NCBI GenBank assembly: GCA_900618795.1
Contig: UYJD01000015.1
Location: 441,034 to 505,033 of the forward strand
Source: Cyanodermella asteris
Taxonomy: Eukaryota > Ascomycota > Lecanoromycetes > Ostropales > Stictidaceae
Reading direction: 5' to 3'
Length of the DNA stretch: 64,000 nucleotides
The notes under the pieces are model-generated. The model did not search any database. It saw nothing but the letters and a program-made list of their open reading frames with translations, and was not told the origin of the DNA. Below are positions 1 to 64,000 of the stretch, in pieces (within the stretch, counting starts at the first letter, position 1; each line of letters opens with the position of its first letter). Position numbers and translations under genes: made by a program.

Positions 1-58
1 GCTACAACAATGCCGAATGTGTTTTCTGAACTTGACAACCCCGTCCGTCGCCTGGTCA

Positions 59-1519
59 TCACGGCCCAAAACTCAAGATGATTCGCTTGTACCGCGTCAG
101 GCCCATGTCCTTTCCACCCGTCGCAGAGAGAATGACGTGATATTTCATGTAGCCGGTGTTAGCTGCGTATGTATAACTCTCCGATGGCATGATTGTGCTC
201 ACGCGGCTACATGTAGTGTCGCCACACGTGAAGTTGAGCTGTGGGACTTCTACTAAACTCGACTGGGAGAGGGATACCTCTCGATAGTGCATCCAGTCGA
301 ACGTCAACGTTGTGTTGTCCGTATCCTTCGACGCCGAAGCATCGAGCCAGATAGTCTCGTTTGGCGATACTGACAAGGTGATGGGCTCAAAGCCGCAAGA
401 CCCGTTGACGTTGACAACGGGTGGGTGTAGGGCGCTGCTATAGTTGGCTGAGAGCGTCCAGCCGATACGTGCTGCCATTTCGTATTGATAGGCTTTTCGC
501 CAGCGCCAGATGGTGGCGTGATTGGATGTGAAAGTTGAGTTGTTGATCCCAACAACAATGTCGTTAGCGTCGGCATAATGGAAAGAGTGCTTCAGACTTA
601 TGTCGACTGGCAAATATCTTCCACCCCACGAGCCATAGGACGGGTTCTCCGGCGAGTTCAAGCCGTTCTGGATGTTCCACATCAACGATGGCGAGTCGCC
701 CTCCATGATGTACACGGGTGTGGGATAAAGCTTGCCGAGCTGGCCTACCTGGAAATATTTCGATATGAACGCATCGGAGACCAGAGACGTATCTGGTCCG
801 CCAGGGTCGATAGAGTAGTATCGGTCGCCCGAAATGCCAGTCCAAGTTGCGAGTCCATATTGGTTCCAGCCATTGGTACTGGCTATGTAGCGTAGCTTTG
901 GATAACGTAAACGCATGTAGATTCCCGAGTCATCCTGATCAGAGATCGAGTAGACACGAAGCTTAGCGATGAAATTGTTCAGCTCACTTGCAGTTCGGCT
1001 TTGCTCGACGCGGTGCAGAGCTTGTGCTAGCGTATTGGCGCCACCCCACAGTTGAACATACAAGGGATCATTGCTGGCGTCGATCTTTTGAATCAGAATT
1101 TGCGCTCCGGTCGATAGCGTGGAATTACTCAATGCAGCCGTGCCGTAGACCGTGGGTCCACTTGTGATGATGCTGTGCAAATACTCTGCAGTCGGAAAAG
1201 TTCCTTCGGAATGTGCCCGTAGATTCGGGAGGACCTCGCCATACGCATCAACTGCGTCGTGGATCTGGTCCGGAAATGTCGAGCTGTTCAACCAGTAAGA
1301 CGTCACTGCAGCAATGCCTTCGATCTGGTAGAGATCAGAGTGAACTAGCAGTCGAATGAATGACATCGTGTCATCCGGCTCATTCGAGATATCGGACATG
1401 ACGAAGACCCGAGACGGTTTGCTTATCGCCAACGGATTGCATGATGATGAGGGAGGGACTCCAGAAACAATTGAGAGCAGGGCTGATAGCGCGATGAGGG
1501 CAGAACCCACGTACAACAT
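59..1519 (-). CDS. Secreted DUF1593-type (nucleoside hydrolase-like) protein
   Basis: Single-exon gene of 486 aa. The reading frame stays open slightly upstream, but the first ATG is at 1519. It gives a hydrophobic signal peptide (about residues 1-23, MLYVGSALIALSALLSIVSG), so the product is probably secreted. The segment FVMSDISNEPDDTMSFIRLL just after it matches the start of the DUF1593 fold, which resembles inosine-uridine nucleoside hydrolases and supplies an Asp-rich metal site (DISNEPDD). The C-terminal 120 residues (PVVNVNG onward) look like the beta-rich DUF1593 C-terminal domain. Several NxS/T sequons fit an extracellular glycoprotein. The exact substrate is unknown; the family is often labelled cellulose-binding or sugar/nucleoside hydrolase by similarity only. 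The promoter side runs into the assembly gap at 1642. Confidence 0.85.
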   Translation of the reverse strand: MLYVGSALIALSALLSIVSGVPPSSSCNPLAISKPSRVFVMSDISNEPDDTMSFIRLLVHSDLYQIEGIAAVTSYWLNSSTFPDQIHDAVDAYGEVLPNLRAHSEGTFPTAEYLHSIITSGPTVYGTAALSNSTLSTGAQILIQKIDASNDPLYVQLWGGANTLAQALHRVEQSRTASELNNFIAKLRVYSISDQDDSGIYMRLRYPKLRYIASTNGWNQYGLATWTGISGDRYYSIDPGGPDTSLVSDAFISKYFQVGQLGKLYPTPVYIMEGDSPSLMWNIQNGLNSPENPSYGSWGGRYLPVDISLKHSFHYADANDIVVGINNSTFTSNHATIWRWRKAYQYEMAARIGWTLSANYSSALHPPVVNVNGSCGFEPITLSVSPNETIWLDASASKDTDNTTLTFDWMHYREVSLSQSSLVEVPQLNFTCGDTTCSRVSTIMPSESYTYAANTGYMKYHVILSATGGKDMGLTRYKRIILSFGP

Positions 1520-1641
1520 CTTCGTCACCAGAATTGTAACTGTCAGGGAAGCGAAAACCTCTAATCACCAGTCTGTGTTCTTTAAGATAGCCTTATATAC
1601 TTTTGCAATCAGTAAACCCGGCATGATGCCGGCTTGCCTAC

Positions 1642-2184
1642 NNNNNNNNNNNNNNNNNNNNNNNNNNNNNNNNNNNNNNNNNNNNNNNNNNNNNNNNNNN
1701 NNNNNNNNNNNNNNNNNNNNNNNNNNNNNNNNNNNNNNNNNNNNNNNNNNNNNNNNNNNNNNNNNNNNNNNNNNNNNNNNNNNNNNNNNNNNNNNNNNNN
1801 NNNNNNNNNNNNNNNNNNNNNNNNNNNNNNNNNNNNNNNNNNNNNNNNNNNNNNNNNNNNNNNNNNNNNNNNNNNNNNNNNNNNNNNNNNNNNNNNNNNN
1901 NNNNNNNNNNNNNNNNNNNNNNNNNNNNNNNNNNNNNNNNNNNNNNNNNNNNNNNNNNNNNNNNNNNNNNNNNNNNNNNNNNNNNNNNNNNNNNNNNNNN
2001 NNNNNNNNNNNNNNNNNNNNNNNNNNNNNNNNNNNNNNNNNNNNNNNNNNNNNNNNNNNNNNNNNNNNNNNNNNNNNNNNNNNNNNNNNNNNNNNNNNNN
2101 NNNNNNNNNNNNNNNNNNNNNNNNNNNNNNNNNNNNNNNNNNNNNNNNNNNNNNNNNNNNNNNNNNNNNNNNNNNNNNNNNNNN
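1642..2184. other. Assembly gap (543 N)
   Basis: Run of N only. It separates the 5' side of the DUF1593 gene from the sequence preceding the NRPS-like gene. Any apparent reading frame crossing it is meaningless. Confidence 1.
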
Positions 2185-4118
2185 TTACACCTACCACCTG
2201 ACCTGCGGTTCTCTCCACGTTCTGTTAACAATCAAGCCAATTCAGGACGATTTGAACCTCTGAAATTACAGCCGGGCTGTCTAATATCCCGAGCAAGGGA
2301 TCGATCCTGCCAGTGGGCACGTTGGATTCGTGCTTCAGCCGATTGCGGGGAAAGCAAGATGTCAAGTGTGGAGAACTGGATCAGGAACACGCTCGGACCG
2401 CAAGGCGTCTTACTCATCGGCGTAAAGCGTCGGCAATACGGACCTGCAGCAGGAAGAAACTCGATGCAAAACCTCGAAACGCGATATTGAAAAAAGGCAG
2501 GGCGCTATCGATTGCTACTCACGATGTATAAGTCTGTCCAAAGCGTCTTGAGTTCCATTCGGCAGGGCGCGTGACTCGATTCGAAGGGAGAATCACTGAG
2601 TATGCTTTCACCAGGGTTTGTTGCCATGGCCACCACAGTGAACGAAGTCAACCAAATCCGTTCGCGTAGTAAGCGAAAGGGACTTCTGTGCGTAGACATC
2701 AATTGTGACCGTTGCCTCCAGAGAGAATAGTCCAGGGATTAGGCACTTGCGAACGTCCAACTCAAAGGGGACTAGCGAGCGATCAAGGTCTTGCCAGCCC
2801 CCGTCAACTATCACCGAAGAGCAACAAAGTTCGGGAACGAAGTGCTGCTACGTAGCTGGTGCCATGCTAGCTGGCAGAGTCTCATTCCTTGATTGACGCC
2901 GGACCGATAGCGTGCTTGCGTACGACGTGAATATTTTGCTTTCGATAAGCTCTCTCGAGCGAACTGGCGAAGGTCATTCCATTATATCGTTCCGTTGCGT
3001 CATCGTCCGTCCCAGGGTCTGTGCTCATGAAATATCTGAAGATCGTGAGATTCATGAATGCGGCCGAAGCCGAAAATCTTCCCGACGCTGACACCCACTA
3101 CACTTCGTGAAGATTTTTCGTTGGTGTCATCATGCATGCCGTCAGCTGGGTCCCCAAAGCCAACTGGTGTCATGCTTGATGTTTTACTGGCACCCAAGCC
3201 TGCAAGTCTCATGGCCATCGATGCCATTGGAGATTAGCTTCAGCTTGTTCGGGCCGCCGTGCGTCGTAATACCTTTGGTCGTCAGCTTTTTACGCGCCTC
3301 CGAGCTCGCCTCTGGCAGCCAGGCGTTCACCAAGATACACTAATAATTATACGCACCCACCAAAAGGATCCCGCTGATGCTACATACAGAATCGACTCCT
3401 ACTGGACAGATCAAGGAAGCCAAGCGCGATAGGATAGGTATCACCCTTGCTGATCGATCTTCCGAGCTATTGGGCGCATATTGTTTGACGTGGCCCTGGT
3501 CGGCTATCTGCACCGTCTCGCTGGAATTCTCCTACTCATACGAGACGTGCACACTGCCTTCTTATGGTATTCCAATTGACGTAGCCAGGGTCAATTTATG
3601 ATTAGACACGGCCGTGGGTCGATCGAAATGGAGTGTGGCCAGCTTGATCTCTTCGCAATCAATCGATTCTCCCGATGCTTCTTCACCAAGCCGACAAGGC
3701 TACATACTGAGGAAGGCCCTCCTTTTCTTCACCAAGCCTCTCCTTTACTTTCTACCGATATTGCCCTGCCGTCCATACACTTCCTGTGCCGTCTGTCAAG
3801 TGCCGTCGTCAAGTCTTCGATTCGTCCTGTTGACTTGCGATTATCGATCCCCGAAGCACCTGACGCTTTGTGATGCAGATACTCCTTCACAGTTGACGCT
3901 ATTATTACGCTCCGAAGTGCCGAATAAAGCAAACCAGGTGGGATTACGTAAGGGGTAATGTTTGTGAATGGGTCTTTGTCCGGGTCTTGTCCTGCGGCAG
4001 GCGCGTGGCCAAGCCTTATTGCGGGTTTTCATCTTAGCTGCACAGCTCAAACAATTTGCCAATTGGGGAGGAGATATCTATCACGGAAAAAACTTTCAAC
4101 CGTACCTGGATCTCTGAC
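2185..4118. other. Intergenic, no supported gene
   Basis: About 1.9 kb between the assembly gap and the NRPS-like gene. Only short open frames without recognisable domains are present. A 14-base sequence TTCTTCACCAAGCC occurs twice (near 3680 and 3726). The 3' part is presumably promoter and 5' UTR of the downstream gene. Confidence 0.6.
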
Positions 4119-7100
4119 ATGGCAGCTTCAAAGTCAAAACGGCTCCTGCCTCACATCATCGACCAGAGAGCTCAAGATGAGCCTGACAGACCATTCTTTT
4201 TCCTTACACAGGATTCGAAACGAAAGAAACCTCAAGTGGTCTCTTACGAGACGTTCGCGCGAGCGATTGACCGCATGTCGGAATGGATTGACCTGAACAT
4301 TGGTGAGTCACGGGACCTCTCAGTTTGTGGTAACATCAGTCGAATTGGGCAATGCCTTGCACTTGAATTTGGTACCAGATTTACAGATCATGGGTGATTG
4401 GAGGATGATCTTCAGCACTCTACAGTGGTGGCGTAGAAGCAGCCCTCTACAGTACAATGCGCAGGTGCCCAGGGATACGATTCCTTCTTGAATCTACCTC
4501 AGCGGCAGGGCCATTCAAATTTGTTTCGTCTGATCTTTTCGACTGACCTTTTACAGGCGCAGGAAATGCTTCGACTACCGTTGCTTACATCTCCCAAACT
4601 CCGGACGATCTTCGTTACTGGATAATGCTTGTTGCTGCTATGAAGACCGGCATCATATGCTTATTTCCTTCTCCAAGGAACAGTGAAGAGAATAACAACC
4701 ATATCCTGCGAGCAACCGGCTGTCACGTCATTGTCGGTGATGCCGCAATTTCAGCCACTTTCCATTCGAAGGGCCTCCGGAAGGTATCGCCTCCTACTTT
4801 GGAAACTCTTCTGCAAGCAGGCAGACATGATCACTACCCGTTCACCAAGGCATATGAAGAGGTGGAAAATCAGGTAGCATTTATCTACCATTCAAGTGGA
4901 AGTACCGGGCCCCCCCAGCCCATTCCTTGGACACATGGAAAGGTCAACGCAATAATTCAATATGCCAAAGTCCCAACACCTAAAGGGACAGAGCGTATCC
5001 TCGACATGTACCGGGCGCCTGGTCCGCATCTCTCCCTTCTTCCATTCTTCCACGCCGCTGGCTTCCTGTTCAGCATGCTCTGGAACGCGGTGCTTGGAAA
5101 CCCTTTCATGACCCTTCCACCGGGTGTCATACCCACGGCTGAAAGCGTGACCCGATTTCTGCGAACATACAAACCAACAAGTCTTTTTGCACCTCCGTCT
5201 ATATTGGAAGACATGACAAACAGCGAGGAAATGCTTGCTTCTCTCGATGGCCTTGAATTTGTTCACACAGGTGGCGCCGCGATCGCCGACCACGCAGGCG
5301 AAGTCGTCAACAAACGAGTGTCACGGGTGTACAATTCTATGGGTAGCACAGAGAGCGCATGTTATCCTAGCTTGGTGCCTCTGACCAAAGAAGCCATGAA
5401 TTATTATTATTGGCCACCCGAGACACCCGGCGTGGAGTTCCGGGAGTCTCAGGGACTCTATGAAATGGTGTTCACACGATCTGGGAATTTTGATTGGGCC
5501 ATCTTTCACACATTCCCTGACATCAACGAGTATCCGACCAAGGACCTGTATGAGCAACATCCTACCCTGCTCGATCACTGGAAGCTTATCGCCCGGACTG
5601 ATGATGTTCTGCTCTTGTCGACTGGCGAGAAAGTCGTGCCCCTGCAGATGGAAGGAATTATCAGGGGAAGCCCTCTGGTGGCGAGCGTCTTGATTATTGG
5701 GAACAAGAGGTTCACCACTGCAGCGCTGGTGGAGCTGGATCAAAAGCAAGTTTTTGGGCTTGACCGGCGCGCAATACTTGATAAACTCAGATCGTTCGTG
5801 GCCGAGGCTAATCGAGTCAGTCCAGGGCACGCGCGGCTGGCAATGGATCAGATTCTTCTGGCCGATAACACCAAGTCGATGGTGAAAACTGCGAAAGGCA
5901 CAGTCGTGCGGAATTCTACGCTCGCAGTGTATGAAAAGGAGATCGATAGGCTCTACTCGGGATTGGACGATGAACATTTCAACCAACCGGACCTGGACCT
6001 TACCATCAACGGGGGAGATCAAATCGGACGTCAAGCACTTCAGCGACTGATCAAGACCGTAACGTCTAGAGAGCTGGCTTTTGGCCAAGACTTTTACCAA
6101 GCCGGGCTTGACTCTGGCAATGTACTGGCCCTATCGAGGTCCATCAAAACACAATTATGCAAAGCTTATCCAGGCACAACAATCAAGATGTCACCGGGTG
6201 TCATCTATGCAAATCCGTCGATACAAACCCTTGTGCCCGCCCTCCAAAAGTTCGTCCAGGGGGATTTCTCGGATGAACAAGCTGGCCGCGAGACAAGGAT
6301 CTCGGAATTGATTGACAAGTACAGCAAGGGCTTGGCCGTATTGAATGAAGTGACCAAAGTACATTGCAAAACCGCTCACCGCACCGTCGCTCTGACCGGT
6401 AGCACTGGCTCCCTCGGTTCGTACATTCTTGACGAACTTTTGGCTGACAAGACCGTCTCATGGGTTTACGCACTGAACCGCACAGATGATGCCCAGCAGC
6501 GACAGTATGAGTCAAACTCCTCGAAAGGACTGTCGTGTAATTTCGAGAAGGTCACATTCCTCCGAGCATCGTTCGATCGGAAGGGTCTTGGCTTGGGTTT
6601 CACGCAATTCCACGAGCTTACTCGGACAGTCAACGTCATAATCCACAATGCTTGGCCAGTCAACTTCAAACCGAGTCTTGAGTCGTTTGAACCGCATATA
6701 CAAGGCGTCCGCAATCTGATCGATATTGCAGCTGAATCTAAACATTCAGCTCAGATCTTGTTCACTTCCTCCGTCGGAACGACAGGCAATTGGAGGTCGC
6801 TGTGCACCAGCTCAGGGGCTCCTGAGACATTGATCGAAGATTTCCGCGTCCCTCTTGACAACGGTTACTCAGAGAGCAAATACATAGCCGAGCATCTCCT
6901 GGCCTTGGCTTCGGATGCTGGCGTGCAAGCAACGATATGTCGAGTAGGGCAAATCGCAGGTCCAGTGGAGAGGGATACAGGCATGTGGAACCAGCAAGAG
7001 TGGTTACCGAGTCTGATTCAATCCTCCTATCATCTTCGAATGCTACCAGCGGCCTTGGGACAAGACGAGTGCAGCGTCGACTGGATCCCGGTGGACATCA

Positions 7101-7474
7101 TGGCCAAGATCCTGCTTGAGCTCAGTGAGCACGCTCCCAAGTCAGGGTCAAAAGCTGGCGGGAATGAGGCACGAGCGTTCAACGTCGTCAATCCAATGGC
7201 GACGAGCTGGGGTTCTCTCCTGCCAACGATTCTTGAGTACATGCCAGCTGACACTACTGTTGTACCCTTCGCTGAATGGGTTGCAAGTGTCGAAAGCGGC
7301 AATGAAACGGCTGATCTTGAGGTTGCCGGCAATCCTGCAGCGAAGCTGATGGAGTTCTGGGATGGGATGGCACAAGGTAAGTATCCTAGCGGGCTGCTCA
7401 CGGAGGAGGCATGTCGTGCAAGCGCGACAATCCGAAGCATGAAACCTGTCAACGCGGACTGGATGAGAGCATGA
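4119..7474 (+). CDS. NRPS-like carboxylic acid reductase (A-T-R)
   Basis: Adenylation, thiolation and reductase enzyme of about 1033 aa. It activates a carboxylic acid as an acyl-AMP, loads it on phosphopantetheine, and releases it reductively as aldehyde or alcohol with NADPH. Model: exon 1 4119-4302, intron 4303-4556 (GTGAGT...TTACAG), exon 2 4557-7474; the junction reads through cleanly from WIDLNIG to AGNASTTVAY. An in-frame ATG at 4056 would add 21 residues. Seen: A-domain P-loop YHSSGSTGPP (about residue 170), carrier motif AGLDSG with attachment Ser near 581, Rossmann motif TGSTGSLG near 675, and the YxxxK pair (YSESK) near 831. No condensation domain. The residue after the carrier Ser is Gly where Leu is usual. 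The substrate cannot be told from sequence. No other biosynthetic gene is adjacent, so it may act alone. Confidence 0.9.
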
Positions 7475-7844
7475 ATGGAGCAATGGGGTTACGACAAGTC
7501 GCAGCCTCAGCGCTCCGAGTCGAGGAGGTACTTGCAAGCTGATAACCTGGCGTCTCTGGCAATCTGGGCGGTTTGGGCCTGGTTTATCTACTCACGAGAT
7601 TAGTATACTCTGGTTTGGCTAAAGTCAAAGCCAACGGTCAATCCGATCCACTTCATGTGAATATGTTCCATGGCCAAGGGTCTGAATCGCATCTGTATTG
7701 TAGATCGTCAGCTGTACCACCCTTCATCGCTTCATTTACCTGTCGATCAGCGAATGGCTAGCGGTACAAACCCCTATCATTGTTCCCAGTTCTCCGGTCC
7801 CAGACTTGCAAACGAACCCGTAGTATTCCCAGCGTGCCCATGCA
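7475..7844. other. Intergenic 370 bp
   Basis: Spacer between the NRPS-like gene and the GNAT gene, both on the plus strand. It should hold the terminator of the first and the promoter of the second. I see no distinct motif. Confidence 0.5.
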
Positions 7845-8432
7845 ATGGCTTCCACAACCCCAACCCTTCTCCACGTCGGACCCGCCCAAACCAGCGACAT
7901 ACCCCTCCTCCCAGCAATCGAAGTCTCCGCCGGCACTCTCTTCGCCAGCGTCCCCGACCTCGCATTCCTCGCCTCCTCACCACCAACGCCCTCTTCCGCC
8001 TACGAAACCTACCACGCTTCGAAACTCCTCTGGGTCGTCCGCATCGAGCCCGACCGCGAACCCGTTGGGTTCCTGTCTGCGAGAAAGCTCGGCCGGTATC
8101 TGCACATTGACGAATTGAGCGTGGCGCGGGAGTATCAGCGGCAAGGGGTCGCGAGGCTGTTGATGGGGTACGTGGAGGAGGCGTTTGAAGCTGAGAAGGG
8201 GTTGTTGGGGATCAGTCTCACGACGAGTACGATGACGCCGTGGACGGGGCCGTGGTACGAGAGGAGGGGCTATAGGGTCGTGGCGGATGGGGCGTTGGGG
8301 ACGGAGCACGAGGGAATAGTCAGCGAGGAGAGGAGTAAGTTTCCTGGGAGGTTTGGGGAGAGTAGAGTTCTGATGGCGAAGCGTTTTGGAGGCATAGCAG
8401 ATGTGCATGTCGGACCAGCTGGCAAGTGTTGA
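7845..8432 (+). CDS. GNAT-family N-acetyltransferase
   Basis: Single-exon, 195 aa. The central part PVGFLSARKLGRYLHIDELS followed by VAREYQRQGVARLLM is the GNAT core: strand beta4, then the acetyl-CoA pyrophosphate-binding loop of the Q/RxxGxA type (QRQGVA, about residues 99-104). The downstream LTTSTMTPWTGPWYERRGYR is the usual 'N/W...Y..GF' region near the C-terminal strand. No signal or membrane segment, so cytosolic or nuclear. The acceptor substrate (polyamine, amino acid or small molecule) cannot be predicted. Its 3' end faces the nitronate monooxygenase gene; the two stops are about 140 bp apart. Confidence 0.85.
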   Translation: MASTTPTLLHVGPAQTSDIPLLPAIEVSAGTLFASVPDLAFLASSPPTPSSAYETYHASKLLWVVRIEPDREPVGFLSARKLGRYLHIDELSVAREYQRQGVARLLMGYVEEAFEAEKGLLGISLTTSTMTPWTGPWYERRGYRVVADGALGTEHEGIVSEERSKFPGRFGESRVLMAKRFGGIADVHVGPAGKC

Positions 8433-8574
8433 CCAAGATTGACGAGCGTATACTGGTATCATTATAATCACGAGGAACGGCAGGTTTTGGGAATCTTTGC
8501 GGACTGAAATATGATAGATTGTGCTTCAAATGCCAGAGTATGCTAAAAGTGTCACGTTGCTTCACATCATTAAT

Positions 8575-9772
8575 TTACAGCTTGGCCTTGTTGTTGACGA
8601 TGGTCGCGGAGCCTTCCCTCAACAGAGAGACGGCAGTGTCAACCATGTCGTCGATGATGGCCTTGGCGGGCAATCTTTCGTTGACAACAGCAGATGCCTT
8701 GCCCATCAAGTACGGCCGGGCGTTGTCGAGAGTCTCGTCATCGATGTCGTCGGCCAAGTTCTCGAAGTCGTGCTCGACCGGGATGGTGCCCTGAGAGGTG
8801 AGCTTCTTGATCTCGTCCTGACGGTTCTCCTCCCAGTTCTGGATGTACGCGTTGTTGCGGACACGGAGCGGTCGGCCCGTGAAGATGATGGTGCGGACGT
8901 TGTCGTCGAAGCCAGCTGTTTGGACAGCCTCCTGGTGAGCCTTGGGGGCACCCGCCTCCTCGGACAGAACGAAGCGGGTACCGACCCAGACGGCGCTGGC
9001 GCCCAACATGAGCGAAGCAGCCAGTCCGCGGCCATCGAAGATACCGCCAGCGGCAACGAGTTGAACTGGCTTCTTCGTCAACGGGCTAACATGGCCCTGG
9101 ATGAGCTTGGCGCAAGCTGGGATCAAGACGGTCGTGGGAACGTCACCGGTGTGTCCTCCACCCTCGCCACCCTGAGCGCAAATGATATCGGCGCCGATGT
9201 CGAGGCACTTCTTGACGTGCTTGGGGTGTCCGATCATGTTCATGTACAGGATGCCGTGCTCGTGCAACTCGTCGACGACCTGCTTGGGCGGGACACCGAC
9301 GGCGGAGACGAACAGCGAAGCCTTCTCTTCGATGATGATATCGACCAGCTCGCCGAGCTTTCCCTTGGTGTAGTCGTAGTTGGTCTTGCGGGCGCTGCCG
9401 CCGACCTGGGGGAGCAGCAGGTCGACACCGAACGGCGCGTTCTTGTCCTTGAGGAAGCCCTTGAGTTCGGCAATCTGCTCACGGAGCATGTCGGGGGTGT
9501 AACTGTATTCAGTGTCAGTCCACGCTCGTTCTCATCCTGTTCTACTAGTTGGACGGCAAACGTACCCAACGCCACCAATGACACCGATGCCACCGGCGTT
9601 TGTGACGGCAGCGGCCAGCTTGGGACCGGCAGCCACGTTCATGCCTGCAAGCATGACCGGGTGCTGAATCTTCAGCAGGTCCGTGATGGTCGTTCTTATC
9701 TGCTCTGCATCGTCCGTTAGTCGAAGCAGCCATTTCGGCTTACTGGAGCAGTGACCTACGAGGAGCGGCCAT
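8575..9772 (-). CDS. Nitronate monooxygenase (2-nitropropane dioxygenase family)
   Basis: FMN-dependent TIM-barrel enzyme that oxidises alkyl nitronates. Three exons on the minus strand: 9760-9772 (MAAP...), 9566-9704 and 8575-9502, giving 359 aa. The introns (GTAGGT...CTAAC...GCAG and GTACGT...ACAG) restore the family N-terminus: KIQHPVMLAGMNVAAGP, then NAGGIGVIGG, then YTPDMLREQI. The barrel shows ICAQGGEGGGHTGD, whose His is the family's conserved catalytic-site residue, and the FMN phosphate-binding segments VAAGGIFDGRGLAASL and GASAVWVGTRF. No C-terminal peroxisomal signal is evident. The tiny first exon of 13 nt is inferred from splice signals and frame; the alternative would be a start further inside. 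A long antisense frame over the same DNA is a codon-bias shadow. Confidence 0.92.
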
Positions 9773-11287
9773 GATGGAGGATGTATAGGAGATGGAGATA
9801 TGGATTGAAGGTTTCTGTAAGTGGTCGGGAGGGTGAAGGGGAAGTGGAAACAATATTAGAAAAGGTCGCAAGAGGAGAGACAGCGTGAAGACAGGGCTTG
9901 CTTGGTCGTTTATGATCCTTCAGTCTGGTGGCTCATCAACCGAGGCTCTCGGACTTGCCGACGCATTTAGCGCTTCTTGCGACGGCGCAGATACCCCACG
10001 GGGAAGGGAAAAAGGCTTCGCCGGCTGCGCGACCTCGATATTCTGAAAGACCAATGGCAGCTAGACACTGCGATTTTGTTTCCAAGGATCAAGCTTTGGG
10101 ATGGGCTTCAAACGCTGATCTCGCGTTTGGCGTCGGACTTTCAAGCTTTTTTCTGACGCGTACATGTATCCCGAGAACAAATTGGACCTTGACTGTCGCA
10201 TCTCTTTGTACTTTTCTACTATACTGCGCACGTCGTACCAGCCATGAATAAGTTGTGCTCGTGGCCGAGCTTATTGCAACCTCATTTGGGCGCAATGCAG
10301 TGCCCAGTTTGGCATCGAAGGATAGTCGTTCTATTCAGACCTCGGACTAATAAATTTCTCGAAAACATGCTGCAGATGTGTCGCGGAACCGGGCCAATTG
10401 ACCAATAACTTGAGGTTCCCGAAAGTACTCAATAAAGACAGATACGATGGCGAGCTGACCGCTCAGCAATCTCAACCAAATTACCAAACATTTTGTTGAA
10501 TCGAGATTGAGGCTCTTCAGGTCTGAACCTTGTCACTGTTTCAGATCAGCACAGCCACTCGACCTGATCCGAGACCACAAAGCTCTTCGATTCCGTCAGC
10601 TCCTCATCAGATACCGGTCGGGAACTGTTCTTAGGCCGACCTTAAGTTCAGCCTCAGCTGGAATCTCAGCAGCCAAAATTGACCAGAGATCGCGATTGAG
10701 GCCAATATGTGGCCGCAAAAGTGGTCAGTAATGCTACTTGGGACAAGCTGTGAGCTCAAATACCGGCGATTCCTATGCGAGAAGGGTCGCCGTTTCTTCA
10801 CGATCATTTTCGCACAACAAAATAGCTCCCAAACCGTCAATGATTCGTAGGGCCGGGCAGCATCTTTGGCACAAGTAATCGACAATCATTGCGCATATGC
10901 GGTATGGCTTCAAGGCACGAGTTCATTATCGTCGGCGGCTAAGTCTGTTCGACATTCATCTCAAATATACCCCCATTTGTCGATATAGATGAGTTTTCGA
11001 CCAAGCAGTGGTAGACCGCAAGAATTAGCGATCAAGTCGAAGTAGTTGACGAGCGCTCGACGAATCGTGTTTCTACCTACCTATTTCCGGTCTGGTGCGC
11101 ACGGGCGGCCGTCATCTCCGCTGGCCGGGTCACTGCCGACTGGAACTGAGTAAAAACGTTCACGCGTCAACGTCCCTTCTTTGTTCTCATTGCCTAAACT
11201 TGACGTACCTCATGCACGCATAATAATCCGGTAGCTCATTCTCAGAGGGTCGCGATCTGATGGTGTTGCAGGCGCAAAGGATGTGAA
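9773..11287. other. Intergenic, divergent promoter region
   Basis: About 1.5 kb between the 5' ends of the nitronate monooxygenase gene (minus) and the folate gene (plus). Only short, domain-less frames. I see no RNA gene or repeat here. Confidence 0.6.
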
Positions 11288-13021
11288 ATGTCTTCGCGTC
11301 TTGGCCTGCGGCAAATCCGCTGCAATGATGTTGGAACATACAAAAGTTTTGCGCAATGCCGTTGTGTTCCGACAATGTCAAAAAGGCATATGTCATACAT
11401 ATTGCGAGCCGACAGAACACGGCTCTACAACGGCCATGAATGGCGGGCCAAAACAAAATCTATGACAGCGCCGTGGCCGCGAATCAAGCACCAGACTCGT
11501 TGGCACAGCAAACCCGCCCAAGGTTCCTCGGTCTATCGCGAGATGAAGCTCGATCCGGAACTTGCTTATATAGCGCTTGGCAGCAATGTAGGGGAACGAC
11601 TACGAAACATTGAGGACGCACTATCAGCGTTGCGGGCCGCCGGGTTCGTGGTGAGGCGAACAAGCAGCCTGTATCAGACAACCCCGATGTACGTCAACGA
11701 CCAAGCAAACTTCTTCAACGCGGTGTGTGAAATAGAAATTCCCAAAGGAATGAGCGCGCATGACATGCTTGCTCGATTGAAGATTATCGAGTTTCAACTG
11801 GGAAGGATCAAGACCATCGACAAAGGGCCAAGGTCTATCGATCTCGACATCCTCTTGTTTGGTCGAGAGAAGGTGGACACACCTGATCTGAGCATACCAC
11901 ACCATTCCATGATGGAGCGTGAGTTTGTTCTTCGGCCCTTGGCCGATTTGATTCCAAATAAGGAGCTGCCTCACCCGTCAAAGAAACACAAGTTTGCAAA
12001 GATATCTTGGTGGCTCAACTCGTTGCCGCGTGAAATCGATTCCAGTTTTTTTCCACTCGAAGGTCACAGTCACAAATCGAAAGGACTGAAACCTGAAAAG
12101 GACCTGAAAAAGACTAGACTGATGGGCATCATCAACATGACACATGACAGCTTCAGTGACGGGGGAAAGCACGCCCTTGACCCGTCAGATCCCCACCTAC
12201 AAACCGAGTTATTACGATGGAAAGAGGCCAACATAGCGGGTGAGACAGGCGCGGCAATATTCGACATTGGTGGCCAATCTACTCGACCCGGCGCACCACA
12301 AGTCACAGCTGAGGAGGAAATAGAAAGAGTCGTGCCCCTAATCAAGAACATTCGGGCGCAGAAAATCTATGACCCACATGTGATCTCCATTGACACGTAC
12401 CGCGCATCAGTGGCACGCGCCGCAGTCGGAGCGGGAGCAAATGTCGTCAATGATATCTCGGCAGGTCAACTTGATCCGGACATGCTGAAGACTGTCGCTG
12501 AGCTGAAATGCTCAATCGTACTCATGCACATGCGCGGTAACCCCTCCACAATGGCGAGTTTGGTCGAATATCCCCAAGGTCTGATACAGGGCATCGGTGA
12601 AGAGCTTACTACGAGGATCGAAGAGGCAGAGAAAGCCGGCATTCCGCGATGGCGCATCATCCTCGATCCGGGTATTGGATTCGCGAAGACAAACAAGCAG
12701 AATTTCGCCATCCTTGCAGGCTTGGATAAGTTACGAGACTGGTCGACACTCAGAGGGCTTCCCTGGCTTGTCGGCCCAAGCCGCAAGAGCTTCATCGGAC
12801 GATTGACGCAAAAAGAGCCTCCGGAGCGGGACTGGGGAACGGCTGCTGCAATTACGGCAGCAATTCAGGGAGGCGCTGATATTGTGAGGGTACACAACCC
12901 CGCTCTCATAGACACGATCTGTGTAGCAAATGCCTTGTATAGGCAGCCTGCAAGATGGAATTCAGCTTTGATGCAGTACTCTGGTCCTAGTCCGACCAGA
13001 GCCGCTGATGAGAATACATGA
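11288..13021 (+). CDS. Folate biosynthesis HPPK-DHPS bifunctional enzyme
   Basis: Single-exon, up to 577 aa. It joins 6-hydroxymethyl-7,8-dihydropterin pyrophosphokinase to dihydropteroate synthase, the step blocked by sulfonamides. HPPK: AYIALGSNVGERLRNIEDAL (about 92-111), FFNAVCEIE, and the magnesium/ATP motif GPRSIDLDILLFG near 185. DHPS: LMGIINMTHDSFSDGG (from about 278), FDIGGQSTRPGAP near 324, and GPSRKSFIGR near 495 with the pterin/phosphate-binding Ser-Arg-Lys. The N-terminal dihydroneopterin aldolase domain of yeast Fol1 is absent, so that activity must be encoded elsewhere. The first 85 residues are Arg/Lys/Ser-rich and poor in acids, as in a mitochondrial presequence. In-frame ATGs further in are alternative starts. 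The stop lies 4 bp from the stop of the convergent DUF7053-like gene. Confidence 0.93.
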   Translation: MSSRLGLRQIRCNDVGTYKSFAQCRCVPTMSKRHMSYILRADRTRLYNGHEWRAKTKSMTAPWPRIKHQTRWHSKPAQGSSVYREMKLDPELAYIALGSNVGERLRNIEDALSALRAAGFVVRRTSSLYQTTPMYVNDQANFFNAVCEIEIPKGMSAHDMLARLKIIEFQLGRIKTIDKGPRSIDLDILLFGREKVDTPDLSIPHHSMMEREFVLRPLADLIPNKELPHPSKKHKFAKISWWLNSLPREIDSSFFPLEGHSHKSKGLKPEKDLKKTRLMGIINMTHDSFSDGGKHALDPSDPHLQTELLRWKEANIAGETGAAIFDIGGQSTRPGAPQVTAEEEIERVVPLIKNIRAQKIYDPHVISIDTYRASVARAAVGAGANVVNDISAGQLDPDMLKTVAELKCSIVLMHMRGNPSTMASLVEYPQGLIQGIGEELTTRIEEAEKAGIPRWRIILDPGIGFAKTNKQNFAILAGLDKLRDWSTLRGLPWLVGPSRKSFIGRLTQKEPPERDWGTAAAITAAIQGGADIVRVHNPALIDTICVANALYRQPARWNSALMQYSGPSPTRAADENT

Positions 13022-13025
13022 GCTT

Positions 13026-13564
13026 TTATTTCTTCGTCGCATGCTCGAGTCTCTCCATAATAGTTCGTATCTGCGACGTCAGCATGATGCCAGTCAAGCG
13101 TGTGATCAGCCTCTCACCATAGTATCATGTGCATCATCTTGCGTCTTCTTGACAAACGGCATCATCAAGAAGCTGCACCTCGTCTCGCAATCCTCCGACA
13201 ACACCAACTCCTCACTGCCGTCCTCCGCCTTGCCGACTCTCCAAGTCGAGCTCGTCGTAAGGCCCATGGGCGCCCAGACATTGGTTTTCACGCCCTCCGT
13301 CAGGTTCTCGAAGCAGGCTTGATACTCGACGGACCCTTTCCACATGCCGGCGGGAAGATATGAAATTTCGTCCGTGACTTTCTTCCACGGGAGAACTTTG
13401 TGCTCGCTCGATGCATGGCTGGGCGGCGCAATGTTCTCCACGGATATCACGAGCGGGTTGAGGCGCACGACTGTTTCATGGTCGTGCAAGATTTCGATTA
13501 CGGAGGTGGCGGCCACGCTTGGTGGGAGGCGGGTTTGCCGCTTGACTCGAGCGGTGGTGTTCAT
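13026..13564 (-). CDS. DUF7053-like conserved fungal protein
   Basis: Two exons, 13118-13564 and 13026-13070, with a 47-nt intron (GTGAGA...CGCAG). The product is 163 aa. The start, MNTTARVKRQTRLPPSVAAT, followed by VIEILHDHETVVRLNPLV, fits my memory of a small Pezizomycotina-specific family (DUF7053) with an SRPBCC-like, beta-rich helix-grip character. The conserved LHDHExVxxLNPLV, the WAPMGLTT stretch and a basic amphipathic last helix (RTIMERLEHATKK) from exon 2 support the model. Without the intron the protein would end oddly at TMVRG. The function is not known; a small-molecule or lipid-binding role is only a structural guess. It is convergent with the folate gene, with almost no spacer. 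Confidence 0.75.
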
Positions 13565-13798
13565 CGTGTAGGAAGCAAACTCACGGGAAGGCTTAAGTAT
13601 ATGACAGAAGAGAGACGTCTTTATACGTGAAGAGTATGCGATCAGAAGTCTTGTTAGAGTTCATTAGTGTTACGATCGCTCGAGGTTGGATCCCAAGGTC
13701 GGACGATCGGCTTGCCGTCACAATCGTCTTTTTGTACTTGTTGATCAAGAATGCCTTGTATGTATCATGTCGACGCTACATTTCAACGCGAACGTCCC

Positions 13799-13878
13799 CA
13801 GCTGACTACCTAGCTGAGTATCCAGCTAAGTACCCAGCCAATTACCTTGCTAAGTACTCTGCTAGTCACCTGGCGTAA
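13799..13878 (-). repeat. Degenerate 12-bp minisatellite, locus 1
   Basis: Read on the minus strand it is a run of about six imperfect 12-mers close to GGGTACTTAGCT (for example GGGTACTTAGCT, GGATACTCAGCT, AGGTAGTCAGCT). The same unit recurs at five further intergenic places in the window. Confidence 0.7.
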
Positions 13879-14072
13879 TATCCCATAAAGTATGTCAGAG
13901 CATACCTTAAAAAGTAGTCGCATTGATTTTACCACAGGTATATATTGTAATTGTCCTTATGGTTTTATGTGTGTTATAGATCGTGTCAGTCGCTCCGAAA
14001 GCTGTTCCTCGGTTGTACACCGGCTAATGATCCCTGCCCACGTTCCCCGCAGTGTGAGAGAGAAAGAAAAAG

Positions 14073-14081
14073 AAAAAAAAA
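14073..14081 (-). terminator. Pol III terminator of tRNA-Asp
   Basis: Nine A on the plus strand, hence a T9 run on the transcript strand, 20 nt beyond the tRNA 3' end. This is longer than the T5-T6 usually sufficient in fungi. Confidence 0.8.
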
Positions 14082-14101
14082 GTTTGTCTCGCGACAGTTG
14101 T

Positions 14102-14237
14102 CTCTCGCGCCGGGAATCGAACCCGGGCCGTCCGCGTTTTGATGTCGAATGACAAGCGGAAACTGGGAGGTGTTAGCGCCTGCAGATGGCTTTGTAAGGT
14201 GGGTTGATCGTACTCATAACCACTAGACTACGCAAGA
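14102..14237 (-). tRNA. tRNA-Asp(GUC) with two insertions
   Basis: Acceptor stem TCTTGCG / CGCGAGA pairs fully (one G-U). The A box is TAGTCTAGTGG and the B box GGTTCGATTCC; both match consensus. Anticodon stem TCCGC / GCGGA, loop TTGTCA...C with anticodon GTC, T arm CCGGG TTCGATT CCCGG, discriminator G. A 13-nt intron (14137-14149) sits at the canonical site after position 37. A second, 51-nt insert (14163-14213) separates the D arm from the anticodon stem. With both removed the tRNA is 72 nt and has G18G19, U33 and the TTCGA of the T loop. D-stem pairs are then G10-U25, U11-A24 and C12-G23. The intact promoter boxes, stems and a T9 terminator argue against a decayed copy, although a disrupted gene cannot be excluded. 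Confidence 0.85.
14163..14213 (-). other. 51-nt spliceosomal-intron-like insert inside the tRNA-Asp gene
   Basis: On the transcript strand it begins GTACGATC, carries GCTAAC with the branch-like A 10 nt before the 3' end, and ends CTCCCAG. Length, 5' site, branch-like site and 3' site all equal those of the protein-coding introns in this window. It lies between nucleotides 24 and 25 of the tRNA, where tRNA splicing endonuclease introns are not expected. Confidence 0.7.
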
Positions 14238-15000
14238 TGTAGCTAACTGAGTAACTGTAGTCGATGCTACCAGCCAGAGTAAACAATAAATGCAACACCA
14301 GAAAAACACACTACTGGAGCGGCCTTGACGAGTCCACAACGTGAAACAACGCAGATCATCGCCTTGGGAGGGGCAGCGTGACGCAAGGAGACAACGGAGG
14401 GCACTGTGAAAGAGACAGAAGAAGACACATGAGAAATATGGGCACATGGTCAGAAAAAGGGAGTGGAGATTGGGGTGAAAAATGGGTCACACGTCGGCAA
14501 CGCAAGTGCATTATCGTAAATCGAACAATAACCTGGCAGCAAAAACAGAAGGACTATGCAATGCGCAATCTTCGACATCAAAATGAGAGTTTGCACAACT
14601 GAAGCTGCAAACGCACTTGTCGCATGGTGCGGCCTCAGGATAGTTCGGCGGCCACTCTCAGCGGCCCCAGCAGCAACCAACCCCTGAGACACGAGTGCAC
14701 AACTCATTGCGCGCTGAGTGCCATGGAACAAAGAAGAATTACGAGCAAACTACTTACGACTTTCAAGATTCGAATTTTGGAAAGTCGTGAGATGGTGCAC
14801 AAGCAGGGGATTGCTCATTGCGAATGCATTCGAGCACTGAGTCTAGCGCAACAGCTGCTCATGTATGATACAGGGCAAGGCGGCGAGGGCGGGTAGAAAG
14901 AAGTCCTCCCCCGCGGCCTCCGTGATTCGTTCCAACATTTTACAGCGACTGCATCACGTAGCTTCGGTGTATCAAGACACTAAGCTGGCGAGTTCACTCG
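14238..15000. other. Intergenic, no supported gene
   Basis: Upstream flank of tRNA-Asp and spacer to the next minisatellite. At 14890-14911 a purine-rich GCGGGTAGAAAGAAGTCC sequence is a weak inverted copy of a motif that follows the arrays at 15 kb and 31 kb. Confidence 0.5.
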
Positions 15001-15002
15001 AT

Positions 15003-15180
15003 TCCTGCCTGGATACCTGATTAGATACTTGGCAGGATACTTGTCTCGGCACCAAATTGGTCAGCTAAATAGGCAGCTCGCTGGGTAGTCATCTGGGTAA
15101 TTAGTTAGGTAGTTAGGTGGGTGGCCAGCTGAATGATTGGTTGGATGTCCAGCGGGGCACTCGCTAACACGACCGAACAG
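15003..15180 (+). repeat. Degenerate 12-bp minisatellite, locus 2
   Basis: About 13 units that keep 12-bp spacing while diverging strongly (TAGATACTTGGC, AGGATACTTGTC, TGGGTAGTCATC, TAGGTAGTTAGG and so on). Directly after it (15189-15210) lies GCGGCGGCTTCTTTCCTCCC, shared with the flank of locus 3. Confidence 0.65.
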
Positions 15181-15633
15181 GACACCGCGCGGCGGCTTCT
15201 TTCCTCCCGCAGTGAGCGGGACATTCATTCAATAAGTAGGTAGTATTTCCACCTCTTTACATCGACTACAGCTACATGGTTAGCTACACCTTGCGTGTGT
15301 CTAGTGGATAGCTCTTGCTTGTAGGTAAAATCTGCCAAAGTGGCTACGGACACGGCAGTAAACGAAGCTGGACAATGTCAGAATCGTGATCGGCAGAATA
15401 CCCTGTGATGCCTCTCTTTCGCACTTGCAGCGCATCGACACCAACCCTTCGTAGCCCAGTCGGCGTAGAACGCCGACTCATCACGCCGCAACCAACTCAG
15501 CCCAGAACATGCAACTTGGACACTTTGCCCACTCAGCACCTTCGTCACCTCAACTTCAGCAATTCACACAAACTTCATAGACCATCTTGACCGAGCCCAC
15601 GGTCTCGAATTTCTTACCACGAGAGATTCCACC
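15181..15633. other. Promoter and 5' UTR region of the thioredoxin gene
   Basis: About 450 bp, becoming C-rich and pyrimidine-rich towards the ATG (CCACC before the start codon). No gene is seen. Confidence 0.5.
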
Positions 15634-16313
15634 ATGGCCAAACCAACGCACATTAGCTCCCAGGCCGAGTTCCAGAAGACGCTATCCTCCAATATAGTCG
15701 TCGTCGCCGATTTCTACGCAGACTGGTGCGGTCCATGCAAAGCCATCGCACCTGCATTCGACTCCTTGTGCGCAGCTGAGTCGAAGCCGGGCAAAGTTGC
15801 ATTCGTCAAGATCGACGTCGACCGCCAGCAGGACATTGCGAGGCAGTACAGCGTCAGCGCGTAAGTGAAGCATCCATCCACTCACACAGTCCATTTCAAG
15901 CCCTCTGTCCACATACGGCTTTCAATCTTGCCTCGATTCGCTCTTGGTGGAAAGCTAACAAGTTCAGTATGCCCACGTTCCTCATCTTCTTTAAGAAGTC
16001 GGTTCGCGACACCGTGCGCGGCGCAAACCAGCAGGCTCTTCGCTCCGCAGTCAACACCGCCGTCGCGGCAATTGGCAAGAACTCGTTTGGCTCAAGCGGT
16101 CGAACTCTAGGAGGCGAGGGCACTGCTTCAGCTACCGTTGGCGGCCCATCTGCCTTCTCTAGTGAAAGCTGGGCGGAGCGCATCCCTTCCGGGTACTTGG
16201 GCTCGCTGACCCGGTTTGTGGGTCTCTATTTCACCACGCTGCTGACCCTCGACCCCAAGGATGCGGCGGAGACGAGTCCTTTCAGGGCGGATGCTTCACG
16301 ACGAGTGCGATGA
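15634..16313 (+). CDS. Thioredoxin with C-terminal extension
   Basis: Two exons, 15634-15860 and 15968-16313, around an intron GTAAGT...TTCAG; 190 aa. The thioredoxin fold covers residues 1 to about 110. It has the active site ADWCGPCK (Cys32 and Cys35) and the cis-proline motif AMPTF formed exactly at the exon junction, which confirms the splice. The remaining 80 residues are not part of classical thioredoxin (about 105 aa). They include a Ser/Gly/Ala-rich linker and a hydrophobic segment YLGSLTRFVGLYFTTLLTL that could bind a membrane or pack on the domain. Related long thioredoxin-like proteins are common in filamentous fungi. Role: thiol-disulfide exchange in the cytosol; the partner is unknown. 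Confidence 0.88.
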
Positions 16314-17567
16314 GAGATGTCCGATAGATGCGTGTTTTCTGATCAGTTTGAGGTCTCCGTTGGAAGTGGTCTGATGACTTTCACTGTCGTCGGTCCTTTT
16401 TCTCCGAGCCATTACAACTATGATGAGCGTTATGTTTTGATGAAAGATATCATCTTCGTTTATGACTGTACTGTCTGTGAGCTGCACAAGATGACCTTTA
16501 CTTGTACTTCAGAAGCTAACAGTGGCGTGCTTTTTACTACATGAAACCTACATTTATGCCTAGCATTGGCCACACCATACAACGCTTTTGAAGCACTACC
16601 TGGGCGAATAACTGTGCAAATGTCTTCAACGCTCCCTCCGAGCGTATTCGGAGGGTACCAACTCGAGCATCAGACAAGGTAGGCAATCAGGTAGCGACGT
16701 AAAGACTGCCTGACATAGCTGCAAGGCCACCTGGGAAAGTTGCTGTGCAAATACCATCATTATTAGCTTCGCATACACTCATAGCGAAGCTCGCACAAGT
16801 ATCGGTCACAGTAGGTGGACATTTATCCAGTAAAGGACTTCTAATGTGTGATGGAATTCTGGGGCCACCAGTCAGGGCTTGGCGATGCTTCAGATGAAAA
16901 GGGCGGGTCCGATGCGACTCCGCCGACCAGCTTTCTTGCACAGCTTCCATATCTCTAACATCGACCACTTACACATCTGAATGCGCAAAGCACCTGACAC
17001 AGCTATCTGCTTCGGCATCGAGACCAATCTCAGACCCAGAAGCGTAATCATGCGACCCGGCTACGGCGTCCGGTTGCTCCCACGGCGCTCGTGAATATTG
17101 GCCCGTTTCGTCCAAATCGTACGATGGGTCGAACCGCCCATTTCGCGAAATACCGGACAAACGTCAATCCCTGCAACCGCCAGTGGGCTTGCAGCTTATC
17201 GAGAGAGCTCATTCCCTTATCTGGCATGTCCAGCCTTATCAGGGTGCACTCTCCACCTGGCCCCGCACCCATGCGCCCTTTGAGCCGCCTCGAACAGCGT
17301 GACGGGTTGCCTCGTCGCGTCCGTTTCAGGACATGCAGAGCGAGGAGATACGATCATATATGCCGTGTGATAACTCTTCTGTGATCCGTCTCTAATTCCA
17401 TTTCTCGAGAGAAGAGAGACGTGTTTGTTGACTGAGCGGATTGTTCAAGACCAGTTTTCTGAGTAGGTGTACTTGTGAGACCGCCAGAAAGTCTACGTGA
17501 GCAAGCGGGAGATCATACACGCCCCGCAAGTGTATTCACGGAATACTTGTGATAGGCTGACTCAGTC
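16314..17567. other. Intergenic, no supported gene
   Basis: About 1.25 kb between the thioredoxin and amine oxidase genes. Only short frames without an ATG and domain context. The 3' part should hold the amine oxidase promoter. Confidence 0.55.
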
Positions 17568-19772
17568 ATGTCTCTCGATACGCTCAAACAGACAGCTCAG
17601 TCCGTACTGGCCAATATCACGGAAGGTGTCAACAATGTGACGATTAACGGTTCCGCCGAGCACAACACAACAGCGAACGGACACACTAATGGACATGTGA
17701 ACGGACAAACAAATGGGCACACAAACGGCAAGCTCACTAACGGTCACTCCAAGCCATCCTCATGGTCCGACAATCCCCATCCCTTCGATCCCCTGTCGCC
17801 AAGCGAGATCGAGATCGCAACCTCTGTGATCAAGACCGCACATCCAGACTCCAACCTCCAATTCAACAGTGTCACGCTTCAGGAGCCGCGGAAAAAGTGC
17901 ATGCAGGCATGGCTGGCTAGCAGCGTTGAGAAAGTCTCACCGCCGCGTATTGCGGAGGTGGTCTGCATTGAGAAGGGTGGACGAGTATTTGACGGTCTTG
18001 TGGATCTCAGGGAGAAGAAGGTTCTGGCGTGGGAGCATCTCGATGGCGTGCAGCCCATCATCACAATGGCTGAGTTGCAGCTGGTTGAAAGTGTGGTACG
18101 CCGTGATCCGAAGGTCATTGAACAGTGCAAGATCTTGGGCATCCCGGAGGAAGATATGCACAAGGTGTACTGCGATCCTTGGACCATCGGCTACGATGAG
18201 AGGTTTGGAACAGGGAAGCGGCTACAGCAGGCACTGATGTACTACCGACCGGACGTGGACGATTCCCAATACACATACCCCCTGGACTTCTGCCCAATCT
18301 TCAATGCCGACTCGCGAGAAATCGTGGCCATCGACATTCCGGAAGTCCGGAGACCTTTGAGCAAAGCCAAGCCGGCCAACTATACGCCCAAGGCCGTCGA
18401 GGAGGAATGGGGCGGATATCAGACAGGCCTCAAGCCGCTGAACATCACCCAGCCAGAAGGTGTGAGCTTCTCACTCGAGGGCCGCGAAATCTCTTGGGCA
18501 AAGTGGAAGTTCCACATCGGCTTCAACCATCGCGAGGGCATCGTGCTGAACAACATCCGCTTCAACGACCGCGGCAACGAACGCAGCATCTTTTACCGCC
18601 TGTCCATCGCAGAGATGGTAGTCCCGTACGGAAATCCCGAACACCCACATCAACGCAAGCACGCTTTCGACCTCGGCGAGTACGGCGGTGGCAACATGAC
18701 AAACTCGCTCTCCTTGGGCTGCGACTGCAAGGGTGCAATCCGATACCTGGACGCCGCCTTCGTGGCCGCCGACGGTTCATCGCAGACAATCCCCAACGCA
18801 GTATGCATCCACGAGGAAGACGGTGGCATCCTCTTCAAGCACACCGACTTCCGCGACGACAGCGTCATCGTGACCCGCGCCCGCAAGCTCATCGTCAGCC
18901 ACGTCTTCACGGCTGCCAACTACGAGTACTGCGTCTACTGGATCTTCCACCTCGACGGCACGGTTCAGCTCGAGATCAAGCTCACGGGCATCCTCAACAC
19001 CTACGCCATGAACGAGGGCGAGGACACACACGGCTGGGGCACGCAAGTCTGGCCCGGCGTCAATGCACACAACCACCAACACCTCTTCTGCCTACGCGTG
19101 GACCCCAACGTCGACGGGCCCAATAACACCGTCTTCCAAGTCGACGCCACGCAGGGCGCCGGCGCAGTTGGATCGCCAGAGAACAAGTACGGCAACGCAT
19201 TCTACGCGAAGAAGACGCCCTACAAGACGGCCAAGGAGGCGATTGCAGATTACGACGGCTCCACGTCCCGTACCTGGGACATTTCGAACACATCCAAGTT
19301 GAACCCACACAGCGGCAAGCCGGCAACCTACAAGCTCGTCTCCCGCGAAGTGCCCCCCTTGCTCCCCAAAGAAAACTCCCTCGTCTGGAAACGCGCGGGC
19401 TTCGCCCGGCACGCCGTGCACGTCACGCCATACCACGACGACCAGCTCACGCCCGCCGGTCGACACGTCCCTCAGACCTCGGGCACACCTTCGCGCGGTC
19501 TGCCGGAATGGATTGAGAAGCACGGAGATGAGAGCATCGAGAACACGGATATCGTGTTGTGGCACACGTTTGGGCTGACACATTTTCCCGCGCCGGAGGA
19601 CTATCCGGTCATGCCGGCGGAGCCGATGAGTTTGTTGCTCAGGCCGAGGAATTTCTTTGATCGGAATCCGTGTCTGGATGTCCCGCCGAGCTATGTTAGT
19701 ACGCCGAGCACGGTGGCGAAGGGGTTGAAGCCGCTTGTGGATGCCAGGGATCAGGCGAGCAAGGCTGTGTAG
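17568..19772 (+). CDS. Copper amine oxidase (primary-amine oxidase)
   Basis: Single-exon, 734 aa. It deaminates primary amines to aldehyde, ammonia and hydrogen peroxide, using copper and the self-made cofactor topaquinone. The cofactor motif NYEY is seen (precursor Tyr452). Copper ligands are the HxH pair in HNHQHLF (about 503 and 505) and the His of THFPAPEDYPVMP (about 672). The catalytic-base Asp is in YLDAAFVAADG (about 395). N2/N3 domains precede the catalytic beta-sandwich. No signal peptide, and the end QASKAV is not a clear peroxisomal signal. Residues about 30-63 form an unusual Asn-Gly-His/Gln/Lys repeat (NGHTNGHVNGQTNGHTNGK) that is not part of the known fold. It is convergent with the calcineurin B gene. 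Confidence 0.95.
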   Translation: MSLDTLKQTAQSVLANITEGVNNVTINGSAEHNTTANGHTNGHVNGQTNGHTNGKLTNGHSKPSSWSDNPHPFDPLSPSEIEIATSVIKTAHPDSNLQFNSVTLQEPRKKCMQAWLASSVEKVSPPRIAEVVCIEKGGRVFDGLVDLREKKVLAWEHLDGVQPIITMAELQLVESVVRRDPKVIEQCKILGIPEEDMHKVYCDPWTIGYDERFGTGKRLQQALMYYRPDVDDSQYTYPLDFCPIFNADSREIVAIDIPEVRRPLSKAKPANYTPKAVEEEWGGYQTGLKPLNITQPEGVSFSLEGREISWAKWKFHIGFNHREGIVLNNIRFNDRGNERSIFYRLSIAEMVVPYGNPEHPHQRKHAFDLGEYGGGNMTNSLSLGCDCKGAIRYLDAAFVAADGSSQTIPNAVCIHEEDGGILFKHTDFRDDSVIVTRARKLIVSHVFTAANYEYCVYWIFHLDGTVQLEIKLTGILNTYAMNEGEDTHGWGTQVWPGVNAHNHQHLFCLRVDPNVDGPNNTVFQVDATQGAGAVGSPENKYGNAFYAKKTPYKTAKEAIADYDGSTSRTWDISNTSKLNPHSGKPATYKLVSREVPPLLPKENSLVWKRAGFARHAVHVTPYHDDQLTPAGRHVPQTSGTPSRGLPEWIEKHGDESIENTDIVLWHTFGLTHFPAPEDYPVMPAEPMSLLLRPRNFFDRNPCLDVPPSYVSTPSTVAKGLKPLVDARDQASKAV

Positions 19773-20231
19773 ATTTGCGTTCTTGTGATGGGCGAGAGGG
19801 TGCCTTGATAGGGGACGTTTTGCTGCAGTACCTTTTAATGAATTTGCATGACCTTTGAGTGTAGTGCTGTGCAGAAGGGTACTTCAACAAGTTTCACGTT
19901 TCAAGCCTCCGAAGTTGTGCTTGATGACTGGAGCTGCTTTTTGAACATCAGCTCCTTGCCACGTAAACTTCACCTAACTTCTCACGCTTTCAGCAGCAGA
20001 CAAAGATGTCAATATCTTGGAAATCATCTGTGCATGGACCCACCTTCGACACAAGCCCGATCAATGCGCACAAGCTCCCGCGTTTATCCTTCAGAGCACC
20101 ACCACAGCACAACCTGTCGTCGCTGAAAATCGATCGGGAGAGTATGAACTAAATGCAATTCTCGACGCTGCTGAGGCGCAAATATACGGATCCGATCCCA
20201 AAACCGTAAAACTTCGTTCCATCCCGTCGCA
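19773..20231. other. Convergent 3' spacer
   Basis: About 460 bp between the stops of the amine oxidase and calcineurin B genes. It presumably holds both polyadenylation regions; nothing else is recognisable. Confidence 0.5.
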
Positions 20232-20916
20232 TCAAAACTGATCCAAGGTCATACTAATCGTGATATCCGTATTCTCCACCATGGCCTCAAACTCCTCAAA
20301 GCTGATCTTCCCATCCCGATCCTTGTCCGCCTCCATGATGGTCTTGTCCACAATCTGCTGCAGCTGCTGGTCCTTTAGGTTGCTCCCCACCATCATCTTC
20401 AGCACGATGAACAGCTCGCCGTTGGATATGTATCCGTCGCGGTCAATGTCGTAGACCTTGAATGCGAACCGTAACTTTTGCTCCTTGTTTCCTTTGCTGC
20501 TGAACGCAGACAGCCCGTTGACGAATTCTTCGAAATCGACGTCGCCGTTTCCGTCCTCGTCGAAGATGGCGATCATGCGGGTTGCGAGAGGGTTCGTGGA
20601 GACTTGAGGGAGGGAGAGGAATTCGTCGCGGTCGACGGTGCCGGAGTTGTCCTTGTCGAGTTTCATGAAGCGTTTTCGAAGTCTGTCGATTTCCTCGCGG
20701 TCGACTGCGATAATGTCAGTGGAAATTATTATAGTGAATTTAGTTTGGGCCACTACAGTTTGAGGCTTGTGTGATGCTCTCCATGGCTTGGGCTGATAGC
20801 CCTGTCCTTCGACGCGCATCGTACAAAGCGGCTTGATTCGCGTGCTGGGCTGAGGTGGGTGATTGCATGCCTGACATGGGCGTGTCTTCCAGCGGTGGAA
20901 AGGCTTCGCCGGGCAT
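20232..20916 (-). CDS. CNB1: Calcineurin regulatory subunit B
   Basis: Four-EF-hand calcium sensor that activates calcineurin phosphatase (stress and calcium signalling). Exons 20757-20916 and 20232-20704, 52-nt intron (GTAGTG...CTGAC...CGCAG), 210 aa. Splicing creates [20 protein letters not shown], the family's standard junction. EF loops seen: [36 protein letters not shown] and [12 protein letters not shown], all with proper acidic positions. The C-terminus MTLDQF is typical. The protein is about 36 residues longer at the N-terminus than usual. It starts [16 protein letters not shown], not with the MGNTTS myristoylation motif. An in-frame stop lies 9 codons before the ATG, and no ATGGG is nearby, so the usual lipid anchor seems missing unless an undetected upstream exon supplies it. 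Confidence 0.92.
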
Positions 20917-22418
20917 GGTGGATGGAGGGAGGCGTAGATGGTGGGATCAGATGGAGGTGGGTGAGAATGTCGTAAGACCGCCGGCGGTCTGTGTCTGGAG
21001 GTGAAGATCAGAAACGTTTATCTGCTGGCATCTATCGGCGTGGTGGTATCCGTTTCGAATGTCAATTGTGTTCTCAGCAGCGAGTCAGCCGTATCTCGGC
21101 CAGGCACAGTGGGCGAGCGCTTCAGCAATGGCGGGGCGTCGGGGCCGTGTTCCGGGAACGCTGATTTGACTCCGATTCTGGGGACAACTTCTGTTCAGAA
21201 TTTCGGATGAACTTTTCCTTGGATCCGTATTCTGCGCACTCTTGATGACTTGCAGATGGTGATTGTAGAAAGAGATACCCTTATGTTGGAGCTTCTGTCC
21301 TGCACTCTCTTGACTATGTCACGGGAGTCGCCGGCGCGGGAGTATGATGCGCCGACACGTCGCCACAACTAGCCACTACCTTATCTGGGGCCGAGGCAGG
21401 CGCGACCATCGATTGCCTCATCATATTGCGACCAGCGATTGCCTCATCATACATTATGCGCCACGCCATGCATACACGTTTTGGAGAAACAGCAAGCTCC
21501 AGAGGCATGGCAAACAGAATCGCCCATGAATTTAAGGCTCGCAATAGCATCACTGCTGGTAAACCTGGATTCTTCAGCCCACGTTGAACTTCGACCTCCA
21601 GATAATGGCGAAGAAGTCGATATTGATGAACTTTCATAAGCATATACCTGAAGTGCGCAACGGCAGGACTAAATTCACGCGTCGCCGAAACCGCAGCAGC
21701 CCCCACGAATGGCTCACCCTACCAAAATGGCTTACGCAGTGGCTAGCTAGGACCGTAGGGGCAGACAAGAACGTGATTTACAAAGGAATGCGCATATCGA
21801 TGTGCGTACCTAACGAATTCGAAAATGTTGACGTGGGTTGGGAGGCATTGTGGGACCGGGAGGGTCGTTTATATCTGTAAGTGGTGCACCGAAGCTTGGA
21901 TTCATGTCGGCAAGCGCAAGTAGGCGCGGTAGGTGGGCCGGGCTGGGGAGCTGTGGCTTGAACGCGTGCGTGTGTGGTTCTTTGCTTGGACCGTTTCGGA
22001 GCGATGATGTGTGGGCGGAAAGTGGACGGTGGCTGTTGCCTCTTTCGCAGGTTCGCCCTCCTTCGCCCCCTTTCGCAGCCGCTGTTGTCCTTGTTGTTCC
22101 GCCCGCTCTTTGGTCCATGTGCGCGCCCGCGAGAAATCTCTGTCGCCTGCAGACCGACCGCGCGCTCGCCGTACACACCCTCGACCATCACAACGACAAC
22201 ACAAAACATGCCTTTTCATCGCGATATCTAGCTCGATCGATAGCCACATCTCGTCTGCATCATCTGCTCGACTTTGATGGTCGTCAGACGATTAGTACGG
22301 CCGCTGTGGTCGCAAACCCCCGTTTCACCCTCTGCGTTCGCTACGAGGCGATCACTCGCCGCGCCCACGGGAGGACTTTGCCGTTCTTCCTGGGCGCCTG
22401 CCCCCAACGCCCCTAAGC
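20917..22418. other. Divergent promoter region
   Basis: About 1.5 kb between the 5' ends of the calcineurin B (minus) and Epl1 (plus) genes. It contains CT-rich stretches close to Epl1 (22050-22130) that look like promoter or 5' UTR. No supported gene. Confidence 0.55.
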
Positions 22419-24878
22419 ATGGCCGGCTCTACCGTGGCCGCCAAGCACTCACGAGTCCGCCAGCGCAAGTATGTCAAACCACCCATTTACTGATCGCGAG
22501 AGGTGATACAGCGCGCATGCTGCCTTTACTGCAGTGCTGTTCTCACTTCACCAGACTTACCTTGCATGCGCCGCTCGCCCGATACTGAATATGCTGCGTC
22601 GCGAGGAGCCTTGCTGACTTGCTTTCAGGCTTAACATCAAGCAACCATTAGGTGTCTTGGCCGAGGAAGAACTCGAAGCCCTCGAAGCAAACGAGCTCAG
22701 CCAGGGTCTCAAGGAGCTGAACACTGGTGTCGAAGCTCACGAAGAACGGGTAAATCTTGATCTCACCTTCGCTTCAATAGTTGCGACCGGGCCGCGACTT
22801 GCAAACAAATCAAAACAAAGAAAATTGACTGACCTTTTCAGGAACACCATCTCCAAGCCGTCATCAATGCTGCTCAAGCAGCCGCGGCAGGAGGCGCTGA
22901 GGCTGCCGCTCAAGCATACATTCCCACCCGAGGAACTTCTGATGCTGAGCTGCCTTATGAACCTTCGTATGCCCTCAGCTTCTCCCAGCCAGCCACGTAT
23001 ATTCGCTTCTCCTCCACTGTTGAAGACTGTATCGAAGGCGCCACCTATGACCTGCTTGATGAGGACGAAGCCTTTCTCAAAACCTTGAACTCAAAGCTTC
23101 GTGCCCAGGCTCAGAATGCCTCTTCGAGACCCACCTCTCGGAGTGCCAGTGCGGCGGCTGAAAACACGCCCAAGCATTGCTCCGAGACTCAATTCGAGAT
23201 GGTCATGGAAGCTTTCGAAACCGCCGCCCGGGTCGCCGCTCCCTTTTCCAATTCGGTGACTGGTGACAAGGCACCGCCAATTCTTACATTGGAGGAACAA
23301 CTTGCACAACTCACCACTACCTTACCTGAAGAGTCGATTCTTGCTTCACCTTCCAAGCCTCACGCTCAAACCACGCTTCGCGCTCTTGCTCCTCATGTCT
23401 ATCCATACTGGCAAACTCGCCGTTCTCAGAATGAAAACTCTCCTCTCATACCCCCCTTGAAGGTCAAACTTCTCGAGACAAACGACAGTTCGGATGACAA
23501 CGATCCGTACATTTGCTTTCGACGCCGAGAACAGCGTCAACAACGCAAGACCCGTAATCGCGACGCCCAATCGGCTGAGAGACTACGACGCCTGCGCCGT
23601 GAACTTGAAGAAGCGCGCCAGTTGGTTGCTATGGTCCGTCAAAGGGAACTTGCCCGTAAAGAACAGCTTGCCAACGACAGGATCCTGTTTGAGCAGCGTC
23701 ACAATCTCCGAGGAGTCAAGAGGACCTTACCCGAGAAGCTTCAGGATGCTGACGAAGATTTGCTCATCAATCAGAAACCGAAGGTCAAACAGCCGCTTCA
23801 AACCATTCGGAATCCGAATTCGTTGTCTTCAGGTCGCGCACCTTCCAAAATGTCGGATGGCGATTTGGAGCGCCGCATGCGCGACAAAGCCCTGCCTGGA
23901 GGCCCAGAGATGCAGCTGCTCAGCGATTGGATGCACTTGTCAGAGCGCAAAGAAGTCGAGGATATCAAGAACAAGATTGCGCAGCATGCGACTTGGAACG
24001 AGAGCTATGTCGATATGACCAAGGTACCTTTGACTGCTCTCCCACCCGACGATGGCCTTGTCGGTGGATTTCGCGCCGCGCGGACTGAATACCTACCCAC
24101 ACCTCCCGCCAGCATCGACGAGGAAATCAGAGGGTTGGACGAGTCTGGTAAGTCGGGTCTGGACAAATCTGCGCGCATCCGCATGTCGGATTCTGGACAC
24201 CAAGAAGGAACTGGAGACTTAGTGATGGGAGGAGTTGGGGGACCTAGTCCACCTGCCGAGAAGGACATTGTCATGGCGAATGGGGCAGGTATTACACCTG
24301 AAGCTTCGCAGAACGACAGTCCGCAAGACACATCTGAGAGAGCGGCCAAAGCCAACGAAAAGGCTGTGGTCCACCACAAATCGCTGCCTGTCCGCGTGAG
24401 GTACGCAACGCCAGATTCTGGCGATGCAGCGCCCACCTCGCGGTCCCCTTCGTTTCGCCGCCGCATGGGTCGTAATGGCCGAATGTTCATTGACAGGAGG
24501 AATTGCCCGCGCATGCTTTCTCCCGACTCGGATTCCGAAGTTGAAGCTGAGGCGGATGAGAATGACTTGATCATGGCCTCTTTGGTTCAAGATCGAGCCA
24601 AGTTTGACAACGACAGCGACGACGATGTCGATGACGACCCACATCACATCCACAAAGACCTGTTGGATCCATATCATTGGAGGAGTATGCTGCTTCGAGC
24701 CCAGTATAGTGTCGGTTTGCAGGGTCATTCGAGCTCTGGTGCCCAGCAAGCTCAAATTGAGCGCAATAAGCAAGCACGCATCCAGGGTGTTCCGAGCCAA
24801 ACGACCGGCAGCCAAAACAGTCCTCAGACAATCAGGCAACAGGTCGCTCAAGCAGCACAAGCAGCTGCTTCGAGATGA
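22419..24878 (+). CDS. EPL1: Enhancer of polycomb-like protein 1 (NuA4 subunit)
   Basis: Scaffold of the NuA4 histone acetyltransferase, bridging Esa1/Yng2/Eaf6 (Piccolo) to the nucleosome. Three exons: 22419-22468, 22629-22749 and 22842-24878; 735 aa. The N-terminus MAGSTVAAKHSRVRQRKLNI is the EPcA start that follows splicing of exon 1 to 2. The EPcA domain continues through IPTRGTSDAELPYEP and AHVYPYWQTRRSQ, to DPYICFRRREQRQQRKTRNRD (about 270). It is followed by a long charged helix (SAERLRRLRRELEEARQLVA). The C-terminal half is Ser/Pro/Asp-rich and of low conservation, ending in an Ala/Gln-rich tail. The length fits fungal Epl1 (about 550-800 aa). Intron 1 is 160 nt and intron 2 is 92 nt. 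Confidence 0.93.
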
Positions 24879-26607
24879 AATGGTGGAGGAGTTGGTGTAA
24901 GATTAGATTTTGGCGCGGCGCATGTCGCAAACTGGTGCCATCGGTGATGGTTATTTTCGTTCAATAAGATACCCCTTGTTTGTTACCGTCATGATCCTTT
25001 GTTAGTCGTCCTGGATAGTGAGAAACGCCGCTCCATCTCGATGCAGTTGGTTCGTTGTGAAATCGCATCTCTGAAGTTTGTGACTCCTCCCATGGTGATT
25101 GTGTTCCAATTTGTGCGATAACGATGCGGCCCATACGTGCTCGTCATTGCTCATCGAAAATAGTCTGTCTAGATTCTCAAGTGCCTGTTGTGACCGTGAG
25201 AGCTGATGCAGTTCGCATCGTCGTTAGCGTTCTCAGGCTTGCCAACCCGCTTGAAAATTGCGATTCCCCTTCAGCGAACACAGAAAGGAACGAGCTCATT
25301 CCAGAGCTATCTGTGGGTTGGATCCGCCGAAAGAATTGTTGCTTTCCATCATCTCGAAGTAGATCGATAACTACCTGTCGGGAGAGGGCGGAAAGACCCA
25401 GGGGTGGTGATATGTTATCGCCAACCAGAATGGAAACGCTCCTTGGCTTGCCAGGCCTCATTTTGGTCAAAGAACGGTCTGGAGCGATGATTCTCGACAG
25501 CAGTAAAATCGGAACAAAAGCTTGATTTCTTTCGCTTTGTTCCAAAAATTTTGCAGATCTGAACCTACAGAAAAGCTTTCGTGCGGCCTGGTTGGGCACA
25601 GATTTGAAGGAGCCCACATGTGAAGTTCTGGGCCAAAAGTGTTTCTCTCTTGCTCTTCGGCATAAGTACCAATGTCCGGTTCCAAACTCTTTCAAAGCGT
25701 CGATATTTGTCGTGACGATCCTGATGAGGGAAGCCCGAATTGCGCTCGTTTGATGGTAATTCGCTTGCAGGGGCGCGCAAACTCTTGAATTGAAAAGGCG
25801 TGAGTACACATGCTTGCTTCTCTGTAGGCATGCATGCTTTCGATATGCTGAGACGATGTTCCGAATTTGAAGCTCTCAGCCGTAAGCAAGCAACAAAAGG
25901 TGATGGTAAGGAAGAAGCTGGCGATGGCTGGGCGAGGACCCGGAGCGAAAGCCTTCGAAAGGTAGAGGTCGTGCAGGTGGAAGCAGTACAGGAGGAACCA
26001 TTGCCTTGTCTCACGGTGACCCGGAAGCTTCACAAATGTAGACGGGTTGAAAATTGGTCAGTGTGGATAATTACGATGAATTTGAAGCACGAGACAAGTT
26101 GTGTGGGCGTCAGATGCCGGCTGACCTCGAATTGTTTTAAGCTCTGAGGTGGGGCTTGGCTGCACATCATCCGGCCGCTCTTCGTATCTGCCGGTTGAGC
26201 CGCAGTCGAAACCCTCTGTTCTGCGAAAGCGCAGAAAATGATGGGATACAGCCGAAGCTTCCCTAGTTTGAATATGTCAAGACCGTTCAATGCGACGCGA
26301 TCTATAATATCGGCCTCAACACGTAAGACTGCCAAAGCGTACGTACGCGCGAGTGAACTTTCGTCATCTGGTTGAAGTGGGGGTTCGCCGCAATATTTCG
26401 TCCGATTCAGAGTCAAGCACTCAGCTGCCGCTCACTCACAATCATCGTCAAAGCAAAGCTGTCGCTACTTACAAGCTGTTGGACTTGTTTTCTGTCGTGT
26501 GGAGAATCTTAGCGGGTCAATCCGCAGGCCCTTGGTGATTCAAAAAGCTGAAAGTCGATTGTCAACGCCGCTCGCTTCGTCAACAAGGCCCACTGCCTCT
26601 GTCCAAG
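24879..26607. other. Intergenic, no supported gene
   Basis: About 1.7 kb between Epl1 and Kae1. A 210-codon open frame on the minus strand (25177-25809) lacks an ATG near its start and any recognisable domain; I treat it as chance. Confidence 0.5.
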
Positions 26608-27690
26608 ATGCTTGCCATCGGTCTCGAAGGTTCAGCGAACAAGCTTGGAGTGGGTGTCATTCTCCACCCTCCCAAAGGCGGCCAAGCACAAATCCTATCC
26701 AACATTCGCCACACATTTCATGCGCCGCCTGGCGAAGGCTTTTTACCAAAAGACACAGCCAAGCATCATCGGTCATGGGTCTCTACAATCACGATGCAAG
26801 CGCTTGAAAAGGCTGGCGTAAGCGTCGCCGACATTGACTGCATTTGCTATACAAAGGGTCCTGGCATGGGAGCACCATTACAAGGTGTCGCTATTGCCGC
26901 AAGAACGTTATCTTTGCTATGGGACAAACCTCTTGTGGGAGTCAATCATTGTGTGGGCCATATCGAAATGGGAAGAACGATTACTGGAGCCGCCAACCCC
27001 GTCGTTTTGTATGTTAGTGGTGGGAACACACAGGTCATTGCCTACGCAGCTCAGCGATACAGAATATTTGGGGAGGCATTAGATATCGCCGTCGGCAACT
27101 GTCTGGATCGATTCGCGCGAACGTTGGGGATACCAAACGACCCAGCCCCTGGATACAACATCGAACAGATGGCGAAAGAGGGAAAACACCTCGTCGACTT
27201 ACCTTACACCGTCAAGGGGATGGACTGTAGTTTCTCTGGCGTCTTGGCCAGTGTCGATGCATTGGCTCTCAAGCTCCAACAATCAGAAAAGGCAATGGAA
27301 TCAGGCGATGAAGCTAGAATATGGAGAGACGAGCTCGACAACGAACCAATTACGAGGAACGATCTTTGCTTTAGTTTGCAGGAAACGGTGTTCGCTATGC
27401 TTGTTGAGATTACAGAACGGGCGATGGCGCATGTTGGCAGCGGGCAAGTTTTGATTGTCGGCGGTGTCGGGTGCAATGAACGATTGCAAGAGATGATGGG
27501 GCGGATGGCTCAGGAACGAGGCGGCAGTGTGTATGCCACAGACGAGAGATTTTGCATTGATAATGGTATCATGATTGCACACGCTGGACTGCTGGCGTAT
27601 AGTGTTGGTCAAACCACGAGTTTGTCGGATAGTACTTGCACGCAACGGTACAGAACAGACGCTCCATGGATTGGCTGGAGAGATGACTGA
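26608..27690 (+). CDS. KAE1: tRNA N6-adenosine threonylcarbamoyltransferase (KEOPS)
   Basis: Single-exon, 360 aa. Catalytic ASKHA-fold subunit of KEOPS/EKC, which transfers threonylcarbamoyl to A37 of ANN-decoding tRNAs. Seen: the N-terminal strand [16 protein letters not shown], the [13 protein letters not shown] loop, the metal-binding pair NHCVGHIE (His114 and His118), the phosphate loop [12 protein letters not shown], and the C-terminal [20 protein letters not shown] and [13 protein letters not shown] with the second metal Asp. Length and start match eukaryotic cytosolic Kae1/OSGEP. No mitochondrial presequence, so this is not the Qri7-type paralogue. Confidence 0.96.
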
Positions 27691-28515
27691 TATTAAAGTA
27701 TGATAATGACCTCATATTCACCGGCATGGTGTCCCTTGAGTAAGCTTGTGAATCTGAGAACACAATGTAGCAAAGACGAGGCCATCAATTCAACCGCAGC
27801 CGTTCGACTCCGGTCCACACTAGATATTGACACAGTTCTCGATTTGAAGACTGGAAATTGAGGATGACCCTTGGTGGTCTGTGTGCTCGACTAAAATGAC
27901 GCTTTGTGTTTTGTTTTGCTCAAAATATAATACGCCTAATTGCCAGGATTCTCGTGACAAATACTACTCGGCCAAATCTCACGTAGATGGCGCTCAGCTC
28001 GCAATGGGCTTTCCCAAAACCTTTTCAAGACCAGACACCTACAGTGTTGACACCCGTTTTCATTCCATCAGCTTCAACCGACATGCTCCACGAACGTTGC
28101 ACCAGAGGAAGCCGTGCAGGGTCCTTAGCTGCCGAAGACGGCGTACAGCCGCCAAACTGGCGCCCGCGTGCCGCTAACCGCATGAACGACACAGCTGAGA
28201 CCATCTGCTTCCTTTGTTGACTAAAGAGCTGCCCAACCGGCCGAGCCTTCCGTGCGCCTGTGCCTGTACACACGATACAGAACACTCCACTCCGCTCCTC
28301 CTGCTGTTGTTAATACTCACTATACTGCCTTCAATTCTACACCATCACTCGTTACAGGATGGTCTCATTCTCACGTCGCTGAGGAGCAAAGATTTCGTTT
28401 CGAGGACTATAAGCGTGCCAGTGGGGTTACGATTCCCAGGTTCAGCTATTCTGTAACATTCTCCCCGCACACTTCTGTCCGAACCCGAGCATTGCATGCT
28501 GCGCCGGACCGCATC
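27691..28515. other. Intergenic and alpha-actinin 5' region
   Basis: About 820 bp. Pyrimidine-rich before the alpha-actinin ATG (28290-28360). No supported gene. Confidence 0.5.
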
Positions 28516-30577
28516 ATGGCTTTGTTGGAGCGTCAGTGGATCAATGTGCAGGAGAAGACATTTACGAAATGGTGTGTATCCCATGTTCTTGTTGTGCTTC
28601 GACGCTGACCACAATTGTAGGCTCAATTCGAAGATCAAGGTCCGCAATGTCAAGGTCAACGACCTGGTCAAGGATCTGTCCGACGGCATCATGCTCATAC
28701 ACCTACTCGAAGTCCTATCAAATGAATCGCTTGGTCGATATGCTTCCAAACCGAAGCTGCGGGTTCAGAAGTTCGAGAACGTTAGCATATCGATCGAGTT
28801 CATCAAGATGCATGGGATACAACTGACAAATATCGGCCCGGAGGACGTGGTGGATGGTAATCGAAAGATCATTCTTGGTCTCATCTGGACACTCATTCTC
28901 CGGTTTACAATCACAGACATTAATGAGGAGGGCATGACAGCAAAGGAGGGTCTACTCTTATGGTGTCAACGGAAAACGGCGTGCTACGACGAGGTAGAGG
29001 TTCGAGACTTCTCATCAAGTTGGAATGATGGACTAGCATTCTGTGCGCTTCTGGACATACACCGACCTGATCTGATTGATTACGACACCCTTGACAAGAA
29101 CGATCATAAGGGCAACATGAAGTTGGCGTTCCAGATTGCGAGCGAAGAGATTGGCATCCCGGATCTGCTGGATGTCGAAGATGTGTGCGATGTCCCTAAG
29201 CCGGATGAACGATCACTGATGACGTATATTGCTTATTGGTTTCATGCATTTTCTCAAATGGAGAAGGTCGAGAATGCTGGACGAAGAGTGGAGAAATTCG
29301 TTTCGAATATGCACGGCGCTTGGGAGATGCAGAACTCATACGAAAGGAGGATGCGCGAGCTGCTGCATCAGCTCAGAACCCAGCGCGAGACATGGGATCA
29401 GGGTCAATTCCAGGGCACATACCAGGACGCCAAGGGCCAGTTGTCTTTGTTGACACAATTCAAGCGTGGAGACAAGAGGAACTGGGTGGGTGAGAAGAGT
29501 GAGCTTGCCGCGTTGTTTGGCAACATCAAGACGAAGATGAGCACATACCAATTGCGACCCTGGGATCCACCACCGGAGTTGAGACTGGAGGCTCTGGACC
29601 AGGAATGGGCCAATCTGATGTCCGCCGAGCGCAAACGTGCCCAGGTCATCAACGAGACGATCAGAGACATCAAGAACTCCTTACGACGAACATTTGCGGA
29701 TAAGGCCAACGATTTTGCTCTCACCCTCAACACACTCATGCTGGCGCTTTCTGGTCTGGAAGGCGAGGTCGAGGATCAGCTTGAGCATGCTAGACGTCTT
29801 GAGGCGAACTTGTCTCCTCTTGACCAATATTTGGAGTCGGTAGAAGATCTTGATGCGCAGTGTGCCGAGGCAAACATTGAGGAGAATGACTTTACCACCT
29901 ACACCTATGACGAGTTGGCATACGAATTGTCTCTCGTCAAGTCAGCCATTAGCAAAAAGCTGAGATTCCTGGAGAACCAGCTGGTCGCGCGAGGAAACAC
30001 GACGAACTTGACACCCATACAGCTTGAGGAGTTTGAGTCCGTGTTCCGACATTTTGATCGCGATGGCTCAAACACCTTGAATGAGGTCGAGTTCTCTGCA
30101 GCTCTCGCGTCGCTGGGCTTGGTATACGATCAGGACGAGATGCACGAGACTTTCGTCGAAGCTAGCCAAGGCCGAAACAGTCGTCATGTCGACTTTGAGG
30201 GTTTCATCAAATTCATGGTGGGTGTCACTGAGGATCAGAATACGGCAGAGCAAGTTTTCCAGAGTTTCCAAGAAGTCGCAGACGGCAAGCCATATGTCAC
30301 GGAGGTCGACTTACGGCACAGCTTGATTCCTGACGAGCTTATTGAGCAACTTGGCCAGAGCATGCCAGCGTATACGGGTCCCGATCTGGCCGAGGACCGT
30401 GGCTTGCCCAAGTATGATTATGTGACTTTCATGGAAAAGATGATCACAGCAGAGAAAGAGAAAGGATCGAAGACTGGCCAGCAGGGCAACAACGGTACGG
30501 CGAAAGTGGAAGGAAAGGAGAATGCGCCGCTGAACGGAGCGCGGTCGCAGAGTCCCTCGAAAAGCATCTCTGGTTAG
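28516..30577 (+). CDS. Alpha-actinin
   Basis: Actin cross-linking protein needed for contractile rings and septation in filamentous fungi. Exons 28516-28571 and 28621-30577 with a 49-nt intron; 670 aa. The splice gives QEKTFTKW-LNSKIKVRNV, the conserved start of CH1. Two calponin-homology domains occupy about 8-115 and 125-235 (IILGLIWTLILRFTI; KEGLLLWCQRKTACYDEVEV; DFSSSWNDGLAFCALLD). A short rod of about two spectrin-like repeats follows (about 240-520), then an EF-hand region (FDRDGSNTLNEVEF near 535; later hand degenerate), and a low-complexity tail rich in Lys, Gln, Asn and Ser. The short rod is typical of fungal alpha-actinin versus four repeats in animals. Confidence 0.95.
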
Positions 30578-30892
30578 GAACCGAGATCGAGCACGAGGCT
30601 CTCACCGCTATGGCGACCTTGAATGAGTATGGATTTGGCATTTACATAGCGCGGCGTTGGGTGGCACCTGCAGAAGGGACATGTTGCTTATCACTGAGTC
30701 AATTGGCAGATGAGCTTTGGGCATTGGAACTGTGGATAGGGAACCCAGATCAGTACATGCTGATGTGGAGTCCACGAAGGTGAGAAGCTTTGAAGCAAAC
30801 CATTGCAGAGGTATTTCGCTACCTGTTTGTCCGACCACGCGTTCAACGAGTAACGTCTATACATTTGCAAGTAGTGATTTGCCGGCGTCTCC

Positions 30893-31033
30893 TTAAGTAG
30901 GTTTAAGTACACACCTGGCTGTGTGATTAGCTGGATACTTGGCTGGATATTTGCCTAATCAACTGTCTAGACACTCAGCTGGGTATTTAGCTGGATACTT
31001 TGATGGGGGTCTGGGTGGATATTTGGCTGAACC
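30893..31033 (+). repeat. Degenerate 12-bp minisatellite, locus 3
   Basis: Between alpha-actinin and the ZNF511-like gene. Units such as TAGCTGGATACT, TGGCTGGATATT and CAGCTGGGTATT keep a 12-bp step. Directly downstream (31043-31064) is GCGACGACTTTTTTCCTCAC, 18 of 22 bases like the flank of locus 2. Confidence 0.65.
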
Positions 31034-31352
31034 GCACACCGGCGACGACTTTTTTCCTCACGCCTTGGGAAGCTCGTTGCTGACATGGGGCCGCGCTAAG
31101 CTGCGGGACGATGCTTGTTGCCTTCGAGAACCTGTCACGCTTTCCTCCATTGCTTCGCGACTTATCTTCAGGAGCTCGTGAATCATGCATTTGCATTGTG
31201 AGCCAGAGTCTTACGTCGTCCGCAGCCTTTCCGACATGCAAAGCCGGCAACAGCAACCAGAGCTACTCACCAGACACGGACCTTGACTTGGCGCCTTCTA
31301 GTGGACGCCGCGTCGAATCACCGCGATATTCCACACCGCCAGAACGGCAATC

Positions 31353-32300
31353 ATGCCTAAGCGCACGCTATCTAGCTCGTCGTGTTCCCCTGACCAAGGG
31401 CTGTCAGACCATGCAGACAGTATTGTGATCTCAGACGAACACGTCCCCAAGTTCGTGCGCCTGTCCGCATCACCGTCGCCCTCGATCGCGTCCTCAGCCG
31501 ACATGAGCACTACGACCGGTCTCAGCTCCACAATGACCGACATCCCTGGAAAGTCGATACAGTGTCTGCTCCCGCCTCACTCGCCACTGACATTCACGAC
31601 CGTCGCGCAGTTCGAGGCGCACCTCTACTCCCATCACACGAACCGCTGCACGGAATGCAGAGCCAACTTTCCGAGCTCACATCTGCTGGGCCTTCATCAG
31701 GCGGAGTTGCATGACCCGCTGGTCGCTGCGCGCAAGGAGAAGGGGGAGAAGACGTTTGCGTGTCTGTTGCCGGGGTGTGAGAAGGTGTGTCTGAATGGGT
31801 TGAAGAGGAAGATGCACATGGCTGATAAGCACGGCTTCCGGAAGGACTATGACTGGTCCGTGGTGGAGAGGGGGATTGATGGGAGGAGTAGTATGTTGAA
31901 GCGTGGTGGTGCGCCGAGCCAGAGGAGCAGGAAGACGAGCTTGACGGGGAGTATTGGGCAACGCGCAGTGAAGAGTAGTGTTGGGTTTCAGAGACCTGCG
32001 AAGGTTACGGAAGCGTCTGACGTGCACAAGATGTCCACGGGGTATGTTGGTCGAGAATCGGAGCCGGTGGAAGTTGAAACTGAGGCTGGTCAAGACCCCA
32101 GTCGAATTGAAGGCACGGACATGCTCTCGCCAGCGGTTCCCAATGCGACGCAGCCGCTAGGTTCCTCTGAGAGTCCCGCGGTGACGGTCGATGCAGGTCA
32201 AGGTATCGACAGCCTGACAAAGTCAATGTCAGCTCTGAGGTTTATACCTCCAAGTGTTAGCCGGAAGAAAACATTACCAGTCAAAATGCAATCGGTCTGA
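31353..32300 (+). CDS. C2H2 zinc-finger protein, ZNF511-like
   Basis: Single-exon, 315 aa. The middle part resembles the conserved eukaryotic ZNF511 family. Fingers: HTNRCTECRANFPSSHLLGL continuing to HQAELH, then FACLLPGCEKVCLNGLKRKM continuing to HMADKHGF, giving two C2H2 units (about residues 97-155). A preceding degenerate finger-like segment (SIQCLLPPHSPLTFTTVAQF with HLYSHH) completes the family pattern. The N-terminal 65 and C-terminal 140 residues are Ser/Thr-rich and probably disordered. The cellular role of the family is poorly defined; a nuclear location is inferred. The start codon is the first ATG after a TA/CA-rich leader. Confidence 0.82.
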   Translation: MPKRTLSSSSCSPDQGLSDHADSIVISDEHVPKFVRLSASPSPSIASSADMSTTTGLSSTMTDIPGKSIQCLLPPHSPLTFTTVAQFEAHLYSHHTNRCTECRANFPSSHLLGLHQAELHDPLVAARKEKGEKTFACLLPGCEKVCLNGLKRKMHMADKHGFRKDYDWSVVERGIDGRSSMLKRGGAPSQRSRKTSLTGSIGQRAVKSSVGFQRPAKVTEASDVHKMSTGYVGRESEPVEVETEAGQDPSRIEGTDMLSPAVPNATQPLGSSESPAVTVDAGQGIDSLTKSMSALRFIPPSVSRKKTLPVKMQSV

Positions 32301-32420
32301 TGGAACGACTATCGGATATCCAAGGGAGTATACTCCTGGTCATACTTTTAACGTATGAGACCGGCGCTCGAACGTCGAAGTTGCGCCATTATTGCACAGG
32401 CGAAACTGCTAGTCATACAA

Positions 32421-32464
32421 GGGCTTTCACCTTCCGGGTTGCGGGCTTTCACCTTCCGGGTTGC
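32421..32464. repeat. 22-bp tandem duplication
   Basis: Two identical adjacent copies of a 22-bp unit starting GGGCTTTCACC and ending GGGTTGC, with a partial GGGC after them. Non-coding. Confidence 0.85.
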
Positions 32465-32519
32465 GGGCGTCCACATTGATGCTAGGAGAGCAACTGTCGA
32501 ACGCAGAGCATGGTGCTCA

Positions 32520-32862
32520 CGAGCGTACCTGAAGTGTTTACGAGGGCACCTGCTAAGGTATCTGCTCAGGTGTTTGCTCGGGTATTTGTAAGGCACTTGC
32601 TCAGGTACTTGCTCAAGTACTTGTCCAGGCACTTGCTCAAGTACTTGTCTAGGTACTTGTTCAGGTACTTGCTCAGGTACTTGCTTAGGTACTTACTCAG
32701 GTACTTGCTCAGATACTTGCTCGTGTATTTGCATAGGTACTTGCTTAGGTACTTGCTCGTGTATTTGCATAGGTACTTGCTTAGGTACTTGCTTAGGTAC
32801 TTGCTTAGGTACTTGCTTAGGTACTTGCTTAGATACTTGCTCGTATACTTACTTGTCACGGA
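32520..32862 (+). repeat. 12-bp minisatellite GGTACTTGCTTA, locus 4
   Basis: The most regular member of the family: about 27 consecutive 12-mers, mainly GGTACTTGCTTA or GGTACTTGCTCA, with GTGTATTTGCAT variants that themselves recur as a higher-order pair. Because 12 is a multiple of three, every frame without a stop stays open. This explains the YLLR and SKYL tetrapeptide frames on both strands; no protein is implied. Confidence 0.92.
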
Positions 32863-33474
32863 CAAAAGAAAGACCGATCAGATGTCAGGGACTCTGATCC
32901 AGTCGGGCACTATTCACGGTACTCGAGGATGTACCTGGTCGGAGTTGGACTCCGTAACCTGTTCGACCTGCTCATCAGGTCTGACAGGTTTGACAGGTTA
33001 GACAGGTTATCTAACTCACCACCCAAGTCCAACAAGTATATAGTCGTGCGACTTCGTCGCACTCAGGTAGGAGCCCTCAGGCTCAACTCAACAGTATCAA
33101 TGCTACCTCATTGATCGTAACCTTGCACACCCAGTTCACCGCACCCAGTGAAGACCCAGACCTACGAGCAACACCTTCAGACTTGACGCCGACCTTCATT
33201 GGTCGCCTACATAGTCAACCACCCCGTGCCCGCGTTACATCGTGGTCGTCGCTCGTGGTCGTCCCGTATAATCGTGCGTGTTTCTGTACCCACTCCGTAT
33301 GCTACTCATTTAGGTAAGTATACCTATATCTCAGTGTTCCCGAGAGCCGTAGGAGAGCATATAAACAGTATAGGAAGACCTAGTAAGGTAGATTCATAGT
33401 CGCAAAAGTATATATACACACTTAAATTTCTAGCGTTCTAACCAACGTGCTCCACAAGTGCGTATTACCTCCGG
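32863..33474. other. Intergenic between minisatellite and tRNA-Met
   Basis: About 610 bp. A short GACAGGTT-type triple repeat occurs at 32978-33009. Otherwise nothing recognisable. Confidence 0.5.
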
Positions 33475-33584
33475 GCTTGGCTGGCTCAGTTGGTTAGAGC
33501 GCCGGTCTCATACGTTAAATGTATGACCAGGAGTAAACTCCCTTGGATATCCGGAGATCACCAGTTCGATCCTGGTGCCGAGCA
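33475..33584 (+). tRNA. tRNA-Met(CAU), elongator type, with 36-nt intron
   Basis: Acceptor stem GCTTGGC / GCCGAGC (seven pairs, one G-U). D arm GCTC / GAGC with AGTTGGTTA loop. Anticodon stem CCGG / CCGG with loop CTCATAA (the 31-39 pair is T-T, common in tRNA-Met). T arm ACCAG TTCGATC CTGGT, discriminator A. The 36-nt intron (33513-33548) lies at the canonical place after position 37. The G1-C72 pair and the T loop argue for the elongator rather than the initiator. Confidence 0.93.
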
Positions 33585-33588
33585 TTTT
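33585..33588 (+). terminator. Pol III terminator of tRNA-Met
   Basis: TTTT directly after the discriminator base, with a second T4 about 8 nt further on. Confidence 0.6.
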
Positions 33589-34973
33589 GCTTCGTTTTAA
33601 GAGCCAGACCTGAGTATTTTTGCTCTTTTTTGCATTTCATCGCATTCTCCTACCACAGACGCATCAAATGAGCCCATATACGTCTGGGTTGGGCGTGATG
33701 TCGTGGTGTGGGGCGTGGTTGAAAACACGGGTGGATGCGAACCGTTCTGCGGCGGAACGACTATATCACCGGCGACCCTCCCATGGTTCTTTGACGTTCC
33801 TGGGCGCATCTACACAAAGAAAACGACGGCCAAGGCGCTCTACTTGATGAATGAATGGTCTAGATAGATTGATGTCTGTGAAGGAGAAATTGGAATCCCA
33901 CCACCATGGTCGTCCGGCGTGGTCATGGTCGCCGAGCAAGCTGGGCGACCGAAGTCTCGACGGAAATACTTGACCACCTATCTACCTCAGGACTTCGGCA
34001 GCTACTATCGGAAACACCTACAAGGCTAGTAACACAAGCAGCTCAGTATATAGCTTTACTGTTACTCACGCAGGTACCACCAGAAACACTCACAGAAGTA
34101 GCATTCAAAGGAGGTAGGAAAGTCCCTGCGCAACGACTTCTGCCGGCACGCCTTGCAAGCGCCTACAGTCTCTGGCGAAATCCAGCGACCATCTCCTCCG
34201 CGGCTTTCGCGCTTCTTTGTCACCGACATGGAAGTGTAAACCACACATTTCAAATATCTGTCCGTGTCAAGTACCACCACTACTTCCCTCCAGCTCGTAT
34301 GGAAAGACCCTGCACAAGCGAATCCTACGGTCGCGACCTCGGTCACATTCATGAGCTACGGAGAGAAACTTCGGATCTACCAGCATGCGCCCCATGCCGT
34401 TGATCAGCTGGTCAGTCGTCACATCAACGGCTCCCATACAATATGCCCCCTCCTTCTCGTAAAGTCCCAAAGCCCTTTAGATGGGGTGAGTACCGCTGGG
34501 ACAGGGCGTCTACAAGTCTGGCTCAGGACACGTCAACGGGGATGGCACGAATCCTCCGGGCAAAGAACGAGTAGAAACATGACATTCAGCTTGCTATCAC
34601 CGGTTTGTGATGGAACGGCGCCATTGCTAGTGTTGGAGCACTTCCTTACCCTTTATGAAATGTTGCGCATAGCCGCACCCCGGATTTGGTCCTCGACCAT
34701 TAAAAAGAGCTGCCCCACCGCTGTCCCTTTTCCAGAATCCCTTGAGCTGCCGTGTCATTCCTTTTGAAGCCGGCAGTCGTACAACTTGAAGCCATTCCAT
34801 ACCAGATACGTACCGGTCGACGCCAAACTTGGACGAATAGCGGGGCGACAGGACTGCTGACCAGGCAAGCAATGGCTGCTGGCGTCATCCAGGCGAGCCG
34901 GGCACGTGCCATCAGAGCAGCGCCGCGGATATAATCTAATCTCCAGCTGAGGGACTCCTCCATCTTGAAGCCA
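33589..34973. other. Intergenic, no confident gene
   Basis: About 1.4 kb. A 165-codon frame starts at 33906 with a good CCACC-ATGG context but shows no domain and unremarkable composition; too weak to call. Confidence 0.45.
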
Positions 34974-37113
34974 TGGTTAGCCCAATCCTCAAGCTGCCCA
35001 TGTTGAATGAGCTCGCGCCGGGAATATCTCGTGCAAGAGTAAACATCAAGACAGACCGGGAAGACGTCAAGGAGCAAGGACTTACTCTCTTCGATAGGTG
35101 CCACGATTTGAACCCCCAAAAGAACTCCAGCCGCTGCTTACCCCGGGCGGTAACACCGCTTCCAAGCATAGCTTCCTGTCGCCGACTCCATCCCACGACG
35201 CGGACGATGAACACTCTATAGACGAACGCGACATACCCCCACTGCATCTCGTCATGGTATCGGCCGACGAACGAGATGGAGAGGCTGGCATACCTCTGCC
35301 TCGCCGCAAATACGAAGACGAGGATGTCCGGCCCACTTCCCAGAAAGAGCTCTTGGGCTGGTACGCGTATGCTTGGGCTGCCGAAGTCTTCATGATTTGT
35401 GGAGTCGCTTCCTTCGTTCCCATTGCGCTCGAACAACTGTCAAGAGAGAATGGCTTTCTTGTCGCACACCCTGACAGGCCGTGTCCTGCTCAGTCCGGGA
35501 GGGGCCACAAGGACGAGAACATGCAATGCGCCGTCAGTCTTCTGGGTTGGAAGATAAATACCGCAAGTTTCGCCATGTACAGCTTCAGCTTGAGTGTGCT
35601 TGTGCAGGCCGCTGTCATTGTCAGTATGTCTGGTGCTGCTGATCATGGTCGATATCGCAAAACTCTTCTTTTGGGATTCGCCTACATTGGAGCCGTTGCA
35701 ATGATGCTGTACTTGCCGGTAACGCCAAGTGTATATCTCTTCGGTGCTCTGTTAGCAATCGTCGCGAATGTCTGCGCCGGTGCAGCTTTCGTATTGCTGA
35801 ACTCGTACCTACCTGTTCTCGTCAGGCATCACCCAGCGGTGAGGAAAGCAGAGTTTGAAGACAAATATCATGCGGTCAATGGAGGTGATCCAGACGGCGA
35901 TAGGCTTCTTCCACAAACGGACGGCTCTATTCGGACGACCGAAGAACCGTCGTTGATGGACTCGACAGCGGCATTGTTACCTTCTGAGCCACCAAACTCA
36001 AACATCTCTCCTTCCGTCTCATCATCTCCTGCATTGCATCTGAGCACCAAAATTTCTGCATACGGAATTGGCATAGGATATCTCTCCGCTGTCCTGTTCC
36101 AACTTCTGGCCATTTTCATCATAGCAGTAATGCTCCACAAGCAAATACCGAACACCGACTCCAACACAGCGCCCGAGGACGATCAAAATGCTGGCCAGAC
36201 GTGGCCGTTCCGCGTTGTCCTGTTCCTTATAGGTCTTTGGTGGGCTATCTTTAGCATACCTCCAGCTTTGTTCTTACGCCCTCGACCCGGTCCTCCTTTG
36301 CCAGCTGCACAGTCTGCCTCCACCCGCGCATACCTTGCTCACTCCTGGCGCGGTCTCTTCAAGACCATCGCCAAGGCCCGTCATCTCAAAGACGTTGTCT
36401 ATTTTCTTGGCGCCTGGTTTCTGCTGAGCGATGCCCTCGCTACTGTATCGGGCACAGCAATACTGTTCGCGAAAACGGAACTTGGCATGCCCACTGCCGC
36501 ACTGGGGTTCATCTCTGTCATTTCGACCTTGTTTGGCGTGATGGGCGCCTTCTTCTGGTCGTTCCTCAGCCGATACTTTCACTGGGATCCTGTAAAGGCA
36601 ATCATTGCTATAGTTGCCTTGTTCGAGGTAATTCCGCTGTATTGTCTTCTCGCATACATACCCGCAATCAAACGGCTTGGTTATTTTGGCTTGCAAGCTG
36701 AATGGGAGATCTGGATCCTGGCCGCCGTGTACGGCCTGGTTCTCGGGGGCGTTGGGGCTCATTGCAGGAGCTTGTTCTCAGAGCTGGTGCCCAAAGGCAG
36801 CGAAGCGGCGTTCTTCGCCCTGTATGCAATCACCGACAAGGGCAGCAGTGTGTTCGGACCGGCAGTTGTGGGTGCCATAACTGACCGATATGGCAGCATT
36901 AGGCCAAGCTTTGTGTTTTTGGTTGTGTTGATTGCGCTGCCGGGCCCGATTCTTTGGCTCGTGGATGTGAAGAGAGGAAAGAGGGATGCAGAAGCTGCAG
37001 GCCATCGCTTTGGAGACGGCGAAGGGGAAGATGCTCGTGATGATCTGCACGTCGAGCAGACTGTGCCGTTGACCGCAGAGGACGGAGAGGAAGCGCACGA
37101 GCGTGTGGGATAA
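34974..37113 (+). CDS. ATG22: Autophagy-related protein 22 (vacuolar amino-acid efflux MFS)
   Basis: MFS-type vacuolar permease exporting amino acids released by autophagic breakdown. The main exon runs from 35098 and is in frame to the stop at 37113. It begins at GTG right after TAG, so I propose a first exon 34974-35039 (MVSPILKLPMLNE) and an intron 35040-35097 (GTAAAC...CTTAC...GATAG), phase 0. A shorter protein starting at the ATG at 35254 is the alternative. Family hallmarks: DVRPTSQKELLGWYAYAWAA, EVFMICGVASFVPIALEQLS, INTASFAMYSFSLSVLVQA, and the late QAEWEIWILAAVYGLVLGGV. About 11-12 hydrophobic helices with a long hydrophilic central loop. The tail is acidic. Start confidence is lower than family confidence. 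Confidence 0.88.
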
Positions 37114-37594
37114 GCTCAACACTTGAGTACCGACTTACAGCGGAGCTGCGTCGAAACGAGCGTTTGTTTCCTTACCTGAGATTGAGCGCGGCGTTTGGAA
37201 GGCGTATTGGAAATTGTGCGAACTTCTTGGGCGATATCGTTGGATACCGAAGCGCTCACTGCGAAAGCATGACGAATGGTAATAATCACTCTTCATTCCT
37301 CGAATGGACGGAACCTATAACAACCCACTCAACCCTCCCTCATGGTATGCGTCTGTCTGTAGCGACTGGGTAAGGCCATGTGTTCCTAGACTGCACGCCA
37401 AAACGACAATGTATGCAATACTCTATCTAGTCGTTGTATTGTTCCTTGCAAATATAATCTACGAAAACCTTCAAACATTTACCGCTGGACAGAGGCCAAA
37501 ATCTCACCACGGACCTCCCTCAAAATCTTCTGCCAGCCCCTCAGACTTCCTTCGTGCCCATTCGCCCCTGTCTACCATCTCTAGCCTTATTTTC
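37114..37594. other. Convergent 3' spacer
   Basis: About 480 bp between the stops of ATG22 and riboflavin kinase; pyrimidine-rich from 37500. No gene is seen. Confidence 0.5.
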
Positions 37595-38458
37595 CTACGT
37601 CCCCTCCCTCCTGTGATCAAACTCCACCAACCAGCCTTCCTTTCCATACCCCTTCCAATTCTCCCTCTCCAAACTCCTCCTCCCCACCTCAATATCAGTC
37701 TTGATATCCTCAATCAACGCCTCCAGACTGACATAGTCATACTCCGGCCGAATGAACCCCAAAACCAACAATTTCATCTGGGCTCCGTAGAAATCCGAGC
37801 TGAATTCGTGCAGGATGTGCACTTCGACCGACCGCGTCTTGTTCTTGTAGAAAGGGTTGTAGCCGAGGGACATTACCATGGGGTAGACGCGGCCGTGACC
37901 GGTGCCGGAGAAGGGAGGTGGGGAGGTCGTGGACTCTGATTTCGAGGTCGTGTCGGAGGAGGATTGGGCGGATGAGTGCGAGGTGGGAACGGCGTCTTCG
38001 AGGCCGGCGAAGCCGAAGTAGACGCCAGAGGTGAGGTCGTCGTGGCCGGCGACGCTGACGGGGATGTTTGCGGTGGGGATGCCGAGCTACATGATTGCAA
38101 GCATTAGTACTTGTGCCTTGGAATGGAGAGAATTTATAGCGTAGCATAAACGCTGAGAGGCAAAGATTTGCAGCAATTTTCGACGACTCGAACATGTCGA
38201 TGAGTGCTCTTTCATAAAGACATTCGACCAGGAACCTAGCAACAACTCATTCTTCACATTTTCGGGGAAGAATAGGCTCTCGACACATTGGGGAAGAACA
38301 TTTTAGTCCCGGCAGGTAGGACTCGAGGCTACGCTTACATCTTTACTTCCTCTACCGAAACCTTTGATGACCGGTCCGGAGAGCTTCAGTGGGAATGGTG
38401 GGGTTGGACCTGAGTCGAGGCCCGCAAACGGTTCTCGCGCTTTATCTGAGGGTGGCAT
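37595..38458 (-). CDS. FMN1: Riboflavin kinase
   Basis: ATP:riboflavin 5'-phosphotransferase, making FMN. Two exons: 38339-38458 and 37595-38086; 203 aa. The splice joins [16 protein letters not shown] to [10 protein letters not shown], which together form the flavokinase N-terminal signature (GxGRGxxxLGxPTAN, flavin/ATP binding). Later come [48 protein letters not shown] with the catalytic Glu, and [21 protein letters not shown] Ser/Thr-rich insert of about 30 residues (about 78-105) separates the first beta strands, as in other filamentous fungi. The 252-nt intron is long for this window. Divergent from the D-serine dehydratase-like gene. Confidence 0.94.
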
Positions 38459-39029
38459 CGCGATCGATCTATCGAGCGTACAGAACACCGCAAAATCGGG
38501 CAAAAAGACAATTCTTGTATGTACTATAGTTGTACGCGCTTCAAATACTCAGGAGTGGCTTTCCGCACGGCCTGACGACACAAGAAGTCAACATCTGCGG
38601 CGGCGGGACCAGCACGAGCCGCAAAATCCCGTCACGCAATTCATTGCTGTGCTCCTCACATTTTAAGCTTTGTGGCACATTGGACCAAACAGAAACGTGG
38701 TTCACATCCTGGTTTCTATAAGGACTCAGTCTAGAGAACGAGATCGATGCCGAGTTCGCTCGTCCACGCCGCATCGTAGGAAACGTTTTCCTTCTAGCAA
38801 GAATGTTCTCCCACGGGTATCGGCTGACTATGACTGATGGGAAAGCAACCTCAAGTGGGGTACAGGGATCGGGGCGGCGTCGCCTTTTATGCCAATTCTG
38901 AACGATTCCGTCTTCAAGTATTGAGGAGTACAGATTCGACGACATTTCCATCATCTCTTTGTTTCTGTATCCTGTCAATTGACATTCTCATTGCATTGTA
39001 CTGTATCGCTTTAGCAGTTTGACGCCGTC
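38459..39029. other. Divergent promoter region
   Basis: About 570 bp shared upstream region of riboflavin kinase and the D-serine dehydratase-like gene. No gene is seen. Confidence 0.5.
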
Positions 39030-40691
39030 ATGCAGAGAGAACGCGAAGCGGCCATTGGCAAAAGCCTGCAGGAGCTCAGCACTCCAGCAGTGATCATTGA
39101 CCGCGCGGTGGTGAGGAGGAACTGTGAGCAGATGTTGACAATGACTGACAAGATCGGGGTTGCGTTTCGTGCGCACATCAAGACACAAGGTGAGACCGAG
39201 GTTTGACCCGAAAGACCATCATCACGATATGAGCAAAAGATGTGCGTTGCGAAACAAGATGTATTTCCTTCGTGTATCTACTTCACAAGAGCCATATCTC
39301 ATCTTTCATGGTACTCATCTCACATTCTCAGACCGTTGAAGGTACCGAACTCATGGCTGGCGGACCCAGCTCAACCCGCCCGATCAGCCTTATAGTCTCG
39401 ACAACTCTCGAGCTCGAACACATCGCAGCCTGGCTCAAGACGCAAAAGTCTGCAGGCCGGGCCATCAACGTCCTGTACGGGGTACCGCTCCCGATTCACA
39501 AAATCGATACATTGCTCTCCCTCCGCGAGCAGCTCGGCCCTAGCTCCATCTCCGTCATGATCGATCACCCAGCCCAACTGGACGCCCTTCAGAAGACTCC
39601 AGCTCTGAAGCCAAAAGCTTTTATCAAGATCGACACGGGCTACGGACGAGCCGGCGTACCGCATTCACCCGAGAGTGTCAGCCTGAGGGCTCTGCTGAAG
39701 CGGATGCAGGAGGGTCAGGAGGGTGGCTATGTTGAATTCGCGGGACTCTACTCGCACGGTGGAGACTCGTACGGGGTCAATTCGTTCGAGGAGGCGTTTG
39801 AGATATTGGCACGGGAGCTGAAGGGTCTTCAAGAGGCAGCGCAGATTGCGAAGGAGGAGGGACTAAAGCCTGGCCAGGGCGAGAGGGGCTTTGTGCTAAG
39901 CATAGGTGCAACGCCGACGATCAGTACCGCGTGGATGAATGCGGACTTGCAGGTTCAGAACGGCGAAGTGCCTGAGATGATCAAGAAGCTGCACAGCGAC
40001 GGGCACACCGTCGAGTGAGTATTGTCCCGTCTCTCCCCTCTCAGGTCCATCCTTCCATACCCTCGTCGAGGCGAACTGACGATTCCTTTCTAGATTCCAC
40101 GCGGGCAACTACCCCATTCTCGACATGCAACAAATCGCCACCTCCGCCGGCGCCTCCTCCATGATCGACATGCCCTCCGCCTCCTACTACAAAGGCCGAC
40201 AAGTCTCCGACCTCTCCATGACCATCCTTGCCGAAATCAACAGCTCCTACTCCGAGCGCGCCGACGACGAACGCCTCATCACCGCCGGTTGCCTGGCCCT
40301 CGGCCGCGAACCTTGCAAGTCCTATCCTGGCTGGGGCGTCGTCAGCGAATGGCCGCACGGCAGCACTGGCACAAGGGGTGGAATTCTACGCGGAAGCGGC
40401 TGGTTCGTGCACATGATTAGCCAGGAGCATGGGCGGATTAAGAAGGGCCGTGTCGATGGCGTGCCGGCGCCGGAAGAGAAGGGGGAGGGCGGGATGATTG
40501 AGGATGTGCTTGAGGGGGCAAAGGAGCCGGAACGGCCGATTGATTGGAAGGTCGGGGATAAGGTAAGGATTTGGCCGAACCTTGCGTGTATTGCCTGTGC
40601 GAATTATTCCCATGTTTATGTTGTTGATGGTGAGGATGAGAGTAAGGGAGAGAAGGTTGTGGATGTTTGGGAACGGTGCGTTGGGTGGTAA
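39030..40691 (+). pseudogene. D-serine dehydratase / D-threonine aldolase family, probably damaged
   Basis: PLP- and zinc-dependent fold-type III enzyme (alanine-racemase-like N-domain, DSD-type C-domain). Exons: 39030 to about 39189, 39332-40014 and 40094-40691. Seen: LSTPAVIIDRAVVRRN, the PLP-lysine segment GVAFRAHIKT, IKIDTGYGRAGVP, FAGLYSHGGDSYG, LSIGATPT, and EFHAGNYPILDMQQIA after splice 2. Two defects stand out. At the first junction the family reads KTHK-T; here the DNA reads AAGACACAAG-GT, which fits loss of one AC pair, so exon 1 (phase 1) and exon 2 (phase 0) do not match. In the C-terminal zinc motif the family PNHAC is PNLAC, losing the His ligand. The rest is intact, so the decay is recent, or the first defect is a sequencing error. 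If the frame is real, the gene is nonfunctional. Confidence 0.7.
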
Positions 40692-41130
40692 TGAATGAAA
40701 CAAGTTGCATGGCATACTAGCTGTTTGGTCAAGTTGAGGGACAGAAAGAGTCATGGAGGGATTGTGCTTGAATGAGTTTGTCGTGTATATCTCCTGGAAA
40801 GGTTGTGACCCTGTTCGTTGTCGTCGCGTTGCTTTCCAACGGCTCGTCCCCATCACCAAAGCTTCAATTTAACCGTGTATGGTGACATGCGTCGCTTGTG
40901 AGCATCGCGGTACTGGCCATATCAGGCCTTGTCCCCGTGTAGGAGGCGAGTCATTCTGGTGCTGGTAATAAGTGCGCCTTCAGGTTCGAGTCAGGCCCTT
41001 AAAGCGAACTAAGGTTGTCGGCTTGCGGGCATGCACCAGTCGCATTTGGAACAGCCTCAAGTATCTACCTGCTTCAGCTATCAAGCTCTGGCTCATAATT
41101 TTGCAGCGGAGGATGGTTCACGAAGAAGCT
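40692..41130. other. Intergenic, no supported gene
   Basis: 3' flank of the D-serine dehydratase-like gene up to the minisatellite. A GGTTCGAGTCA sequence at 40983 resembles a B box, but no cloverleaf can be folded around it. Confidence 0.5.
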
Positions 41131-41240
41131 AGACACCCTGCTAGACGCTCATCTGAATACCTAGCCAAACACCTAGCGGAGTACCCAGTCAAGTATCCAG
41201 TCAAGCACTTAGCCAAGTGCCTGGCTAAGTGTCCAGTGTG
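41131..41240 (-). repeat. Degenerate 12-bp minisatellite, locus 5
   Basis: On the minus strand about nine imperfect 12-mers (AGGCACTTGGCT, GGATACTTGACT, GGGTACTCCGCT, AGGTGTTTGGCT and similar) of the same family as the array at 32.5 kb. Confidence 0.7.
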
Positions 41241-42029
41241 ACTCGAAAGGCCAAAAGTCACAACCGGCTTAAAACCCAACCCATCATTCGCAACTCAAAA
41301 GGGGCTCTCACAGCCTGAGAGCAGTCTCCCATCTTTCGACAACCTCGTCATCTCAGTAACACAGAAGACCAAAGATTCCTTGCAGATGCGGGAAATGTGC
41401 ATGGCCAAGTAGTAGGTGCAATTGCCAAGGGTGAACAACCAATGTCGATGAGATCCAAGCATGAGGTCAACACGTCGTGGTTGGTGGCGAATTGTGAAGG
41501 ATTGCTTAGCGCTTGCTCGGCGTGACGACGGGGTGTAGATCGCTTGGTATGCGGAGGATGGAGGGTGGAGTAGATGTGCTTTTCTTAGATCTGATGCACC
41601 TTGGCTGCAGGGCAAGTTCGCTTCTAGGTGAGCTTGATAACGTTCGCAGGTAGACGACGTGTCGAAACTGGTGACTGTACTTGCATGGTGTGCAGCAGCT
41701 GTCCGGTCTGTCCTCACAGGCTTGTTGGCTAAGCTTAGACTCTTTGAACCTCGCCGTTAATGGCAAAAGCGCGATCGGGATCAGGATGTGGACCGTACAG
41801 GTTGAAAGCCTGCAGAATTATTGTTGATGTCAAACCAGTTCGACATCATGTAAATTCATGTGGTCAAAAAATAATACATTCGTCTCGTGCACTGAAGCAG
41901 GCTCAACCCTGTGGAGCCCAATCTTGGCTCGAATCATCCGCCATCTGAAAAATGTATCGTACAATTAGCGACACCACCATCTAGCAGTTCGGACATCACC
42001 AAGATCTCTGGCACAGGTGATCAATCACA
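41241..42029. other. Intergenic, 3' flank of MPE1
   Basis: About 790 bp without a recognisable gene. Confidence 0.5.
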
Positions 42030-43613
42030 TCACCTCCGCTTGCCTCTCCCTTGTCCTCCGAAGTTTCCTTGTTGACCACCCTGTCGGCCCTGGCCCTGAT
42101 TCTGATTCTGAGCACCCTGATTACCGTCCTGCCAATTGCCCTGGTCCTGACCCTGTTGCTGCGGCCACTGCATGCCGCCCATATTCGGCATGCCTTCCAT
42201 CCCGGGCATCATCGGCATGTTCATCGGCCATTGGCCTCCCATGGGCATGCCGGGCATCGGCCACATCATATTTTGGCCATTCGGCATGAACCCTGCAGTC
42301 ATGGGATTCTGTTGCTGTTGCTGTGCTTGATTCTGTGCCTGAGCTGCAGGACCCTTTGGCGCTGTGGGTGGGGGACCACCTCCGACGCGGTTCGACTCCA
42401 GCTGTGCCTCTGCTTTCCGCTTCTTGGTGTCCGGAGACTCGGACCGGCCACGGTCTGCTGTTTCATTTGCATCTGTCATGGGCTGATCGCTTGTCGCGGT
42501 TTGGACATTAATATTTTCGGGTTTGACTTCTGCTGCCAGTGCCGTAGCTTGAGCTGCAGCGGCCGAGGCTGCTTGTTCCTTTACTCGATCTGATCGTTCC
42601 GTGTCGTAGGCTCGTACTGCGGCGCGCTTCTCTTCGTCTGGTGAAAGGTCGTCGAATAGAATTTCCTGCTTACAATTCGGACAGTGTAGGTCATTGTCAG
42701 TCAAGGCGTTGTTGATGCACTCGCCACAGTACGTCTTGGAGCAACACGGCGTTTTGACAGGATCCACAAACAATCGCTTGTCCAGGGGACATTCGAGACC
42801 ACGATCTTGTAATTCTTTATTCCCGTGCTTATCCTCAAGCTGTGCAACCTTGGACTGTCTGACTTTGGCCTGATATTTTTGGAACTCCTCATAATCAGAT
42901 CGAGCCATAACCCAGTCACCTTCAGCACTCAGCATAAGCCCGGCTGGTCGCTCCTCTTCATTCTCAATGTCTGCCTGGTTAACCTTGACCAACATAGACT
43001 TTGGGATACCGGTCGTTCGCTTGAACCTGGGTTGACTGACGTAGTTCGGGTCGTCATTCGTCGGACAGGCCTGGATCCAGTGACCTTTCTGACCACACCT
43101 GTAACAGACATATCCCGGTGGGGGAGGCTTGTCGGGCACTTCTGCCTTGTTCTGTGGTCGCCTCATCGGCACCGAAGATTCCAGCTCATCCTGTCGCGCC
43201 GCGATCGTCGCTCTTTGTTGACCAAACAAGGCAGCTAGGTCCTCCGCCCCATCGCCTCCTGATGTCCCATTGGTGCCGTTGGCTACTTCCAAGGCCGGCT
43301 TCGCAGCACCTTTCTTCGCGGCGACAGGCATCCGACCAGAAACATATCGAGCCGCTCCACCCTTGTTCGGTATTCGGGCAGGCGAACGGCGGGCAATGAC
43401 CGTCGAGGATCGCGAAACGTGTATTGTGTCATCTTCGTACTCCTCGCCTTCCTCGTTGTACAATCGTAGCTCGAAATCCGTGCCTTCGCCAAGCTTGTTC
43501 TGGGCAATGATGTCTCTCTTGAGTTCAAAAATAGTATGATAGGGTCCGTCGAACGTGATGCGGGATGGATCTTTCTGGCTGCGAAAGCGGTAAAAGATGG
43601 ATGAAGTCGCCAT
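42030..43613 (-). CDS. MPE1: mRNA cleavage/polyadenylation factor Mpe1 (RBBP6-like)
   Basis: Single-exon, 527 aa subunit of the cleavage and polyadenylation factor with E3-ligase-like architecture. The DWNN ubiquitin-like domain spans about 1-78 (SSIFYRFRSQKDPSRITFDG). A CCHC zinc knuckle CYRCGQKGHWIQAC lies at 170-183. The U-box/RING-like domain at about 275-315 shows CPLDKRLFVDPV, CCSKTYCGECI and CPNC. An acidic/Ala linker follows. The C-terminal 110 residues are Met/Pro/Gln/Gly-rich and end in a GGQGRGKRR tail, probably disordered. Domain order and length match fungal Mpe1. Nuclear, acting in pre-mRNA 3' end formation and polymerase termination. Confidence 0.95.
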   Translation of the reverse strand: MATSSIFYRFRSQKDPSRITFDGPYHTIFELKRDIIAQNKLGEGTDFELRLYNEEGEEYEDDTIHVSRSSTVIARRSPARIPNKGGAARYVSGRMPVAAKKGAAKPALEVANGTNGTSGGDGAEDLAALFGQQRATIAARQDELESSVPMRRPQNKAEVPDKPPPPGYVCYRCGQKGHWIQACPTNDDPNYVSQPRFKRTTGIPKSMLVKVNQADIENEEERPAGLMLSAEGDWVMARSDYEEFQKYQAKVRQSKVAQLEDKHGNKELQDRGLECPLDKRLFVDPVKTPCCSKTYCGECINNALTDNDLHCPNCKQEILFDDLSPDEEKRAAVRAYDTERSDRVKEQAASAAAAQATALAAEVKPENINVQTATSDQPMTDANETADRGRSESPDTKKRKAEAQLESNRVGGGPPPTAPKGPAAQAQNQAQQQQQNPMTAGFMPNGQNMMWPMPGMPMGGQWPMNMPMMPGMEGMPNMGGMQWPQQQGQDQGNWQDGNQGAQNQNQGQGRQGGQQGNFGGQGRGKRR

Positions 43614-46600
43614 GACGTGTCGAGGACCAGCAGATTCGTGAGCCTAAGCCCTCGGATCGGCGTTGCAGCCTCACCAGCTGTCTCAGCAAAGCCTCGTCTA
43701 GATAATCCTCCTCTTGCTGATCTTTGTGGGGCACGCGAATTGTCAGTCACGGATAGATAAGCGGCTGGGTAATTGCAGCAGAAGGGAGGCTGTGATCAGA
43801 GAGCTTGTGAGAGCGTGAAAGTTAGGTCAACCAGTTGTATTGCTCGCTATCTCAAGAATGTGGGTCCGTCCTGCAAACAATCTGTACAGTTTAAAATAGC
43901 AACACAATTCAGATAACAGCCTGCGAGATCTGCAGTCATGTGAGACGATAGTCGACGCGCCTAGCTTGAGATCTTCTGCCGTGGGGGTGGACACAGGGGC
44001 TGTGTTTCTTGTGTGCTGTGAGCGGATGCTTTGTTGAAGGTTAGAGCTGTCGAGAAGCCGGTCTGTGCTCCGCCTTGACGTTCTGCTGAGTCAGCATTCG
44101 GCCGCTTCGGGTCAATCCGCAATTCAGACTTCTGTCCAACCAACCCTGCATGATAGACAGAAGTTTCAATAAAGTCAATTCATCTGGTCTCCATACGTTC
44201 GGAGGATACCTTCTACGTACGCGATCGTCTCGAGATCATCGCTGCGCCTTGCCATCTTCATCACCGCTATCACCTACCACGACGGCCTAATGGAAGATAA
44301 TCCCGCATGTGAGGCGGAGAGTCGCAGAATCCTTTCTGTGCAATGACGACGTCGTACGTTAGACAACAAGCGATGGGTCAATTGACGCGCAAGCTTGTCC
44401 AACGCATGATAGTTTGTACAGCGAGATTCCAAACAGCTTGACCCGAATATCGAAGTTGTGCGTCACCACGCAGCCCGGTTCGATCCTGCCGAGCAGACCG
44501 TGTTCAAACCGGCGGTGAATGTTTGGGGTCTCCTTGAACAATGTCAGAAGTGTGATATTCTTCTCAGTGCACGCCTTGGTTCTGCCGCCGAGAACAGGCA
44601 GGGTATTGCTCATCTTCCTTGAGTTTTCAGGATTTTGAAACCTTCTGTCTGGGCGGTGGGTATCCGCTTCCAAGCCGAGGACTTCCACGTCGGGATCAAT
44701 AGCTCAGGCTTTCGCGTCAATGATGATACTTCAAGGATAAAGAAAGCCGCTAAGCCGCAGACTAGCCTGGAAAAAACCCCGCGGCAAAGTCGTTCCGACG
44801 GCAGGATGCAAATGTTGGGATTCTTGATCAAGGCTCGCACCCGAGGCATCTAATGAGCCTCAGCAGCGGTCACAGGGCCAAAAGTGGCCCAAGGTTCGTT
44901 TTGACGAAAATTCCCAATCCTACTTTGTCAATTATGGATGATTCACCGGAAGAATCCGTCCGGTGACATTCTAGTACAAACGTCCTTGAATAAGAGTGTC
45001 GTGGTTGGTGTCAAGGTCTGTAGTTCCCGCATCGAGTAAGCCAAATACGATCTGCCGCGGCCTTTTTTCTGACTGAAGTCTCGACCAGGGGCTGTAGACA
45101 GCCCCGAAAGCTCGTAGGGCCGCAATCTCGCAGCGACCTGGTGAAAAGGCAGTCCGCCGGCCCTGGAAAGTGGGATGGATTGCGTCTTGACTTGGCTGCC
45201 CAGAATTCTGATGACAGGCATGACACCAGCGCCCAGAAGGCCCAGCCGTGCTCCTGGACAGAGCGAGAAAGCATAAAGGTAAATACAGTATGCAGTCTTT
45301 GCCGAGAAACAGATCGAAACTAGCAATTGGAATAAGTTTTCTCTTCGGTTGACGAAGTTCTGATGCTCTTGGGAGCCTGTTCGTGCTAACGTCTCGACTT
45401 TGTTTGAACCAAGCTTTGTGTTTCAAGCCTTGAAATGAAGTCGATTGTTTGTCTGAATCTGCTTCCTCGCATTGAGATACATAACAGAACAAACCGGCAT
45501 CTTGCGAATGTGGATCAAGACCAGCTATGGTAGACCTACCGTTGCTGATGTACAAGCACAGGGCTGTATACTGAAGTCGAGATAAGTTGGATGCTGGGGT
45601 AAATTTCGGACCGACGGATGCAGGAGGAATGCAGTCGGTGCTCAAATGTTCACTATCAGCTCACGAAAGGATGGCTATAGCTAGAAAACTTTCGTGGTCG
45701 TATTGATACGAAACAGATTGTAGGCACCTCATCTGTGACGACGTGCTGATGCAGACAAGCTGGGCTAGGAGAACTGCTTCAAACTATAGATGCAGGAATA
45801 GCTGGCCTCGATCGTGACCAATGACCATTCTCCTCCGCATCTAGGGAGACGATACTCAAACACTGCGCAGTCACGGCTGGTTGATGACCTTCTCGCCTAG
45901 CCTTCCATAACAGCGAGCTCGATGCTGGTGGCCGGCACGAATGGTAAGGTTGGTGGGCATGCCAGTGCTAAGCTCTTCTCGCCGGGCCCACTTGGAGGAA
46001 GATGGAGCAAGAAGTCGGGGACCCCAGTCAGTCCCGGCTAGCTCCCTGCTAACTGGCACAAGGGCCGCGCCATCAAGACGCAGAGTCTGGGGAAATTAAC
46101 TCCCGATACAGGCATACTATCTTAGACCGAAGTGGTGTCATGGTCGATCAGAGTCGATCAACGGCCGCTGTCAGGCGTATCGTGCCGACCATCGGCCCGC
46201 TGAACCAAGTATCTATCCTGTCTCTGGCGCATTTCGATGAGTGGAGCAGACGAAGAGAGAAATGAGCTACGAGGGCGTGCGAGATTCCAGATGGGTTGGC
46301 AGCGCCCGCGGCCATTCAGGAAGCCCTTGAAAAAGGCCAAAATTGAGAGTCGTCAGCTTGTGCGGCGCAGTCCTGATCATCTACTGAGTACCGTGTGTGC
46401 TGTCTAGAGTCGAGCTGGCGTTGTCTAGACGGCGTCGAATACACTTCCAAGCGAGACGAACTGCTCAAGAGCGGGCTGCAGTTTGGGATAACCTGCTGCT
46501 TGAATCCTTCCCGTGGAATTGATGACCTGTAGACTGGCCAGAAGCGCGGGCCAGCCTCTACTCGTGCTGACCTTGTAAAACAGGAGCGCAGATTATGTGA

Positions 46601-47500
46601 CGGCTAACGGCATAATGACCAGCGAACCTCCAACCGACCTGACTCGAGCCTAGTTCCATACCGGTCACGGCTGTATCTGCTAGTACTCATCTGCTATAAA
46701 GCTGTCAGCCTGGCACACGCAGCTTTGTCCTCCTCGTCGGCCCTGTAAGTCAACTACAAGTAGTACAGCAAAGTCCTCCTTCCTCCAGTTTGTTGTCTCC
46801 CCAGGCCTTGTCTGCTGCATCTTGTGTTCACCTATCGTGCATAGATTGCATCAACCAGCTTTGCTATCATACTTCCTGTTCCCTGCGCTCGGTTGTTGCA
46901 CAAATATATTCGTGGAGAGAGTCTCCGGACAGCGCTCAGGCAAAGATCACCCTGCAGCTCTGTGACTGGACTTGCAGCCCTGCACAAAGGCACATATAAA
47001 GCCGGACACCTGACCAGTCATTGTCCTTAGCGACGCTTCTCTTCAGTCAATGTGATATCTCATACCAGACTATCATTGTCTAGATCGAAAGAAAATCGAT
47101 TCGATTGCTTCGTCGGCGACCAGAAATCATCCAAGACGCTGCAGCACACCATCAGGATACCGCCAGCAGCGGACGCTGGCCCGGTCTTATCAATAGCATT
47201 CAGTCCAGGCGTATCTCCTCGACGAAAATACCACAAAAAGGACGCGTTCACAAATATATATATACACATCGTACATCCGCCTCCGGATCCCACTTCACCT
47301 CAACCAAAACTCTCACCCCCCTCCATCCCACCCCTAGTGCCCATCACTAGATACCACCACCAGCACCACCACCATTGTAACAGGGTCTTCGGGAACGAGT
47401 TAACAAGCCTCGCCGTAGCTCTTCCCACGCGGATCTCAAATCCATCACATCAAAACCAAGCTCTGATTTTCCACCGAAATCATATACCACCACCTCCAAC
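43614..47500. other. 3.9-kb stretch without a supported gene
   Basis: The largest gene-free region. Open frames on the minus strand (44359-44688 and 44971-45645) begin with GTG or TTG and show no known domain. The last 500 bp before the SnoaL-like gene are CT-rich and A/C-rich, as in a fungal promoter or leader. No repeats or tRNA genes seen. Confidence 0.5.
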
Positions 47501-48085
47501 ATGCACGCCACCAAGCTCCAATACTCTCTCACCTCCCGCCCGAACCCAACACAGACACCACAATCCACAATGACCCCAAGCACAACCTCAACACCCCAAA
47601 CACCCTCCCCATCAACCTTCCTCGACCCCCTCTCCCTCCGCACAAACGCAACCGACCTCCTAACCTGCCTCAACAACCGCCACTTCCACCTCCTGCACCT
47701 CTTCCTCAGCCCCGACACCCTGACCTACAACACCGCCCCCATCACGCTCCCGGGCTACATTGACCAACTCCGATCCCTAATCTCCTCCGCCCCCGACCTG
47801 ACCTTCCGTCTCGCGCAGATCCTGGTCGATGCACCGGCCCGCCGCATCGCGGCCATGTTGGCTGTCGAGGGGACGCCGGTTGCGGGTGGGAGCTTTAGAG
47901 GGCATGAGGTGGCGAAAGCCGCAGGCAAGGACGGGGAGGAGGCCAAGGCGAGGAAGGTGAGGTATTTTGAGCAGGTGGTCTGGAGGGTGTATGAGGAGGG
48001 ACGGATTTGCGCGATTGAGAGTACGGTTGATGAGGAGGCGGTGGGGAGGCAGTGTGCGAGGAGAGGGAAAGCTGGCAAGGCGTGA
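47501..48085 (+). CDS. SnoaL/NTF2-like domain protein
   Basis: Single-exon, 194 aa. After a Ser/Thr/Pro-rich leader of about 40 residues, the segment LTCLNNRHFHLLHLFLSPDT, the short GYIDQLRSLI helix and the strands FRLAQILVDAPARRIAAMLA and VRYFEQVVWRVYEEGRICAI match the cone-shaped NTF2/SnoaL fold used by small fungal cyclase-like and ester-cyclase-like proteins. The leader could hold a weak mitochondrial signal, or the true start may be the Met at residue 24. The function is not predictable; many such proteins are stand-alone orphans. Codon use in the 5' part is heavily C-ending. Confidence 0.72.
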   Translation: MHATKLQYSLTSRPNPTQTPQSTMTPSTTSTPQTPSPSTFLDPLSLRTNATDLLTCLNNRHFHLLHLFLSPDTLTYNTAPITLPGYIDQLRSLISSAPDLTFRLAQILVDAPARRIAAMLAVEGTPVAGGSFRGHEVAKAAGKDGEEAKARKVRYFEQVVWRVYEEGRICAIESTVDEEAVGRQCARRGKAGKA

Positions 48086-48720
48086 GAATGATCTCTAGTG
48101 GACGATTTGCTGATCTGAGGCATTTGTAATGTTTCGATGCGGTTTTTGGGTTGGCCGATACTGGTGCCTGCCACCTGATACGACGTTACGATGCCGACGA
48201 TGCTTTGTTATTGAGGGTCTGATCGGACATGGAGATGGAGCAGATGCCCATTGCGTCCATGATTGTGAGGGTTTCGACATAGTTTACAGATGTATTACCA
48301 ATGAAGTACGATACCTCTCAGCCAGCCATTCGAAGTGGGCGACTTGCATGTCTGTGTTTCTGCAAGCGCCTGTGTTTAGATACTTGAGATGGTCAGACTT
48401 TGAAGCCAGATGAGTGTCCAACTCGATGGGTCTGGGATGCAATCGTAATGTCGACTCGTCTCGAATCGTATCTTCTGTGTTCAACCCCAGTCGAGACAGC
48501 CTTCTGGCTGTTGGCCTGTTGGCCTGTTCGCCTTACAATTAATTGACCAAGTGTCTAGTATCAGCTTGAAGACGCATATAATTTAATAACACACATCGCA
48601 ACGACGCCGGGCGCGAGAGCATCTCCTGGCACAAGAACGCTGCTTTCCCAGCCGTATCATTATAGTACAGGGTATACTTTCGTTTTTCAATCATGCAAAT
48701 TCATTTCCAATCGTCAAATA
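48086..48720. other. Convergent 3' spacer
   Basis: About 630 bp between the SnoaL-like and NASP-like genes. A short TTGGCCTG repeat occurs near 48510. No gene is seen. Confidence 0.5.
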
Positions 48721-50193
48721 TCACTCTTGCTTCGGTTTTTTGCCGGCCGTCTGGCCTGGAGCCTCAGCCGCATCCTCAGCCTTCCTCTTCTCGCCAGCTG
48801 CTGGCTTCTTCTTGACCAATCCAGACAGGTCATTGGCATTGCTCATTGCCGCAGCCAGCGTCGCCTTTTGCGTCTCAGCCGATTCTCCGATCATCGCACC
48901 AAGGATACCGGTCAGCTCAGAAGCGTCAGGTTGGGCTGCTGCTGCGTTGACGTTGACGGGCGGCTCCTTGAGCTCCTTCAGCCGTTGCTCCATGTCGCCT
49001 ACCATCTCCTTGACCTCGTCGATGCTCTTCTGCGTGACCTTCAATTTCCTCTCACCGTCTTGAACCTTCGACTCTGTAGCTTCGCCGCCAGCGCCAGAGA
49101 GTGCCTGCTCTTCGATGACGATTCGTTTTCGGCAGCTTTCAATCGCCTTCTCCATGTGATGTGCGGCTTCGTCTCGTAATTTCTGGTCTACCTTACCAAC
49201 CGTGCCTGGCTGGGGATTGCCCTGCTCATCCATGGCGGGTTCTATGGCCGAGAACTCCAGTGCCAGGGAAAGCTTGTAATGACCTTCTGCGATCAGGCTG
49301 CTCTCCTCGGGATAGAGCTCCTGCTTCATCTCGAGGGCTGATCGCAAGTCTGTCGCAGCGTCTGCGAAGCGCTCTGCTTCGAGGCTGATTTCGGCTTGCA
49401 GGTCGCGCGTGTCCGCCAATCGCTCTTTCAACTTTTTAACATCGATGACCGACTTGCCTACCCCGGCAGTATCGCCCTCAGTCTCTTGCCTCTTCTCGAT
49501 ATTTTCCAGCTCTGCGATCCGCTTCTCGAGCAACACTCGGGCAATGTCAAGCACCTCAAACGCATTCGAGAAGTCGTCCTCAGCGTCTCCCTCTTCTTCC
49601 TCTTCACCCTCTTCCTCGTCGTCCGAATCATCATAGTCCCCGTCTCCTTCGAATGTAAAGTAAGGCTTGCTCGCTATCGATTCCTTGCCATTTGTCTCCA
49701 CCTCCTTCCCCTTCCCTTTCGCCTTTTGCTCCTCCGTCTTGATCTCCTCCGGAATCTCCGACGTACCCTCTATCGCAGGCATCTCATCGACAGTGTCCAA
49801 CACCTTCACCACTGTCTCCCCATTCGGGCCCCTCGCGCTCCCACCTCCCACCATCTCACCCTCATCCTTCTTCTTCCTCTTCTTCTTGCCCTTCTCCTTC
49901 TCCTCTTTCGCGACTTTCGCACCTAGAACGTCGCTGTTTTCGACTGCCACGTGGTACAGACATCGGCCGTAGAGATAGAGTAGATCTGCGTTTTGAGTGC
50001 TCATCTCGCCATTGAGTTCCGCCTGTAGCTCCGTCGCGCGCGAGTATTCTTCCGCGGCACCAGAGTAGTCTTTCACGGCGTATTTGGCGGTCGCTTTCGC
50101 GATGAGGGCTTCGAGCTCCTCGGGCGATTTAGGGCCCCCGGTGAGCCCGGCGGCGGTGGGGGGCGCGTCGTCGGCACCTAGGGTCTGCGCCAT
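48721..50193 (-). CDS. NASP/Hif1/Sim3-family histone chaperone
   Basis: Single-exon, 490 aa. TPR protein of the SHNi-TPR family that binds H3-H4 and helps deliver histones (Hif1 in budding yeast, Sim3 in fission yeast). TPR1 lies near 24-60 (LIAKATAKYAVKDYSGAAEE). TPR2 is interrupted by a long acidic insert, including DDSDDEEEGEEEEEGDAEDD (about 190-210), a hallmark of the family for histone contact. Then come AFEVLDIARVLLEKRIAELE, LADTRDLQAEISLEAERFAD and the SHNi-type LYPEESSLIAEGHYKLSLAL. A lysine-rich nuclear-signal-like end (KRKAED, GKKPKQE) closes the protein. Confidence 0.92.
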   Translation of the reverse strand: MAQTLGADDAPPTAAGLTGGPKSPEELEALIAKATAKYAVKDYSGAAEEYSRATELQAELNGEMSTQNADLLYLYGRCLYHVAVENSDVLGAKVAKEEKEKGKKKRKKKDEGEMVGGGSARGPNGETVVKVLDTVDEMPAIEGTSEIPEEIKTEEQKAKGKGKEVETNGKESIASKPYFTFEGDGDYDDSDDEEEGEEEEEGDAEDDFSNAFEVLDIARVLLEKRIAELENIEKRQETEGDTAGVGKSVIDVKKLKERLADTRDLQAEISLEAERFADAATDLRSALEMKQELYPEESSLIAEGHYKLSLALEFSAIEPAMDEQGNPQPGTVGKVDQKLRDEAAHHMEKAIESCRKRIVIEEQALSGAGGEATESKVQDGERKLKVTQKSIDEVKEMVGDMEQRLKELKEPPVNVNAAAAQPDASELTGILGAMIGESAETQKATLAAAMSNANDLSGLVKKKPAAGEKRKAEDAAEAPGQTAGKKPKQE

Positions 50194-50455
50194 GTTGACT
50201 GAGGTTGCAACGGGTGATTCAATGCTTGCGACAAGGGTCGTAGTGAGTTCGAGATCGATACGAGGAGGGTGGGCAGGGGGTCAGCGTCTGAAATAACGAT
50301 CGCGAGGGTAGCCTGATGATTTAGTGAGAGGCTCAATCAAGCGTGACGCAGCGGCGGAGATGGAAGACGCGCCCGAACGCGTTTCGGTGCTCGAGCGTTT
50401 CAACACTTGGCTTTGGCCGGTCAATATCTACAACTCCTCGAATTACCTCTATTGA

Positions 50456-50863
50456 TCATGATATTTGCAAGATCCGATCTTCTGATCGACATCGAAACTC
50501 GAGAGCTGTTCTAATGTTTTCCTGAATCGTCTGCTTGAGAGCAGCTGTATCAAATTTGGAGCCTGACCGACTATGAAGCACCTTCCAAAGGTCTTTGCTC
50601 ATCGCGGTACGCAAACCTCTGTTCGAAAAACGTGCCAATAATGCCAGAACGATGTGCTTTTGATCCTGTATGATCTTTCCAATCAAGGCTTTGAAATTGG
50701 CGGCACACTTCGCTTGGTCGGGACATGGATCGATAGCAATCGGACACCATCTTTCCACCCAAAGCCACCAGCCGTCCTCTTTTTGACGACCACAGGCTAT
50801 CTGTCCTGCGCAACGAAAGTTTAAGCCTTCAAAGTGCTGCCACGCGTTTATCAAATGCCAACT
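50456..50863 (-). CDS. Unassigned coding-like segment
   Basis: An open frame of about 135 codons on the minus strand with protein-like composition (WQHFEGLNFRCAGQIACGRQ; KEDGWWLWVERWCPIAIDPC). It lacks an ATG, so it is either the 3' exon of a small gene or a relic. About 100 bp upstream, another coding-like stretch (RRFEAFTSRKTMSQARRTEQ, around 50940-51073) is on the same strand, but I could not find splice sites that join them in phase. Family not recognised. It sits between the NASP-like gene and the secreted four-Cys protein gene, both on the same strand. Confidence 0.35.
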   Translation of the reverse strand, partial: SWHLINAWQHFEGLNFRCAGQIACGRQKEDGWWLWVERWCPIAIDPCPDQAKCAANFKALIGKIIQDQKHIVLALLARFSNRGLRTAMSKDLWKVLHSRSGSKFDTAALKQTIQENIRTALEFRCRSEDRILQIS

Positions 50864-51273
50864 GCTATTTCATGTGGTGGTCCCTTAGCGATTATTCCAA
50901 GCTTTAGGAAAGAAAGCGTGGTAAGCCTGCAGCTGCATGGCTTTCGCTACCTGCTCTGTTCTCCGGGCCTGCGACATGGTCTTTCGGCTCGTGAAAGCCT
51001 CAAACCGGCGAGTCGATGCCTTTGTGAGCAGGTGGCAGGTCGAGTGCTCGACGAACGTCTTGGTAGCTTCCACGCGAGGTTGAAGTTTATATTACCAGCG
51101 ACGGTGCGTGCAAGGCCTATAGAAGCACGAGGCAGGTCATGTAAGAGAAGAAATGGATCGTTCTGCCCGTCTCTTACTTCCATGTGGTGCCCGTGCTCAT
51201 GCGTGCAGCTGTCTCAGTAATGTTTTCGCTTTGGCTCAAGTTAAATCTGATACCACTTCGAATCCTAGTCTAG

Positions 51274-52028
51274 TTACAGACAATGATCAAACGTCGCAGC
51301 ATACGAAATATTGTCAAACAAAGGCGCAGCCATCGCATTCAAACCCAGCCCACTCTGCAAAACCTGCACATTGACCTCTACCAGATCCTGAAATGTGTCC
51401 GGCATGTCAACGAAAGTGTACGCCTTTGACAAGACGAGCGCATCAGGCTTGTACAAGAGCTCATGCACGACCGTGGCTCCGGTCCAAGCCTTGACGCCCG
51501 TAAACTGGATTGTGCAGGGTTGCAAGACACCCAGAGGCGCCACAACTGTTTCGATGGCACAGACGAAGTACAGTGAGGTCAGGTTGAAGGAGACCACCGT
51601 GTCGTTGGCACGTTCGATATATGGTCGTCCGTTGACGAGTTGACCGACGAGGCCCGTGGTGATGGCGTTTGGCGGGGAGGGGACGGAAAGGCCGAGAAGG
51701 CCTCCCAGTGCGCCCGTGGCGTAGTTCCTGTTGAATGGGTCAGTATGACATTAAAGAGGAGATGACGGGGTATACTTACCAGGCGTTGTACTGCAGGGCG
51801 CCTTCTGGCTGGACTGGCCCTCCGATCACAGGGACGAGGCCGGTGAGTGGACTGGTGTTGTCAAACTGTGAGGGCGTGTCAGCTCATGGGGCAGGGTCTC
51901 TTTGTTTGTAATCATACCGTGTCGACATAACGAATGGTTCTCACGCAGCCAGAAGTTCTGTTGATGAATGGCAAAGCGGACGTGAGCGATGCCAGGAACG
52001 CGGTCACGATAAACTTGAGGCCATACAT
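51274..52028 (-). CDS. Secreted four-cysteine protein, unknown family
   Basis: Three exons: 51918-52028, 51780-51865 and 51274-51727; 216 aa. The introns (GTATGA...CACAG; GTAAGT...AACAG) join in phase at YVDT-FDNTSP and ALQYNAW-NYATGA. A signal peptide MYGLKFIVTAFLASLTSALP is clear. The mature protein has only four Cys (near 28, 139, 152 and the penultimate residue), several NxS/T sequons (FINRT, RANDT, FNLTS, DNISY) and no transmembrane helix, so it is likely an extracellular glycoprotein. It is Gly/Val/Leu-rich and probably beta-structured. I do not recognise the family; an effector or cell-surface role is only a possibility. A longer open frame upstream of the ATG has no signal-peptide logic and was not used. 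Confidence 0.78.
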
Positions 52029-54450
52029 GTTGAGTGCCCCGATGCTGCCGAGAAGAGACGGTAAGGATTCTTTCTCGTGGTTGCTAGGGGCAATCAAACT
52101 CCGCAGAAATGAAGAACATCTCAAGACTCATGTATCTTCTTTTGGGCTTCCAGGTCGTCGTGCCATCCTCCAGCACAGGCTGCATGCATCACTTGCAAGG
52201 GAAACCAGGGACAAATGACGTCCGCGCTCGTAGCATAAACGGAGCCTCGATGGCGAGTCATACCGCCAAGAGCTCGCTTTGAAGAGAAGACTCAGAGGCT
52301 GACAGCAGCGATAGTGCACACATAAGACAGACGATGACATGGCGTCTGCTAGAAAGAGATTCCTGCCAGCCATGGCGGTCGCACAAGACCCGCCTTCAGA
52401 TCTTCGGCCCATATGGCTGAGTGAGGGTTGGCCGATGTTCCCGCCTGCCAACCCAGCGCGTCCTGGACACACGGCACAGATATCATCGTTCAACGACATG
52501 TCTGGTCATCTGGTGTTCACAGGCAGGAATGTGGCGTCGATATTCCTCGGCTATAAGCGAAGTTCATTGTGAATTCGCGCCACATCTCACGTCCTGAAAG
52601 AATTCTGTTTTTCGGTATAGAGCCGTGAACGACTTCCGCGTCGGAATGTTCAGTGTCAATCAAGCTTGAACAGGCTTTTCGTCAATTGCGAGCGCGCCTA
52701 CCTGGTGGCATCATTGGCATAGCTCGAAAACACCAAATGCTAACTCCAAGAGCGCGGCAAGGCTCAATAGGGCCAGTCCACCTCGCATTGATGTGGAAAG
52801 CACCGAGTCCGAAGGACAAGGACACGTTTTGATTCAAACGATGCTCACGAGCCTCGTAAACATTCATAGTGCTCAGAACCAGTTTCCTCCCAGAAAGTGA
52901 AAGGGCCAGCAAATGGAGGTGTTTCAAGACTTTTAACGATTCCAGCTGAACAATAACGCGCTAGTGGCTAGTGATTGATTCCGTGCTGACGATCACACGG
53001 TGAGCTTCAGCTCAGCTCAACTCTGACAGCGAGGACAACGACCAGAATGCACTCCATAGGGTTGAAGCGGCTGACACAGAGACGCGATCTGTCCGGGAAC
53101 TGTGATTCGGTGAGACGATAGGTATGTGCTAGCCAATGCCCTTTCGGACAAGCACGAGAGTGGAGATTCTGGTTCTGAAATGACAGCATCACGTGACGAT
53201 AAATGTCTATGCGGGGCAACCGGCATTGCGTACCTGATTAAGTAGAGCCAGACAAGTACCTAAATAAGTCCCTGATCAGATATCTAATAACCCTGGCGTC
53301 AGTACCACGATAGGATATTTGTATTGTCGGTCTGGTCAAGTATTATACAAAGTGGGCTGATTCTGGTGGTCGGTCTTAGCATATGTGACCAAACGGAACG
53401 TGTCCCGGCCGGTGCTGAATCGAGTCGAATCTGGCAGGGTTCCGGGGCTGCTGCAGGGCAGCTGCAAATCAGCAGGGGAACGAGCAAGAGCAAGCTTTGG
53501 GCGTTTCAACCCAAGCTTACTTCTCCTATCTGTCTTCATTCGTTCCAGGGTCCTGGCCAGGTTGGAGACGGCTGCGACAAGGCAGAGATCCCGACAGTCG
53601 CCGTTCACGGTCGCATGGAAGCTTGCTAGCATGAAGTATAACAATTAACCGACATTGCCCGGGGGATAATATCGAGGAGACTGGCGATTGAGCCGGAGAT
53701 TGTTCTGGCTTTGGGGCGAACCCTTGGATGACGGCACCCAGATGCACGATACGCGATAAGATAGTCGATATAGAAAGTGGATACAACGACAGAAAGAGTG
53801 GAGACGATCTGGTTGGACGCAGTGAGTGTCTTAGACACGACTCGACCGTCTTTGTCTCCCAACAAACAGGTCTTCGTACCAGCAGCCCGCTCTCGCCTCC
53901 CATTCTGTCGTCTTAAACGCAACCCAATCTCGCCAGCAGCTCGACGACGAGGCGTGACACGTTGCCCTGGACGCGCAGACTGCAGTAGTAGGTTGGATCT
54001 TGTGAACGCCTCATCAGCTCATCAGCTCATTGGGTCGCGACCAGCTGCTGCGCATCGCGTGAGACTCAAGCTGACCCAACGCGCCTAGTCTTGTAGTGCT
54101 CACCAGGGGGGCTGTTCGTCAGTGTATCCTTCTTGCCATCGCTCCACGTCGCGCCATCATTACACCTCGCATCCTTCAGAATCTTTGAACACGAAGCTCA
54201 AGCCGAACGAGTGCGCGATACTGGTGCGTGTTGACGAGATAGAGTGCAGCCCCTCCGCAAGTGTCTGGTCGGTGTCTGTCCTGCTGCCACCCTGAAACCG
54301 CCGATCGCGCCCGCCGCCATGACAGGACGTTAAGGCGTGCCAGCACCCGACATCTCTCGACCTCCTCTTGTACGACCTCTAGCATAGGTACTGCTGTTTG
54401 TTACCCTTCGTCGACCATCGCCTCCTTTAGTTGTGCGTTGAGCCAGCGCC
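52029..54450. other. Divergent intergenic, 2.4 kb
   Basis: Between the 5' ends of the secreted-protein gene and the 577-aa unknown gene. Contains minisatellite locus 6 (53228-53300). Only short, domain-less frames otherwise. Confidence 0.5.
53228..53300 (-). repeat. Weak 12-bp minisatellite, locus 6
   Basis: On the minus strand GGGACTTATTTA, GGTACTTGTCTG and neighbouring TACTT units keep a near 12-bp step. This is the most degenerate member of the family. Confidence 0.45.
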
Positions 54451-56184
54451 ATGGCTTTCCGTCTCCCTCCGCTGGCGCCTCAAAGGCAGGTTCCTATACA
54501 CCAGCGCCAAGAAGCCAGCAGAACATCGTCGCGACTGAGACCACTCGACCAGTCGCAGGAGTGGGTCGTATACTCGCCATCTCAAGACCAGACACTTACA
54601 CCGACCATTGACACCCCTCATACTGTCGGTGTGTCCCGACTGAGCGATTTCGGCTCCCTGAACAGCATTGTGCCACCAAGTCAAGAGCTCGAACATGATG
54701 ACGCAGATGATCTTGATAGTCTCGACGATGGATTGCAGGACTTTCGAGAACCCTTACGGACACTTAGTCGTCAGATGGACCACAGCGGAGGCGCCGTCCT
54801 GCCTGGTCATGATGGCTTAGGGAGCTTCCACGCGTCTAGTCAACCCGCACAGGAACAGATCTGGCAGCATGAACGATTCAACCCCAGAAGACGACCGAGT
54901 CTCCATCAAAGAATACCTTCCACCACCGCCCAGCGCCTTGACACTATCGAAGATGAGGAAGAGCAGGATCATCCGTTTGTTGAGGGTGAGAAGCTCGATC
55001 GGATAGAAAGGTGGCGTCTAGACCAATCGCGTATAATGTTGAATGAGGTTCAGAAGGAGGCATCGCGAAGACGACGCCTCAGTTTAACAAGTCAGCTCCA
55101 GGTGCAGGCAATACCAGCTCTTGTCGATGCAAAGAAAATCGTGAGCGAGGAGCCTTCTGTCGTCGATGAGACCGAACCACCAAAGGAGAGCGAGACATTC
55201 TGGCAACGCATCACCCGGAGGGTCATCAGAGACTTCATGGGCATCGACGAGCCACTCTTATCAGTCATACTGGGAGAGTCGTTACCAGACGAAGCCGGTC
55301 TGTCTTCAACCCCCACAGCACTTGACTCGACAATATCACGACATCTCGAAAACGCAGACGAAGAACACCTTGTCGAAGGCTGGGAGGATCGCCTCCTCAA
55401 GAGACTTGCCAGGGAGCTCAACATTATTGTTCACTCACTGTCCGACCACCCTGGTGCCTTCTCTACCTATGCCAGCCCAGAAACTTACGACTATGCCGGC
55501 ATTCCGATCACTCGCAAACACCCCCCAATACCCGAGCAGGAAGTACTTGATCTTGGCCAGACACCGAAAGCACCTGAAAGCCCATCCGCCCTATTCCGCC
55601 CTACCATCCACCAATCGTTCGACGAGACGGAGCTGACTGCGTCTGAGCATGAAGCCGGTTGGGGCATCGAAGACAGCAAGCCCGCTCAGGGCCTCGATGA
55701 CGCCGAGCGAGAGTACTGGGAGCGCACGCCAGATCTGAAGCAAGTCTTCGCCTACCTGTCGCGAAGGTTTCTGAAGCGCGCTCCTCAACCTCCCAGCACG
55801 GATTCTGATGTCGTGTCCTCAGCTGAGGGCATTGCAACGCAATCGAAACCAGCATCGATGCGAAGAGCTGCCATCATCCGACAACACCACCCGCTTGTCT
55901 CTCGAGCCCATGAAGCAAGCGTTGCGAAGCAGAGCTCCATACCGACCCGCCAAAAGCGATTGTCAATAAGATCAATCGCTGATCGTCTCGAACGTCCGTC
56001 CAGTGAGTGTGGTCGCGAAACGGTCAGCGCTAGTGTGCGGAGTCTGAAGCGTACTGGAGACGACTGTGCAAGCCAGAGCACAAAGAAGAGCAAGACGGGA
56101 CGAAGTCGAAAGCATTACTGGGAGGTTGGAAGTGACAGCGCGGCTGCTGCACTTGGTGGTATGGGTTCGTGGGGAGAGGTCTGA
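54451..56184 (+). CDS. Conserved-looking fungal protein of unknown function
   Basis: Single-exon, 577 aa, ATG in good context (GCGCC-ATGG). Mostly polar and probably disordered (Ser, Pro, Gln, Arg, acidic clusters such as DDADDLDSLDDG). Two ordered-looking blocks stand out: an amphipathic region KLDRIERWRLDQSRIMLNEV then ESETFWQRITRRVIRDFMGI (about 178-275), and EDRLLKRLARELNIIVHSLS with DYAGIPITRKHPPIPEQ (about 308-360). The C-terminus is basic (KKSKTGRSRKHYWEVG), suggesting a nuclear protein. No known domain is recognised. Its long stable frame and composition make it a real gene; the role is unknown. Confidence 0.8.
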   Translation: MAFRLPPLAPQRQVPIHQRQEASRTSSRLRPLDQSQEWVVYSPSQDQTLTPTIDTPHTVGVSRLSDFGSLNSIVPPSQELEHDDADDLDSLDDGLQDFREPLRTLSRQMDHSGGAVLPGHDGLGSFHASSQPAQEQIWQHERFNPRRRPSLHQRIPSTTAQRLDTIEDEEEQDHPFVEGEKLDRIERWRLDQSRIMLNEVQKEASRRRRLSLTSQLQVQAIPALVDAKKIVSEEPSVVDETEPPKESETFWQRITRRVIRDFMGIDEPLLSVILGESLPDEAGLSSTPTALDSTISRHLENADEEHLVEGWEDRLLKRLARELNIIVHSLSDHPGAFSTYASPETYDYAGIPITRKHPPIPEQEVLDLGQTPKAPESPSALFRPTIHQSFDETELTASEHEAGWGIEDSKPAQGLDDAEREYWERTPDLKQVFAYLSRRFLKRAPQPPSTDSDVVSSAEGIATQSKPASMRRAAIIRQHHPLVSRAHEASVAKQSSIPTRQKRLSIRSIADRLERPSSECGRETVSASVRSLKRTGDDCASQSTKKSKTGRSRKHYWEVGSDSAAAALGGMGSWGEV

Positions 56185-57149
56185 GAGTGAGCACCGGAGT
56201 TGTGGACATTTACGGACAACTTTGACTTGTTTGAAACATTTTTTGCATATTGCAGCATTGGCGTCGGATACGAGCGGGATCACGACATAATGAAAACTAC
56301 GAAATCAAGGAGTTCGATTGAGGATGCATGATGGACGCACCTGGGGTTGATGGTTCGATCGATGTGGGTTTGCCGTTGGCATGTACGATATACATTTCGC
56401 TCTCAAACATACCACATTTCCATACCATACTTTTACTTTTGGCTTGATACTTTGCCTCCGCTCAGGAGACCGCTGGGAAGAATTCAGTCACCAACCCTCA
56501 TCTTGAAGACCGCTGCGTATGACTGTGCGAGCTTTTGAGGGTTTTAGGTGTAGCACTGTTCAATGCGCATCCACGTGAAACCTATCAAGATGGCAGTTTT
56601 GCGTAACTTGAGCATGCATACGTCTTCCACGAATCTCATATAGGTATGTGAAAGATGAAATCTGTGCATTCAGAATATTTTCCCGCCATAAACTGGCCGG
56701 CTTCGATGCACGCAATCATCATCCTTGCCACGTGAGCAATGCTGTATGAATCAGCCTCAAAACAACATGCCATGGATCACGGCATGCGAATTTACACTCA
56801 TACTGAGTTTCTGAAAGAGTCGCTTGAAGGGAGCCGAATCTCATTTGTTCGGTGGCCGAAGTGCCATCACCAATGTCCCGCTCCAGATCTACGTCACGTT
56901 TCAGTTTGTCAGCCAACGAGCCTCACAACTCTATTCGACTCACCAGTATGGCTTCTACGAATGTTTTCTGAAATATATATGCAAATGGCGTAATCAATTT
57001 ATCCGACGAGCAATCTGCGATTTCGGACCTTTCTTGGATCGTCGGTCAGCCTTGGTGGGGCATCGTGTGGTCTCGAGGCATAGCCGGCCTGTCTCGTCCT
57101 ACATCGTCTGAACAGAGCCCTTGCGCATTTTAAGAATCAGGCAGCAAAA
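56185..57149. other. Intergenic, no supported gene
   Basis: About 965 bp between two plus-strand genes. No domain-bearing frame, repeat or RNA gene is seen. Confidence 0.5.
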
Positions 57150-60100
57150 ATGGGTTCAAATACAGAAGGTCGAGGCATCCGGATCGCCATCGATGTAGGT
57201 TGACCACTTCAGCAAGTCCCTCACGCATCTCAAATTTGCTTCATGCCATTCGTGCCCGCTGCACAACTTGTATACCTTGATAATAGCTGCTTACCGTCCA
57301 TTTCAATCATGGACTCCAGCTCTGCTAACATGTTCCTAGCGTGGGGGAACCTTCACCGACTGCGTCGGCAACTCCGGCTCAGGCCGAATGGAAGACGACG
57401 TCGTGATAAAACTCCTCTCCGAAGACCCCTCAAATTACAAAGACGCACCGTTAGAAGGTATCCGACGACTTCTCAGCAAGTTCACCGGCACCGAAATCCC
57501 CCGCGGCCAGCCCCTCGACACTTCCAAGATCGAATCCATTCGCATGGGAACCACGGTCGCTACCAACGCCTTGTTAGAACGAAAGGGCGAGCGCATCGCC
57601 ATGGTCGTGACAAAGGGGTTCAAAGATTGTCTTGCGATTGGAAACCAGAGCAGACCGAAAATTTTTGATTTGGCGATTCGAAAGCCGGATGTGCTTTATG
57701 AGAGGGTGGTTGAGGTGGATGAGCGGGTTACGTTGGAGGATTATGCGGAAGATCCAGAGAGAGGTGTTACGGACGTGGAGGGGAAGGGCAATGAATTGGT
57801 GAAAGGATTGTCGGGAGAGACGGTACGGATATTGAAGCGGCCTGACGAAGGGAAAATCAGGGAGCAGTTACAGGGACTACGCAATGACGGGTTCAAGAGT
57901 ATAGCCGTGTGTTTGGTCCACGGATATACGTATCCCGATCACGAGGCCGTGGTGGGTAAGCTGGCAAAGGAGGTTGGCTTCGAACATGTCAGTTTGAGCC
58001 ATGAGCTCATGCCGATGATCAAGCTTGTACCACGAGCTACATCATCGTGCGCGGATGCGTACCTGACGCCGGCGATTCGGAAGTACATTGACGGATTTTC
58101 GTCGGGCTTCGATGGCGGGCTTGGTACGAAAGCAGTGCAGAACGAGAATGGTGCGAAAGGCGCACGTTGCGAGTTCATGCAGTCTGACGGTGGTTTGGTG
58201 GATGTGGACCAGTTTTCTGGTCTGAAGGCCATTCTTTCTGGTCCCGCAGGCGGTGTGGTAGGGTATGCACTCACCTCATATGACCCCGAAACTAGGACAC
58301 CCGTTATCGGTTTCGATATGGGCGGGACGAGTACGGACGTTAGCAGGTATGGCGAAGGACGATACGAGCACGTCTTCGAGACTACGACCGCCGGCGTCAC
58401 GATTCAGTCGCCACAGCTCGACATCAACACAGTCGCGGCAGGAGGTGGCTCCCGACTATTCTTCCGCAACGGTCTATTCGTGGTTGGGCCTGAATCTGCC
58501 GGTGCACATCCTGGTCCCGCATGCTATCGAAAGGATGGTCCTCTGACGGTGACCGACGCGAACCTGTTCCTCGGACGTCTGCTACCGGATTTCTTCCCCA
58601 AGATTTTCGGCAAGAACGAGGATGAAGGCTTGGACGCCGAAGCGAGCAAGAAGCTGTTCGAAAAGCTCACCGACGAGATCAACAGGTCAGAAGGCAAGAA
58701 TATGACCGCCGACGAGGTCGCTTATGGGTTTATCAAGATCGCCAATGAGACCATGACACGGCCAATTCGATCTCTGACAGAGGCAAAGGGGCATGATACT
58801 TCACAGCATCGACTCGCGACATTTGGTGGTGCCGGTGGTCAGCATGCCGTTGCGATTGCGGAAAGTCTGGGGATACGACAAATCTTGATACATCGCTATT
58901 CATCGGTGTTGTCAGCGTACGGTATGGCTTTGGCCGATGTCGTCGACGAAAGTCAAGTTCCCGAGTCCAAGACTTGGTCAAATGAAGGCAACGCGACGAA
59001 AGAGCTGAAACAGAAGATGGAAGAGCTCAAGGAGAAGTCGCGAAAGAAGTTACAAGAACAAGGCTTCCAGGATGACAAGATCCAGTTTGAGGAATATCTA
59101 AATATGCGGTATCGTGGCACAGAGTCTGCTTTGATGATTATAAAGCCTGACGATGATTGGTCATTTGACAAGGCGTTTGTGAAGCAGCATGAGCAGGAAT
59201 TTGGATTCACCTTGCCGGACAGAGATATCATTATTGACGATGTCCGTGCACGAGGTATTGGGAAGAGTTTCGAGGGGCTGGACAAGACGGTCGACCAGCA
59301 GCTCAAGGAGATTACGCCACAAAGCGTATCGACAGACAAGAAATACAGCACTTCAAAGGTATACTTTGAAGGCGGCAGACATGAGACGCCAATCTACAAG
59401 CTGGAAGATCTGAAGACAGGGGACAAACTTCAAGGCCCAGCGATCCTCGCAGACGGAACTCAGACCATCGTGGTAACCCCTGGTGCATCGGCACTTCTGA
59501 CCGACACCCACGTCGTGATAAATATCGGGGATGAAGGCCAGCAAACGAAAGTCAACGCAAAGGAGGTTGACCCCATCATGCTCAGCATCTTTGCCCACCG
59601 CTTTATGGCGATTGCAGAGCAAATGGGACGAGCGCTGCAGAAGACCAGCATCAGCACGAACGTGAAAGAGAGACTCGATTATTCCTGTGCTCTCTTCGAC
59701 GCCAACGGTGGTCTAGTCGCCAATGCACCGCACCTGCCCGTTCATCTCGGTAGCATGTCAACATGCGTCAGAACACAGGCAGAAATATGGAAAGGTAAGC
59801 TGAAGAGAGGCGATGTGGTTGTATCTAATCATCCCGAGTTTGGCGGAACACATTTGCCGGATATCACTGTCATCACACCAGCTTTCAGTGGAGACGAAAT
59901 TGTCTTCTATGTGGCATCTCGGGCTCATCACGCGGATATTGGAGGCATTCTCCCTGGTTCCATGCCACCGAATTCCAGAGAGCTGTTCCAAGAAGGCGCT
60001 GCAATTAAAGCTGAGAAGCTGGTATCGGAAGGCAAGTTTGACGAGAAGCGCGTGACTGAGCTTTTGTATGACGAGCCTGCTCAGTATCCTGGCTGCAGCG

Positions 60101-61305
60101 GTACGCGATGCCTGGCCGACAACATCAACGATCTAAAAGCACAAGTCGCGGCGAACCAAAAGGGCATCAACTTGATCAACACACTGATCGAAGACTACGG
60201 CGAAGAAGTCGTCCAATTTTACATGGTCAACATTCAAAAGAACGCCGAGCAAAGCGTCCGAACCCTCCTCAAAGACGTCCACCAACGATTCAAAGGTCAA
60301 GACCTCCACGCCATCGACTTCATGGACGACGGCAGCCCCATCGAACTCAAAATCACCATCGACGGCGAAAAGGGCGAAGCAATCTTCGACTTCGAAGGCA
60401 CCGGCGCCGAAGTCTACGGCAACATCAACGCCCCCGAGGCCGTCACCTACTCGGCCATCATATACTGCCTGCGCTGCCTCATCTCCGAGGACATACCGCT
60501 GAACCAAGGCTGTCTCAAGCCGATCGACGTTCGCATCCCAAAACGCTCTTTCCTGAGTCCCTCCGACGTCGCGGCCGTCGTCGGCGGCAACGTGCTCACC
60601 AGCCAACGCGTCACGGACGTGATATTCAAGTGCTTCCAAGCATGCGCCGCAAGCCAGGGCTGTTGTAATAACCTCACCTTCGGCTTCGGAGGGAACCCCC
60701 AAGAGGTGGGCTATGAAAAGAAGGGTCCAGTGAAGGGCTTCGGATACTACGAGACCATCGCCGGCGGCTCGGGCGCGGGCCCGGACTGGGACGGCACGGA
60801 CGGCGTGCACGTCCACATGACCAACACGCGCATCACCGACACCGAAGTCTTCGAGCGCCGCTACCCGGTCATCCTCCGCGAATTCAGCCTCCGGAACGAC
60901 AGCGCGGGCAGAGGCCAGCACCGTGGTGGCGAGGGCGTGATCCGCGACATCGAGTTCCGCATTCCCGTGCAGGTCAGCATTCTCAGTGAGAGACGCGTGT
61001 ATCGTCCGTACGGACTGAATGGGGGTGAAGACGCTGGCGTGGGAAGGAACTACTGGGTCAGAAAGGTGAAGACGGGGGGCAAGGGGGAGGATAGGGATGA
61101 GGTTGTGGAGCGGTGGATCAGTATGGGCGCAAAGAACACGGCGAATATGAAGCCTGGGGAGAGGATTGTAGTCATGACGCCCGGTGGTGGGGGATGGGGT
61201 AAGGTGGGCGAGGAGAGTCGGGCGGTCAAGAAGAGGGACCACCAGGAGAATTGGAAGAAGGGCAGTTTGGCATCGCGGGTAGATACTCAGGAGACGAGTG
61301 TGTAG
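57150..61305 (+). CDS. OXP1: 5-oxoprolinase (ATP-hydrolysing)
   Basis: Converts 5-oxoproline to glutamate in the gamma-glutamyl (glutathione) cycle. Exons 57150-57194 and 57340-61305; the 145-nt intron (GTAGGT...GCTAAC...CCTAG) joins RIAID to RGGTFTDCVG, the conserved ATP-binding start. Product 1336 aa, the usual size. The HyuA-like half spans about 1-720: MGTTVATNALLERKGERIA; HELMPMIKLVPRATSSCADA; FDMGGTSTDVSRY; GPESAGAHPGPACYRKDGPL. The HyuB-like half starts near 745 (VDPIMLSIFAHRFMAIAEQM) and includes NHPEFGGTHLPDITVI, HHADIGG, and GGSGAGPDWDGTDGVHVHMT. Both halves are intact. A 401-codon antisense frame over the 3' end is a codon-bias shadow. Probably cytosolic; no targeting signal. Confidence 0.96.
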
Positions 61306-61519
61306 ATGTGTTTGAGTTTGAAACGGGTTTGCAACCAATTCTCAAGCTGTAGAAGATCGTCCTGGACGGCCTGAACGTGTTTGTGAATATGAGAAGATAG
61401 TTCGAAAACAGGGCCCCTTTGAATCTTGGTCGCTTGCTAGTGGCCCACGGAAGTGTCTCACTGACTACCCGCGCTGAGCCGTATTGTATGTTTGCGGCTC
61501 ACGTCTTTGCCCATTGCAG

Positions 61520-62398
61520 CAGGAGGTCAAAGAGTATTTGGAGGGGTTTCTGCCTTGAGCTCTCCGGCGAGATCAGCACTTACACAAGACGGGTTTGAAA
61601 TCACGATTTCAACGGAGAGGACGAGATCGAGGTCGACGATAGACCTGAGACTATTCTCGACAAAGTTGAGGCGCCCTACGGAAAACGTTGCTCGATCCAA
61701 TCCGTGTCTCCAAACTCTTGAGATATATCCTTGTCGACCTCCTCCCATGGCAAGCGGCATTCTCGTTTGCCGCCGTCACGTCGGGATTTTCGGTCACTTT
61801 GCAGTCTTTTTTTGATTTTTAAAGCCCGTACAGCTTTGATGCCCTACATATTGGTCTTCTCTACATTCCATATGCAGCTGCATGTATCATTGCTTCCATC
61901 GTCGGAGGAGGAAGGTGGTCGGACAAAGTGATGTTGCGGAAGGGCTTGGCGAAGGATGAACATTTTCGCTCTGGAAAGAAGGTTCTGGTTCCGGTACCCT
62001 GAAGATCGAATAGGTCTGAACCCATGGGTATCCTTTGGTTTGATCCATGTAGCTCTTGTTGCATTTGGATGGGCGCTATGGCGGGGGTCTTACCGGTACG
62101 TCCCGTGAATCATATCGAGACGACGTCTTGCTGATTATTCCAGCTTGTTCCATCAATTTTCATTGGACTGTGTGCTGGCATGAATCTGGGTTTTACCACG
62201 ACAGTGCTGGTGGAGCTGATTTCAGCGCAAGCTGTTGGTCTGATGGCGTTGAGCTCCATTGCTAGGAATGTCTGTGCAGCTGTTAGTGGATCGGTCACCC
62301 AATCGTTGCCAGAAACCATTGGACCCGGCTGGCTTTTCACGGCCTTGAGTGTTGTCTCTACTGTCAACCTCAACCGGATGCTCTGGATGCAAAGCTAA
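61520..62398 (+). pseudogene. Decayed MFS transporter, C-terminal half
   Basis: Translated pieces in shifting frames match the second half of a drug:H+ antiporter-type MFS protein: LLRYILVDLLPWQAAFSFAA, HIGLLYIPYAAACIIASIVG with the GGRWSDK loop, GLNPWVSFGLIHVALVAFGW, then GLCAGMNLGFTTTVLVELIS and AQAVGLMALSSIARNVCAAV up to a stop at 62398. At least three interruptions (a stop near 61820 and frame changes near 61998 and 62100) break it. A GTACGT...TTCCAG segment at about 62099-62150 looks like a former intron, although its phase no longer fits. The N-terminal six helices are missing. The host gene was therefore truncated and then eroded. Confidence 0.75.
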
Positions 62399-63866
62399 GG
62401 CCGGCATTGGAGAGAAAGCAGATGGACCATAACGAAATCACAAACATAATGTGTTTGCAAGCGAATGAAGCCTTGTTGTTGCGCATTTCGACCGGTGTCA
62501 TGACGTGGATTCAGACCATCAAAGGACTGCTATCTCTTCATGTCACAAAGCAGACAAGCACTTGTGGATCATGCAGAATAGCCTGAGACACTTCTGCTAC
62601 TCATAGATCTTGGCTGGCCAAACGCCCCACTTGAGCCGGCAGGGACACTTGGTCCGTAAGCCGTTATCAGCAGCAACGGCCAATTTTATCGCGGCAACGC
62701 AGTGGGCGAGATTGTCAAGAAGCTGCAAGCCACTGGCTAATCGCTCAATCCTCATGGTAGCAGATGGCGAACGTTCAAAAGCAGCAAAAGTTGCCGGAGA
62801 CTTGCAAGAACGGGTTCTCGTAAGCTTATGTCATCCGCAGTAAACCTTCTGATTTTGCTTCTTCGAGCTTGCCCTCATCAATATTCCCTGACGCCAACTG
62901 GATCAAGACGATGCTGCCGCACCAAAGTACCATGAAAGTCCAGTGGTGTCACATGTAGCTTCAGCGTGCCGCCCATGGGCTGCAGAGTATTCGCTGTCTG
63001 GTCGAGAGGCGGGTGGCGTTGTGCTAGCTGCAAGCTGTGATTGACTGTCTTTCCCCATCGCAACACACACCATGCTATGGGCCTGGCCATCTTTTGCCAA
63101 GTCATTCATCTGTCGTATGTTTCTCCTAGCGAGTGTACTCCATGTTGTCTCGTGAGACTGGATTTGAACCTTCTAGCTTACCCGTCGGGATCTCCCTTGG
63201 TACCACTTTCTTACCATGTAACCGACGACATTCAACAACAGGATAGGTTGTCCAGGGGATACTTGTATTCCAAACTTTCCTTGAAGTCTGACTGTCCACA
63301 CCCAATCCATGAACTAGCCTGATGGGCTAGGTCGTGATTAAGCAACGACGAACACCATGCAGGGTCGGCTTTCCGTCTCACATTAAAGGCTCGCAAGAGT
63401 TTGACCTCAGCTCAAGTCTATCCACGCCATGGACATCCTCGGTGGAGCTAGGTGTGTTGTGAGGGCCAGCTGTGGGGATAGTGCAGATTTACAGCCCACG
63501 GTTGTAAACGCCACATGCAGAATGGCTCAGTCGAGGCCTCGTACTCAACACAAGCATGCAAGACACGGGCACAAGCTCGAGGATCTCAGCTGGCGTCCAC
63601 TTACGCCAAAATATACAGCAAGCGCAATCGTTGCACTCATGACCTCTGCGGACATATCCTTGAGACAATACAGCCCAAGGTGGTGTGTGTCAACGCGAGA
63701 AGGATGGTAAGACTTACCTGCCTACCCATCTTCAATGCCCTCGGCGAAAGGCGTATAAGACTGCCCAGATAGCATCCTGTTTCCAAGACTTCTCATTATC
63801 CCCCCTGTCCTTAAAGTGTAGCGCTCTCATCCAAAATTCAAGCAATGCCCGCTTCACGTTACCAAA
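62399..63866. other. Intergenic, no supported gene
   Basis: About 1.5 kb of short frames. A tRNA-like GGATTTGAACC at 63170 does not fold into a cloverleaf. Confidence 0.5.
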
Positions 63867-64000
63867 ATGTCTGGCCCGTTCCCAACGAAGGTCGACCCCT
63901 TTGTGGGCCAGCTAGTTGGCCTTGTGGGCGGCATGAACAACCTCGATGAAGCCGTCAAGAATGCACTCAAGTCAGGAGTCGTGCAAATGATCGAACGGGA
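63867..64000 (+). CDS. Start of a gene cut by the window end
   Basis: ATG in an ACCAAA-ATG context with an uninterrupted 44-codon frame to the last base (MSGPFPTKVDPFVGQLVGLV, then GGMNNLDEAVKNALKSG). The composition is protein-like and amphipathic. Too short to assign a family; it may also contain an intron beyond the edge. Confidence 0.45.
   Translation, partial: MSGPFPTKVDPFVGQLVGLVGGMNNLDEAVKNALKSGVVQMIER

What the first reader, a model, noticed from the sequence alone, without database searches (positions are those of the whole stretch)
14102..14237. tRNA-Asp gene split by both a tRNA-type intron and a spliceosomal-type intron
Seen directly: a complete tRNA-Asp(GUC), with A box, B box, all stems and a T9 terminator, contains a normal 13-nt intron after position 37. 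It also holds a separate 51-nt insert between nucleotides 24 and 25. The insert starts GTACGA, has GCTAAC 10 nt before the end, and ends CAG, exactly like mRNA introns here. Precise GT-AG removal gives a 72-nt canonical tRNA. Established knowledge: eukaryotic nuclear tRNA introns are removed by the tRNA splicing endonuclease at 37/38. Spliceosomal introns in Pol III RNAs are known for some U6 genes, and in rDNA of some fungi. Dothideomycetes also carry multiplying introner-like elements. Inference: an introner may have landed in a Pol III gene, requiring spliceosome-dependent tRNA maturation. I know of no described case.
Basis: partly seen in the sequence, partly recalled or inferred. Interest (0 to 1): 0.88.

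Follow-up and report, generated by a model that had tools for sequence, protein, structure and literature searches.

The report
tRNA gene carrying a spliceosome-type intron
A gene for an aspartate transfer RNA, probably fungal, looks intact except that it carries, besides its ordinary tRNA intron, a second 51-base intron with the marks of those cut out of messenger RNAs, which suggests that one tRNA may need two different splicing machines to mature.

Summary
On the minus strand, 14237..14102, lies a tRNA-Asp(GUC) gene with A box, B box, a 13-nt canonical intron at 37/38 and a T9 terminator. A 51-nt insert (14213..14163) separates nucleotides 24 and 25. Of 134 deletions scored against a fixed cloverleaf, the best, by half a point, is the exact GT..AG one. 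The insert scores like mRNA introns of the window (17.5 bits; nine modelled introns 12.8-22.5); 27 of 12,062 other GT..AG pairs reach it. It shows no canonical bulge-helix-bulge. With the insert a cloverleaf is strongly disfavoured; mature, it lies 1 kcal/mol from the optimum. Best reading: a U2-type spliceosomal intron in a Pol III tRNA gene, removed before the tRNA endonuclease acts at 37/38. Splicing is inferred: no RNA data, no genome held, no fungal relatives found. Main rival: a recently inactivated copy. An introner origin found no support in the window. A decayed inverted copy of the gene's 5' part, 1 kb away, does not settle it. Ten full-text searches showed no described case.

The parts
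14102..14237 (-). tRNA-Asp(GUC) gene with two introns (136 nt unspliced, 72 nt mature without CCA)
14214..14237 (-). exon 1, tRNA nucleotides 1-24 (acceptor 5' strand, most of the D arm)
14220..14230 (-). A box TAGTCTAGTGG (nt 8-19), upstream of the insert and unbroken
   Evidence: sequence; consensus recalled
14163..14213 (-). 51-nt spliceosomal-type intron between nt 24 and 25, GTACGA ... CAG
14172..14176 (-). putative branch site CTAAC, branch A at 14173; 9 nt follow CTAAC to the intron end
14150..14162 (-). exon 2, nt 25-37: U25 (can pair with G10), anticodon stem 5' strand, anticodon GUC, A37
14137..14149 (-). canonical 13-nt tRNA intron TTCGACATCAAAA at 37/38; its GAC can pair with anticodon GUC; U32 and intron -3 A can form the A-I pair
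   Evidence: pairing rules recalled
14102..14136 (-). exon 3, nt 38-73: C38, anticodon stem 3' strand, 4-nt variable loop, T arm, acceptor 3' strand, G73
14113..14123 (-). B box GGTTCGATTCC
   Evidence: sequence; consensus recalled
14073..14081 (-). run of nine T (Pol III terminator) after a 20-nt trailer
   Evidence: sequence
15260..15310 (+). inverted, degenerate copy (84% over 51 columns) of 29 nt of upstream flank plus tRNA nt 1-21; the match stops 3 nt before the insertion point
   Evidence: BLAST E 1e-9 against the window

Best explanation
This is a nuclear tRNA-Asp(GUC) gene, probably of a fungus, interrupted by two introns of different kinds. Pol III transcribes it from intact internal A and B boxes. 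The spliceosome removes the 51-nt U2-type GT-AG intron from the D arm in the nucleus; this rejoins A24 to U25, restores the G10-U25 and U11-A24 pairs of the D stem and lets the cloverleaf form. Only then can the tRNA splicing endonuclease, which measures from the folded tRNA body, cut out the ordinary 13-nt intron at 37/38, followed by the tRNA ligase. Shown by sequence: gene anatomy, intron signals, borders that fit both, and a predicted preference for another fold while the insert is present. Inferred: transcription, splicing, order of steps, and function of the product.
For: Removal of exactly GT..AG gives the best of 134 cloverleaf solutions: 20 of 21 stem pairs (6+1, 2+1, 5 and 5 Watson-Crick plus G-U in the acceptor, D, anticodon and T stems) and 14 of 14 checked conserved features. 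Insert score 17.5 bits on a model of nine mRNA introns that does not include it; leave-one-out scores of those nine 12.8-22.5; 27 of 12,062 other GT..AG pairs of 45-70 nt reach it, some of them sharing a splice site with a modelled intron. Branch site CTAAC with 9 nt to the end, against 8-13 nt in the nine. Length 51, against 49-63 for five of the nine and 79-126 for the other four. No canonical bulge-helix-bulge: 1 of 4 pairs. Mature cloverleaf -24.0 against optimum -25.0 kcal/mol; with only the 13-nt intron -23.6 against -26.8; with the insert (left unpaired) -14.5, or -23.1 without a D stem, against -42.7. Apart from the insert the gene shows no clear decay: both promoter boxes, terminator, stems, anticodon-intron pairing and possible A-I pair.
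Against: No RNA evidence of splicing. The GT..AG deletion wins the cloverleaf count by half a point only (33.0 against 32.5 for four others), and ARAGORN ties it with neighbours. The intron model comes from my own gene models, whose scoring already favoured GTRNGT, CTRAY and YAG; three of the nine introns are crossed by a homology match (nitronate monooxygenase 9503-9565 and thioredoxin 15861-15967; alpha-actinin 28572-28620), and I dropped one of ten (40676-40720, no CTRAY). The 5' site GTACGA is not optimal. Folding does not predict the cloverleaf as the optimum even after splicing, and the unspliced strand folds better than its shuffles (z -2.20). One D-stem pair (13-22) is U-U. A review states that short insertions in D or T arms of eukaryotic tRNA genes are mostly found in one of many synonymous copies and are supposed to be pseudogenes (PMC4090602, passages read).
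Confidence: 0.65

Rival explanations
1. Inactivated gene copy: a spliceosomal-type intron (or a sequence resembling one) landed recently in one of several tRNA-Asp genes. The transcript is not spliced efficiently, the locus is silent or its RNA is degraded, and other intact tRNA-Asp copies serve the cell.
For: A tRNA relic lies 1 kb away, so tRNA-Asp sequence has been duplicated and lost here. Short insertions in D or T arms of eukaryotic tRNA genes are usually taken for pseudogenes (PMC4090602, passages). Copy number could not be counted.
Against: No other clear damage: both boxes, terminator, canonical intron and 20 of 21 stem pairs are there. The best cloverleaf borders coincide with GT and AG, which a random insertion would rarely give.
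Confidence: 0.25
2. A second tRNA-type intron at a non-canonical position, cut by the tRNA splicing endonuclease as in Cyanidioschyzon merolae, nucleomorphs and Crenarchaeota.
For: D-arm introns of that kind exist there, including archaeal 22/23 and 25/26 (PMC4090602 and PMC3978253, passages).
Against: No bulge-helix-bulge at the borders: 1 of 4 pairs in the canonical register; the only 4-bp helix in the registers scanned is GAGT/GTTT, which spans both borders itself. GT-AG plus branch site would be unexplained. Not known from fungi, as far as I recall.
Confidence: 0.04
3. The GT-AG signals are a coincidence in a random 51-nt insertion, or the insert is an assembly error.
For: One locus in one assembly; a 543-base run of N at 1642-2184 shows that the assembly has gaps.
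Against: 6 of 127,898 stretches of 51 nt carry GT, G at +5, CTRAY and YAG together, the insert being one of the six, and the cloverleaf count, made without regard to these signals, prefers the same borders.
Confidence: 0.04

Closest known systems
mRNA-type introns in Pol III U6 snRNA genes of fungi
   Same: Spliceosomal intron of about 50 nt in a short Pol III transcript
   Different: U6 is not a tRNA; here a second, endonuclease-type intron follows 13 nt downstream and needs the folded tRNA body
mRNA introns in fungal nuclear 18S rDNA (Rogers et al. 1993, title seen in a reference list)
   Same: Spliceosomal-type intron in a structural RNA gene of a fungus
   Different: Ribosomal RNA, a Pol I transcript
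Non-canonical tRNA introns of C. merolae, nucleomorphs and Crenarchaeota (PMC3978253, PMC4090602, passages)
   Same: Extra intron in the D arm, in some genes in addition to one at 37/38
   Different: Those have bulge-helix-bulge motifs of various forms, or are very short with unknown mechanism; this one has GT-AG, a branch site and no canonical bulge-helix-bulge

Membership tests
U2-type spliceosomal intron | GT at the 5' end, AG at the 3' end | tested here: met
   GTACGA ... CCCAG at the borders that the cloverleaf count prefers
U2-type spliceosomal intron | branch site near the 3' end that fits the organism's own introns | tested here: met
   CTAAC with 9 nt to the end; nine modelled window introns have CTRAC at 8-13 nt; their models favoured CTRAY
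U2-type spliceosomal intron | removal by the spliceosome as a lariat | not testable with these tools
   no RNA data
nuclear tRNA-Asp(GUC) gene | cloverleaf, anticodon GUC, A and B boxes, terminator | tested here: met
   after removal of both introns: 72 nt, 20 of 21 stem pairs, 14 of 14 features; boxes and T9 by reading
nuclear tRNA-Asp(GUC) gene | Asp identity elements G34 U35 C36, G73, G10-U25 (recalled from yeast) | tested here: met
   all present in the sequence with both introns removed
nuclear tRNA-Asp(GUC) gene | expressed and charged | not testable with these tools
   no RNA data
bulge-helix-bulge tRNA intron (for the 51-nt insert) | 4-bp helix between two 3-nt bulges at the splice sites | tested here: not met
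   1 of 4 pairs in the canonical register
introner-like element | several near-identical copies in introns of the genome | tested here: inconclusive
   no second copy in the 64-kb window; genome not held
tRNA pseudogene | loss of pairs, boxes or terminator outside the insert | tested here: not met
   one U-U at 13-22 only
tRNA pseudogene | no mature product from the locus | not testable with these tools
   no RNA data

The most novel reading that the evidence does not exclude
A tRNA whose maturation obligatorily passes through two unrelated splicing systems in a fixed order: spliceosome in the nucleus, then tRNA endonuclease and ligase. The gene could thus couple supply of an essential tRNA to spliceosome activity, above all if it is the sole or main tRNA-Asp gene or if the insert is kept across related species.
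Probability: 0.3. Interest if true: 0.92.

Novelty: new variant of a known kind. Interest (0 to 1): 0.78.

Why it matters
Eukaryotic nuclear tRNA introns mostly lie at 37/38 and are taken to belong to the tRNA endonuclease (PMC4090602, passages). A working spliceosomal intron in a tRNA would show that the spliceosome can act on a short Pol III pre-tRNA, would make the order of the two splicing steps testable, would show that intron gain reaches tRNA genes, and would mean that tRNA finders overlook such genes: Rfam at its gathering cut-off and ARAGORN in the modes used did not report this one as tRNA-Asp. ARAGORN also missed the intron-bearing tRNA-Met, so that miss is not specific.

Tried and rejected
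ARAGORN's tRNA-Gly(tcc) reading of the unspliced gene: rejected, because in the drawing its anticodon stem has a mismatch and its variable region is far too long. Use of the degenerate copy at 15260-15310 as an insert-free control: rejected. Its local alignment scores 73 with the spliced and 68 with the unspliced gene (printed before that script stopped), but the 22 nt after TCTAGTGG match the spliced gene no better than chance (3907 of 20,000 random 22-mers reach the score), and no trace of the 3' half stands out downstream (score 25; median of 300 random stretches 23, 95th percentile 31). Scan for further hidden tRNAs by T arm, acceptor and A-box pattern: only this gene and the tRNA at 33475. 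Of the 129 occurrences held, 110 have the plain spacing of 27-28 to the T loop; in the other 19, judged by eye on the first 45 bases printed, I saw no GT-AG insert in the D arm, and several are not tRNAs. This is a weak control from other domains of life. Four further viral-contig scans found no relative: the gene's 3' end, a D-arm GT-CTRAY-AG pattern and two nearby proteins. First gene finder discarded: its splice model drifted to false GTTTTG-like introns. Energy folding as proof of a cloverleaf: not decisive.

Full report
What is there. The minus strand from 14237 to 14102 reads as a tRNA-Asp(GUC) gene with two interruptions. Exon 1 is nucleotides 1-24. A 51-nt insert, GTACGATCAACCCACCTTACAAAGCCATCTGCAGGCGCTAACACCTCCCAG, follows. 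Exon 2 is nucleotides 25-37, then come a 13-nt intron, TTCGACATCAAAA, and exon 3, nucleotides 38-73. Twenty bases on stands a run of nine T. The A box (TAGTCTAGTGG) and B box (GGTTCGATTCC) are both unbroken. The 13-nt intron has the features of an ordinary eukaryotic tRNA intron: position 37/38, a GAC that can pair with the anticodon GUC, and an A three bases before its end that can pair with U32 (the pairing rules are recalled).

Are the borders real? Rfam at its gathering cut-off and ARAGORN without introns do not report the gene. With introns allowed, ARAGORN gives a poor tRNA-Gly; with the 51 nt removed it gives tRNA-Asp(gtc), 72 nt, with a 13-nt intron. Over 3105 deletions ARAGORN cannot decide among neighbouring borders: a tRNA-Gly scores highest (115.2), a 49-nt Asp deletion 113.9, and nine Asp deletions of 49-52 nt, the GT..AG one among them, 112.6. 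So I scored a fixed cloverleaf with four D-loop sizes; 134 deletions fit. The best (33.0 points) is the 51-nt deletion that starts at GT and ends at AG. Four others score 32.5 and one 32.0; none of these five is GT..AG. The margin is small, so the cloverleaf places the borders within a few bases and prefers the GT..AG pair. That solution has 20 of 21 stem pairs, with U-U at 13-22, and restores U11-A24 and G10-U25; the latter is, from memory, an identity pair of yeast tRNA-Asp.

Does it look like an intron of this genome? A simple gene finder gave ten introns. I dropped one without a CTRAY branch site. The other nine run from 49 to 126 nt, with CTAAC or CTGAC 8-13 nt before the end and CAG or TAG. 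Three are crossed by homology matches. The finder's scoring already favoured GTRNGT, CTRAY and YAG, so agreement on those signals among the nine is partly built in; the insert took no part in it. On a model of the nine the insert scores 17.5 bits; left out one at a time, the nine score 12.8-22.5. Of 12,062 other GT..AG pairs of 45-70 nt in the window 27 reach 17.5, and some of those share a splice site with a modelled intron. Of 127,898 stretches of 51 nt (those touching the N run are counted but cannot match), 460 are GT..AG, 173 of these end in YAG, 15 also have a branch site, 6 also G at +5, and 1 also CTAAC; the insert is counted at each step.

Could it be a tRNA-type intron? The canonical bulge-helix-bulge register gives 1 of 4 pairs; in the other registers scanned the one 4-bp helix, GAGT/GTTT, spans both borders itself and leaves no bulge there. 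Non-canonical introns, D arm included, are described from archaea, nucleomorphs and a red alga, commonly with such motifs (PMC3978253, PMC4090602; passages read).

How it would work. With the insert, the predicted optimum is another fold at -42.7 kcal/mol, and a cloverleaf with the insert unpaired has -14.5 with a D stem or -23.1 without one. With only the 13-nt intron the cloverleaf has -23.6 against an optimum of -26.8, and with neither intron -24.0 against -25.0. The cloverleaf is not the predicted optimum even then, as is common for unmodified tRNA sequences (recalled). [quoted passage not shown] I therefore infer an order: the spliceosome in the nucleus first, then the endonuclease at 37/38 and the ligase. 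Nothing here shows that either step takes place.

The main rival is a dead copy. The review just named says that short D- or T-arm insertions in eukaryotic tRNA genes are mostly found in one of many synonymous copies and are supposed to be pseudogenes. An inverted, degenerate copy of 29 nt of upstream flank plus tRNA nucleotides 1-21 lies at 15260-15310 (84% identity, E 1e-9), so tRNA-Asp pieces have been duplicated and lost here. Its match stops 3 nt before the insertion point. Its alignment is slightly better with the spliced than with the unspliced gene (73 against 68), but the part past the D loop is no better than chance, so it does not date the insert. Unlike that relic, the gene at 14102-14237 has no other clear damage. 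Copy number could not be counted, since no genome is held.

Relatives and literature. I found no fungal relative in the collections at hand. The listed genome contigs matches bear archaeal titles, two excepted that are bacterial, and nothing with a D-arm GT-AG insert was seen. All ten full-text searches were used; from the titles, the abstract starts and the passages of three papers that I read, none describes a spliceosomal intron in a nuclear tRNA gene. The library lacks most subscription journals, so this is no proof of absence. That the organism is a fungus is likely from its short CTRAC introns and gene content but was not tested.

Verdict. That the insert is a spliceosomal-type intron is likely (I judge about 0.9 on sequence grounds); that it is spliced to give a working tRNA is my best explanation at 0.65. 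The introner origin remains untested beyond this window.

Noticed in passing
15260-15310 (+): Inverted degenerate copy of the tRNA-Asp upstream flank and nucleotides 1-21; the 3' half is not recognisable downstream.
   Followed up: yes
14082-14109 (-): The 20-nt trailer repeats the acceptor 3' strand: CGCGAGA stands at 14109-14103 and again inside TCGCGAGA at 14094-14087, so the trailer could compete for the 5' acceptor strand.
   Followed up: no
33475-33584 (+): tRNA gene (Rfam 49.8 bits), by eye tRNA-Met(CAU) with a long intron in the anticodon loop and no D-arm insert.
   Followed up: partly
13797-13871 and about 15020-15170: Low-complexity stretches with CAGCTGAGTA-like units on both sides of the tRNA region; the first is reported as tandem repeats, the second seen by eye.
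   Followed up: no
32551-32842: 12-nt tandem repeat, 24.4 copies, consensus TGCTCAGGTACT.
   Followed up: no
13106-13660 (-): Neighbouring reading frame matches Pfam DUF7053 (E 5.6e-47).
   Followed up: no
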